DNA of 45,453 bases from a bacterium (GTDB lineage Bacteria > Actinomycetota > Acidimicrobiia > Spongiisociales > Spongiisociaceae), in assembly GCA_028821235.1 (NCBI GenBank), contig JAPPGV010000148.1, positions 1-45,453 on the forward strand, given 5' to 3'. Positions 1 to 45,453 of this stretch are shown in pieces. The notes under the pieces are model-generated. The model was not told the DNA's origin and did no database searches. It was given only the letters and a program-made list of their open reading frames with translations. The translations under genes were made by a program, and so were the position numbers. The stretch's first letter is position 1; every line of letters begins with the position of its first letter.

Positions 1-94
1 ACGGGACGGGTTGTCAAGGAACAACCGACGCCGTGCCAACGCACGTGACTCGGTGGGTGGAAGTTTCAGGAATTACCTGTGACCTGGTGCTTTG

Positions 95-131
95 AGTGGT
101 TCTGAAACAATCAGAAACCAACAGAACCACT
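95..131. repeat. 10-bp perfect inverted repeat beside tRNA-Leu
   Basis: AGTGGTTCTG (95-104) and its exact reverse complement (122-131) enclose a 17-base AT-richer loop. The structure begins about 11 bases past the 3' end of the minus-strand tRNA-Leu. It could be a tRNA transcript terminator, but no T-run follows the stem in the minus direction. It could equally be a recombination or attachment-like site. Nothing else is visible in bases 1-142. Confidence 0.5.
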
Positions 132-142
132 AGGGAACCAAG

Positions 143-227
143 TGCCCGGGGTGGGATTCGAACCCACACGCCCCTTAGGGGCAGCGGAGTTTAAGTCCGC
201 CACGTCTACCGATTCCGTCACCCGGGC
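143..227 (-). tRNA. tRNA-Leu (anticodon TAA)
   Basis: A standard class II tRNA of 85 nt reading UUA. Read on the minus strand it has a 7-bp acceptor stem (GCCCGGG with CCCGGGC), a 5-bp anticodon stem (GCGGA/TCCGC) and loop CTTAAAC with TAA at 191-193. The variable arm is GCCCC-TAA-GGGGC and the T arm is GTGGG-TTCGAAT-CCCAC. The discriminator is A, as LeuRS requires, and CCA is not encoded. It is a useful in-window comparison for the abnormal tRNA-like gene at 4166-4256. Confidence 0.97.
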
Positions 228-321
228 CAAGGGGGAGCGCGCTTTGTCTGTCCGTGCGCCTTCCCGGTTCCCATTCTCGCACCGATCCGGCGGCTCGGGC
301 GGGTCCCTTTCGGTTGATCGC

Positions 322-843
322 TCAGCGGGGCTCGATCCAGCCGGGGTTCCTGGCGGCTTTGCCCTCGGATTCGATCACGCAGGGAACGGGGCAGTCGAGC
401 GGCTCCACCCAGGGAGATGCCAGCTCGCCCACCGGGTTGGCGTTGCCGGCTCGGGTGTCGGCGTAGTGGGCATGCAGGCACTTGACCCCGCTGGTGGCGC
501 CGGCTACTCCTCCCCGGGGTTGCAGTTCAGTGCCCTCGGGCAATAAGGCGTCCCGCTGGGCGGCGTAACGGGCGTGGGCTGCATCCAGCGCGGCGCCGAA
601 GGCAGCGACCCGGTCCGCCCGCCGGTCCAGCGCCTTGACCCCGCCGCCGCTCTCGAGACGGCTGATCCGCTTCACGGCCAGGGGACACGTCAACCAGTAC
701 AGGGTCGGGAAGGGTGTGCCGTCCTCCAGTACCGGGGGCACCCGGACGACAACCGGGAGGTCGAGGTGGCAACGGGAGAGGGTGGTGATCTCGGCTCTCG
801 ATGGCCGGCCGATCTGTGCCGCTACGACCTGACGCTCATCCAT
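322..843 (-). CDS. DUF501 domain protein
   Basis: A 173-residue protein of the DUF501 family (PF04417), whose function is unknown. The family signature is clear: a Cys-containing N-terminal stretch, then the core DGTPFPTLYWLTCP near residues 41-54, and a later VKCLHAHYA motif with Cys and His that could bind metal. The ATG overlaps the end of the upstream ftsB-like gene by 8 bases, so the two are translationally coupled. The order eno–ftsB–DUF501 is common in Actinomycetota and supports the call. No signal peptide or membrane segment is seen. The C-terminus is Pro/Trp-rich and ends about 95 bases before the tRNA-Leu. Confidence 0.9.
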   Translation of the reverse strand: MDERQVVAAQIGRPSRAEITTLSRCHLDLPVVVRVPPVLEDGTPFPTLYWLTCPLAVKRISRLESGGGVKALDRRADRVAAFGAALDAAHARYAAQRDALLPEGTELQPRGGVAGATSGVKCLHAHYADTRAGNANPVGELASPWVEPLDCPVPCVIESEGKAARNPGWIEPR

Positions 844-1231
844 TGCTCATGTCGCGGCCGGTGAGGAAGTCCCAGAGCGCTTCCCAGAAGCCGCCGGACT
901 CGGGCACCACCTCGCCCGACCCGCCCTGCAAAGGCTCGTGGTTGAGTGGCTCGTCGCTCATGATGACCACGTAGCTGGTCTCTCCGGGATTCACGTAACC
1001 GAAGTCGGCGCGGGCGATGCGCTCGATCTCGGTGGGGGAGTGCAGCAGCTCGACCTCCCGCTCCAGCTGAGCGTTTTGATCCTGGATCTCGGCCAGTTGC
1101 ACGCGGAGATCCGCGGCCTCACCGTTCAGCGCCACCAACTGGCGTATCGGGAACACGTCCACGGCCGCAACCAGCACTATCCCCAGCATTATCAGGGGAA
1201 GGAGGACGCCGCGGCGCTGGCGGGCCTCCAC
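836..1231 (-). CDS. ftsB: FtsB/DivIC-type septum formation initiator
   Basis: A 131-residue bitopic membrane protein of the septum-formation-initiator family (FtsB/DivIC), which scaffolds division proteins at the septum with FtsL and FtsQ. A hydrophobic segment, about residues 8-29, follows a short basic N-terminus. A heptad-rich coiled coil (about residues 31-62) comes next, then the family's TEIERIARADFGYVNPGE motif. The acidic C-terminal tail is less conserved. I chose the GTG at 1231 because the enolase stop lies at 1233-1235. The open frame continues upstream inside eno, but those residues do not look like this family. Confidence 0.85.
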   Translation of the reverse strand: MEARQRRGVLLPLIMLGIVLVAAVDVFPIRQLVALNGEAADLRVQLAEIQDQNAQLEREVELLHSPTEIERIARADFGYVNPGETSYVVIMSDEPLNHEPLQGGSGEVVPESGGFWEALWDFLTGRDMSNG

Positions 1232-1232
1232 C

Positions 1233-2531
<1,299 letters not shown>

Positions 2532-2535
2532 TTAA

Positions 2536-2549
2536 CTTATCACGATAAG
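2536..2549. promoter_or_regulatory. Palindrome in the eno leader
   Basis: CTTATCACGATAAG is a 6-bp inverted repeat around a 2-base centre, in the divergent region between eno and the HNH gene, about 28 bases from the eno GTG. Position and symmetry would fit a repressor operator. The sequence alone does not identify the protein, and a chance palindrome of this size is possible. Confidence 0.3.
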
Positions 2550-2664
2550 CCGCCAACTCCGTGCATCTATGGCTGGCGCCGCCTCTATATCAGAATCGCG
2601 GCAAGAAGCCACAGCTACATACTTCTTAGCATGGTTCCAGCTGGTTTATGTCACACCCATGGTG

Positions 2665-2670
2665 TATGAT
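2665..2670 (+). promoter_or_regulatory. Possible -10 element for a leaderless HNH gene
   Basis: TATGAT ends 8 bases before the ATG at 2679, and no Shine-Dalgarno sequence precedes that ATG. A transcript starting at the usual distance would begin at or next to the start codon, giving a leaderless mRNA, which is frequent in Actinomycetota. The -35 box is weak. This is inferred from spacing only. Confidence 0.3.
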
Positions 2671-2678
2671 ACGAACAT

Positions 2679-4040
2679 ATGTTCGATTACTTGCTCGACT
2701 ACCCCGAGGCCGACCCGGCCCAAGCAAACCCCGCGGTCACCGCCGACGTCCGAGGATCGCATGCCGGCATGTTCATGACCCGCTACCAGAAGGAGCGGCA
2801 GGACGCCTATGACCGCGCTCGCCACATGGTCGAGGGCCGTGGCCATCTAACTCCCGATGTCGAGGACGCCAAGGCCGAAGCTGCGTTGGTTCGGGAGCAG
2901 GCCGCAGTCAGCCGGGCCAGAGGTGGTCAGCTGGGCTGGGTCAAGAGCATGCTGCGGCGCTACAGCGCGGCCCGACTCGGGTACGGCAACCCGGTCGATC
3001 TGGTGGCTTCACGCATGGATGTCCATCGCTCCACCGCCCGTGACCTGGTCTACCTGGCCCAGCGGCTGGACACCAGCGACATCGATCGGATACGCCGGGG
3101 CGAGGTCTCCTACGTCCGTGTCCTGGAGGAGACCCGCCTGCGGGAGGCCGGAGCATCGGCTGAGGAGATAGCCCGGACCCGGGACCTGGACCTCAACTCG
3201 GTCGGACGGATCGTCCAGCAGATGCGAAAGATCACCCGCGATGACGAGCGGCGGATCTTCGAGGGCCAGTACGTAGCGTTCCAGCCCTCCCTGGATGGCT
3301 CCCACGTACGCATGAACGGCCGCCTCGGATCCTTCGAGGCGGAGATATGCCGAGAGGCCCTCAACCGCAGGGGCGAGGCGCTCGTCCCGGCCGGTGAGGA
3401 ACGGCCTGACCCAGGGCAACGCAGGGCGTTGGCCCTCACCACCCTATGCCAGGACGAACTGGACAAGCACCCCCAGGTCGCTCCGGCGGCCGTGCCCGGC
3501 ACCCCATCGCCGCGCAGCCGGCGCGAACCCCTGCTCATGGTCGTGGCCAACAATCCCATCGCCGAGGCGTCGGGCTTCGAGCAAGGCGTCTCCGTCCTGG
3601 CAGGAGGCCGGGTCGGTCCCGGCACCGTGGACCTGATCCAGTGTTCCGGCCGCATCGAGAACATCACGGTGACCGGACAGGACATCAACCGTCACGGATC
3701 CACCTCGACCATCCGGCCCGGTCTGCGGCGGGCTGTCCTCGCCCGCGACGATGGATGCACCATCGACGGGTGCAGCTCCACCTACCGGCTGGATGTTCAC
3801 CACATCCTCGAGCGATCCAGAGGCGGTGATAACTCTCCCGAGAACCTCACCACCCTGTGCTGGTGGCACCACCACGTGGCTGTCCATCGCCGAGGCATGC
3901 GGATCGATCCCCAATCCCCACCGCGCCGCAGGCGCCTGCTACCCGAGCGCAGGGCCTGTGGCTACCGGCCACCACCCCCCGACCCCTACACCCTCGCCGC
4001 ACTTCGGGCCCTCGCCAAGATCAACCGAGCCCCACCGTGA
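2679..4040 (+). CDS. HNH endonuclease, 13E12/DUF222-type
   Basis: A 453-residue protein with a helical, charged N-terminal region (about residues 20-330) and a C-terminal HNH nuclease module. The nuclease shows a CxxxxC pair (CTIDGC), then LDVHHILERSRGGDNSPENL and LCWWHHHVAVH, which match the ββα-metal HNH signature found in REP13E12/DUF222 proteins. These are abundant, often multicopy genes in actinobacterial genomes, suspected to be mobile and with no settled role. The Pro/Arg-rich tail after the nuclease is typical. It stands alone on the plus strand between eno and the tRNA-like gene. Start: ATG at 2679 without a Shine-Dalgarno; an internal ATG near 2769 is an alternative. Confidence 0.88.
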   Translation: MFDYLLDYPEADPAQANPAVTADVRGSHAGMFMTRYQKERQDAYDRARHMVEGRGHLTPDVEDAKAEAALVREQAAVSRARGGQLGWVKSMLRRYSAARLGYGNPVDLVASRMDVHRSTARDLVYLAQRLDTSDIDRIRRGEVSYVRVLEETRLREAGASAEEIARTRDLDLNSVGRIVQQMRKITRDDERRIFEGQYVAFQPSLDGSHVRMNGRLGSFEAEICREALNRRGEALVPAGEERPDPGQRRALALTTLCQDELDKHPQVAPAAVPGTPSPRSRREPLLMVVANNPIAEASGFEQGVSVLAGGRVGPGTVDLIQCSGRIENITVTGQDINRHGSTSTIRPGLRRAVLARDDGCTIDGCSSTYRLDVHHILERSRGGDNSPENLTTLCWWHHHVAVHRRGMRIDPQSPPRRRRLLPERRACGYRPPPPDPYTLAALRALAKINRAPP

Positions 4041-4165
4041 CCCCCAGACTCTCCGATTCGCATCACCCACGCGACGAATCACGATCGCCCGCGCCGAGTG
4101 GAGTCCATTCTTGTGGTGTACGGGGGCGGAGGGGGTGGAGTTATGCTTGAGGGGATTGCGGTGAG

Positions 4166-4256
4166 CGCAAGGTAGCGGAATCGAACCGCAACGCTAGGGT
4201 CTGCTAGCGTTCGAGGGTCCCTGAAACCCTGTCCTGTCCAACAGGCAATACCTTCC
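4166..4256 (-). tRNA. tRNA-like gene with 8/4 acceptor/T-stem layout, anticodon CAG
   Basis: Read on the minus strand, 4256 to 4166 folds as a class II tRNA. Acceptor: GGAAGGTA (4256-4249) against TACCTTGC (4174-4167), 7 of 8 pairs, with a G·G mismatch at the second pair. Anticodon arm: AGGGT/ACCCT around loop TTCAGGG, anticodon CAG. Variable arm: AACGCTAG/CTAGCGTT, 8 perfect pairs around CAGACC. T arm: GCGG-TTCGATT-CCGC, only 4 pairs, abutting the acceptor strand. The putative discriminator (4166) is G and CCA is not encoded. The D arm is unusual: CCTGT-TGG-ACAGG. The 8+4 geometry instead of 7+5 is that of published allo-tRNAs and relatives of tRNA-Sec. G73 with a long variable arm suggests SerRS, while CAG would read leucine CUG. 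It may be functional, regulatory or decayed. Confidence 0.55.
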
Positions 4257-4264
4257 AAACGGTA

Positions 4265-4296
4265 CGACAGGCGACGGTAAGCTCCGTCGCCTGTCG
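4265..4296 (-). promoter_or_regulatory. 13-bp perfect hairpin just upstream of the tRNA-like gene
   Basis: CGACAGGCGACGG (4265-4277) and its exact complement (4284-4296) flank a 6-base centre. The stem ends 9 bases before the first base of the tRNA-like gene on the minus strand, so it would lie in that transcript's 5' leader. Read on the plus strand it is followed by GGCATTTCATTCT, a weak T-rich tract, so it could instead terminate transcription from the HNH side. Orientation is undecided. Confidence 0.5.
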
Positions 4297-4529
4297 GCAT
4301 TTCATTCTAGGCTCACCGCTGAGCGTGCCGTGCCTACCTGCGGTATCGGATCGTCAACACGCTATAACGGGAGTCATGCTCGTTTCCCGGGTCAGTGTGT
4401 TCGGTGGACGGTCGCGCCACGGGTGGGAGAGCCGGCCGGATTCGTAGGCCTGGCGGGAGGAATGTTCCTGACACAGGACAGAGGTGCAAACGATTCGGTC
4501 CCCCTGAGCCTCCGATGGTTACCCGACGG
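4297..4529. other. Gene-free stretch between the tRNA-like gene and mazG
   Basis: No convincing coding frame is seen. There is a plus-strand TATAAC (4363-4368) and several GC-rich inverted segments (around 4430-4460 and 4466-4480), so a structured RNA is conceivable. I compared it by eye with glycine, cobalamin, c-di-GMP and TPP riboswitch signatures and with SRP RNA, and none fitted. Confidence 0.4.
4304..4309 (-). promoter_or_regulatory. Candidate -10 for the tRNA-like gene
   Basis: On the minus strand TAGAAT (4309-4304) sits upstream of the 13-bp hairpin and points toward the tRNA-like gene. It matches the TATAAT consensus at 5 of 6 positions. No good -35 lies 17-18 bases upstream. If used, the transcript would start in or next to the hairpin. 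Confidence 0.3.
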
Positions 4530-6035
4530 CTAGTGGCGTTCCTCTTGTTTGGCCTTTTCCCACAGGGCGTCGAGGCGGTTCAGGTCGGCGGCGGCTAGGT
4601 CGTCTAGTTCCTCCATGCGGCGGAAACGGGTCTCGAAGCGGTTGACGGCCTTGCGGAGTGCCAGCTCAGGTGGCACGCCTAGGTGCCGGGCCAGGTTGGT
4701 CACCGCGAACAACACGTCGCCCAGCTCGTGGTCGGCGTCCTCCGGGCGAGCTTCCTCGCCCTGGTCTATCACCTCGACCAGCTCGGCGATCTCCTCCTCC
4801 ACGTCGCCTACCACCGAACGGGCGTCTGGCCAGTCGAACCCCACCCGGGCGGCTCGCTTCTGGAGCTTGACCGCCCGGTCCAATCCGGGAAGAGCGCTCG
4901 GCACGCCGTCCATCAGCGATTCACGATGCTTCTCGCCCGCCTTGATCTCCACCCAGTTGGCGATCACCTCCTCGGCGTCCTGGACCCCGAGGGTGCCGAA
5001 CACGTGAGGATGGCGGCGCACCAGCTTGCGCCGGAGGGTCTCGGCCACGTCCTCGACGTCGAACGCCCCCGTCTCCGAGGCGAGGTTGGAATGGAAGATC
5101 ACCTGCAGGAGGACGTCGCCTAGTTCCTCCTCCACGTCGTGGTAGGCCACGTAGTCGATCTCATCCCCGCCGGGGGCGCCGTGAGGGAGCCGGCCGATGG
5201 CCTCCAGTAGCTCGAAGGTCTCCTCCAGGGCGTATGGAGTGAGCGAGTAGTGGGTCTGCCGCCGGTCCCATGGACACTCCGTCCTCAGCCGGCGCATCGC
5301 CCGGATGGCCCCGACGAGGCCGGTCTCGGGAGGGTCGAGGAACAGGCTGGTGCGCGCACCAGCCGCATCGGCGGGGACGTCGCCGATCGGGTAGGTACGG
5401 ACCAGGGCTTTCTCGGTGCCGAGGTCCGACAGCACGGTTACCGGGGTGCCTTCGGGGAGGGTGCGTCCGAGCCGGCGCAGCGCCTCGTCGAGAACCGGTC
5501 CGGTGTCCACCTGGAACACCACCGTCGGCAGGTGCAACATCAGGGGATCCGGCAGGTCCCGGCCGTCCAGTACCGTGAAGCCGCGCTCGGTTGGGTCCAG
5601 CTGAAGGGCGGAGAACACCTCGTCGAGGAACGAGGGGGCATGTAGCAATTCGACCGGCCGGCCCGCGGCCCGGCAGCGCGCTCTCAGTTCGGCGACGGTG
5701 CGTTCCCCGTAGAGCGGGCTACCCGGCGTCGCGTAGATCACGGGGCCCGTCTCCGCCGCCGCCAGCACCCTCGACACGATGGCCTCGTACACCTCGTCGA
5801 ACGTCTCGCCGGCGTCATAGAGGTCGTCACAGGTGGTCACCCGGCGCCTCTGCGCCAACTGGGCGGCGGCGGGGTGCTGCCCGGTGCGGAGGATCACCCG
5901 GCGATCGGGATCCAGTAATGCCGCCCGGACCCCGGCGGGAGTCCGGGAGAGATCTCCGGCCCCGAGGCCGGCGACGAACAGGGCTTCGTTCAGGATTCCG
6001 GCGGGATGATGTTGGGGCTCGGGTCGGTCGTCCAC
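4530..6035 (-). CDS. mazG: MazG-family NTP pyrophosphohydrolase with N-terminal methylase-like domain (YabN-type)
   Basis: About 501 residues. The C-terminal half has two MazG repeats: the first around ECPWDRRQTHYSLTPYALEE and DVEEELGDVLLQV (about residues 250-330), the second around DVEEEIAELVE and ADHELGDVLFAVTNLARHL. These EExxE...ExxD motifs bind Mg and hydrolyse nucleoside triphosphates, a housecleaning role. The N-terminal ~220 residues resemble a tetrapyrrole (SAM) methylase fold (LFVAGLGAGDLS at the start, then IYATPGSPLYGE), as in Bacillus YabN. The start is uncertain. GTG at 6035 overlaps the upstream foldase gene by 46 bases; a longer ATG at 6101 and a CTG at 5993 are alternatives. 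Confidence 0.9.
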   Translation of the reverse strand: MDDRPEPQHHPAGILNEALFVAGLGAGDLSRTPAGVRAALLDPDRRVILRTGQHPAAAQLAQRRRVTTCDDLYDAGETFDEVYEAIVSRVLAAAETGPVIYATPGSPLYGERTVAELRARCRAAGRPVELLHAPSFLDEVFSALQLDPTERGFTVLDGRDLPDPLMLHLPTVVFQVDTGPVLDEALRRLGRTLPEGTPVTVLSDLGTEKALVRTYPIGDVPADAAGARTSLFLDPPETGLVGAIRAMRRLRTECPWDRRQTHYSLTPYALEETFELLEAIGRLPHGAPGGDEIDYVAYHDVEEELGDVLLQVIFHSNLASETGAFDVEDVAETLRRKLVRRHPHVFGTLGVQDAEEVIANWVEIKAGEKHRESLMDGVPSALPGLDRAVKLQKRAARVGFDWPDARSVVGDVEEEIAELVEVIDQGEEARPEDADHELGDVLFAVTNLARHLGVPPELALRKAVNRFETRFRRMEELDDLAAADLNRLDALWEKAKQEERH

Positions 6036-6937
6036 GTTCCGTACTCGGGTTCTACGGTGACTTCTGCTTCCGTGAGGACATTGGTCAGCCACTCCACCCA
6101 TCGCCGGTTACCGTCCGACAGCCGCAGGTCCTCGGCCAGCCCTTCCCGGACATCCTCGAATGCGGGAACAGTCCGCGCGTTCACCAGGATCACGTGCCAA
6201 CCGAAGTTGGATTGGACCGGTCCGAACGGGATGCCCACCTCGGCCTCGAGGGTGGCGGCGGCGAACTCGGCAACGTACGTAGCAGGGGAGGAGCACCCCA
6301 GGTCGCCCCCGTTGGGGCCGCTCGGCCCGGTTGACAACTCCATCGCCAAGGCGCCGAAGTCCTCTCCTGCCACGGCGCGGTCGTAGGCGGCGTTGCCTTC
6401 CTCCTCGGTCTCGAGGAGGATATGGGCGGCGCAGACCTGGCTGAGCTCACCGAGCGACGCCTCGTAGATCGCCATCAGCTCCTCTTCGGCGGGGGGACCG
6501 GCGCCGGCCACGAGTTCCTGCGCCACCTGCTCGGCGGTGACTTCCTGTGCCGCGATGAGACGGAGCGAGGCCTCGGTCAGGCCGTAGGTCTCGTAGATCT
6601 GCTCGGCGGTGAGGCCGGTTTGCAGGAGCAGTTCTCCAAGCTTGGCGTCGATCTGCTGCTCGGTCCGGACCACGCCGAACTGTTGCTCGGCCTGCGAGGA
6701 CATCACCCGGTCGGCCACCACCAGCATCAGCGAGTTGGCGAAGCGGGCGACGTCAACCGTGTCGCCCGCATCGGGGATCAAGACGGACACCTCGTCGAAG
6801 GTGATCGGTTCGCCGTCAACCGTGGCCACCTCGCCGGTGCTCCCGCACGCTACGAGGAGAGCCGCTGCCAACGACGCGAACGCGAGGAAGGCCGGACGGA
6901 CCCGGGTTCCCCGGCGTCCGGTGATGAGGTTTAGCAA
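5990..6937 (-). CDS. PpiC/parvulin-type peptidyl-prolyl isomerase lipoprotein (PrsA/SurA-like)
   Basis: A 315-residue secreted foldase. A basic N-terminus and hydrophobic stretch end in lipobox LLVAC (about residues 26-30), so it should be lipid-anchored outside the membrane. A SurA-N-like helical region follows, then a parvulin domain (CAAHILLETEEEGNAAYD, GPSGPNGGDLGC, FGPVQSNFGWHVILV). I chose TTG at 6937 because a strong AGGAAGGAG lies at the right distance upstream. The open frame runs further back through a dispersed repeat, and those residues are spurious. Its stop lies at the mazG start, so the two genes are probably cotranscribed. Confidence 0.9.
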   Translation of the reverse strand: MLNLITGRRGTRVRPAFLAFASLAAALLVACGSTGEVATVDGEPITFDEVSVLIPDAGDTVDVARFANSLMLVVADRVMSSQAEQQFGVVRTEQQIDAKLGELLLQTGLTAEQIYETYGLTEASLRLIAAQEVTAEQVAQELVAGAGPPAEEELMAIYEASLGELSQVCAAHILLETEEEGNAAYDRAVAGEDFGALAMELSTGPSGPNGGDLGCSSPATYVAEFAAATLEAEVGIPFGPVQSNFGWHVILVNARTVPAFEDVREGLAEDLRLSDGNRRWVEWLTNVLTEAEVTVEPEYGTWTTDPSPNIIPPES

Positions 6938-6988
6938 CCTTGTCTCCTTCCTAAGGACGCAATCCGGTTCCGGCGCCCAGGCGGTTAG

Positions 6989-7155
6989 TAGTGGTCTGTC
7001 TGCGAAACAGCCGGGTGCTCTGGCGGTCATCGACGTCCCGTCGCTGCGTTCCGCTTCCTTGACGTACCGCTGCGGGTACGCCTTCGTCAGCGGGCCTTGC
7101 GAGGAACGCCGCTGCCATCGCCATACCACGCCGCCGTTGCGCAGACAGACCACTA
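6989..7155 (+). mobile_element. Dispersed 167-bp palindromic element, copy 1
   Basis: Bounded by TAGTGGTCTGTCTGCG on the left and its near-exact inverse on the right (18 of the outer 20 bases match), with TA at each end. The whole element is a long imperfect palindrome. Its ~67-bp centre (about 7050-7118) recurs almost unchanged in the other full-length copies. It lies between mfd and the foldase gene. No protein is encoded; apparent frames through it are fortuitous. Size, inverted ends and a TA boundary are those of a MITE mobilised by an IS630/Tc1-type transposase, which is not in this window. Confidence 0.8.
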
Positions 7156-7187
7156 ACGATGGTAGCCCTGATTCTCCGGACGCATTT

Positions 7188-10100
7188 CTAGGACCGCCCG
7201 TCCTCGGTATCGGCGGGCGGGGGCCACATCCTCGTGAGGAAGGCCAGCAGGAAGGGCAGGGCATCCACATACCCGGGCTTGGGCAGGAACAGCTTCTCCT
7301 CGGTGGCGTTCAGGATGGCTTCCGGCGCCAGGCGGTCGAGCCGGATCTCCTGCGACTGGCTGAGGCGAACCGGGCCAAGGCGGACCTCCCTGCGGAACTG
7401 GACGATCTCGTCGATCCCCACCCTGATGGCCTCGACCCGCAGGCGGGCCATGTCGAGCAGCCGCTCCGCCTCATCGGGGAGCGGGCCGTAGCGGTCGCGC
7501 CATTCCAGCGCCACGTCGGCCACGTCCTCCTGGGACACGGCCACCGCCAGGGTGCGGTACGCCTCGAGCCTCGCATGCTGGTCGGATACGTAGTCCTCGG
7601 GTAGATGCGCGTCGACCGGCAGATCGATCCGGACTTCCTTGATGGCCTCGGTGGCGGGCTCGGTGCCCATCCTCTCGGCGACCGCCTCCGAGACCAGCTC
7701 CACGTACATGTCGAAGCCCACCGCCGCGATATGGCCCGACTGCACCTCGCCCAGGATCGAGCCCGCTCCCCGGATCTCCAGGTCGCGCAGCGCGAGTTGG
7801 AGCCCTGATCCGAGATCGCTGGATTCACCCACGGCTTCCAGGCGGCGGTAGGCGGTCTCCGAAAGCGTGGTCTCGGGATGGAACAGGTAGGCGTAGGCCC
7901 GCCTTCCCGATCGTCCCACCCGGCCTCGGAGCTGGTGGAGCTGGGCTAGGCCCAGCTGGTCGGCCCGCTCCACGATCAGGGTGTTGACCTGGGGCAGGTC
8001 GAGTCCCGACTCGATGATGGTGGTGGCGACCAGCACGTCGTAGCGGTGGTCCCAGAAGTCGAGCATCATCTGCTCGAGGGTGCCTTCGTTCATCTGGCCG
8101 TGGGCCACTCCGTAACGGGCATTGGGTACCAACTCCCGGAGCCGGGCCACGGCGTGGTCGATCGAGCGCACCCGGTTGTGGACGTAGAAGACCTGGCCGT
8201 CGCGGAGCATTTCCCGGCGGATCGCCGCCGACACCACCCGCGGGTCATAGGGGCCCACGAAGGTGAGGATCGGGTGCCGATCCTCGGGTGGGGTGCGGAT
8301 GTGGCTCACGTCCCGGATCCCGGTGAGGGCCATCTCCAAGGTACGGGGAATGGGGGTGGCGGTCAGCGTGATCACGTCCACGTCCGTCCTCATGGCCTTG
8401 ATGCGGTCCTTGGCCTTGACGCCGAAGCGATGCTCCTCGTCCACGACCAGGAGGCCCAGCCTGCGGAACCTCACCCGGTCGGACAGCAGCCCGTGCGTCC
8501 CGATCACGATGTCCACCTGCCCGCTCTCGAGGCCGTTCACCACCCGGCGTGCCTGGGCGGGGGTGAGGAAACGGCTCAGCATCTCGACCCGGAGGGGGTA
8601 GGCGGCGAAGCGCTCCGAGAAGGTCTGGAAATGCTGCTGGACGAGGAGCGTGGTGGGACACAGCATGGCAACCTGGTACCCGTCCGCCACCGCCTTGAAG
8701 GCGGCCCGCAGGGCGACCTCGGTCTTTCCGAAGCCTACGTCGCCGAAGATGAGGCGGTCCATGGGGAGCGGGGACTCCATGTCCCTCTTGACGTCCTCGA
8801 TAGCGGTCAACTGGTCGGCCGTCTCCTCGAAGGGGAAAGCGGCCTCGATCTCGCGCTGCCAGGGAGTGTCGGCGGCGAAGGCATGGCCCTTGGCCGCGGC
8901 CCGGGCCCGGTGGACCGCCACCACGTGGTCGGCCAGGACCGAGGCTTCACGCCGCACCTTGTTCCGGGTGGCCGCCCAGTCGCGCCCTCCCATCCGGCTG
9001 AGACGGGGGGACTCCCCGCCGGTGTACTTGCGAACCGCCGTCAACTGGTCGGTGGGCACGTACAGACGGTCATCCCTGGCGTAGACGATCAGGAGGTAGT
9101 CCCGCTCCACCCCGGCGATGGTCCGGCTGATCAGCCCGTCGAAGCGCCCGATCCCGTGGTGGCGGTGGACCACGTAGTCGCCGGGCTCGAGGTCTTCATA
9201 TCCGGAGGCGGTCCGGCGGCGGGCGACGGGGCGGCGATGGGCTCGGCGGCGACCCAGTATCTCCCGCTCGCCCAGCACGGCCAGCTTCAGGGATGGAAGC
9301 ACGACTCCGGTGTGGATGCCCTCGGCGAGGATTCCCGAGCGGACCGGCCCGGTCACCCGCTCGATGACCGGCAGGTCCAGGCCGTTCTCCCTCAGGACGT
9401 CCGCCACCCGGTTGGCGGCCGGGGCGCCGTCCATGGCCAGTACCACGTCCGTACCGGCGAGCCGTAGGCGTAACAGCCCGGCGGTGACCGATTCCCGATC
9501 ACCGGGTTGAGCCTCCCAGTGGCCCACCGTGATGCCTCGGTCAGCCGGGGAGGCGGCCAGGGGAGGGCACTCCAGCACCTTGCCGGGGAGGGAGCGGTCG
9601 AGGTCTAGGAACAGGGCCGGCCGGTCCTGGTCGACCGGGAAGCCCTCTCCCCAGGTTCCGGCAAGGGCCTCGGCCAGGTCCTGCTCCTCCTCGGCGAGGT
9701 CCGTGGCCCGGGCTCTCATCCGGACCGGGTCGAGGAGGACGGTGGTGGCCGCAGGTGGGATCTCGTCCAGGAAGCAGCGGGCTGGGGCCAGCCACGGGAG
9801 CCAGGACTCCATCCCGGCGAACCGGAGCCCCTGCGCGAACCGATCCCATATCGAGGCCGCCCACGGGAGGCGGTGGTAGAGGTCCCGGGCTGCCTCCCGA
9901 ACCTCGGGGTCGGGGCGGAGCTCGCGGGCCGGATAGGCCCGTAACTCGTCGACCGAATCGGTGGAGCGCTGGGACCCGATCGAGAACACCCGGATCTCGT
10001 CGACCTGATCACCCCAGAAGTCGAGCCGGACGGGTAGTTCGGCCTGCGCCGGGAAGACGTCGAGGATGCCGCCCCGCACGGCGAACTCTCCTCGCGCCTC

Positions 10101-10571
10101 GACCCGGTCGGTGCGGGTGTAGCCGTTGGCGTCGAGGCGGCTGACCAGGGGCTCGAACGCCACCTCGGTCCCCGATCTCACCACGACCGGGCCGGTGGAG
10201 CACCCGCTGACCCGCTGGATGACGGATCGCACCGAGGCGACCACCACCAGGCCGCGAGGACCACCCGACAGCCGGTCCCGGACCTCCGACCGCGAGGCCA
10301 TGGTGGACAGGTTGGGGGAGACGTGCTCGAAGGGCAGGGTCTCCCAGGACGGGAACAGGAGTACGTCGTCGGTAAACAGCCGGAGGTCGGACGCGAGGTT
10401 CTCGGCTTCCGGATCGGATGGAACGACCACCACGACCGGCCCCCGGGCCGATCCGGCCAGCCCGGCGACGGTGATGGCCCGGGCTGCCACCGGCACCACC
10501 AACCGGTCGGGAGGCCGGGGTAGGTGGGCGTGGCGCCAGCGATCCAGGAGCGTGGAAAGGGGTGCGCGCAC
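7188..10571 (-). CDS. mfd: Transcription-repair coupling factor Mfd
   Basis: A 1127-residue full-length Mfd, the ATP-dependent translocase that displaces RNA polymerase stalled at lesions and recruits UvrA. Order of domains: UvrB-like N-terminal region (about 1-330), the CarD-like RNA-polymerase-interaction domain (EPGDYVVHRHHGIGRFDGL, about 460), RecG-like helicase motor with Walker A GDVGFGKTEVA (about 609), DEEHRFG (about 710), TLTATPIPRTLEMAL, and motif VI QLRGRVGRSGRRAYAYL. The C-terminal TRCF domain (from about residue 960) follows. Start is GTG at 10571. The dispersed repeat lies 33 bases beyond the stop. Confidence 0.98.
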   Translation of the reverse strand: MRAPLSTLLDRWRHAHLPRPPDRLVVPVAARAITVAGLAGSARGPVVVVVPSDPEAENLASDLRLFTDDVLLFPSWETLPFEHVSPNLSTMASRSEVRDRLSGGPRGLVVVASVRSVIQRVSGCSTGPVVVRSGTEVAFEPLVSRLDANGYTRTDRVEARGEFAVRGGILDVFPAQAELPVRLDFWGDQVDEIRVFSIGSQRSTDSVDELRAYPARELRPDPEVREAARDLYHRLPWAASIWDRFAQGLRFAGMESWLPWLAPARCFLDEIPPAATTVLLDPVRMRARATDLAEEEQDLAEALAGTWGEGFPVDQDRPALFLDLDRSLPGKVLECPPLAASPADRGITVGHWEAQPGDRESVTAGLLRLRLAGTDVVLAMDGAPAANRVADVLRENGLDLPVIERVTGPVRSGILAEGIHTGVVLPSLKLAVLGEREILGRRRAHRRPVARRRTASGYEDLEPGDYVVHRHHGIGRFDGLISRTIAGVERDYLLIVYARDDRLYVPTDQLTAVRKYTGGESPRLSRMGGRDWAATRNKVRREASVLADHVVAVHRARAAAKGHAFAADTPWQREIEAAFPFEETADQLTAIEDVKRDMESPLPMDRLIFGDVGFGKTEVALRAAFKAVADGYQVAMLCPTTLLVQQHFQTFSERFAAYPLRVEMLSRFLTPAQARRVVNGLESGQVDIVIGTHGLLSDRVRFRRLGLLVVDEEHRFGVKAKDRIKAMRTDVDVITLTATPIPRTLEMALTGIRDVSHIRTPPEDRHPILTFVGPYDPRVVSAAIRREMLRDGQVFYVHNRVRSIDHAVARLRELVPNARYGVAHGQMNEGTLEQMMLDFWDHRYDVLVATTIIESGLDLPQVNTLIVERADQLGLAQLHQLRGRVGRSGRRAYAYLFHPETTLSETAYRRLEAVGESSDLGSGLQLALRDLEIRGAGSILGEVQSGHIAAVGFDMYVELVSEAVAERMGTEPATEAIKEVRIDLPVDAHLPEDYVSDQHARLEAYRTLAVAVSQEDVADVALEWRDRYGPLPDEAERLLDMARLRVEAIRVGIDEIVQFRREVRLGPVRLSQSQEIRLDRLAPEAILNATEEKLFLPKPGYVDALPFLLAFLTRMWPPPADTEDGRS

Positions 10572-10631
10572 GACCGACCATCGTACCCGGCCCGTGTTCC
10601 GGAGGGGAGGCCGGCTCGTTACCGGGCCGGG

Positions 10632-11603
10632 TCAGGCGTCGGTGAGACCGGCCTCCCGGTACGAGTCGAGCGCACCCGCGAAGGTCTGGCGGGCGGATCG
10701 ATACTCCAATCCCAGCTCCCGGGCGGCGAGGGAACCGTCGTAGCTGGCGCCGTAGCGCATCAGATGCACGGTCTCCCGGCAGATGGGAACCGAACGGACC
10801 CGCCGCCCGATGAGGTCGGCCATAGGGCCCAGCGGAACCAGCAAGGGCCTGGGCAGGAACGTGACCGGGTGACGACGCCCGGTCAGCTCGCTGAGCAGAT
10901 CCCAGGCCTGGCGGAGGGTGATGGTGAAACCGCTCAGCACGTAGCGCCGGCCGGCGACTCCTCGCTGCTCGGCGGCGATGTGGCCCCGGGCGCAATCCTC
11001 GGTGTCGACGATCGAGATGGGGGTGTCCACCAGGAACCTGAGGCGCCCGTTCACCGCCTGGAGCAGCAGGTTGCCGGTACCGGTCGTCCGACCCCCGCCC
11101 TGGACGGAGGATGGGTTGACCACCACCACCTCCATGTCCCCCGCCTCGGCGCGCGCCACCAACTCTCCCTGGTGCTTGGACCGGGCATAGTGGCTGGCGT
11201 AGCGACCGGTGTGCTGCGTGGACTCGTCCCCGACCGTTCCCGGTCTCTCTCCCAGGGCCGCCACCGAAGAAGTGTGGATCAGACGCCTGACTCCGGCCCG
11301 GCGGGCAGCCCTCACCACGTTCCGGGTGCCCTCGACGTTGATCCGGTAGAGGGCGGCCGGATCAGCCGGGCAGAAGGACACCAGCCCGGCGATGTCGTAC
11401 ACCACCTCGCAACCCGACATGGCCCGGACCAGGGAATCAGGGTCCTCGATGTCGCCCGCCGACGGTTCGGCGCCCAGTCCTTCCACAACCGACGCCGCCT
11501 TCTCCGAGCGGGCCAGACCCCTCACCTCCCGGCCGGATTCCACCAGCCGGCGGATCACCGGCTGCCCGACCACGCCGGTGCCGCCGGTGACCAGGACGGT
11601 CAC
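10632..11603 (-). CDS. NAD-dependent epimerase/dehydratase family protein (extended SDR)
   Basis: A 323-residue extended short-chain dehydrogenase. The N-terminal VLVTGGTGVVGQPVIRRL is a Rossmann GxxGxxG nucleotide-binding loop. IEDPDSL is in the region that reads the adenine. YASHYARSKHQGE carries the catalytic Tyr-xxx-Lys, with the upstream Ser in HTSSVAAL. The substrate cannot be read from the sequence; hopanoid-associated sugar epimerases and dihydroflavonol reductase-like proteins share this layout. GTG at 11603 overlaps the pgsA stop in a GTGA arrangement, which fixes the start and implies coupling. Residues upstream of that in the same frame are not SDR-like. Confidence 0.88.
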   Translation of the reverse strand: MTVLVTGGTGVVGQPVIRRLVESGREVRGLARSEKAASVVEGLGAEPSAGDIEDPDSLVRAMSGCEVVYDIAGLVSFCPADPAALYRINVEGTRNVVRAARRAGVRRLIHTSSVAALGERPGTVGDESTQHTGRYASHYARSKHQGELVARAEAGDMEVVVVNPSSVQGGGRTTGTGNLLLQAVNGRLRFLVDTPISIVDTEDCARGHIAAEQRGVAGRRYVLSGFTITLRQAWDLLSELTGRRHPVTFLPRPLLVPLGPMADLIGRRVRSVPICRETVHLMRYGASYDGSLAARELGLEYRSARQTFAGALDSYREAGLTDA

Positions 11604-12190
11604 GAATCCGCGGTTCGTCCGGCGTGGCGGATCGCCTGCCGGAACTTGACGGCATAGTCCCAGCCCGAAGCGAACGTCACCGTGCCGGCGAACCACATCC
11701 AGTACTCGTCGAAGTAGAGCGGTCCCCACGGGTCGGGGAATCGCATCATCGCGAACCCGAGCGCGAAGAACTGGACGGCGGCCTTGGTCTTGCCGGCCAC
11801 CGACGCCGGAACCAGCGTTCCGTCGATGGCGACCACGCTCCGGATGGCCATCACCACGAACTCGCGGGTCATGATGATGACCGTCACCCACACCGATGCC
11901 CGGTCCACGGAGACCAGGGCGATCAGCACGCCGCTTACCAGGATCTTGTCGGCGGTGGTGTCCAGGAAGGCGCCGATTGTGGAGGAGATGCCCTGGCGCC
12001 GGGCGATGTAGCCGTCGAGGGCGTCACTGAGACCGGCGAGGATGACCAGCACGGTGGCGATGCCGAAGAGGTACCGACCGGTGGTGTGCTCGGTGGCCAG
12101 CACCAGGCCGATGATGGCGGGAACGCACATGACCCGGAAGAGAGCGAGCAGGTCAGGAATCGAAATAGGACTACCTCCCCGCGGCAACAC
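11600..12190 (-). CDS. pgsA: CDP-diacylglycerol–glycerol-3-phosphate phosphatidyltransferase family
   Basis: About 189-196 residues and several membrane segments. The CDP-alcohol phosphotransferase signature DG-xx-AR-x8-G-xxx-D-xxx-D is complete (DGYIARRQGISSTIGAFLD, then D). It makes phosphatidylglycerol phosphate or a related phospholipid at the membrane. The start is open. A strong GGGGAGGT (minus strand, 12180-12173) is ideally spaced before an ATT at 12166, giving a product beginning ISIPDLLALFR that matches where homologues start. The nearest conventional starts, GTG 12190 and TTG 12187, lie upstream of that ribosome site. I give GTG as the outer limit. The dispersed repeat lies directly upstream. 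Confidence 0.88.
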   Translation of the reverse strand: MLPRGGSPISIPDLLALFRVMCVPAIIGLVLATEHTTGRYLFGIATVLVILAGLSDALDGYIARRQGISSTIGAFLDTTADKILVSGVLIALVSVDRASVWVTVIIMTREFVVMAIRSVVAIDGTLVPASVAGKTKAAVQFFALGFAMMRFPDPWGPLYFDEYWMWFAGTVTFASGWDYAVKFRQAIRHAGRTADS

Positions 12191-12200
12191 TACACCGCGC

Positions 12201-12298
12201 CAGTGGTCTGTCTGTGGAACGGGTGTGGTATGGCGTCGGCAGCGACGGGACGCCGATGGCAGCCAGAGCACGCCTGGCTGTTTCGCAGACAGACCATT
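12201..12298 (-). mobile_element. Dispersed palindromic element, copy 2 (internally deleted)
   Basis: Inverted relative to the other copies and only ~98 bp. Both ends are intact (AGTGGTCTGTCTG and CAGACAGACCATTA), but about 70 bp of the conserved centre is missing. The junction falls at GCAGCG, a hexamer found on both sides of the segment in full-length copies, so the loss looks like deletion between short direct repeats. Its right end provides the TAA stop of glpK (12297-12299). Confidence 0.75.
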
Positions 12299-13793
12299 AA
12301 CCCGCCCAGTCCAGCGAGCGTTCCAGCGCTTGGCGCCATCTGTCGTACAGCATCTCTCGTTCTGCGGTGGTCATGTCGGGCTGCCACCGGTTGGCCTCGC
12401 GCCAACGGGACCGCAGATCGTCGAGATCACGCCAGAAGCCCTCGGCCAGCCCGGCCCCGTAGGCGGCGCCGAGAACGGTGGTCTCGTCCGTTCCGGGACG
12501 CACCACCGGGACATCGAGCATGTCGGCCTGGAACTGCATCAGCAGGTTGTTGACCACCATGCCCCCGTCGACCCGGAGTTCCCTCAGCGTCACGCCCGAG
12601 TCGGTCTGCATCGCCTCCAGCACCTCCCGGGTCTGGTAGGCCACCGCCTCGAGGGCGGCGCGGGCTATGTGCGACCGGGTCGAGAAGCGGGTCAGGCCGG
12701 TGATCACCCCTCGGGCGTCCGAGCGCCAGTGGGGCGCGAACAGGCCCGAGAAGGCGGGCACGAAGTACACGTCGCCGTTGTCCTCCACCGAGGCGGCCAG
12801 GGTCTCCACCTCGCCCGCGGTCGAGATCATGCCGAGGTTGTCGCGTAGCCATTGCACCACCGCGCCGGCGATCGCGACGGAGCCCTCCAGCGCGTACACA
12901 GGTGCTTCCCCGGCGATCTGGTACCCGATCGTGGTGAGCAGTCCGTGGGTCGAGGGGACCATCGTCTCGCCGGTGTTCATCAGCAGGAAGCAGCCGGTCC
13001 CGTAGGTGTTCTTGGCCTCGCCCGGGAGGAAGCATGTCTGCCCGAACAGGGCGGCGTGCTGGTCGCCCAGGATGGCCGATATGGGAACCCCCTCGAGGAC
13101 CCCTGTTCCGAGCCCGACCCTGCCGATGGAGGGAACGATCTCGGCCATCATGGCGCGCGGGATCCTCATGGCGGCGAGCAACTCGTCGCTCCAGGTCAGG
13201 GTGTCGAGGTCCATCAGCATGGTCCGCGAGGCGTTGGAGACGTCGGTGACGTGCCGGCCGTCGGCGACACCGCCGGTGAGGTTCCACAGCAGCCATGAGT
13301 CGATGGTTCCCATCGCCGCCCGTCCCGAGGCGGCCTGCTCCGCCAGCCCGTCCACATGGTCGAGGAGCCACCTGGCCTTGGGGCCGCTGAAGTAGGTGGC
13401 GAGAGGGAGGCCTGTGGCGGCCCGGAAGCGGTCCATGCCGTGGCCGGCCTCCAGTTCCCGGCAAAGCCGAGCTGTCCTCGTGTCCTGCCAGACGATGGCG
13501 TTGGCGAGGGGTGTGCCCGTGGAGCGGTCCCAGACCACCGTGGTCTCCCGCTGGTTGGTGATCCCGACCGCCACCAGGTCCCGGGTCGCCACGCCCGCCT
13601 GGGAGAGGGCCCGAGTGACCACGCTCTCCACGGAGGCGAGGATCTCCGCCGGGTCGTGCTCCACCCAGCCGGGCCGGGGGTAGATCTGCTCGAACTCCTC
13701 CTGGGCGGACGCCACTACCGCACCGTCGTGGTCGAAGACCATGAAGCGGGTGCTCGTGGTCCCCTGGTCGATAGCCCCCACCAATCGCACCAT
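12297..13793 (-). CDS. glpK: Glycerol kinase
   Basis: A 498-residue FGGY kinase that phosphorylates glycerol to sn-glycerol-3-phosphate with ATP. Diagnostic: [15 protein letters not shown] (N-terminal phosphate loop), [27 protein letters not shown], the glycerol-site [27 protein letters not shown] and the C-terminal ATPase motif [18 protein letters not shown]. Start ATG at 13793 follows AAGGAGGT. Its stop codon is contributed by the end of a dispersed repeat, so the native C-terminus may have been altered slightly on insertion. It sits between pth and pgsA, and its product is a precursor for phospholipids. No glycerol facilitator or dehydrogenase gene is adjacent. Confidence 0.97.
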
Positions 13794-13849
13794 GTGCTTA
13801 CCTCCTTACCCTGGCCCGAGTGGATGGAACCGCCAATGCCGCATCCGGG

Positions 13850-14422
13850 TCAGGGCCGCCTGCCGCCGGCGAGTTCCATGGCTCTTTCGGGATCGGTCAT
13901 GAACTTCTCCACCACGTCGGCGGCATCGGCCACCAGATGGTCGACATCCTCGCGTTCTACGGCGGAGAACCGGCTCAGAACGTAGGCGGCCGGGTCCATG
14001 CGTCCGGGCGGGCGCCCGAGGCCGAGCTTGAGACGCCAGAAGTCGGTGGTTCCGAGCGATCCGACTATCGACCGCACCCCGTTGTGGCCGCCGTGGCTAC
14101 GGCCCGGCCGTAGCCGGAGCCGGCCGAAGGGCAGATCGATGTCGTCATGGATGACCAGCAGATCCTGCGGCTTCACCTTGTAGTAGCTGAGTAATGCCCG
14201 GACAGGTGGCCCGGTCACGTTCATCGAGGCGTTCGGGAGGGCCAGCAACGCGGGCTCGGTTCCGATGCGCGCCCGGGCCACCCGGCACCGGACCCGCCGG
14301 GGTCCCCGTCGCAGCCGGCTCTCCGACCGCCGCGCCAGGACGGCGACCACCTCGGCCCCGACGTTGTGGCGCGTGCCGGAGTAGGCAGGCTCAGGGTTAT
14401 GGAGCCCCACGATCACCGGCAT
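13850..14422 (-). CDS. pth: Peptidyl-tRNA hydrolase
   Basis: 190 residues; releases tRNA from peptidyl-tRNA that has dropped off ribosomes. Catalytic and binding residues are present: the Asn of the GLHNPEPAY segment, the catalytic His in TRHNVG, Asp in VIHDDIDLPFG, and Asn in GGHNGVRSIVGSLG. The usual GLGNPGPEY segment is altered here to GLHNPEPAY (His for Gly and Glu for Gly). Those are normally conserved and deserve a check, though the catalytic set is complete. It is 138 bases downstream of rplY, the usual partner, and 56 bases upstream of glpK. Confidence 0.95.
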   Translation of the reverse strand: MPVIVGLHNPEPAYSGTRHNVGAEVVAVLARRSESRLRRGPRRVRCRVARARIGTEPALLALPNASMNVTGPPVRALLSYYKVKPQDLLVIHDDIDLPFGRLRLRPGRSHGGHNGVRSIVGSLGTTDFWRLKLGLGRPPGRMDPAAYVLSRFSAVEREDVDHLVADAADVVEKFMTDPERAMELAGGRRP

Positions 14423-14560
14423 TGCTGTCGCTCACGGCGGTACAAGGGCCTGACCGGTGGGAGGGTGCTGAAAGAGACGGGGATGGGCCGGCCCGCGATA
14501 CGTCTACCTGGGATTTCGTTTCCGACTATCGGGCCAACCGGACATTCTTCAGTACCTCCG

Positions 14561-15217
14561 TCAGGCTTCCTGTTCGGTACCGGCCTCCGTGCCTTCGCCA
14601 TCCTCGCCGACCAGCAGGAGACCCTCGTCTTCCTCCTCGTCCTCTTCCTCGGTCTGGGCGATGGCCGGGAGGCTGACCACCAGGATCGGTTGGTCCGGAT
14701 CGTCCAGGTACTCGACCCCGCTCGGAGTGGGAAGGTCCGACACGCGCAGGGTGTCGCCTACTCCCAGGCCGGAGATGTCGGCATGGATCGACTCCGGGAT
14801 GGCGGTCACGAGCGCCCGAACGGTCACCGTGTTGGCGATCGTCTCGAGGATGCCTCCTCCCTCCCGGATCGCGGCCTGATCCCCGATCAGCTCGATGGCC
14901 ACCACGGCCTCGACCTCGTCGGTGAGGGATATCTTGAGGAAGTCCAGGTGGATGATGTCTCCCCTGGTGGGATGGCGCTGGAGCTGGCGGGCCAGGGAGG
15001 TGTGGGTCTCCTCTCCGATCTGGAGGTTGATCACCGCGTTTAGTCCGGCCTCCGTGGTCAGCGCCGAGCGGAGGTCACGGGCGCTCACCGCCACCGAGAG
15101 AGCGTCCGAGCCCCGACCGTAGAACGTGGCGGGCACCATGCCCCGGCTCCTCAACCTGCGGGAGCTTCTCGTACCGGTTTCGCGGCCGGTCTCGGCGCGC
15201 AGTTTGACGTTGGACAT
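14561..15217 (-). CDS. rplY: 50S ribosomal protein L25 (CTC form)
   Basis: 218 residues: the long, two-domain L25/TL5/CTC form. The N-terminal 5S-rRNA-binding domain includes VPATFYGRG and DIIHLDFLKI (about residues 1-95). A C-terminal β-domain follows, then a very acidic Glu/Asp-rich tail (last ~35 residues). The protein binds 5S rRNA at the central protuberance. I chose ATG at 15217 (MSNVKLRAE) because GAGGAG precedes it. The frame extends further upstream but not in a family-like way. It pairs with pth immediately downstream. Confidence 0.94.
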   Translation of the reverse strand: MSNVKLRAETGRETGTRSSRRLRSRGMVPATFYGRGSDALSVAVSARDLRSALTTEAGLNAVINLQIGEETHTSLARQLQRHPTRGDIIHLDFLKISLTDEVEAVVAIELIGDQAAIREGGGILETIANTVTVRALVTAIPESIHADISGLGVGDTLRVSDLPTPSGVEYLDDPDQPILVVSLPAIAQTEEEDEEEDEGLLLVGEDGEGTEAGTEQEA

Positions 15218-15335
15218 GGCAACTCCTCGAGAACACGGATGGGGGCGGGCAACCGCCGGACCGGGCCCGCCATGAAAACACACGCCCTGGACGGGCGGCA
15301 GGCATGCTAAGGATAGCGGTGGTGGTGGTCTGTCA

Positions 15336-16355
15336 TCAAAGGCTCGCCGAATCGGCGCTGACGTAGGCGGTGATCTCATCCTGGAGGGTCGCCTTGCGGT
15401 CGTCCGGAAGGAAGGTTGCCTCGATCGAGTTCCTGGCCAGCCGGACCATGTCCGTCCGGGTCAACCCGAGGGCTTCGGCGATCGCGAGGTAGTTGTCGCC
15501 CACGTAGCCGCCGAAGTAGGCCGGATCGTCCGAGTTCACCGTCACCAGCACCCCTGCGTCCATGAAGCGTTTGAGGGGGTGCCTGCGGAGGTCGGGGAAT
15601 ACCTGGAGCCGTTGGTTCGACAGGGGGCAGATGGTCAGGGGTACCCGCTCCCGGACGAGGCGATCCACCAGTTCCGGGTCATCGCCGGCCCTCACGCCGT
15701 GGTCGATTCGCCGGGCGCCCAGGACGTCCAGGGCCGAGCGGATGTATCCGGCCGGACCTTCCTCACCGGCGTGGGCGACCGGGATGAGCCCGGCCGCGAC
15801 CGCCATGCGGTAGGGCTCGGCGAACAGTTCCGGCGGGTTGCCCTTCTCGCCGGAGTCGAGGCCCACACCCTGGACGTGCTCGAGGTAGGGCCGGGCCGCC
15901 TCCAGGGCTTCGACCGCCGCCTCGGCGGGCAGGTGCCGGAGGAAGCACAGGATCAGCGTGGAGGTGATGTCCGGTGCGGCGTCCCGCTGGGCGCTCACGA
16001 ATCCCCGGATCACCGTCCCCATGTCGATGCCCCGTTCGGTGTGGGTCTGGGGGTCGAAGAAGATCTCGGCGTGGCGTACCCCGTCGGCCACCGCCCGGGC
16101 CAGGTAGGCGGCCATCAGATCGGCGAAGTCGGCCTCGGTCCGGAGCACCGCGGCGGCCTCGTAGTAGATGTCGAGGAAGGACTGCAGGTCCGCGAACGCG
16201 TAGGCCGCCTCGACCTCCTCGATCGAGCCGTACGGCAAGGTCACCCCGTTGCGTCGGGCCAGGTCGAACATCATCCGCGCCTCGAGGGTGCCCTCGATGT
16301 GGATGTGCAGCTCCGACTTCGGTAGCCCCCGGACGAACCGCTCCATATCTGTCAT
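15336..16355 (-). CDS. Adenine deaminase (Aah1/ADE type of the adenosine-deaminase family)
   Basis: 339 residues, a zinc amidohydrolase with a TIM barrel. Metal and catalytic motifs: ELHIHIEGTLE (H17, H19), PVAHAGEEG, IDHGVRA and NSDDPAYFGGY. The EIFFDPQTHTERG segment and the DDPAYFGGY ending favour adenine deaminase (adenine to hypoxanthine plus ammonia) over adenosine deaminase, which usually has TDDP followed by other residues. The gene directly follows a purine permease in the same direction, 67 bases apart with a hairpin between them. This supports a purine uptake and salvage unit. Confidence 0.88.
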   Translation of the reverse strand: MTDMERFVRGLPKSELHIHIEGTLEARMMFDLARRNGVTLPYGSIEEVEAAYAFADLQSFLDIYYEAAAVLRTEADFADLMAAYLARAVADGVRHAEIFFDPQTHTERGIDMGTVIRGFVSAQRDAAPDITSTLILCFLRHLPAEAAVEALEAARPYLEHVQGVGLDSGEKGNPPELFAEPYRMAVAAGLIPVAHAGEEGPAGYIRSALDVLGARRIDHGVRAGDDPELVDRLVRERVPLTICPLSNQRLQVFPDLRRHPLKRFMDAGVLVTVNSDDPAYFGGYVGDNYLAIAEALGLTRTDMVRLARNSIEATFLPDDRKATLQDEITAYVSADSASL

Positions 16356-16376
16356 GACCCGACCCCCGGGAACAGG

Positions 16377-16402
16377 GAGAGGGCGCCTGACGGCGCCCTC
16401 TC
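16377..16402 (-). promoter_or_regulatory. 11-bp hairpin between permease and deaminase genes
   Basis: GAGAGGGCGCC (16377-16387) and its exact complement (16392-16402) flank TGAC. It lies in the 67-base gap just after the permease stop and upstream of the adenine deaminase ATG. No T-run follows in the minus direction, so it is more likely an mRNA-stability or partial attenuation element than a full terminator. Confidence 0.5.
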
Positions 16403-16422
16403 CGGAGTCAAAGGTGGGTGGA

Positions 16423-17748
16423 TCAGAGGTAGGCGCCGAGCCAGTCCTGGAGGAAGTAGATCAGGCACGCAGCGGAGACGATCCACATCAGGACATGGAC
16501 CTGGGCGGCCTTGCCCTTCACGACCTTGATCAGGGTGTGCGTCAGGAACCCTGCCGCGATTCCCACCGTGATCGAATAGGTCAGCGGCATCAGGATGACG
16601 GCCAGCAACGCCGGCAGCCCTTCTTCCATATCCGTGAAATCGATCTTCTTCAACAGCCCGACCATGAGGAATCCGATCAGGATCAGAACCGGAGCCGTGG
16701 CCTGGCTGGGTACCAGCAGTGCCAGGGGCGACAGGACGATGGCTACAAGGAACAGCACGCCCGTAACCACCGACGTCAGGCCGGTCCTTCCTCCCTCGGC
16801 TACTCCCGCAGAGCTCTCGATGTAGCTGGTGTTGGAGCTGACCCCGCACAGTCCACCGAGTGCTGCGCCCAGCGAGTCCACCAAGAGCAGCTCGCGGAGC
16901 TTGGGAATCCGGCCTTCCTTATCGGTCAGTCCGGCTTGCTCGGAGACCGCGGTGGCGGTTCCCATCGTGTCGAAGAAGTCGGTCAGCATGAAGGTGAAGA
17001 TCGTGAGAATGGCCGCTAGCGCGCCCATCTCAGCGAACACGTTCCCCATGTCCACAGCACCGATCGTCGAGAAGCTGACACTGGCCGACAGGTTGGAGGG
17101 CAGGTCGATCACGTTCAGGATCAACGCCACGATGGTGGTGAGGATGATCGTGATGATCATCGCACCCTTCACCTTACGGGCCATCAACACCAAGGCGATC
17201 AGGACCCCGACCAGCGTGGTGCCGGCGGAGTACGAGTTCGGGAACACGAACTCCACGATGGCGCCGCCCTGGCGTACCAGGCCTCCGTTGACCAGGCCGA
17301 TGAAGAGGATGAACAGGCCGATCCCCACCCCGATGGAGTACTTCAGGCTGTCGGGGATGGCGGCCATCACCGCCTCCCGCAGGCCGAGCACGACCAGGAT
17401 GGTGACGAGGATGCCCTCCCACAGGATCACGCCCATGGCGCCTTCCGCGGTCAACCCGTCGGTCAGCACCAGGCCGAACGCCACTGCAGCGTTGATTCCC
17501 AGCCCTGCAGCCAGCGCAATCGGATGGTTGGCGATCACCCCCATTGCGATGGACAGGATTCCGGCCACCAGGGCCGTTCCGGCGGCTACCGCAACCGGAT
17601 CGAGGCCGGTGGCGCCGAGAATGTCGGCGTTGACGAACAGGATGTAGGCCATTACCAGGAAAGTGGTGACTCCTGCCCGGACCTCCGTGCCTACTGAGGA
17701 TCCGCGTTCGGAGACCTTGAAGTAACTGTCAAGTCCCGTTTGGGCCAT
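16423..17748 (-). CDS. NCS2/AzgA-family purine permease
   Basis: 441 residues with about 12-14 hydrophobic segments, an integral membrane proton symporter of the AzgA/PbuG group for adenine, guanine or hypoxanthine. Family features: N-terminal EVRAGVTTFLVMAYILFVN, ALAAGLGINAAVAFGLV in the first repeat, FTFMLTDFFDTMGTATAVSEQ in the substrate-site region, and the SSNTSYIESSAGVAEGGRTG loop. Start ATG at 17748 has GGGAGGAG upstream. It heads a two-gene unit with adenine deaminase. A 10-bp inverted repeat sits in its leader. Confidence 0.93.
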   Translation of the reverse strand: MAQTGLDSYFKVSERGSSVGTEVRAGVTTFLVMAYILFVNADILGATGLDPVAVAAGTALVAGILSIAMGVIANHPIALAAGLGINAAVAFGLVLTDGLTAEGAMGVILWEGILVTILVVLGLREAVMAAIPDSLKYSIGVGIGLFILFIGLVNGGLVRQGGAIVEFVFPNSYSAGTTLVGVLIALVLMARKVKGAMIITIILTTIVALILNVIDLPSNLSASVSFSTIGAVDMGNVFAEMGALAAILTIFTFMLTDFFDTMGTATAVSEQAGLTDKEGRIPKLRELLLVDSLGAALGGLCGVSSNTSYIESSAGVAEGGRTGLTSVVTGVLFLVAIVLSPLALLVPSQATAPVLILIGFLMVGLLKKIDFTDMEEGLPALLAVILMPLTYSITVGIAAGFLTHTLIKVVKGKAAQVHVLMWIVSAACLIYFLQDWLGAYL

Positions 17749-17764
17749 TTCTCCTCCCTTCAGA

Positions 17765-17787
17765 GTCAGGTCGATGCTCGACCTGAC
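17765..17787. promoter_or_regulatory. 10-bp inverted repeat upstream of the purine permease
   Basis: GTCAGGTCGA (17765-17774) and its exact complement (17778-17787) around TGC. It lies just upstream of the permease ribosome-binding site. It is a candidate operator for a dimeric repressor or a leader hairpin. It does not look like a purine riboswitch. Confidence 0.5.
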
Positions 17788-17946
17788 CTCCTCTCCAGGT
17801 TAGTGCAAGCACTCGCAGCGCGCCGGGGAAAACGCTAATGATCCCGGCGAGGCGACACCTATCACCCGCGCGCGGGCACTGGATTATCCGGAGGAAGAAG
17901 GCCGCGAGGGAGGGCTCCGGCCAGCGGCCGGGAGTGTCCGTTCTCC

Positions 17947-19134
17947 CTACAGGGCGTCGCCCGTTTCCGGATCGAAGAAGTGCAGCTTGGTGGTGTCGAC
18001 CACCAACTCGGCGGACTCTCCGACGCGGGGAGCGTGGTCGGGGTTGACCCGGGCGGTGAACTTGGTCTCGTCGCCCAACGCATCGGCATCCGTACCCTCT
18101 TCGGCCAGCAAGGCCTCGATGTCGGCGGTGACCACCGGCCGGACCGGCACCGCGAAGTGGACGTACGCCTCGGAGCCGAGTTGTTCCACGAGGGAAGCGG
18201 TGACGGTCATAGCGCTCCCGCCCGCCCCGGCCGCCGACCTGATCTCGAAGGCCTCGGGTCGCACCCCGACCACGATCTCGCGCCCGGACGACTGCGCCAG
18301 TCCGTCAGGAAGGTCGCCGGAGTCCACGGCCAGGCTGTGGCCGTCGAAGTCGAGCGTGGTGGCGGTCCCGTCGGAGCCCACCGTCGCGTAGACGAAGTTC
18401 ATGGCGGGCGAGCCGATGAATCCGGCCACGAACAGGTTGCGGGGATGGTCGTAGAGCTCCCGCGGGGACGCTATCTGCTGGAGGTTGGTCTCGGTGCCCG
18501 TGATCGCCTTCAGCACCGCCACCCGGTCGCCCATGGTCATGGCCTCCACCTGGTCGTGGGTCACGTAGAGGGTGGTGGTGCCGAGGCGGGAGTGCAGGAG
18601 GCCGAGTTCCGAGCGCATCTGGACCCGCAGCTTGGCGTCCAGGTTGGAGAGGGGCTCGTCCATCAGGAAGGCGGCCGGCTCCCGCACGATGGCCCGGCCC
18701 ATGGCCACCCGCTGCCGCTGGCCGCCGGACAGGGCCTTGGGCTTGCGGTCCAGGTAGTCGGTGATCTCGAGGATGCGGGCCGCCTCGCCGACCCGTTCCT
18801 CGATCTCCTTCTTGGGGGTCTTTCTCAGCTTCAGGCCGAAGGCCATGTTGTCCCGCACCGTCATGTGCGGGTAGAGGGCGTAGTTCTGGAAGACCATGGC
18901 TATGTCCCGGTCCTTGGGAGCCACGTCGTTGACCACCCGGTCGCCGATCAGGATCTTGCCCTCGGTTATGTCCTCGAGACCGGCCACCATCCGTAACAGG
19001 GTGGACTTGCCGCAACCGGATGGTCCCACGAGCACCACGAACTCGCCGTCGGCAATGTCGATGGACACGTCCGCAATGGCCCGCGTCTCGCCGCCATAGA
19101 TCTTGCCGACCGCATCGAATGTGATTCCCGCCAT
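17947..19134 (-). CDS. UgpC/MalK-family ABC transporter ATPase, no permease nearby
   Basis: 395 residues. Nucleotide-binding domain: Walker [12 protein letters not shown] (about 37-47), [12 protein letters not shown] (Q-loop), signature [14 protein letters not shown], Walker [14 protein letters not shown], and VTHDQVEAM (H-loop). The C-terminal ~150 residues form the TOBE/regulatory domain of MalK-like ATPases that energise sugar or glycerol-phosphate importers. No solute-binding or permease gene lies next to it, so it probably serves distant import systems, as MsiK does in Streptomyces (family analogy). ATG at 19134 is the family start; the frame extends upstream without similarity. Confidence 0.92.
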
Positions 19135-19224
19135 CTCCGGTCCTCTCGTGAGCGCCTTCGACCATACCACCCACCCGGTCAGCAAGGTGCGGGAACAGGA
19201 CTCGGAACCCGGAGTCACCCCTGA

Positions 19225-19252
19225 AGTGGTCAGTGGTCAGTGGCCAGTGGCC
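19225..19252. repeat. Short tandem repeat, 7-bp unit ×4
   Basis: Four units of AGTGGTC/AGTGGCC in a row between two minus-strand genes. The same unit appears about twice on the opposite strand at 32953-32968. This is a small microsatellite-like feature in intergenic DNA, with no sign of function. Confidence 0.7.
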
Positions 19253-19310
19253 GGTGTTCTGGATTCCTGGTTGGTGGATCCCGGTTAGATCGTCTTGTCA
19301 TAACTGGCAG

Positions 19311-20528
19311 CTAGCGCTGTGCTCGCGTTCTCCTGAGCAACGGCTCGGCCAGCGCCAGGATCCGGTCGGTGGCGCCCAGCACCCTTCCCGCCGCGCCCGG
19401 CGTCTCCGAATCCACCAGGTTGCCCATGACCCGCAAGGTGATGCGGGCGATGGCCTGGGTGCCGACCGCTACCCGCAACCCGGCGTTGAGGATGGCGGGA
19501 TGCCCGATCAGCAGGGAGAACCGCCGGCCGGTGCGCAGGAAGGCGTCGAAGCGTTCGCCCACCACCCGGTCGTACCGCTCGGGCGCCGAGACCGGGTCCT
19601 CCACGAACAGGTCGGCGGCGAGGATGCCCGATTCCAGCCCGTAGTCGATGCCCTCGCCGTTCATCGGGTTGACGAGTCCGGCCGCGTCGCCCACCGCCAC
19701 CCATCCCGGACCGTGCCTGCGGACGGAACTCATCGGAAGGCGCCAGGCCCGCGGGCGCTCCAGGTAGGGCCCGAGCGCCCAGGCATCCTGCACCTGCGCG
19801 TGGTAGGAGTCGAGCAGGGAGTTCAGGTTGAGGCGGCTGAAGTGCTTCATCGTGGATAGCGACCCGGCGCCGATGTTGACCGTCCCGTCTCCGGCCGGGA
19901 AGATCCAGCCGTATCCAGGCACCGCGTTGCCGTCGGGGTCGCGCATGGTCAGGCAGGCTTCGATGTAGCGCTCGGCGTGACGGGGGGAGGCCGCATAGCT
20001 GCGGATCGCCACCCCGTAGGGCTCGCCGGCCACCCGGGTGGCGCCCAGCAGCCGGGCGGCGGCGCCGGGCGCCCCGGTGGCGGCCACCACCATTCCCGCC
20101 CTCCAGAGGCGCCCGCCGGCTTCGACCCCCACCACTCCGTCACCCTCGAAAACGGGTAGGGCCTCGGTATCCCAGACCACGCGAGCGCCCGCTTCGGTGG
20201 CGGCGTCCACCAGGGCGGCGTCCAGCTTGCGGCGGGGCAGAACCGCTCCGTGAGCCGGGAAGCGGCTGGTCTCGGGCCAGCGCAGCATCCGCTCGGTCTT
20301 TCCGGCGATCATCCGCAGGCCTTCGACGGGGTGGAAGGCGCCGAGGTCGATGCCCAGCTCTTCGAGGGCGCCCACGGCCCGGGGGGTGAGCCCATCGCCG
20401 CACACCTTGTCGCGGCCGTAGGGAGCGCGGTCGAAGACCACCGTCCTGACACCTTGGCGGGCGGCCCGGATGGCCGTGGCGGCGCCTGCGGGTCCGGCCC
20501 CGATGATGACGAGATCCACCGTGTTCAT
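19311..20528 (-). CDS. Geranylgeranyl reductase family FAD-dependent oxidoreductase
   Basis: 405 residues. An N-terminal FAD-binding Rossmann motif (VIIGAGPAGAATAIRAARQG) precedes the RDKVCGDGLTPRAV segment typical of geranylgeranyl reductase/ChlP-like flavoproteins. A second flavin motif, GWVAVGDAAGLVNPMNGEGI, lies around residues 280-300. Family members reduce isoprenoid double bonds, and in actinobacteria some act on menaquinone side chains (MenJ), so a role in quinone or lipid reduction is likely but unproven. No signal peptide. It stands alone, about 180 bases downstream of the frameshifted nucleotidyltransferase gene. Confidence 0.87.
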   Translation of the reverse strand: MNTVDLVIIGAGPAGAATAIRAARQGVRTVVFDRAPYGRDKVCGDGLTPRAVGALEELGIDLGAFHPVEGLRMIAGKTERMLRWPETSRFPAHGAVLPRRKLDAALVDAATEAGARVVWDTEALPVFEGDGVVGVEAGGRLWRAGMVVAATGAPGAAARLLGATRVAGEPYGVAIRSYAASPRHAERYIEACLTMRDPDGNAVPGYGWIFPAGDGTVNIGAGSLSTMKHFSRLNLNSLLDSYHAQVQDAWALGPYLERPRAWRLPMSSVRRHGPGWVAVGDAAGLVNPMNGEGIDYGLESGILAADLFVEDPVSAPERYDRVVGERFDAFLRTGRRFSLLIGHPAILNAGLRVAVGTQAIARITLRVMGNLVDSETPGAAGRVLGATDRILALAEPLLRRTRAQR

Positions 20529-20708
20529 GTCGGTGGAGGATGCTAGGAGGTGCCGGAGGAGGGGTGGTGCCCTGGTGTGCTGGTTCGGGTGTGTTCTGCC
20601 GTAGGGGTGCTAGCTGCCGCCAACGGCCGTCACGGTCGGGAGACTTCGCCGTGCCAGCCGGCCTGCTCGTCGGTGCGGGACCACACATTGCGGTTCCGGT
20701 GTCTGGGT

Positions 20709-21222
20709 CAGTGACGCTGGGACGCTATCCGCTCTATCAGATACTGGACAGATACCGGAATCCGCTGATGCGGGTACGCGTTCTGCACCAACCGCAGCAG
20801 CTCGTCCCGTGTGACAGCCCTGTTTCTCCCATAAGGAACCGGATGTCGCCCATGTCATCGTCCCGGCCGGAAACAAGTTTCATCGCCAGGATGTACTCGG
20901 CGCTAGGGCTGTACACGCTTAGGCGGTTGCCGATGAACGCCGGCTGCGATGCGGCGGGAAGGCGCGGAGCGAAACCTTTGGCGCCGTCGTTTAGCCAGTC
21001 CGCGCCCACACCGCGTCTCTCGCCGACCCGCGCCACCGCCCGCCGTACTTCAGGGGTCAGGTCGTCGGACACAGCGTCGATGTCGCTGGTGCGGCGCACG
21101 CCCCACCGTATCGCCAGGGCTGCGCCGCCTGCGATCAGGATGCTGACGGGCGTGTCCAGTTCTGCGTCGAGTTCGGCCAGCAGGTCCAGCAGTTCGGCGC
21201 CGGTCAGATCCTTGGCAGCCAC
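20709..21222 (-). pseudogene. Nucleotidyltransferase (DUF6036/AbiEii-like), frameshifted
   Basis: The first ~138 residues carry the nucleotidyltransferase signature: GGAALAIRWGV, then TSDIDAV (the metal-binding Asp pair), and YILAMKLVSGRDDDMGDIRFL. After ETG (near 20818-20822, in a GGG run) the reading frame switches to Cys/Arg-rich residues and stops at 20737. In the neighbouring frame the protein continues sensibly as VTRDELLRLVQNAYPHQRIP and ends at 20709. One extra G would restore it. So this is either a genuine frameshift mutation, a slippage site or a base-calling error. Start is GTG at 21222, overlapping the upstream partner by 19 bases. Such pairs are often toxin–antitoxin or defence-type modules (family inference). 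Confidence 0.75.
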
Positions 21223-21614
21223 TGTCGGTCAGTGCCTTTGTCGAGGAAGCGGCTGTCGAAGAACACCCTGTGGTATTCGCTTTCGGGGGGTGCGTTGGAG
21301 CGGACCCACCGACCGAAGGGGTTGTCAAGTCCGTTGTCGAGTTCATGGTCGAACATGGCGACATCTTCGACCGCTCGATGCTCATGCACCCAGTCGGGTA
21401 CAGGCTCTCCGTCGCGGGCGGCTAACGCGTGGACAATCGCCGCTATGGCGGGCAGCACAATGTCGCCGCCGATGTGCGCGGGCGGGTCTTCTATCAGCCC
21501 GGCCCGGTCGGTGGAGCGGTTCCAGTCCATGACGAACTGGGCGAGCGGCACCCGGAACGGCCCCCGGGGGCATGGGACGGTCATCAGCTCGGGGAGGTCA
21601 GCGGCGGTCAGCAT
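21204..21614 (-). CDS. Unknown protein paired with the nucleotidyltransferase
   Basis: 136 residues with no motif I can name. It is acidic, soluble and without a membrane segment. Start ATG at 21614 has a good GGAAGGGAACG upstream. Its end overlaps the start of the nucleotidyltransferase gene by 19 bases, so they form one translation unit. If the neighbour is an AbiEii-like toxin this could be a partner or antitoxin, but it shows no obvious helix-turn-helix. The role is unassigned. Confidence 0.65.
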   Translation of the reverse strand: MLTAADLPELMTVPCPRGPFRVPLAQFVMDWNRSTDRAGLIEDPPAHIGGDIVLPAIAAIVHALAARDGEPVPDWVHEHRAVEDVAMFDHELDNGLDNPFGRWVRSNAPPESEYHRVFFDSRFLDKGTDRQWLPRI

Positions 21615-21861
21615 CGTTCCCTTCCTAGTGGACCGTCCGTAGGGCTAGGTTAGTGACACTTCCCTCGATAAAGTGTCCGCCTGTCTACGGGCACGAAGTG
21701 GTGTCGGGTTGCCTTGCGCCAGATCGACCGGTGGGCATACTTCGTCCCTACGGAATGTGGAAGTCCCCCCTCTGACGATGTGGAAGTCCTCGTGAGGATG
21801 GTCGCATAGGCGCAGGTCAGGGCCGGTGGCGAACATCCCAACATGAGGGTCCGTCAGATGG
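21615..21861. other. Intergenic stretch with a short direct repeat
   Basis: There is no convincing gene. A segment ATGTGGAAGTCC occurs twice about 25 bases apart (around 21755 and 21779). An inverted pair, GTGACACTT and AAGTGTC, lies near 21652-21676. These could be the remains of an insertion sequence end, but no transposase fragment is recognisable. Confidence 0.35.
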
Positions 21862-22917
21862 TCAGCCGGCGTCTACCTGTATCTCGGTGGCCTTGACCGA
21901 CAACCACACCTCCGATCCGGGCGCGAGGTTCAAGCCCGTCTGGGCGTCAGGGGTGATCTCGGCGGTGACCGGCAGGGGAGGACCGGTCTGGACGCGGACC
22001 CGGTCGGCGTGGTGATCGATCCGCTCGATCCTGGTCCGCCAGGAGTTGCGCGGGCTTCCCCCCGGCCGGTCGAGGTGGATGGAGATGGCACGCGGATGGA
22101 TGGTGGCGATGACCCGGCCCGACGCCGCTTCGGCAACCACCAGCCGGTGGTTACCGATGGTCAGGACCTTTCCCGAGGCGGCTCCGACCAACAGGTTGAC
22201 CCCGGCCAGGTCGGCCGCGTAGGGGCTGGCGGGACGGAGCCGGATCTGATCGGCGCTGCCCTCCTGGGCAACCGAGCCGTTCTCGAGTATCACCAGCCGG
22301 TCGGCCAGCAGGAAGGCCTCGGTGGGGTCGTGGGTAATCAGCAGGCTCGGTCCCGGGAACCCGGCCAGGTGGTCCTGGAGGAGCCGGCGCAGTCCGGCCC
22401 GTGAGCTGACGTCGAGGGCGGAGAACGGCTCGTCCAGCAGCAGCATGGCGGGCTCGGTTATCAACGCCCGGGCCAGGGCCACCCGCTGCCGCTGGCCTCC
22501 CGACAGCCGATCGGGGCGCCGGCCCGAGAGCGCGCCGAGGCCCACCGCTTCCAGCCATCCGGCCGCGCGCCGGCGCGCCTCGCGGCGGGGCACCCGGCGG
22601 GAGCGGAGCCCGAACGCCACGTTCTCCAGAGCGCTCAGGTGGGGGAAGAGCACCCCGTCCTGGAACATGACGCCGATCCGGCGCTCCGCCGGTCCCACGA
22701 GGGTGCCGGTGGCCGCATCCTCGAGGACCCGGTCACCGAGCCGTACGTAACCCCCGTCGAGCGGTAGCAGGCCGGCCAGCGCCCCTACCACGGTGGTCTT
22801 GCCCGCTCCGTTCGGGCCCAGCAGGGCGACCGTCTGTCCGGGATCGATGCCCAGAGCCACATCCAGATGGAAGCCCTCTCGCCGCATCACCAGGCGTGAG
22901 TCGAGACCGGTTCTCAT
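21862..22917 (-). CDS. modC: Molybdate ABC transporter ATP-binding protein
   Basis: 351 residues. Nucleotide-binding domain with Walker A GPNGAGKTTVVG, Q-loop VMFQDGVLFPHL, signature [15 protein letters not shown], Walker B MLLLDEPFSALD and H-loop ITHDPTEAF. The C-terminal region has a molybdate-binding TOBE-like domain (about residues 270-351). I prefer ATG at 22917 because it overlaps the modB stop in an ATGA arrangement; GTG at 22929 is the longer option. It is last in the modA–modB–modC operon. Confidence 0.93.
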   Translation of the reverse strand: MRTGLDSRLVMRREGFHLDVALGIDPGQTVALLGPNGAGKTTVVGALAGLLPLDGGYVRLGDRVLEDAATGTLVGPAERRIGVMFQDGVLFPHLSALENVAFGLRSRRVPRREARRRAAGWLEAVGLGALSGRRPDRLSGGQRQRVALARALITEPAMLLLDEPFSALDVSSRAGLRRLLQDHLAGFPGPSLLITHDPTEAFLLADRLVILENGSVAQEGSADQIRLRPASPYAADLAGVNLLVGAASGKVLTIGNHRLVVAEAASGRVIATIHPRAISIHLDRPGGSPRNSWRTRIERIDHHADRVRVQTGPPLPVTAEITPDAQTGLNLAPGSEVWLSVKATEIQVDAG

Positions 22918-23765
22918 CTGCTGCGCCACCAGTGGTCCCTGAGAGCCACGAGTACGGCCAGCGAGACGATCACCATCACCAGGCTGAGCGCCAGGGCCGC
23001 GTCCCGGTCGCTCTCCAGGGCGACGAACACCGCCAAGGGCAGCGTCTGCGTACGTCCCTCGAGGTTGCCGGCGAAGGTCAGGGTCGCTCCGAACTCACCG
23101 AGCGCGCGAGCCCAGGTGAGGGCGGTGCCGGCAACGACCGACGGGGCGATCATGGGGATCGTCACCCGGCGGAGCACGGTCCACCGTCCGGCGCCGAGCG
23201 TCTCGGCCGCCCGCTCGAAGCGGTGATCCAGGCTCCGGAGCCCGCCTTCGACGGTGAGCACCATCAGGGGCATCGCCACGAACACCCCCGCCAGGATCAC
23301 CCCGCCGGTCGAGAACGGCAGGACGAGCCCGGTGGCCTCGTACAGGGGGGATCCCACCAGGCCGCGGCGGCCCAGGGCGAACAGCAGGGCCGCCCCTCCC
23401 ACCACGGGCGGCAGGACCATCGGAAGCAGCACGAGGCCTCGCAGGAGGGAGCGCCCCGGGAAGTCGTAGCGGCACAGCGTCCAGGCCACGGGCACGCCGA
23501 GCAGCAAGGAGATGACCGCCGCGCTGGCAGAGGAGATCGCCGACAGCCGGAGGGCCTCCAGCGCCAGATCGGAGCCGAGCAGGGTCGGGAGCCGCCTCCA
23601 TGGAGCGCGGCCCAGGAGCCCCAGCACCGGCAGCGCGAACAGCGCCAGCCCGATGATGGCGGGGATGGCGATGAACGCGGGCGGCCGGCGCGGCCGGTGG
23701 ACCGTCCTGGACCGGCCACTACTCAGGCGGGAGGCCTTCCGGATGCTGTCCTCGTCTTCAGTCAT
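22914..23765 (-). CDS. modB: Molybdate ABC transporter permease
   Basis: 283 residues, about six membrane segments, the channel subunit of the molybdate importer. The binding-protein-dependent transport fold is clear, with the coupling motif in AAETLGAGRWTVLRRVTIP and GTALTWARALGEFGATLTFAG. The N-terminus is a charged cytoplasmic stretch (about 30 residues). It lies between modA and modC, overlapping modC by 4 bases. ATG at 23765 is preceded by a possible TTG, and its ribosome site is weak. Confidence 0.94.
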   Translation of the reverse strand: MTEDEDSIRKASRLSSGRSRTVHRPRRPPAFIAIPAIIGLALFALPVLGLLGRAPWRRLPTLLGSDLALEALRLSAISSASAAVISLLLGVPVAWTLCRYDFPGRSLLRGLVLLPMVLPPVVGGAALLFALGRRGLVGSPLYEATGLVLPFSTGGVILAGVFVAMPLMVLTVEGGLRSLDHRFERAAETLGAGRWTVLRRVTIPMIAPSVVAGTALTWARALGEFGATLTFAGNLEGRTQTLPLAVFVALESDRDAALALSLVMVIVSLAVLVALRDHWWRSR

Positions 23766-23813
23766 CAACCCTGATTATGCACGTTCCCCGGGTCCGGTGG
23801 TTGCTCGGCACCG

Positions 23814-24566
23814 TCAGGGGAGATGGAACCCGTGCCGGTTCAGGAGCGTCCGTCCCTCGTCCGACAGTACGAAGGCGACGAACGCAGCCGCGGCTTCCGG
23901 GTGGGACGTGGCGGACATTATCGCGATCGGGTAGTCGGTCGTGACGTTGTGCTCCTCAGGGATGGTGATGGCGACCGCGCCGTTCGCTTCCCGGACATCG
24001 GTGGCATAGACGATCCCGGTGTCGAGCTCCCCCTGCTCGACCTTGGTGAGCAGGGCGCGCACGTTGGGTTCCTCGGTGTCGGGTTGGGCCGTGACCCCGG
24101 CTCTCCGGAGGACCTGGCGGGTGAGTCGGCCGCAGGGAACCGTCTCGGCGCACAATCCCACCAGCAGCTCAGGCCGGGCCAGGTCGTCGAGGCCGGTCAC
24201 CCCGCCCGGGTTCCCGGCGGGAACTGCGATGGCCATGGTGTTGCGGGCGAAGACGCGAGCCCTGCCGCTGACGAGGCCGGCGGCGCGGACCTCTTCCATG
24301 ATGGCCACGTCTGCCGGAGCGAAGGCGTCCACCGGCGCATTCGCCAGGATCTGCTCTCTCAGGAGCGAGCTGCCTCCCAGGTTCAGGACCACGTCGACGC
24401 CGGGGTGCGCATCCTCGAAGGCCGTCTCGATGTCCCCGAAAGCGTCGGTGAGGGAAGCAGCCGCCGCCACCAGCAGCTCGACCCGGTCGGTGTCCGGGGC
24501 GCCGGCTCCCCCGCAGGAGGCGACGAGCAGGATGGCAATGGATCCGGCGATGAGCCGTCGGGTCAT
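23814..24566 (-). CDS. modA: Molybdate ABC transporter substrate-binding lipoprotein
   Basis: 250 residues. The signal peptide ends in lipobox LLVASC (about residues 14-19), so the mature protein is lipid-anchored at the outer face. Typical ModA features: VAAAASLTDAFGDIE just after the signal, LNLGGSSLLREQI, PVDAFAPADVAIMEEV, and DTGIVYATDV. It captures molybdate or tungstate for ModBC. ATG at 24566 has GGAAGG about 10 bases upstream; the frame further upstream is not protein-like. It is divergent from the formyl-THF cyclo-ligase-like gene, with a 68-base shared promoter region. Confidence 0.94.
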   Translation of the reverse strand: MTRRLIAGSIAILLVASCGGAGAPDTDRVELLVAAAASLTDAFGDIETAFEDAHPGVDVVLNLGGSSLLREQILANAPVDAFAPADVAIMEEVRAAGLVSGRARVFARNTMAIAVPAGNPGGVTGLDDLARPELLVGLCAETVPCGRLTRQVLRRAGVTAQPDTEEPNVRALLTKVEQGELDTGIVYATDVREANGAVAITIPEEHNVTTDYPIAIMSATSHPEAAAAFVAFVLSDEGRTLLNRHGFHLP

Positions 24567-24634
24567 CGGGTTGAAGCCTTCCGGGGTGGGGGCGGGCCGG
24601 TCGGGCCGGTTTTGCGGGATCGGGGCAGGGTAAC

Positions 24635-25423
24635 GTGACCGGGATGGTACGGACGGCGGCCCGCCACGATCGTGATGCCGGAGGGGACCCCGCCCTCCTC
24701 GCCGCCAAGGCTTCGCTGCGGGAGATGGTGTGGGACCGCCTCTCGACCGCAGGGATAGCCCGGTTTCCGGGCGCTCGGAACCGGATCTCCAACTTCGTGG
24801 GCGCGGAAGCGGCCGCCGAGCGGCTGCGCGGTACGCGGGCCTGGCGCCAGGCCGGCACCCTGAAGTCCAACCCGGACTCGCCCCAGTGGCCGGTCCGCCA
24901 GCGGGCACTCGAGGACGGCAAGCTGGTCTTCATGGCGGTACCCCGGCTGGCCGAGCCGGAGCCGTTCTTCTGCCTGGATCCCGATCGCCTGACCGATCCT
25001 CCCCGGGCGGCGTCATCCATCAAGGGCGCCTCCCGCTCGGCTCGCACCGTCCGGATCGAGGACATGGCTCCGGTTGACCTGGTGATCACCGGGTGCGTGG
25101 CCGTGGACCCGACCGGCGCACGGCTCGGGAAGGGCGGGGGCTTCAGCGATCTCGAGTACGCCCTGGCCTGGGAGGCGGGCCTCATCGGACCGGAGACCCT
25201 GGTGGCTACCACCGTTCACGAGATCCAGGTTCTGGAGGCCGACCGGATCCCGATGGCGGGCCATGACCTCCGTCTCGACCTGATCGTCACCCCTGATCGG
25301 GTGATCGCCTGTGACGGTCCGCGCCCGGCACCCGGGCTGAGGTGGGAAAAGTTGACCGAGGAGAAGATAGCGGCCATCCCCCTGCTGGCCGCCCTCCGCT
25401 CCGCCGGTTCCCACCGCCCCTGA
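24635..25423 (+). CDS. 5-formyltetrahydrofolate cyclo-ligase family protein (MTHFSD-like)
   Basis: 262 residues. The family's nucleotide-binding loop is present as GARLGKGGGFSDLEYAL (about residues 164-180), with an earlier KxxLR-type helix (AAKASLREMVWDRL). It resembles the methenyltetrahydrofolate synthetase domain proteins more than classic YgfA: it has a longer N-terminus and FPGARNRISNFVGAEAAAE. The expected reaction is ATP-dependent conversion of 5-formyl-THF to 5,10-methenyl-THF, but activity is inferred. Starts GTG 24635 and ATG 24644 are both possible. It is followed 17 bases later by the glutaminyl cyclase gene. Confidence 0.8.
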   Translation: MTGMVRTAARHDRDAGGDPALLAAKASLREMVWDRLSTAGIARFPGARNRISNFVGAEAAAERLRGTRAWRQAGTLKSNPDSPQWPVRQRALEDGKLVFMAVPRLAEPEPFFCLDPDRLTDPPRAASSIKGASRSARTVRIEDMAPVDLVITGCVAVDPTGARLGKGGGFSDLEYALAWEAGLIGPETLVATTVHEIQVLEADRIPMAGHDLRLDLIVTPDRVIACDGPRPAPGLRWEKLTEEKIAAIPLLAALRSAGSHRP

Positions 25424-25440
25424 GGGGGGAGGGACCGCTC

Positions 25441-26421
25441 GTGCATCAGGGGAGACGGTCCAACTGGCGGGCGGCGGTGGCTCTGCTCGGGTGCCTGCTC
25501 CTCTGGTCCTGCGCCGGCGCCTCACCCACCGGGAGTCCCGCCTCCACCGCCAGCACCTCTCCCGCGACCACCGTGCCGGTAACGGCCGCACCCACAGCCG
25601 TGACCACGACCGCAGCGATCACGACCGTCGCGACCACGACCGTCGCGACCACCACCGCCGTTACCACCACCGTCGTGACCACGACCGCTCCGCCGGCGCC
25701 GGTGGAGCCGATGGTTCCGGCCGATCCGGTATCCATCGAGCTGGTTGTCGTAGAGACGCTTCCCCACGACCCGCAGGCCTTCACCCAGGGCCTGGTGATG
25801 GGAGACGGGGTCCTCTACGAGAGCACCGGGCTCTACGGCGAGTCGACCGTGCGGATCGTGGATCCCGCCACCGGTCATGTGATCCGCTCCACGAGCCTCG
25901 AAGACGGGTTCTTCGGCGAGGGCCTGGAGCTGGTGGGCGATCGGCTCATCCAGCTGACCTGGAGAGAGGGGACCGCCTTCGTCTGGGATGCGGAGACGCT
26001 CGCCCCGCTGGGCGCCTACTCCTACGAAGGCGAAGGGTGGGGGTTGTGCGCACAGGAGGACCGGCTGGTCATGAGCGACGGATCGTCATGGCTGACCTTC
26101 CGGGACCGGACGACCTTCGAGCCCCTGGGCGGGGTGGAGGTTCTGAGGGCCGGTGTGCCCGTGGAGCGGATCAACGAGCTGGAGTGCGTGGAGGATCTCG
26201 TCTACGCCAACGTGTGGCAGACCGAGGAGATCGTGGTCATCGACCCCGGCACCGGGAGGGTGGTCGGCCACATCGACGCATCGTCGCTGCGCGATCGCCT
26301 CGGATCGACCGACGGGATAGATGTGCTCAACGGCATCGCCTATGACCCCGAGGACCGGTCGTTCTACCTGACCGGCAAGCTCTGGCCGGAGATCTTCCAG
26401 GTGCGCCTTGGCTGGAACTAG
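25441..26421 (+). CDS. Glutaminyl-peptide cyclotransferase (plant/bacterial β-propeller type), lipoprotein
   Basis: 326 residues. A signal sequence ends in a lipobox-like LLWSC (about residues 18-22). A Thr-rich linker made of repeated TTT/VATTT units follows (about residues 33-85). The catalytic β-propeller of the PF05096 family comes next (PHDPQAFTQGLVMGDGVLYESTGLYGESTVR, written here as a span near residues 105-135; then EGWGLCAQEDRLVMSDGSS and NELECVEDLVYANVWQTEEI). It converts N-terminal Gln to pyroglutamate on secreted peptides. I chose GTG at 25441 because GGGGGAGGG lies 8 bases upstream and the signal peptide begins there. A dispersed repeat lies 16 bases past the stop. Confidence 0.9.
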   Translation: MHQGRRSNWRAAVALLGCLLLWSCAGASPTGSPASTASTSPATTVPVTAAPTAVTTTAAITTVATTTVATTTAVTTTVVTTTAPPAPVEPMVPADPVSIELVVVETLPHDPQAFTQGLVMGDGVLYESTGLYGESTVRIVDPATGHVIRSTSLEDGFFGEGLELVGDRLIQLTWREGTAFVWDAETLAPLGAYSYEGEGWGLCAQEDRLVMSDGSSWLTFRDRTTFEPLGGVEVLRAGVPVERINELECVEDLVYANVWQTEEIVVIDPGTGRVVGHIDASSLRDRLGSTDGIDVLNGIAYDPEDRSFYLTGKLWPEIFQVRLGWN

Positions 26422-26437
26422 CAACCACCGAACAGGC

Positions 26438-26605
26438 CAGTGGTCTGCCTGGGGAATAGCTAGGCGTATTCTGCTTGCCGTCGGCGTCCCTCGCTGCGTT
26501 CCGCTTCCTCAACGTACCGCTGCGGGTACGCCTTCGTCAGCGGGCCTTGCGAGGAACACCGCCGGCTGGCGCATAACCCGCCGCCACTCCCCAGACAGAC
26601 CACTA
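26438..26605 (+). mobile_element. Dispersed palindromic element, copy 3
   Basis: About 168 bp, with left end CAGTGGTCTGCCTGGGG and right end CCCCAGACAGACCACTA. The central ~67 bp match copies 1 and 4 nearly exactly, while the flanking arms differ strongly but remain complementary to each other. It lies between the glutaminyl cyclase gene and rpsF; the rpsF leader starts right after it. Confidence 0.8.
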
Positions 26606-26733
26606 GACTTTCCCCCGCCGTTCATGCAAGATGCCCGGCATGCGGTTCCCACAATCGAAGTTCCTGCGCCCGAGAGGGCGCCTTCCGGGGGGCTTGTACC
26701 AACCCGGATGTCCGAAGGAGGTGATGCGTCCCC

Positions 26734-27096
26734 ATGCGCACGTACGAGTTGATGACCATTCATAGGCCCGAGTTGGCCGAGGCCGATGCCAGGCGTGAGT
26801 CACAGGTTCTCAAGAACTTTCTCCAAGAAGCCGATGCGTCGGTCATGGAGATCGACTTCTGGGGCAAGCGGCGGCTCGCCTACGAGATCGACAAGGTCCG
26901 TGAGGGCTACTACACGGTGATCACGTTCGAGGGTGAGCCCCACCATGTCGCCGCCCTGGACCGCGCCCTATCCCTTTCCGACGCGGTGATCCGGCACAAG
27001 ATCATCCGGCCGGGTGCTCGTCCCGGTCGCACGAAGACCACCAAAGAGTCATCGGATCAGCCTGACAGGAGCGCTGCGGACGTATCCGGTGCATGA
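26734..27096 (+). CDS. rpsF: 30S ribosomal protein S6
   Basis: 120 residues; binds 16S rRNA as a complex with S18. The family core is clear: MRTYELMTIHRPEL at the N-terminus, FWGKRRLAYEIDKVREGYYTV in the middle, and ALSLSDAVIRHKIIRP at the end of the fold. A basic/Ser-rich tail of ~25 residues follows. A strong AAGGAGGTG precedes the ATG. First gene of the rpsF–ssb–rpsR–rplI–dnaB cluster. The ~128-base leader after the repeat could hold an S6:S18 autoregulatory structure, which I could not confirm by eye. Confidence 0.97.
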   Translation: MRTYELMTIHRPELAEADARRESQVLKNFLQEADASVMEIDFWGKRRLAYEIDKVREGYYTVITFEGEPHHVAALDRALSLSDAVIRHKIIRPGARPGRTKTTKESSDQPDRSAADVSGA

Positions 27097-27164
27097 GGGA
27101 GTGTCACAGGGTCTTGATGTAATGGGTAGGAACCGAGTGAGCAGCACACACAGATAGGAATGGC

Positions 27165-27623
27165 ATGCCTGACAACACAGTAACCATCGTAGGCAACCTG
27201 ACCCAGGACCCCGAGATGAGGTTCACGCCCAACGGGGTGGCCATGGTCAGTCTCAGCATCGCCGTGAACCGCCGGCGCTTCAACCGCGACACCAACACGT
27301 GGGAGGATGGCGAGGCGAGCTTCTTCAACGCCACGTGTTGGCGCGACCTGGCCGAGAACGTCTCCGAGTCGTTGCGCAAGGGGACCCGGGTGTTGATCAC
27401 CGGCCGGCTGCAGCAGCGCCGCTGGGAGACGCAGGAGGGCGACCCGCGCTCCGTGGTCGAGATCCAGGTCGACGAGATCGGCCCCAGCCTCAAGTGGGCC
27501 ACCGCCTCGGTGACCCGCATCCCGCGCGGCGGCGGCTGGAGCGGCGGCGGCCAGCAGCAGGGCAACGTACCCCCTGCCCCCGTGGCGCGGAACAACCCGC
27601 CGCCTGACGAAGCACCCTTCTGA
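27165..27623 (+). CDS. ssb: Single-stranded DNA-binding protein
   Basis: 152 residues. OB-fold core (about 1-110) with NTVTIVGNLTQDPEMRFTPNG at the N-terminus, FFNATCWRDLAENV and RVLITGRLQQRRWETQEG. A Gly/Gln/Pro-rich linker and an acidic tip ending DEAPF follow; this is the conserved protein-interaction tail that recruits repair and replication partners. It lies 68 bases after rpsF and 16 before rpsR, consistent with one operon. Confidence 0.97.
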   Translation: MPDNTVTIVGNLTQDPEMRFTPNGVAMVSLSIAVNRRRFNRDTNTWEDGEASFFNATCWRDLAENVSESLRKGTRVLITGRLQQRRWETQEGDPRSVVEIQVDEIGPSLKWATASVTRIPRGGGWSGGGQQQGNVPPAPVARNNPPPDEAPF

Positions 27624-27639
27624 CAAGGAGTTATGACTC

Positions 27640-27924
27640 ATGGCGAGACGAATCCCGAACCGCCGCCGCCGGCGGCCCAGAGGACCCAAGACGATCCGCA
27701 AGCGGGCCTGTCCGGGTTGCGGGCAGATGAAGTGCGACAACACCAGGGTGCCTTACGTGGACTACAAGGACCTGGACATCCTGGGCCGCTTCATCTCCGA
27801 ACGCGGCAAGATCCGTTCCCGGCGGGTAACCGGCGCCTGCGCCCAGTACCAGCGGCGGGTGGCGATCGCCATCAAGAACGCTCGCGAGATGGCGTTGTTG
27901 CCGTACACGAAGAGCCCGCGATGA
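27640..27924 (+). CDS. rpsR: 30S ribosomal protein S18
   Basis: 94 residues. A very basic N-terminus precedes [12 protein letters not shown], a zinc-binding Cys set completed by a Cys in [13 protein letters not shown], so this is the Cys-containing (C+) form. [17 protein letters not shown] and AREMALLPY are typical. It binds S6 and 16S rRNA. The ATG follows an AAGGAGTTATGACTC leader. Its stop overlaps the rplI start (ATGA). Confidence 0.97.
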
Positions 27925-28373
27925 GGCTGGTGCTCAAGTCCGACGTGGCCGGTCTGGGCACGAAGGGAGACATCGTGGAGGTGTCCACCGGCTACGGACG
28001 CAACTACCTCCTGCCCCAGGGGCTGGCCGCCAATGCCACCACCGGCATGATCCGCCAGATCCAGGAGGCCGCGCGGGTCCGCCGGGAGGCTCGCCGTCGC
28101 GAACTGGAAGCCGCCGAGAACATCCGCTCGCACCTGGCCGAGACCCGGGTCGTGATCGCCGCCCGGGTGAATGACGAGGGTCAGCTGTTCGGGTCGATCG
28201 GGATCGCCGAGATCGTCGACGCGGTGAGGAGCCTGTCGTCGGTGGTCCTGGAGCGGCGTATGGTCCTGCTGGCGGAACCCATCAAGACCATCGGCTACCA
28301 CGAGGTGTCCATCACCCTGCATCCTGAGGTGCAGTGCGTCCTGACTCTGGATGTGATCCCGGCTCACCGGTGA
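27921..28373 (+). CDS. rplI: 50S ribosomal protein L9
   Basis: 150 residues. The N-terminal domain has the family sequence [22 protein letters not shown] long connecting helix (about residues 45-75, Arg/Glu-rich) leads to the C-terminal domain ending [17 protein letters not shown]. It binds 23S rRNA near the L1 stalk. ATG at 27921 overlaps the rpsR stop by 4 bases, fixing the start. Confidence 0.96.
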
Positions 28374-28694
28374 CGCCCGGGCGTTGCTCCGGCGAGTGGT
28401 CCGCGTCCCGGGCAGAAACCTGAAGAGCGGCAAAATCTGGCCCCGGAACCGGGGCCTGCCGGCCTTCCGGTTGCCTATGCTGACTGGCGGTTGGGATCCG
28501 GTCGGACGGCGCGACTACCGGTTACCTCCCCGGCCACTTCCCTCTTCCCCCTGTGACTTTCCCGCACGTCGCCGCGTAGCCGGGGGACCGCGCGGTGGGG
28601 AATGTCACACCCTCGCGCCATCCTGGTAGTGACGATGTAGGACAGAGGGAGGGCGCAGTATGGGCCGGGCCATCTTCCCCGCAGGGGCAACACC
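28374..28694. other. Intergenic region between rplI and dnaB with a GC hairpin
   Basis: The main feature is an 8-bp perfect stem GGCCCCGG-AA-CCGGGGCC at 28439-28456, 65 bases after rplI. There is no T-run, so it would be a weak terminator at best. A looser inverted pair, GTGACTTTCCC and GGGGAATGTCAC, spans about 28553-28611. A 12-codon leader frame with its own ribosome site occupies the last 35 bases. Confidence 0.5.
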
Positions 28695-28698
28695 GTGA
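28660..28698 (+). CDS. Possible 12-residue leader peptide overlapping dnaB
   Basis: ATG at 28660 is preceded by AGGGAGGG at good spacing. The frame encodes MGRAIFPAGATP and stops at TGA 28696-28698, which overlaps the dnaB GTG (28695-28697) in a GTGA arrangement. dnaB itself has only a poor ribosome site (GCAGGGGCA). The arrangement suggests that ribosomes translating the leader reinitiate on dnaB. The peptide matches nothing I know, and it may simply be a coupling device or chance. Confidence 0.4.
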   Translation: MGRAIFPAGATP

Positions 28699-30071
28699 CG
28701 GTGGCCGAGCGGGTCTCCGACCCCGTTGCCTTCACCCAGGCCATGGCTCCGCCCCACAGCGGCGAAGCGGAGGAGTCCGTGCTGGGCGCGGTCCTCCGGT
28801 CGCAGCCGGCGGCCGATGAGGTGATCGGACGCCTGAAGGAGTCGGACTTCTACGTTCCGGCCTACCGGATGATCTTCGGCGCCATGGTGCGCCTCTACGA
28901 CGACAACCAACCCATCGACACGCTGACGGTGGCCGACCGTCTGACCAGGATGGGCAATCTCGACAAGGTGGGCGGCGTCGGCAGGGTCGCCGTGCTCTGG
29001 GACAAGGTGCCCAGTGCCGCCAACGTGGGCTACTACACGGAGGTGGTCGCCGAACATGCCGTCCGGCGCGGGATGCTGGAGGCGACCCGGCGGATCGGTG
29101 ACCTGGCCATGAACCTGGACATGGAGATCGAAACGGTCCTGGACCAGGCCGAACAGGCCGTCCTGCGGGTGGCGCAGGACCGGATGGACGGCGGCCTGGA
29201 GCAGATGGGAGGCCTGCTCGAGCAGATCCTGCAGAAGCTGGAGAAGGCGGAGAGAGGCGAGCAGGACGTCACCGGACTCTCCACCGGCCTGACGGATCTG
29301 GACCGCAAGCTGGGGGGCCTCCAGCCCGGCACGCTGATAGTGGTGGCCGGCCGTCCCGGTATGGGCAAGAGCGCCCTGGCCATGAACATAGCCAGCCATG
29401 TGGCCCTCAGTAACGGGCCGGTGGCGTTGTTCAGCCTGGAGATGTCGCCGATGGAGATCGCCTACCGCTGGTTGGGATCCTACGCCCGGGTCAACTCCAT
29501 GAAGCTGCGTTCCGGCCTGGATCAGGGCGAGTCGGCCAGGTTATGGCCCCGGCTCGTGTCCGCCTCGGCCAGCCTGTACGGGGCGCCGCTGCACGCCGAC
29601 GAGGGGTCGCGCACGGTTACCGACATCCGGGCCAAGTGCCGGCGGATGAAGCGCCAGAGAGGGCTGGATCTGGTGGTGGTGGACTACATGCAGCTGATGC
29701 AGGCCCGTACCAGGGAGAACAGGCAGCAGGAGATCGCCGAGATCAGCCTCAACCTCAAGGGGCTGGCCAGGGAACTGGACGTGCCGGTGATTGCGGTCTC
29801 GCAGCTCAACCGCGCCCTGGAGAGCAGGGGAGACCGGCGCCCGCAGCTCGGAGACCTCCGCGAGTCGGGGGCGATCGAGCAGGACGCGGACGTGGTGCTC
29901 ATGATCTACCGCGACGAGTACTACAACCCGCAGTCCGACCAGAAGGGTTTGGCCGACATCATCATCGCCAAGCAGAGGGCCGGTCCCACCGGCGTGGTCA
30001 AGGCCACCTTCGCCGCTGAGTACACCCGCTTCGACAACCTGCCGCACGGCTACACCAACCAGGGGAGGTAG
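28695..30071 (+). CDS. dnaB: Replicative DNA helicase DnaB
   Basis: 458 residues, the hexameric helicase that unwinds DNA at the fork. The N-terminal DnaG-interaction domain (PPHSGEAEESVLGAVL) covers about 18-120. The RecA-like motor has Walker A GRPGMGKSALAMN (about 217), VALFSLEMSP, Walker B LVVVDYMQLM, SQLNRALESRGDRRPQLGDL and IIAKQRAGPTGVVKATF. No intein is present. GTG start at 28695. The TAG stop (30069-30071) is the first three bases of a dispersed repeat, so the last codons before it may have been reshaped when the element inserted. It is last in the rpsF cluster. Confidence 0.97.
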   Translation: MTVAERVSDPVAFTQAMAPPHSGEAEESVLGAVLRSQPAADEVIGRLKESDFYVPAYRMIFGAMVRLYDDNQPIDTLTVADRLTRMGNLDKVGGVGRVAVLWDKVPSAANVGYYTEVVAEHAVRRGMLEATRRIGDLAMNLDMEIETVLDQAEQAVLRVAQDRMDGGLEQMGGLLEQILQKLEKAERGEQDVTGLSTGLTDLDRKLGGLQPGTLIVVAGRPGMGKSALAMNIASHVALSNGPVALFSLEMSPMEIAYRWLGSYARVNSMKLRSGLDQGESARLWPRLVSASASLYGAPLHADEGSRTVTDIRAKCRRMKRQRGLDLVVVDYMQLMQARTRENRQQEIAEISLNLKGLARELDVPVIAVSQLNRALESRGDRRPQLGDLRESGAIEQDADVVLMIYRDEYYNPQSDQKGLADIIIAKQRAGPTGVVKATFAAEYTRFDNLPHGYTNQGR

Positions 30072-30235
30072 TGGTCTGTCTGCGAAACAACCGGGTGATC
30101 TGGAGGTCATCGGCGTCCCGTCGCTGCGTTCCGCTTCCTCAACGTACCGCTGCGGGTACGCCTTCGTCAGCGGGCCTTGCGAGGAACACCGCTGCCGACG
30201 CCATACCACACCGCCATTCCACAGACAGACCACTA
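30069..30235 (+). mobile_element. Dispersed palindromic element, copy 4
   Basis: 167 bp, TAGTGGTCTGTCTGCG to CAGACAGACCACTA, same orientation and centre as copy 1 (few differences). Its first TAG is the dnaB stop codon. It fills most of the 181-base gap between the convergent dnaB and DRG-type GTPase genes, where it could also act as a bidirectional hairpin. Confidence 0.8.
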
Positions 30236-30252
30236 GACGGCCGGGGCGCCGC

Positions 30253-31257
30253 TCAGATGTGAATCTCGATGCGGTCTCCGTCCTCGAGGGGGAACGCCTT
30301 CCCGATGCGGCGGTCGGGCCGGCCGGGCCGGATCAGCCGGGCGTACTTGAGATCGCGGGCGAAGTCCTTGTGGATCAGGGTGGCCACATCCAGCACCGTC
30401 TGGCCGCGGCGGATCGTGTAGGGCCGGTCGTCCTTTCGCGCGGCGGCCGAGACGGTGTAGACCCGCACCACCCCCAAGGCGTCGAAGAGCCAGTCACCCA
30501 GGTGGCCTACCTCGTCCCCGGGAATCGAGGACCTGAGGATGGGGAGGTCGAGGTCGACCAACTCCATCAGCACCTCGATCTCCTCCTCGACCTGTTCGGT
30601 CAGGTCGGCCTTGGACGCCACCACCGCGGCGGGCAGGATCTTGGCGAACGGATCATCGGGATCCGTGGGCGCCCCCGCGCCGCTGGGCCACTCCCCGGTC
30701 AGGAACACCTTGCGTTCCTCCAGCAACCCCACCAACTCCTCCACGGCCGCTACGCAGCCGGGCTCCGACACGTCAACCACTAAGAGCGCCCCGTCCGCGG
30801 GCTGCAGGGCATTCCCGATCCAGGGCAAGGTGTGCTCGGCGGTGATCGGCGGGAGGTCGATCAGCTGGATCCCGATGTCACCCACGGGCGCCATTCCGGG
30901 CTGGGGATGCTGGGTGGTGAAGGGGTACGCCCCGACCGGGGCGCCTGAACCGGTGAGGGCGTGGTGGAGCGAGGACTTGCCGCTGTTGGGAGGTCCGAGC
31001 AGGACGATCTGGCCCGCCCCTTCCGGCCGGACGGTGTAGACCGGCCCGGCCCGCGCACCCGCCTTCCTGGGAGCGGCCAGCTCCTCGGTCAACTCCTTGA
31101 TCTTGGTCTTGATCCCGGCCTGGAGGTGTTCGGTTCCCTTGTGCTTGGGGATGGTGCGCAGCATCTCCCGCAGTGCCGTCAGGCGGTCCCGGGACTCCCG
31201 GGCCGCCTTGTAGTCGGCTTCGGCCTTCTTGTACTCGGGGGAGACGTTGGTGGGCAT
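30253..31257 (-). CDS. Obg/DRG-type GTPase with C-terminal TGS domain
   Basis: 334 residues. A charged N-terminal helical region (about 1-75) precedes a GTPase domain with G1 GPPNSGKSSL, switch TTQHPQPGM, G3-like DLPP and VVASKADL (G4, with SKAD in place of the usual NKxD). The C-terminal TGS domain begins around PYTIRRGQTVLDVATLIHK. This is the developmentally regulated GTP-binding layout, usually linked to ribosome or translation functions; the precise role is unknown. I chose ATG at 31257 (MPTNVSPEY), the start after which the protein looks family-like. Convergent with dnaB, divergent from the MBL hydrolase gene. Confidence 0.85.
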   Translation of the reverse strand: MPTNVSPEYKKAEADYKAARESRDRLTALREMLRTIPKHKGTEHLQAGIKTKIKELTEELAAPRKAGARAGPVYTVRPEGAGQIVLLGPPNSGKSSLHHALTGSGAPVGAYPFTTQHPQPGMAPVGDIGIQLIDLPPITAEHTLPWIGNALQPADGALLVVDVSEPGCVAAVEELVGLLEERKVFLTGEWPSGAGAPTDPDDPFAKILPAAVVASKADLTEQVEEEIEVLMELVDLDLPILRSSIPGDEVGHLGDWLFDALGVVRVYTVSAAARKDDRPYTIRRGQTVLDVATLIHKDFARDLKYARLIRPGRPDRRIGKAFPLEDGDRIEIHI

Positions 31258-31322
31258 TGCCTCACAATGATGGCGCAACGGCGGCGGGAACGCCGATCGG
31301 GCGGCGGTAATCTCGCGAAGCC

Positions 31323-32123
31323 ATGTTCGAAGAGCTCGCCGATGGCGTCTTCCGGCGTCCCTATCCCTTCCTGCGGATCAACATCGGGGTCGTGATCGGC
31401 GCCGACGGCGTCCTGCTGGTCGACACCCGCGAGAGTGAGGATGCCGCCCGCGAACTGTCCGGCGAGCTTCGCACGCTGACGGCCAAGCCGGTGAGGTGGG
31501 TGGTCAACACCCACTGGCACTGGGACCACGTGTTCGGGAACGCCCTCTTCCCCGGCGCGGCCATCTGGGGACACCGGTCCTGCCGGCGGATGCTGCGGGG
31601 GAATACGGAACCCCACTTCGACGATGCCCGGCGCTGGGTGCCCAGGGAGCGGAGAGACGAGATCGAGCGGGTGAGGGTGGTGCCGCCGCAGCACACCTTC
31701 GAGGCGGTGACCGCCATCGACATCGGTGGGCACCGGGTCGAGGCCACGTACCACGGGCGTGGCCACACCGACGCTGATGTGGTGGTCCGCTGCGGCGGCG
31801 TGACCTTCATGGGGGACCTGGTGGAACAGGGCAAGAGCCCCGAAATGGGCGATTCCTACCCCCTGGAGTGGCCCGCCACGCTGGCCGCGGCGCGCCCCGG
31901 AGTGGGGCCCACGGTGGTGCCCGGCCACGGTGACCTGCTCTCTCCCGCCGACGTGGACGACCAGGCGGAGCGGCTCGAGAGGGTGGCAGCGTTGTTACGC
32001 CAGGTGCTCTACGAGGGGCGTCCGGCGGAGGAGGCGGTCCGGCGAGGGCCCATCCCCGAGCTGCACATGCGCAAGGCCCTGGCCAGGGCTCGGTCGGCGG
32101 CCGGGTTGAGCCCACAACCGTGA
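31323..32123 (+). CDS. Metallo-β-lactamase-fold hydrolase
   Basis: 266 residues. Metal ligands are complete: NTHWHWDHVFGN (HxHxDH), YHGRGHTDAD, TFMGDLV and VPGHGD. The overall layout resembles the cyclase/glyoxalase-like MBL proteins that lack a signal peptide; substrate is unknown. The CxGG-type zinc residues of true β-lactamases are not seen. It is divergent from the DRG-type GTPase and followed at 32234 by the small-protein/protease pair. Confidence 0.87.
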   Translation: MFEELADGVFRRPYPFLRINIGVVIGADGVLLVDTRESEDAARELSGELRTLTAKPVRWVVNTHWHWDHVFGNALFPGAAIWGHRSCRRMLRGNTEPHFDDARRWVPRERRDEIERVRVVPPQHTFEAVTAIDIGGHRVEATYHGRGHTDADVVVRCGGVTFMGDLVEQGKSPEMGDSYPLEWPATLAAARPGVGPTVVPGHGDLLSPADVDDQAERLERVAALLRQVLYEGRPAEEAVRRGPIPELHMRKALARARSAAGLSPQP

Positions 32124-32233
32124 GCTCTGCCGAAACCCGGCTCAATATAGCGACCTCACCGCTGAGCCGCGGTCCGTGGACCGAAACCAACGCCGGCGCG
32201 CTAGCCTTCGAAAACCGGGAGAAGGAGACCCAG

Positions 32234-32491
32234 GTGTCGGTTCCGCTTGGTGCGTCCCAGGCAGAAATCAACCACGCCGCATACCCCAAGTACCGGGAAG
32301 CGTTGGAAAGGGAACACGCTGGACGCGTGGTTCTCATGCGAGATGGCGAAGTCGTGCGTATCTTCAACGACAAGGGCGACGCCTACGAGTATGGACACGA
32401 GACATTCGGGTTCGGCAATTTCTCGATGAAACGGATCGGTGAACGACCGGCACAACTCGGCATCATGGCCCAGGTCATGAGCCGACCCTGA
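32234..32491 (+). CDS. Small conserved protein paired with retropepsin-like protease
   Basis: 85 residues starting at GTG 32234, which has an excellent GAAGGAGA upstream; a longer frame from 32120 exists but is less protein-like. The middle, GRVVLMRDGEVVRIFNDKGDAYEYG followed by FGFGNFSM (residues about 28-62), fits a recurring bacterial small-protein pattern: GK-V/I-…-G-E-V…F…A…G…FG. Such proteins often precede aspartyl-protease genes, as here, with stop and start sharing one base (TGATG). Function is unknown. I call the partnership by pattern only. Confidence 0.7.
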   Translation: MSVPLGASQAEINHAAYPKYREALEREHAGRVVLMRDGEVVRIFNDKGDAYEYGHETFGFGNFSMKRIGERPAQLGIMAQVMSRP

Positions 32492-32895
32492 TGCCCACTT
32501 GCCACATTCCTATGGTTGACAACCGGTTCCTGCCGGTGGCTGCGGTATCCCTGCCCGCACCTGCTCATCCGGTCGCTCGTCGTTACACAGCCCTGGTTGA
32601 CACAGGAGCAACGAGGACCATGATTTCGGAGAGAGTAACGCAAGAGGTTGGCCTCCCGCAGGTTGATGTTGGAAGGTATTGGGACGTGAACCAGAACGAG
32701 GAAGAAACCGGTGTGTACAGATTGCGGATGGACATACCGATAGTGCAGGGCGGCGGAGCGGACCTGCGCGGCACGGACCTCGACGCTCTACTGATGAAGG
32801 TCTCGCCTACCCGCTACGACATCATCTGGGGTATGGACTTTCTCTCTTTCTTCCATATCACCATGGTCGGCGGGATGATGTATCTCAGCAGTTGA
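32491..32895 (+). CDS. Retropepsin-like aspartic protease domain protein
   Basis: 134 residues, one domain. The active-site triad is ALVDTGATRTMIS (Asp-Thr-Gly, about residues 34-46). The second hydrophobic motif, IIWGMDFLSFFHI, matches the ILG-type strand at the end of retropepsin folds. A single domain of this size would have to dimerise to be active, as retroviral proteases do. No signal peptide or membrane segment. It is translationally coupled to the upstream small protein. Substrate is unknown; no retroelement gene is adjacent, so this is a cellular stand-alone protease-like protein. Confidence 0.75.
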   Translation: MPTCHIPMVDNRFLPVAAVSLPAPAHPVARRYTALVDTGATRTMISERVTQEVGLPQVDVGRYWDVNQNEEETGVYRLRMDIPIVQGGGADLRGTDLDALLMKVSPTRYDIIWGMDFLSFFHITMVGGMMYLSS

Positions 32896-32971
32896 ACAGG
32901 AGGGTGAGGACAGCGAACCCTGCCGGCTCTGCCGCCTTTCCTTGTTGAACGCACTGGCCACTGGCCACCCG

Positions 32972-33697
32972 TCAGGCCGACCGTTTTCCGGCCGGGCCGG
33001 ATTCGATGGTGATCCCGCCGAACAGGCAGGTTCCGGTGATCGTCAGGGTCGGACCCGTGCGGGGTGAGGTCTCGCCTCGCTGATCGTTGACTCCGCCGAA
33101 GATGTTGGTGGTGCGGAGGTCGACCACCCAGTCGTCGGGCACCACGAAGACGACCCCTCCGAATACCGCTGAGACGTCCACTTTGGGTGCGCTGATCGCC
33201 AGCCCGGCATCGACCAGGTCGATCTTGGCGGATCCGAAGACAGCGCTGACTGCTCCTCCGGAGAAGTTCCGGCTGGTGATCCGCTGCTCGGTCGTTCCGA
33301 ACCCGCACGACACGTTCACATCGGTCGTCTCGATGGCCTCGGAGTCCCGGTCCTGCTTGCGGCGCCTGGTCCGGGGCCGGCGGCCCAGCAGGATGAACCT
33401 GGCGCCCACCCAGACCAGGACGAGCGGCCACAGCCTCCACACGTCTCCGTAGTCGATGCCCCAGATACCAAGGGAGTCCACCAGCATCAACCCGCCGAAC
33501 AGGGTGACCGCAGCCCAGAACCACCGGCCCGAGCGCCGCCGCACCAGGTTGCCGACTCCGATCACCACCAGGATCGCCGGCCACCAGTCGCTCAACGTGT
33601 AGCTCCAGTCGGTGAGGTTCTCGACGAGCAACAACGCGCCGATCACCACCAGCAGGAGTCCGGTCACTATCCGGGAGCTTCGCTTGCCTTCCATCAT
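32972..33697 (-). CDS. LiaF-like membrane protein (DUF5668 plus LiaF C-terminal domain)
   Basis: 241 residues. About four hydrophobic segments lie in the first ~115 residues (starting GLLLVVIGALLLVENL). A short Arg-rich cytoplasmic linker leads to a β-rich C-terminal domain with repeated AVFGSAKID / AVFGGVVFVVPDDW / NIFGGV / CLFGGITIES strands, typical of LiaF/VraT-type cell-wall stress proteins. Either ATG at 33697 or the next codon may start translation, after GGCGAGG. It is third in the lnt–ROK–liaF-like operon, 10 bases after the kinase stop. No histidine kinase or response regulator is nearby. Confidence 0.82.
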   Translation of the reverse strand: MMEGKRSSRIVTGLLLVVIGALLLVENLTDWSYTLSDWWPAILVVIGVGNLVRRRSGRWFWAAVTLFGGLMLVDSLGIWGIDYGDVWRLWPLVLVWVGARFILLGRRPRTRRRKQDRDSEAIETTDVNVSCGFGTTEQRITSRNFSGGAVSAVFGSAKIDLVDAGLAISAPKVDVSAVFGGVVFVVPDDWVVDLRTTNIFGGVNDQRGETSPRTGPTLTITGTCLFGGITIESGPAGKRSA

Positions 33698-33707
33698 GCC
33701 TCGCCTT

Positions 33708-34622
33708 TCATCGCGCCGCCTCGTCGGGGACCGGCCACAGCCAGGCCGCCCCCAGGACGCCCCCGGAGTCGCCGTGCCGGTTCCTTGCCAGGCGGGTGGC
33801 CACGCCATCGGAGAATATCCACTTTCCCCACCTTTGCGGCACCTCCTCGTAGAGTTGATCCGCGTTCGACAAGCCGCCGCCCAGGACCACGACCTCGGGA
33901 TCGAGGACGTTGATCACCACCGCCAGGGCCCTCGCCAGGCGGGTGGCGTAGTGATCGAACACCGCGGTGGCTACCGCGTCGCCATCGATACGGTCCATGA
34001 CCTGCTCAGCCGTCAGTTCCATCCCGCCGGATCGCCGGTACTCACGGGCCACCGCCGGACCGGACAGGTAGACCTCCACGCAGTCGGTCCTCCCGCAGTA
34101 GCAGGCCCGCCCGCCCGTCTCGGCCGGTTGGGGGTTGTGACCCCATTCCCCGGCGATGCGGTTGGGGCCGGCCTGGAGGGTTCGGTCGATCACCAGGCCG
34201 CCGCCCACGCCGGTTCCCAGGATCACGCCGAACACGGTCTGGGCCCCCACGCCTGCTCCCGTTACCGCCTCGGCCAGTGCGAAACAGTCGGCGTCGTTGG
34301 CCAGCCGCACCGGCCTTCCCAGCGCCGTTTCCAGGTCGCGATCAAGGGGTCGGCCGTTCAGCGCCACCGAGTTGGAGTTGCGCAGCAGCCCCGAGAAAGG
34401 GGAGATGGCCCCGGGCGTTCCGATCCCGACGGTGCCCTGCCCACCGGCGCCGGCCTCCACCTCGCGGATCAGCTCCACCACCGCCCGGACGGTGCCCTCG
34501 TAGTCCCCGGCCGGCGTCGGAACCCGCTTCCTGACCAGCACCCGCCCGCCGGGGTCGAGCACGGCGCCCTCGATCTTGGTGCCACCCAGGTCGATCCCGA
34601 CCCGGAGCCCACCCCCGCTCAT
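33708..34622 (-). CDS. ROK-family sugar kinase
   Basis: 304 residues. ATP-phosphate motif VGIDLGGTKIEGAVLD at the N-terminus; catalytic LANDADCFALAEA; ILGTGVGGGLV; EWGHNPQP; and the ROK zinc site ACYCGRTDCVEVYLSG (Cys-x-Cys-x4-Cys). It probably phosphorylates glucose, fructose or an N-acetyl-hexosamine; the specificity cannot be read. ATG at 34622 overlaps the lnt stop (ATGA), so the gene is coupled to it. Confidence 0.9.
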   Translation of the reverse strand: MSGGGLRVGIDLGGTKIEGAVLDPGGRVLVRKRVPTPAGDYEGTVRAVVELIREVEAGAGGQGTVGIGTPGAISPFSGLLRNSNSVALNGRPLDRDLETALGRPVRLANDADCFALAEAVTGAGVGAQTVFGVILGTGVGGGLVIDRTLQAGPNRIAGEWGHNPQPAETGGRACYCGRTDCVEVYLSGPAVAREYRRSGGMELTAEQVMDRIDGDAVATAVFDHYATRLARALAVVINVLDPEVVVLGGGLSNADQLYEEVPQRWGKWIFSDGVATRLARNRHGDSGGVLGAAWLWPVPDEAAR

Positions 34623-36097
34623 GCCCGTTCTTCCCTCCTGATGAGGCCGGCGACCCGCAGCCCCAGATAGGCGAGCATCGCCCCGACCTGGAGCCAATCG
34701 CCCCAGCGGACGTAGAGGGTGGGGCCGGCCGTCCGGGCCGCGGGGACGCCGGCGGCGGTGGTGGTCTCGAAGAGCTCGGTCCGGCTCTCCACCCGCCCGT
34801 CGGCGTGGACGAAGGCGGACTTGCCGGTAACCGCGGCGTGCACCAGGTCCACTCCCAGCTCCGCCGCTCTCATCCGGCTGATGGCGATCATCTGGTCGCT
34901 GGCCGGCGTCCTGCCGAAGGAGGCCTCGTTGGTCGCCAGCACCAGGAACGCCGCTCCCGCCCTCACCGCCTCCCGCTCGTAGCGGGCGTAGGCCCCTTCG
35001 TAACTGATGACGGATCCGAACCGGACTCCGTCGAGGTCGAACAGCACCTGCTCCCGGCCCCGGACCATGTCCCGGGGCACCCGGTCGAGGGCCGGCACCA
35101 CCTGGAAGAGGGGGCGGAGGGGCACGTACTCGCCGAACGGCACCGGGTGCCGTTTGCGGTAGGTGCCGACGATGGCGCCGCTGGGCCCGAAGACCATGTT
35201 GAGGTTGTCGAAGTGACCGGGTCCCGCGTCCAGGTCTCCCCCCACCAGGAGCGTCGCGTCAAGCCGGACGGCTTCGGCGCCGATGGCCCCGGCCACCGCG
35301 GGATCCCGGAGCGGGTCGGCGCTGCCTCCGGTGGAGCTCTCGGGCCAGACCACCAGGTCGGGACCGGGTTCCAGGGCGCGGGTCAGCGCCAGGTGGCTCT
35401 CGTAGATGAGCCGGCGCTCGCCCAGGCACCGCGTCCCGGGGCAGGGGGAGTTCCCCTGCACGATCGTCACCGACCGGGTTTCGCCCTCCGGTATTGCCGG
35501 CCAGACGTTCCCGGCCAGCCCCAGGATCACCACACCCCCGGACACGGCCGCCAGGACCTTCCAGGACAGGCGGCGGCGAAGCACCAGAACGGCCACCGCC
35601 GCCACCGCCGCCAGCAGGACTCCCCAGCCGGTGGCTCCAATCCACTGGGCGGAGGGCCGCAGGGGCGTGGCGCCGGCCATGACGCCGATCGATCCCCAGG
35701 GAAAGCCGCCGAAGGGCCACCGCACCCGCAGGAACTCCGCCAGCGCCCCCGCTCCCGCCGTCGCCAGCACGAACGTCCAGGGGGCGGCGTCCCGGTAGCG
35801 GAATATTCCGCCGGCGGCGATGAGGAAGGCCAGGGCCTGCACCATCGCCAGCGGGTAGTAGGCGATCAGCTCCACCTCGATGAGCCAGGAGAGGATGACT
35901 GCGAAGTAGGCCAGCCCGAACAGGTAGCCGGACCACAGGGCGACCGCTCGGGTGCCGGCCGTCGCCACCAGCCAGACGAATCCCACCAGGCCCAACCAGG
36001 CGAGGGAGGTCCACTCGTACGGTGGGTAGCCGAGAGCCAGCATGATGCCCGCCAGCAACGCGCCGACCAGCCGCAGGGTTGTCACCGTCCGTGCCAC
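34619..36097 (-). CDS. lnt: Apolipoprotein N-acyltransferase, catalytic Cys replaced by Ser
   Basis: 492 residues. The first ~190 residues hold about six to seven membrane segments; the C-terminal half is a nitrilase-like domain. Lnt catalyses the last step of lipoprotein maturation, N-acylating the lipidated Cys. The Glu of VVWPESSTGGS (about 252) and Lys of YRKRHPVPFGEYVPL (about 314) of the E-K-C triad are present. The third motif, usually ICYE, reads ISYE here (codon AGT, about residue 365). GTG at 36097 is the best start. The Ser may be lineage-wide or may indicate altered or lost activity. Two lipoproteins (24566, 25441) and the foldase lie in the same window. Confidence 0.85.
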   Translation of the reverse strand: MARTVTTLRLVGALLAGIMLALGYPPYEWTSLAWLGLVGFVWLVATAGTRAVALWSGYLFGLAYFAVILSWLIEVELIAYYPLAMVQALAFLIAAGGIFRYRDAAPWTFVLATAGAGALAEFLRVRWPFGGFPWGSIGVMAGATPLRPSAQWIGATGWGVLLAAVAAVAVLVLRRRLSWKVLAAVSGGVVILGLAGNVWPAIPEGETRSVTIVQGNSPCPGTRCLGERRLIYESHLALTRALEPGPDLVVWPESSTGGSADPLRDPAVAGAIGAEAVRLDATLLVGGDLDAGPGHFDNLNMVFGPSGAIVGTYRKRHPVPFGEYVPLRPLFQVVPALDRVPRDMVRGREQVLFDLDGVRFGSVISYEGAYARYEREAVRAGAAFLVLATNEASFGRTPASDQMIAISRMRAAELGVDLVHAAVTGKSAFVHADGRVESRTELFETTTAAGVPAARTAGPTLYVRWGDWLQVGAMLAYLGLRVAGLIRREERA

Positions 36098-36245
36098 CGG
36101 CGGGATTGTACGGCGCGTCCGGCGCTCTTCTATTACCCGGAATCCGGCGTGCCTGGCCGTAAGATGATGCGCTATCACGCACCGGATGGCAACGGCGGGG
36201 CGGCGCGCCCCCGAACCGCCATTCACAGTTCATAGTCCAAGGAGG

Positions 36246-36270
36246 CCTGTCTGCGAGACAACCAGGGGTG
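36246..36270 (+). mobile_element. Remnant of the dispersed palindromic element
   Basis: The ~25-base segment CCTGTCTGCGAGACAACCAG and following bases align with the left end of copies 1 and 4 (CTGTCTGCGAAACAACCGGG) with a few changes. The right end and centre are missing. It lies just upstream of the inositol monophosphatase gene, in its leader. Confidence 0.45.
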
Positions 36271-36342
36271 TTCCGGCGGCCGCGGGCGGATCGTCCGGCA
36301 TCCTACGCCGGGACTATTCGGGTGACCACCGGAGCCTTGAAC

Positions 36343-37149
36343 GTGGAGTTGCGGACCGACCTGGACGTGGCGATCGCCGCGGCGCGGGCCGGCGCCCGAG
36401 TGGTGCGCCGGTCGTTCGGGCGGGACTTCGACCCGGACCTCAAGAGCGTGGTCGATCCGGTGACAGAGGTGGACCGGGCCGCCGAGGCGGCCATCCGGGA
36501 CGTCCTGAGCACCATGCGCCCCGAGGATGAGGTGCTGGGCGAGGAAGGGGGCGGCCAGACCGAGGCGGTAGGGCGGCGGTGGATCGTGGATCCCCTTGAC
36601 GGCACCGTCAACTTCCTGCACGGCCACCCGCACGTGTCCACTTCCGTGGGGCTCTGGGACGCGGACGAGCCGGTGGCGGGCGTAGTAGTCGATGTGATGC
36701 GGGGAGAGTTGTTCACCGCAGCCCGGGGGCAGGGCGCCTACCTGGACGGCCGGCCCATCCGCGTCTCCTCCAAGACCAGGCTCCAGGAGTGCCTGGTCGG
36801 AACCGGATTCCCCTACGACCGCCACCTCCACGGCCCGGCCTACACCGCCGCGGCGGGGGAGGTGATGAAGCGGGTGCGGGACATACGCCGGCTCGGGTCG
36901 GCCGCTCTGGACTTCGCCTGGGTGGCCTGCGGGCGCTTCGACGGGTTCTGGGAGTTCGGCATCTATCCGTGGGATGTGGCGGCGGGGTTGTTGCTGGTCG
37001 AGGAAGCAGGCGGTTTGACGGCCGACATGACGACAAGCCCGGCCGGGGTGGACTCCACCCACTTCATCATCGCCGGGCCCGGAATACACGAACCGCTGGT
37101 GAACCTGATCCGCTCCCTCGCCCCACCCCATGTTCGGGCCGGTACTTGA
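36343..37149 (+). CDS. Inositol monophosphatase family protein
   Basis: 268 residues from GTG 36343 (SD GGAG eight bases upstream); GTG 36322 or an ATG at 36268 are longer options. The Mg-dependent phosphatase motifs are complete: VLGEEGGG, WIVDPLDGTVNFLHG (DPLDGTxN) and YPWDVAAGLLLVEEAGG. Substrate may be inositol-1-phosphate, histidinol-phosphate or fructose bisphosphate; the sequence does not separate them. The gene ends within the DUF695-like frame by a 20-base overlap. Confidence 0.9.
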   Translation: MELRTDLDVAIAAARAGARVVRRSFGRDFDPDLKSVVDPVTEVDRAAEAAIRDVLSTMRPEDEVLGEEGGGQTEAVGRRWIVDPLDGTVNFLHGHPHVSTSVGLWDADEPVAGVVVDVMRGELFTAARGQGAYLDGRPIRVSSKTRLQECLVGTGFPYDRHLHGPAYTAAAGEVMKRVRDIRRLGSAALDFAWVACGRFDGFWEFGIYPWDVAAGLLLVEEAGGLTADMTTSPAGVDSTHFIIAGPGIHEPLVNLIRSLAPPHVRAGT

Positions 37150-38137
37150 GCGGCCCGACCGGGTTGGCTCCCTCCCGGTGACGGCCGGCGATGCCATCGC
37201 GGCGTTCTGGCGGGAGTGGCCGGTGCTGCGGGACCTGCTGGAACAGGAACTGGCTCAGGGCGAGTATGGGGACGGCACCGAGCAGCTGACGGACCTGACG
37301 GAGGCGATCGATCCCGGACTCGAGTGGGATCTGCTGCCCGGACTCGAAGCCCGGCACGCGCTGTGCCTGAGCGCCGCCTCGGACCCTGCCCTGCGCCCGC
37401 TCACCGAACGGTGGGTCCGGGCTGCGCCCGAACCCGATGGGGGTTGGGAGTACCACCCGGCCAGGATCCCCGTCACGCCGGTCGCGCTCGCGGTGGCGAA
37501 CCTCCGGATACACCCGCGCGATGTCCTGGTGGTGATCGAGCCCGACCAGAGCCGCGAGGAGCTGAACCTGACCGTAGGCCATCCCGACTTCGGCGGCCTG
37601 GATGAAGTCCTGCAGCTCCAGGTGGTGTTCCGCCTCCTGGACGACCTCCTGGGCGAGGACCTCATGGAGAGCTGGGTCGGGTCGGTGGACGTGGTCCCCC
37701 ATCCGCTCTCCTGGGGGGTGCCGCTACTCGACCTGGCGGACGAGGTCGACCGCCACTCGGGCCTGGCCACGGGCCGGAGGTGGGAGTTCATCGAGGAGGA
37801 GGACGAGGAGCTGGGGGACAGCCGGCTCTTCATCAACCGGGCCCTCAAGAGGCTCGACCACCTGGACCTGGACTTCGTGGTGACGGTCAGCATCGAGGTC
37901 CAGTCGTTCGACCCGGTGCTGGTCAGGGAGGTGGAGAAGGACCTGGCCGAGTCCCTGGGCACCGAGGGCGTGATCTACGCCCATCGAGCCTTCGATGACT
38001 TCACCGTGCTCTACGCCTACGTGGGGGAGGGAGTGGCCGACGACGTCCGGCGGCTGGCCGACCGGTGGTCACCCCAGGTCTACGAGGTGATGGTGGAGCC
38101 CGATCCCGCGTGGGACACCTACGAGGACATGCGTTAG
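37130..38137 (+). CDS. Unknown protein, DUF695-like C-terminus
   Basis: 335 residues, acidic and soluble, no membrane segment. The last third, FDDFTVLYAYVGEG through YEVMVEPDPAWDTYEDM, resembles DUF695 domains; I am moderately sure. The first ~200 residues include WEYHPARIP and a run of alternating hydrophobic strands that fit no domain I know. It overlaps the phosphatase gene by 20 bases and ends one base before the M3 peptidase start (TAGATG), so it is in the middle of a three-gene unit. The start is uncertain; a GTG at 37180 is possible. Confidence 0.75.
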   Translation: MFGPVLERPDRVGSLPVTAGDAIAAFWREWPVLRDLLEQELAQGEYGDGTEQLTDLTEAIDPGLEWDLLPGLEARHALCLSAASDPALRPLTERWVRAAPEPDGGWEYHPARIPVTPVALAVANLRIHPRDVLVVIEPDQSREELNLTVGHPDFGGLDEVLQLQVVFRLLDDLLGEDLMESWVGSVDVVPHPLSWGVPLLDLADEVDRHSGLATGRRWEFIEEEDEELGDSRLFINRALKRLDHLDLDFVVTVSIEVQSFDPVLVREVEKDLAESLGTEGVIYAHRAFDDFTVLYAYVGEGVADDVRRLADRWSPQVYEVMVEPDPAWDTYEDMR

Positions 38138-40108
38138 ATGAACGCGCCACAGACGCTCTTCGACTACCCGTCCGTGACAGCCGAGTCGGTGGCCACCGCC
38201 GTGGAAGCGGCCATCGCCCGCGGTGAGGATCTGGTCGAGGAGATCCTCTCGGTGCAGGGTCCGCGCACGTTCGCCAACACCCTGCGGCCCTTCGAGGAGG
38301 TGGCTCGCCTGGGCTCCGTCGCGTACGGCAGGGGACCCTTCCTGGGCCAGGTGGCCACGGACGAGGCGGTCCGGACGGCCGCCCGGGAGGGCGAGGAGCG
38401 CTTGGAGAAGTGGGCCCTCGACCTGATCTCGCGGCGTGATCTGTACCGGGCCATCCGTGACTACGCGGGCACCGAAGACGCCGGGGCGCTGGCAGGCGAG
38501 CCGGCGCGAGCCCTCGATCACGTCCTGCGCGACTTCCGCATGGCCGGTCACGAGCTGGGCGAGGAGGACCGGTCCCGCGTACGGGAGCTGCTCACCCGCC
38601 TGGTCAGCTGCCAGGTCGCGTTCTCCGCCGCCCTGGCCGAGTACGAGGACCACCTCGAGGTCACCGAGGACGACCTCGAGGGCATGCCCGACTCGTACGT
38701 GGCACAGCTGGCGCCGGGAGAGTCCGAGGGTTCCTACCGCATCACGATGGCCTATCCAGATGTGATCCCGTTCATGGAGAACTCCCCGCGCCGCGACCTG
38801 AGGCAGGCGCTGGCCCACAAGTTCGGCAACCGGGCCAGGGATGCGAACACGCCGGTTCTCGAAGAGGCCCTGGCGATCCGGGCCCGGCTGGCCTCCATCT
38901 TCGGCGCCGGTTCCTGGGCGCACCACAGCATGGTGAAGAAGATGGCACGGCGGCCCGAGGCGGTGACCGACTTCTACGGGTCGATCCTCGGCCGCCTGAC
39001 CGAGGCGGGCCTCCGGGAGCGGGCCGCCATGGAGCGGCTGCTCGAGGCACAGGGCTATGAGCTGCCTGTCCAGCCCTGGGACCGCGCCTACTGCCAGAAC
39101 GAGCAGATGAAGCGGGACTACGGGGTGGACCCTCTGGAGGTGGCCCCCTACTTCCCCAAGGACCGGGTGATCGAAGGGATGTTCGAGATCACCCAGCGGG
39201 TGTTCGGTCTCACCTACCGGCAGGTCGATGCGCCGGTCTGGCACGAGGAGGTGCTGGCGTACCGGATCACCGATACCGCCTCGGGCGAGCTGGTGGCCCA
39301 CTTCTACATGGACCTGCATCCCCGCGACGGCAAGTTCGGGCACGCCGCCGCCTTCCCGCTGGCGCCCGGCGGGATGGACATCGAGGGCGGCCTCCGCCGG
39401 CCGGTGAGCGCCATGGTGGCGAACCTGACCCGGCCCACTCCGGACGGTCCCTCGTTGCTCCTGCACCACGAGGTGGTCACCCTGTTCCACGAGTTCGGCC
39501 ACATCCTCCACATATCGCTCTCGAGGGCCGAGATGGCGCGGTTCAGCGGCGCCCGGACCGAATGGGATTTCGTGGAGGCGCCGTCCCAGATCATGGAGAA
39601 CTGGTGCTGGATTCCCGACGTGCTCCGGACCTTCGCCCGCCACCACGCCACCGGGCTGCCGATCCCACCGGACCTGGTGGCCCGCCTCACCGATGCCAGG
39701 AACCTGAACGTCGCCCTCTTCAACCTGCGCCAGGTGATGCTCGGCCAGATGGACATGGATCTCCACACCACCCTCGATCCGGTCGATCTGGAGGCGGTGT
39801 TACGGAGCCGGGCCCGGACGGGACTCCTCCCGCACCACGAGGGCACCTTCATGCTCTCGTCTTTCGGCCACCTGCTGGGCGGGTACGACGCCGGCTACTA
39901 CGGATACCTGTGGGCCGAGGTGTTCGGCCAGGACATGTTCAGCCGCTTCGCCGAAGAGGGGGTGCTCTCCACCGAGGTGGGGATGGCCTACCGCCGCAAG
40001 GTGCTGGAGCCCGGCGGGACCAGGGACGCCATCGACCTGTTGGAGGACTTCCTCGGGCGGGAGCCCCGCAGCGATGCCTTCTTCCGCAAGCTGGGCCTCG
40101 AGGGCTGA
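38138..40108 (+). CDS. M3-family oligoendopeptidase
   Basis: 656 residues, a cytosolic zinc oligopeptidase of the thimet/oligopeptidase A group. Catalytic motif HEVVTLFHEFGHILHISL (HEFGH, about residue 452), followed by the downstream Glu-containing region FVEAPSQIMENW. YPDVIPFMENSPRR and FNLRQVMLGQMDMDLH are family segments. The N-terminal ~200 residues are helical, as expected of the substrate-channel lid. The ATG directly follows the stop of the preceding gene, giving tight coupling. Confidence 0.93.
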   Translation: MNAPQTLFDYPSVTAESVATAVEAAIARGEDLVEEILSVQGPRTFANTLRPFEEVARLGSVAYGRGPFLGQVATDEAVRTAAREGEERLEKWALDLISRRDLYRAIRDYAGTEDAGALAGEPARALDHVLRDFRMAGHELGEEDRSRVRELLTRLVSCQVAFSAALAEYEDHLEVTEDDLEGMPDSYVAQLAPGESEGSYRITMAYPDVIPFMENSPRRDLRQALAHKFGNRARDANTPVLEEALAIRARLASIFGAGSWAHHSMVKKMARRPEAVTDFYGSILGRLTEAGLRERAAMERLLEAQGYELPVQPWDRAYCQNEQMKRDYGVDPLEVAPYFPKDRVIEGMFEITQRVFGLTYRQVDAPVWHEEVLAYRITDTASGELVAHFYMDLHPRDGKFGHAAAFPLAPGGMDIEGGLRRPVSAMVANLTRPTPDGPSLLLHHEVVTLFHEFGHILHISLSRAEMARFSGARTEWDFVEAPSQIMENWCWIPDVLRTFARHHATGLPIPPDLVARLTDARNLNVALFNLRQVMLGQMDMDLHTTLDPVDLEAVLRSRARTGLLPHHEGTFMLSSFGHLLGGYDAGYYGYLWAEVFGQDMFSRFAEEGVLSTEVGMAYRRKVLEPGGTRDAIDLLEDFLGREPRSDAFFRKLGLEG

Positions 40109-40143
40109 GCCTCCGGGCAGGAAGCCCAGCCCTCCTCTGGTTC

Positions 40144-40341
40144 TCAGGCTTGGGTAAGGATGTGGCCTCGGACCCGGGGGAAGTTGACGGGAGCGTGGGC
40201 GTTGCAGTAGTCCCGGCGGTTGTAGATGGATATCTTGGTGGAGCACCCATCGAGGCGGCAGACCCGACCACTCTGGTAGGAACGGGACGGCCGCACGCCG
40301 CCTTGCAGTCGGAGGCCGGCTAGAGCTTCAGACACGATCAC
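40144..40341 (-). CDS. Small Cys/His-rich protein (putative zinc site)
   Basis: 65 residues, opposite in direction to its neighbours. CRLDGCSTKISIYNRRDYCNAH gives a C-x4-C-x13-C-xx-H set (split here as CRLDGC then YCNAH), a pattern seen in small actinobacterial proteins of unknown role. GTG at 40341 has GAGGAAAG upstream. The gene lies between the M3 peptidase and the copper genes. Sequence 40342-40566 is non-coding and holds the promoter regions. Confidence 0.6.
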   Translation of the reverse strand: MIVSEALAGLRLQGGVRPSRSYQSGRVCRLDGCSTKISIYNRRDYCNAHAPVNFPRVRGHILTQA

Positions 40342-40566
40342 TCACTTTCCTCAGTCCCCCTGGCGTATCCGGTATAACGCCCCGCCCGGCGGCGTTGTTC
40401 CGTGTTCTTTCTCCGACTTCTAGGAACCGGGGCGCCTGCTCCGGATGCGCGAACAGTCGTGTGCTCAAGCCGGCAGGTCGCTGTCCGCGCTGTGCTCACT
40501 GCGTGAGGATCCGGGCTACGCTGGGACCAGCCTTCCCGTCACCCCCGCTAGTCCCAGGAGACCCAC

Positions 40567-40827
40567 ATGAGAGCAACAGACGCCGCTTCCACCGCCGATG
40601 CCGCCGAGGTGGTGTTCGAGGTATCCGGGATGACCTGTGGTTCGTGTGCGGCCCGTATCAAGGACGTGCTGGTCGAACAGGCCGGAGTGGAGGAGGCGGC
40701 GGTGGACGTCGCCTCGAACCGGGCCACGGTCGTGCTGGCCGCGCCGGGGACGGTTGACGGCCTGACCGCGGCGGTGGAGGGGATCGGCTACGGCCTCACC
40801 CCCGTCCCATCCGGGAGACCCGCATGA
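40567..40827 (+). CDS. copZ: Heavy-metal-associated domain protein (copper chaperone-like)
   Basis: 86 residues, a single HMA ferredoxin-like domain with [16 protein letters not shown] (metal-binding CxxC). It probably delivers Cu(I) to the ATPase downstream. At both protein and DNA level it is nearly the same as the first ~85 residues of CopA, including the leader just before each start, so it seems to be a tandem duplicate. It overlaps copA by 4 bases (ATGA). The GGAGACCC before its ATG recurs before the copA start. Confidence 0.88.
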
Positions 40828-42998
40828 GCGCAACGGACGTCGCCGTTGCCGCCGATGCCGCCGAGGTGGTGTTCGACGTGTCCGGGATGACCTGTGGTTC
40901 GTGTGCGGCCCGTATCGAGAAGGTGCTGGTCGAACAGGTCGGTGTGGAGGGAGCGGCGGTGGATGTCGCTTCGAACCGGGCCATGGTCATGCTGGCCGCG
41001 CCGGGGACGGTTGACGGCCTGACCGCGGCGGTGGAGGAGATCGGCTACGGCCTGGCGCCCGTCCCCGCCAGGGAGGAGACCCGAGACGTCGAGCGCGAGG
41101 ATGCGCTGGAGCGCCGGATCGGGTGGCGGCGCTTCGTGGTGGCGGCAGTGCTGGCCGTTCCCACCATCGTCCTGGCCATGGGGGGTTTCGATGCCGTCTG
41201 GTCGGATTGGCTCCAGGGTGTTCTCGCCTCCGGAGCGGTTCTCTGGGCGGGGCGCACCTTCCATGTGGTGGCCTGGAAGCGGCTCCGCCACGGCGCGGCC
41301 AGCATGGACACGCTCATCAGCCTCGGCACGCTGGCCTCCTGGGGTTACTCGGTGTGGGCCCTCTTCTCCGGGGGAGCGCTCTTCTTCGAGACCGGCGCCG
41401 CCATAGTGATGTTCGTGCTGCTCGGCCGCTACCTGGAGGCGCGCGCCAAGGGCCGGGCCTCCCAGGCCGTGTCCCGGCTCCTCGAGCTCCGGGGCAACGA
41501 CGCCCGGGTGCTCCGCGGCGGGTCCTGGGTCACCGTTCCCATCGAGGAAGTGGTGGTGGGGGATCAGGTCGAGATCGTCCCCGGAGGCCGTGTCCCGGTC
41601 GACGGGACGGTGGTGGAAGGGGTCGGCGAGGTCGACGAGTCGATGCTGACCGGCGAGCCCATGCCGGTGGCGCGCCGGCCGGGAGACCGTGTCGTCGGGG
41701 GAACGGTCAACCAGACGGGTCGCCTGGTCATCGAGGTAACGGAGGTGGGCGAGGACACCGTTCTGGCCGAGGTGGTACGGATAGTCGAACGGTCCCGGGC
41801 CACCAAGGCCCCGATCCAGCGCCTGGCGGATCGGGTGTCGGGCGTCTTCGTCCCGGCGGTGGTGGTGGTGGCGGTGGCCACGCTGGTGGGCTGGCTGGTG
41901 GCGACCGGCGACTGGGCCGACGCCCTGCGCAGCGCGGTGGCGGTCCTGATCATCGCCTGTCCCTGCGCGCTCGGCCTGGCCACGCCCACGGCCATCGCGG
42001 TCGGAGCGGGGCGGGGCGCCGAGCTCGGCGTGATATTCCGCTCGGCCGAGGTGTTCGAGCGGATGGAGAAGCTGGAACGGGTGGCGCTCGACAAGACCGG
42101 CACGCTGACCACCGGGCAGATGACCCTCCACTCGGTGGAGTCCGACCATCCCGACTTCCTGGCGCGGGTGGCGGGCGTGGAGGCCGGCACCGGGCATCCG
42201 CTGGGCCGGGCGGTGGAGGCCGGGGCGATCGAGCGAGGTGTCCAGCCCTCGAAGGCCCGCGACGTCAGCGTGTTCCCCGGCTTGGGAGCGGAGGGCACCG
42301 TCGACGGCACGGTCGTGACGGTGGGAACGTCCGATCTGATGGAGAGCCGCGGGATGGCGGTGGGCACCCGCTGGACCGAGGTGCTGGACCGGGCCGGAGG
42401 CCGGGGCCGGACCGCCTTCCTGGCCGGCTGGGACGGCGCCGTCCACGGGGTGATGACGGTGAGCGACACCCCCCGAGCGTCATCGGCCGGCGCCATCGCC
42501 GCATTGGGTGAGCGGCAGTTCACCACAGCCATGCTCACCGGGGACGCCGCCACCGCCGCCCGGGTGGTGGCGGACCAGGTGGGCATCGCGGAGGTGCATG
42601 CCCGCCTCTCACCGCAGCAGAAGGCCAACCTCATAGAGTCCTGGCAGGGCGAGGGCCAGGCCGTGGCGTTCGTCGGGGACGGGGTCAACGACGCTCCGGC
42701 GCTGGCGGTGGCCTCGGTCGGGATGGGGATCGGCACCGGCAGCGACCTGGCCATCGAGACCGCCGACGTGAGCCTGATGTCGGGCAATCCGGCGCTGGCG
42801 GTGACCGCCATCGACCTGGCCCGACGCATCCTGCGCGGCATCCGGCAGAACCTCTGGTGGGCCTTCGCCTACAACGTGGCGGCCATCCCCCTGGCCGCGG
42901 CCGGGCTGCTCGACCCGATGGTCGCCTCCGTCGCCATGGCGCTGTCCAGCGTCTCGGTGGTGGCCAACAGCCTCCGCATGAGGAACTGGTCCCCCTAG
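40824..42998 (+). CDS. copA: Copper-exporting P1B-type ATPase
   Basis: 724 residues. One N-terminal HMA domain ([10 protein letters not shown], about 23-32) precedes eight membrane helices. Then the actuator with [10 protein letters not shown], the copper-site helix [18 protein letters not shown] (about 378), phosphorylation loop [11 protein letters not shown] (about 421), the HPLGRA nucleotide motif, and [20 protein letters not shown]. The last helices contain [12 protein letters not shown] and [12 protein letters not shown], which match Cu(I)-type ATPases. It exports copper from the cytosol. No CsoR or CueR regulator is adjacent. Confidence 0.95.
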
Positions 42999-43042
42999 CC
43001 GGGGCTTCCGCTTGATGGCTCCCCTCGCTACGATTCCTTAGC

Positions 43043-43888
43043 GTGGCGACCGATGTCGAATGGCTTGAGGAGAACTCGCTACGTGATCCCGTAGCGGTAC
43101 TGGCCTTCGAGGGCTGGAATGACGCCTCCGACGCCGCCACCCGGGTGCTCTACTACCTCATGGAGCACCACGACGTCACTCCGCTGGCCCGGCTGGATCT
43201 CGAGGACTACGTCAACTACCAGGAGTCCCGGCCGCTGGTCACGCTGGAGGGGCGGTTACGGAGCATCCGCTGGCCCACGGTCGGCTTCTTCGGTCTCGCC
43301 ATTCCCGATCACTCCCATGACCTGGTGCTGATCCTCGGAGAGGAGCCGCACCTGCGGTGGCGCCGGTTCTGTATCGATGTCGCTTCCGTGCTCCGGCAGC
43401 TGGGAGTCCACCAGGCCGTGGCCCTCGGAGCGTTCGTCGGCGAGATCGCCCATACGCTCCCGGTGCCGATCTTCGGGAGCTCCTCGGATCCCAACTTCGC
43501 CGACCGGTTCGGATTGCACGCCTCCGCCTACGAGGGGCCGACCGGCATCACCGGGGTCATCACCAAGGCGCTCGAGGACGAGGGCATCGAGGCGGCGAGC
43601 ATGTGGGCCGGCATACCCCATTACCTGGCGGCCAACCCCAGCCCGACCGGCACCCGGGCGCTCCTGTACGCGCTCGGCGACGTGATCGGCCAACGCTTCG
43701 ACGTCACGGAGCTGGACGAGGAGGTGGCCGACTACGAGGCGCGGGTGCAGGAGGCGATCGCCGGTTCCAGCGAGCTGGTCGGGTACGTCCGGGGCCTGGA
43801 GGAGGAGAGCGAGAAGCGCGCCATATCGCTGACCGGCAGCCGCCGGCTGGTGGAGGAGATCGAGCGCTTCCTGCGCAACCCCAACTAG
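43043..43888 (+). CDS. PAC2 family protein (proteasome-assembly-chaperone 2-like)
   Basis: 281 residues, a phosphorylase-like α/β fold. PVAVLAFEGWNDASDAATRVL at the N-terminus and VALGAFVGEIAHTLPVP in the middle are typical of the bacterial PAC2/DUF75 group, widespread in Actinomycetota. Its function in bacteria is unsettled. GTG at 43043 is the start, after a ~40-base gap from copA. The C-terminal ~60 residues are helical and charged. Confidence 0.88.
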   Translation: MATDVEWLEENSLRDPVAVLAFEGWNDASDAATRVLYYLMEHHDVTPLARLDLEDYVNYQESRPLVTLEGRLRSIRWPTVGFFGLAIPDHSHDLVLILGEEPHLRWRRFCIDVASVLRQLGVHQAVALGAFVGEIAHTLPVPIFGSSSDPNFADRFGLHASAYEGPTGITGVITKALEDEGIEAASMWAGIPHYLAANPSPTGTRALLYALGDVIGQRFDVTELDEEVADYEARVQEAIAGSSELVGYVRGLEEESEKRAISLTGSRRLVEEIERFLRNPN

Positions 43889-43986
43889 TGGAGTCACCTT
43901 GTCAGGGGGTGAGAATCCCGCCGAAGGGGGTCACCTGCCGTGCTGTGGCGGTAGCCGGTCACCAGTTCGATCGACAGTGTGGACGG

Positions 43987-44169
43987 TCACCGCAGCACCG
44001 CGATTATCGCACCGCCGACCACAGTCACCCAGCCGACGATCCATAGCGTCTGGCTGTGGATGTCCTTGCGGAGGTCGGCGACGGCCTGGGCGATCCTCGA
44101 GACCATCCGGGCTTCAACGGCTTCGTCCTTGGTATCCACTAGCGACTCGGTAACTGTCTGGTTGGTCAC
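43987..44169 (-). CDS. Small membrane protein with coiled-coil N-terminus
   Basis: 60 residues: a charged amphipathic helix (about 10-38) and a single C-terminal membrane segment (TLWIVGWVTVVGGAIIAVL). GTG at 44169 has GGAAGGGAAG upstream. The layout recalls small DUF1640/CCDC90-like proteins; no enzyme function is implied. A perfect 12-bp palindrome lies ~30 bases upstream. The 98 bases between the PAC2 stop and this gene contain no gene. Confidence 0.6.
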   Translation of the reverse strand: MTNQTVTESLVDTKDEAVEARMVSRIAQAVADLRKDIHSQTLWIVGWVTVVGGAIIAVLR

Positions 44170-44199
44170 GTTCTTCCCTTCCAGTGCTGACTTACCTAC

Positions 44200-44211
44200 T
44201 GTAACGTTACA
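44200..44211. promoter_or_regulatory. Perfect 12-bp palindrome TGTAACGTTACA
   Basis: It lies upstream of the small membrane protein gene and overlaps a plausible promoter. Perfect symmetry with A/T-rich half-sites fits a TetR-type or other dimeric regulator site. No regulator gene is close by. Confidence 0.45.
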
Positions 44212-44304
44212 CGTCGTGGAAGGCTAGGGGTGTGCTGACCGGGTTCATTCGCATCGGGCGATCTCGATACCGCAGGCCATGTCCACAGCGGTTCCGGCGT
44301 CGCG

Positions 44305-44598
44305 TTAGAGCCAGATCAGGGTGACGAGGCCGATTCCCACGCAGTAGAGGGCGAACGGCATGAGGCTCCGGCGGGCGAGGCGATCGATCAGGAACTTGAT
44401 GGCCCAGTATCCGCGTACGCCCGCCACCAGCGTCCCGATCACCAGCTCGATCGACATGCTCGAGGCCGAGCCCAGGTTGATGAACTCCCGCAGGCCGGCG
44501 CCGAGGATCGCCGGGATGGCGATGATGAAGCCGAACCGCCCGGATTCCTCGGGCGACAGTCCCCTCAGGAGCCGCGGTTTACATCTAGTGAGTTCCAT
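44305..44598 (-). pseudogene. Undecaprenyl-diphosphatase (UppP/BacA), C-terminal fragment
   Basis: 97 residues that match only the last third of UppP: LRGLSPEESGRFGFIIAIPAI followed by hydrophobic helices to the C-terminus. A complete enzyme has ~260-280 residues with the catalytic ExxxE and PGTSRSG motifs, both missing here. The residues before LRGLSPEES (MELTRCKPRL) do not fit the family, so the gene is broken near 44580. It cannot have the phosphatase activity as it stands. Confidence 0.75.
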
Positions 44599-44670
44599 CT
44601 ACCGTATGGGTTAGCCAGCCGGTCCGGCTAGTAGGCGTGAGCCGAATGCAGCCGACATACCGCTGGCGAC

Positions 44671-44704
44671 GGGACCCCGGAACGCACGGGGTCCCATTTG
44701 TTTA
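44671..44704 (+). terminator. Intrinsic terminator
   Basis: A 9-bp GC-rich perfect stem (GGGACCCCG with CGGGGTCCC, loop GAACGCA) is followed on the plus strand by ATTTGTTT. No plus-strand gene ends just upstream, so the transcript it ends is not identified. Confidence 0.7.
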
Positions 44705-45327
44705 CCAGCAGCCGCTCGCTAGTCGTCTGAGCACGAGCCAGCGGTGGGCCGAGGTATCTGTGCCGGTTCGGCCCTGACAAGCGGCTTCGTCTATCCGAGC
44801 TCCACCCCCGCACGGCCTTCAGGCTGTACGTCCGAACCGTCAGGTATCTTCGCGCCCGTCCGCCGAGGCCTCGAAGGCTAACTCGGCCATGAGGTGGCGC
44901 GTCCCCACAGCGCACGCTGAGGACTTCGACGGCCGTTCGAGATGGACCGGATCCACCCCCTTGTCGACGGCGGCGATCCGGCGCGTGTTAGCCGGCCGAC
45001 GTGGAACGGACTCTCGGACTTCGCGGCCGGTTTCGGGCCGGTCTCGACATCGACCCGTCCGAGGCGGCGGGGGCGCGCATACGTATCGTTCCGACATAGC
45101 GGACCAGCAACTGTCTGCTGTTCCGTGATGGGTGGTAGCGGTGCCCAAGACATTGCTGGACATAGTCGCGCTGAGAGCGGTGTCGTCGTCGGCCAGAGTC
45201 TCTCAACTTCCCGCTATGTGCGGTTGCTGGAGCCTGGTATAGTTTCTCCATCATATCGCCGTGGTTGGAGTTTCCATCCACGAATGAAGCCGCCGGTGGC
45301 GTGTTTAAGCGTCACCGTATGTCTTCG
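44705..45327. other. Unassigned stretch near the contig end
   Basis: No frame longer than ~150 codons, and none looks like a known protein. The plus-strand translation around 45000-45100 (GLDIDPSEAAGARIRIVPT) is somewhat protein-like but is broken by stops on both sides. It may be a decayed gene. I see no RNA gene. Confidence 0.4.
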
Positions 45328-45453
45328 CCGGGGGGCCCCCCAACCCCCCCCCCCCCCCGTTTGGGGGGGGGGGCCCGCGGGTGGTGGGGGGCACCCCGGT
45401 CTTTATTTTAATTTGTGAGATTTAAAAAAAAATGAAATTTTGGATTAAAAAGG
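45328..45453. other. Low-complexity contig end, probable artefact
   Basis: Runs of C and G of up to ~15 bases are followed by AT-rich A/T runs, against a high-GC background. This is typical of a low-quality contig terminus. No feature should be called here. Confidence 0.8.

Follow-up and report, generated by a model that had tools for sequence, protein, structure and literature searches.

The gene on the minus strand of the window (the whole 45,453-nucleotide stretch of DNA analysed here), running from 4256 to 4166, is best explained as one of a family of dispersed 8/4 allo-tRNAs with serine identity, which would give low or conditional serine missense at CUG, CUC and GUG codons. We put the probability of this reading at about 0.5. 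The defining features of the gene are the anticodon CAG, G73 and an 8-bp V-arm.

In minus-strand order, the 5' part of the gene is GGAAGGTA TT G CCTGT TGG ACAGG A CAGGGT TTCAGGG ACCCTC G and the 3' part is AACGCTAG CAGACC CTAGCGTT GCGG TTCGATT CCGC TACCTTGC G, with G1 at 4256, the anticodon at 4223-4221 and G73 at 4166. The 8-nt 5' strand of the acceptor, GGAAGGTA (4249..4256), faces TACCTTGC at 4174-4167 through seven standard pairs and one G2-G71 mismatch. The D arm (4233..4245) has a 5-bp stem, CCTGT/ACAGG, and the 3-nt loop TGG. In the anticodon arm (4213..4231), the 6-nt strands CAGGGT/ACCCTC enclose the loop TTCAGGG; five pairs (AGGGU/ACCCU) are perfect, the outer sixth pair is a nonstandard C-C, and the anticodon is set in U33-CAG-G37. 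The V-arm (4190..4211) is a perfect 8-bp stem, AACGCTAG/CTAGCGTT, with strands at 4211-4204 and 4197-4190, and the T arm (4175..4189), a 4-bp GCGG/CCGC stem with the loop TTCGATT, is joined directly to the acceptor.

An earlier, sequence-only reading of this DNA had listed the 8/4 layout, the TTCGATT T-loop, U33-CAG-G37, the 8-bp V-arm, G73 and one acceptor mismatch, and all of these are indeed present. It had named no strand; the parts are confirmed when read on the minus strand, 4256-4166. Its perfect 5-bp anticodon stem holds for the five inner pairs, but the family stem is 6 nt long, with the C-C outer pair in the window. The lack of an encoded CCA after G73 (4166) is likewise real, but it is not telling, because in the parts of this genome that were sampled ARAGORN predicts 49 tRNA genes, of which only about 10 encode CCA. 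The leader hairpin, the pairing trailer, the paralogues and the dispersal described below were all absent from that reading.

Single-sequence folding of the gene is modest compared with shuffles (z -2.1), and the Rfam tRNA model gives no hit for it. The covariance model R3, built from relatives only, with no window sequence, scores the gene at 58.0 bits (E 5e-11), and the next match in the window reaches 16.4 bits. This independent match, together with covariation, rules out a chance fold; as judged by comparison with its relatives, the sequence at 4256-4166 is a genuine tRNA-like gene of unusual build. Covariation was assessed in an alignment of 11 sequences and 41 pairs, leader hairpin included, with shuffles and slid registers as controls. 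Paired cells make up 89.6% of the alignment (98.9% in the acceptor, 97.7% in the T stem), and two-sided changes occur at 13 pairs, compared with 5.6 in shuffles and 1-3 in the slid controls. Compensatory changes are found in the 8-bp acceptor, the 4-bp T stem, the 5-bp D stem, the 6-nt anticodon stem and the V stem. At the third acceptor pair, A-U, C-G and U-A all occur, and at the fourth A-U and G-C; one T-stem pair is C-G or U-A, one D-stem pair U-A or A-U, and one anticodon-stem pair C-G or A-U. The last pair of the anticodon stem is U-A, C-G or C-A, the latter in most copies. This pattern of substitution indicates that the stems of the 8/4 cloverleaf are under selection. Related homologues without conserved stems had been named as the outcome that would speak against the gene; the stems were found to be kept, and because the homologues carry compensatory changes, the proposed 8/4 allo-tRNA with serine-type features is supported.

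Elements relevant to charging and decoding are conserved as well. The D-loop GG and the T-loop TTCRANT are kept across the family, and the genus copies keep U33 and a purine at 37. G73 and G1-C72 are present in all genus copies, and G2-C71, which has been described as an absolutely conserved pair in E. coli and is also found in the normal tRNA-Ser of this genome, is present in every aligned genus copy except that of the window. The serine identity set (G73, G1-C72, G2-C71 and the V-arm) is therefore complete in the genus family, the window copy having G2-G71 instead. The two features that had been raised as doubts, the 3-nt D loop and the G·G mismatch, are both real in the window, but the aligned relatives of the genus keep G2-C71. 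The window gene is the most divergent intact copy in the genus and its D loop is shortened; since it combines the mismatch with the greatest divergence, it may be a weak or decaying member of the family.

It should be noted that the host also has normal tRNAs. In the stretches taken from the genome, ARAGORN finds normal tRNA-Leu(CAG), tRNA-Leu(GAG), tRNA-Val(CAC) and tRNA-Ser (UGA and GCU); the other serine isoacceptors were not found in the same stretches and may lie in assembly gaps. The normal tRNA-Leu(CAG), for which a search had been suggested, is at C8 and has a 7/5 branch and A73, while a standard 8/5 tRNA-Sec(UCA), the selC product also sought, is at C79. One serS gene above the cut-off is present in each genus genome, this genome included, except for G007, in which none was found above the cut-off. 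In none of the genus genomes searched did more than one full serS score above the cut-off, so no private SerRS was found. Given the normal tRNA-Leu(CAG), the tRNA-Sec(UCA) and the single SerRS, the allo-tRNA is an extra tRNA beside the normal set.

The same data bear on two readings that would make the gene a variant of a familiar tRNA. ARAGORN labels it tRNA-Leu(CAG), but we regard an ordinary or degenerate tRNA of this kind as very improbable. The genome already has the normal 7/5, A73 tRNA-Leu(CAG), to which the window gene is 65% identical, as against 70-74% to the paralogues, among which a valine (CAC) anticodon occurs. On account of the 8/4 layout and G73 as well, we reject a plain tRNA-Leu(CAG). 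A selenocysteine tRNA with a sense anticodon is just as improbable. Such tRNAs are known (PMC7609411), tRNA-Sec (RF01852) is the best Rfam match, and SelA, which the sequence-only reading had proposed to look for, is present in all nine sampled genus-mates. The match, however, reaches 31.8 bits, below the Rfam cut-off of 47; in the family, the 8/4 branch measures 12 bp and the D stem 5 bp, instead of 13 bp and 6 bp; and the genus copies resemble tRNA-Sec (0.63-0.68) no more than tRNA-Ser (0.64-0.69). With a separate tRNA-Sec(UCA) in the genome, these differences of branch, D stem and score lead us to reject a tRNA-Sec identity. SelA was not found in the present assembly, G000, though its tRNA-Sec is there; an assembly gap may account for this.

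A DNA search found a paralogue in the same genome, at C149 (E 4e-6), and a wider search added a third copy at C27, together with copies in genus-mates, so that this genome has three. In a covariance-model scan of 395 genomes of the class, strong matches (77-114 bits) were confined to seven of the ten genomes of the genus; no allo-tRNA was found in the other three (G001, G004 and G009). The family anticodons are CAG, GAG and CAC. Locus 1, which is flanked by queG and a gene for an FAD oxidoreductase, has CAG in G000, G006 and G007 and GAG in G002, G005 and G008; thus, its orthologues swap anticodons while the tRNA body stays. Locus 2, flanked by a pdxR-like gene and one for a GcvT-domain oxidoreductase, has CAC in G000, G003 and G005, and locus 4, beside a glucose/sorbosone dehydrogenase gene, has GAG in G002 and G005. 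The proximity of locus 1 to queG (L075 1510-3011), whose product, epoxyqueuosine reductase, acts in tRNA modification, is probably due to chance.

Outside the genus, the same scan gave one remote match, in G049, from another family of the order. This copy (L086 991-1077) is 8/4, with acceptor, D, V and T arms and a strong leader hairpin of its own, and its anticodon arm is broken; it is possibly a non-decoding relative. A model of diverse members detected such 8/4 tRNAs in two further genera, which belong to another family of the phylum: in G487 (L187 1501-1594; 58.7 bits; anticodon loop CCGAGAC) and G643 (L188 1501-1591; 47.2 bits; anticodon loop TCGCCAA). Both have C33 instead of U33, strong V-arms and no obvious leader hairpin. 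Two further candidates were discarded: L189 (44 bits) has no tRNA fold, and L178 is a normal tRNA-Sec. Pattern matches in Pseudomonas, Endozoicomonas and similar non-acidimicrobial genomes contain no allo-tRNA according to ARAGORN and were taken as chance. Searches of phage and plasmid collections gave no match to the allo-tRNA unit; among viral contigs, a short pattern gave chance matches, none convincing with the covariance model, and a longer pattern gave two matches, neither of which holds a tRNA.

The family is not tied to one genomic position. The window unit occupies a 489-bp intergenic gap (4041..4529) between convergent genes, one for a 453-aa HNH endonuclease-domain protein (2679..4040, plus strand) and the other for a MazG/YabN-type nucleoside triphosphate pyrophosphohydrolase (4530..6101, minus strand). 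The same gap in the seven genus-mates that have both genes is 8-133 bp long and has no allo-tRNA. The locus 2 gap is similarly short and without the allo-tRNA in G001 and G004; at this locus, G002 has lost 74 bp, including the 3' half of the gene, and G006 about 259 bp, including the whole unit. At locus 1, the acceptor and T stem are disrupted in G003, and truncated tandem copies lie about 320 bp downstream in G005 and G007. These tandem copies (L080 6123-6200 and L084 4321-4398) keep the leader hairpin, the 5' acceptor strand and the D arm, and the T arm is absent. A 255-bp segment shared with locus 2 at 87% was also found in L033 (3202-3466), a contig whose MAG carries the label Gammaproteobacteria. 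Its neighbours there are unrelated (AAA ATPase and Calx-beta), and the segment would reflect either misbinning or transfer. Across these contexts the shared unit measures 150-255 bp. Comparison of the loci indicates that the unit is dispersed among unrelated gene gaps and has been gained, has decayed and has been lost between close relatives. The losses and disruptions in G002, G006 and G003, together with the absence from G001, G004 and G009, mean that the gene is dispensable.

Such a distribution would also be expected if the unit were above all a mobile or selfish element, small and non-autonomous, with decaying copies and a tRNA-like body of no function to the host. The recurrence of one unit in unrelated contexts, L033 among them, the short, empty gaps between convergent genes in relatives, the truncated tandem copies and the imperfect 17-bp direct repeats (82%) that flank the window insert (4041-4057 and 4500-4516) all point in this direction. 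Nevertheless, we consider it unlikely. We found neither a transposase nor a clean target duplication nor any terminal repeats in common, for which reason we call the family dispersed rather than a transposon; the losses examined are not precise excisions; and compensatory changes in every tRNA helix argue for selection on the RNA fold.

The conserved unit extends beyond the tRNA. In the window, a leader hairpin of 13 perfect base pairs lies at 4265..4296 on the minus strand (strands 4265-4277 and 4284-4296), and every genus copy has such a hairpin, ending 9-14 nt upstream of G1. Its core covaries, with A-U/G-C changes at two pairs. The G049 hairpin is different and equally strong; because it does not align in register with the others, its cells in the covariation alignment give no meaningful support. 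Among orthologues, the leader is 0.93-1.00 conserved versus 0.88-1.00 for the tRNA, and in most comparisons its conservation equals or exceeds that of the tRNA; tRNA and leader are 88-100% identical, and the region 41-160 nt downstream often falls to 50-60%. Read on the plus strand, the window hairpin is a terminator-like stem, and hairpins located at promoters may just as well serve as operators at the DNA level. A promoter scan gave no consensus promoter; a possible, weak -10 box, TAGAAT (4304..4309, minus strand), was read from the sequence. A role as cis-regulatory leader of a gene was discarded, the neighbours differing at each locus and those in the window being convergent.

On the other side of the tRNA, the trailer ACCGCAA (4156..4162, minus strand) is complementary to 4186-4193, that is, to the 3' strand of the V-arm and the 5' strand of the T stem. 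The complement spans 8 bp at loci 1 and 2, 7 bp in both the window and L033, and 6 bp at locus 4, and it is absent in G049. Complementarity has p values of 0.0004-0.03 in five sequences and of 0.055 in G008, and each trailer pairs best within its own lineage, a pattern that holds over four loci, except that the window and locus 1 trailers are interchangeable. The trailer helix would be an alternative fold that excludes the T arm. In the window copy only, a perfect 9-bp inverted repeat (4158..4166 with 4311-4319) encloses hairpin and tRNA.

These flanking elements suggest that the RNA may act outside decoding, either as a tRNA mimic that occupies SerRS, SelA, EF-Tu or a processing enzyme or as a regulatory switch RNA built from leader and trailer. 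In our opinion, this is a real but minority possibility. The conservation and covariation of the leader favour it, as do the tracking of V- and T-arm sequence by the trailer complement and the G049 copy, which keeps four arms and a hairpin despite its broken anticodon arm. Moreover, SelA, present in the genus-mates, binds long-D-stem 9/3 allo-tRNAs (PMC7590224). The genus copies, however, keep U33, purine 37 and an anticodon stem of 5-6 pairs, which would be needless without decoding, and no conserved neighbouring gene offers a clear target. A combination of the two ideas, in which leader hairpin and trailer would hold the RNA inactive until a signal such as stress, phage or host contact and so make mistranslation switchable, seems to us rather unlikely; if true, a signal would place serine at the commonest leucine and valine codons proteome-wide.

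Under the serine-missense reading, which we prefer, the unit would be transcribed together with its leader hairpin, RNase P would trim the precursor and a nucleotidyltransferase would add CCA. The single host SerRS, blind to the anticodon, would then charge the allo-tRNA with serine, and the product would rival tRNA-Leu and tRNA-Val at CUG, CUC and GUG. Recognition by SerRS depends on the long V-arm, the acceptor end and G73 and not on the anticodon, and G73 repels LeuRS in E. coli (PMC9976931); other allo-tRNAs put serine at leucine codons in E. coli (PMC7609411). The family fits SerRS charging, and the anticodon switch at locus 1, with the body kept, suits an anticodon-blind synthetase. In 14 neighbouring genes, CTG and CTC make up 49% and 35% of leucine codons and GTG 46% of valine codons, so the family anticodons face very common codons. 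Misreading them should be costly, which counts against decoding; misinsertion is for that reason presumably limited or conditional. Further counterpoints are the C-A at the last anticodon-stem pair in most copies, the G2-G71 of the window copy and the dispensability of the gene, and irregular allo-tRNAs unusable by E. coli were reported by Mukai et al. (2017), as summarized in PMC7609411.

The role of natural allo-tRNAs in their own hosts is still called speculative in the review sections that treat them. A multi-copy family within one genus, with orthologues, gains, losses, anticodon switches, one SerRS and normal tRNAs, is a clean comparative system in which to ask whether serine mistranslation can be something that bacteria encode on purpose. 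For mutation, the leader hairpin and the pairing trailer are concrete targets, and the family widens the set of natural 8/4 scaffolds available to work on the genetic code.

Several known systems are partly similar. Bacterial tRNA-Sec (RF01852) shares the 8-bp acceptor, long V-arm, long D stem with a tiny loop and G73; the window gene differs in being 8/4 rather than 8/5, with a D stem of 5 rather than 6 bp and an anticodon other than UCA. The tRNA-Ser(CAG) of the Candida CUG clade is also a serine-type tRNA with a CAG anticodon, but there CUG was reassigned and tRNA-Leu(CAG) lost, whereas here tRNA-Leu(CAG) is kept and CUG is the commonest leucine codon (PMC11415595). Streptomyces tRNA-ProX and ProRSx likewise involve extra actinobacterial tRNAs of hybrid identity with expected sense-codon mistranslation; that system has a dedicated synthetase, while here the search gave no second serS, and the tRNA departs from the canonical shape (PMC11415595). 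The closest likeness is to the allo-tRNAs of Mukai et al. (2017; NAR 45:2776), which, in the account given by PMC7609411, have a 12-bp 8/4 branch, a long V-arm and a long anticodon stem, combine serine-type features with anticodons that are not those of serine, include degenerate copies and have been linked tentatively to mobile elements. Their hosts in that account are Clostridia, Proteobacteria and Acidobacteria, whereas the present host belongs to Acidimicrobiia, a class that no text found in our literature search links with allo-tRNA. The review passages on these tRNAs mention neither a leader hairpin, a pairing trailer or a 150-255-bp unit dispersed in one genus nor the anticodons CAG, GAG and CAC on the commonest leucine and valine codons. 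By structure, as far as the reviewed descriptions go, the family belongs with these 8/4 allo-tRNAs; compared with those descriptions, its host class, leader hairpin, pairing trailer and dispersal with orthologues in one genus are new.
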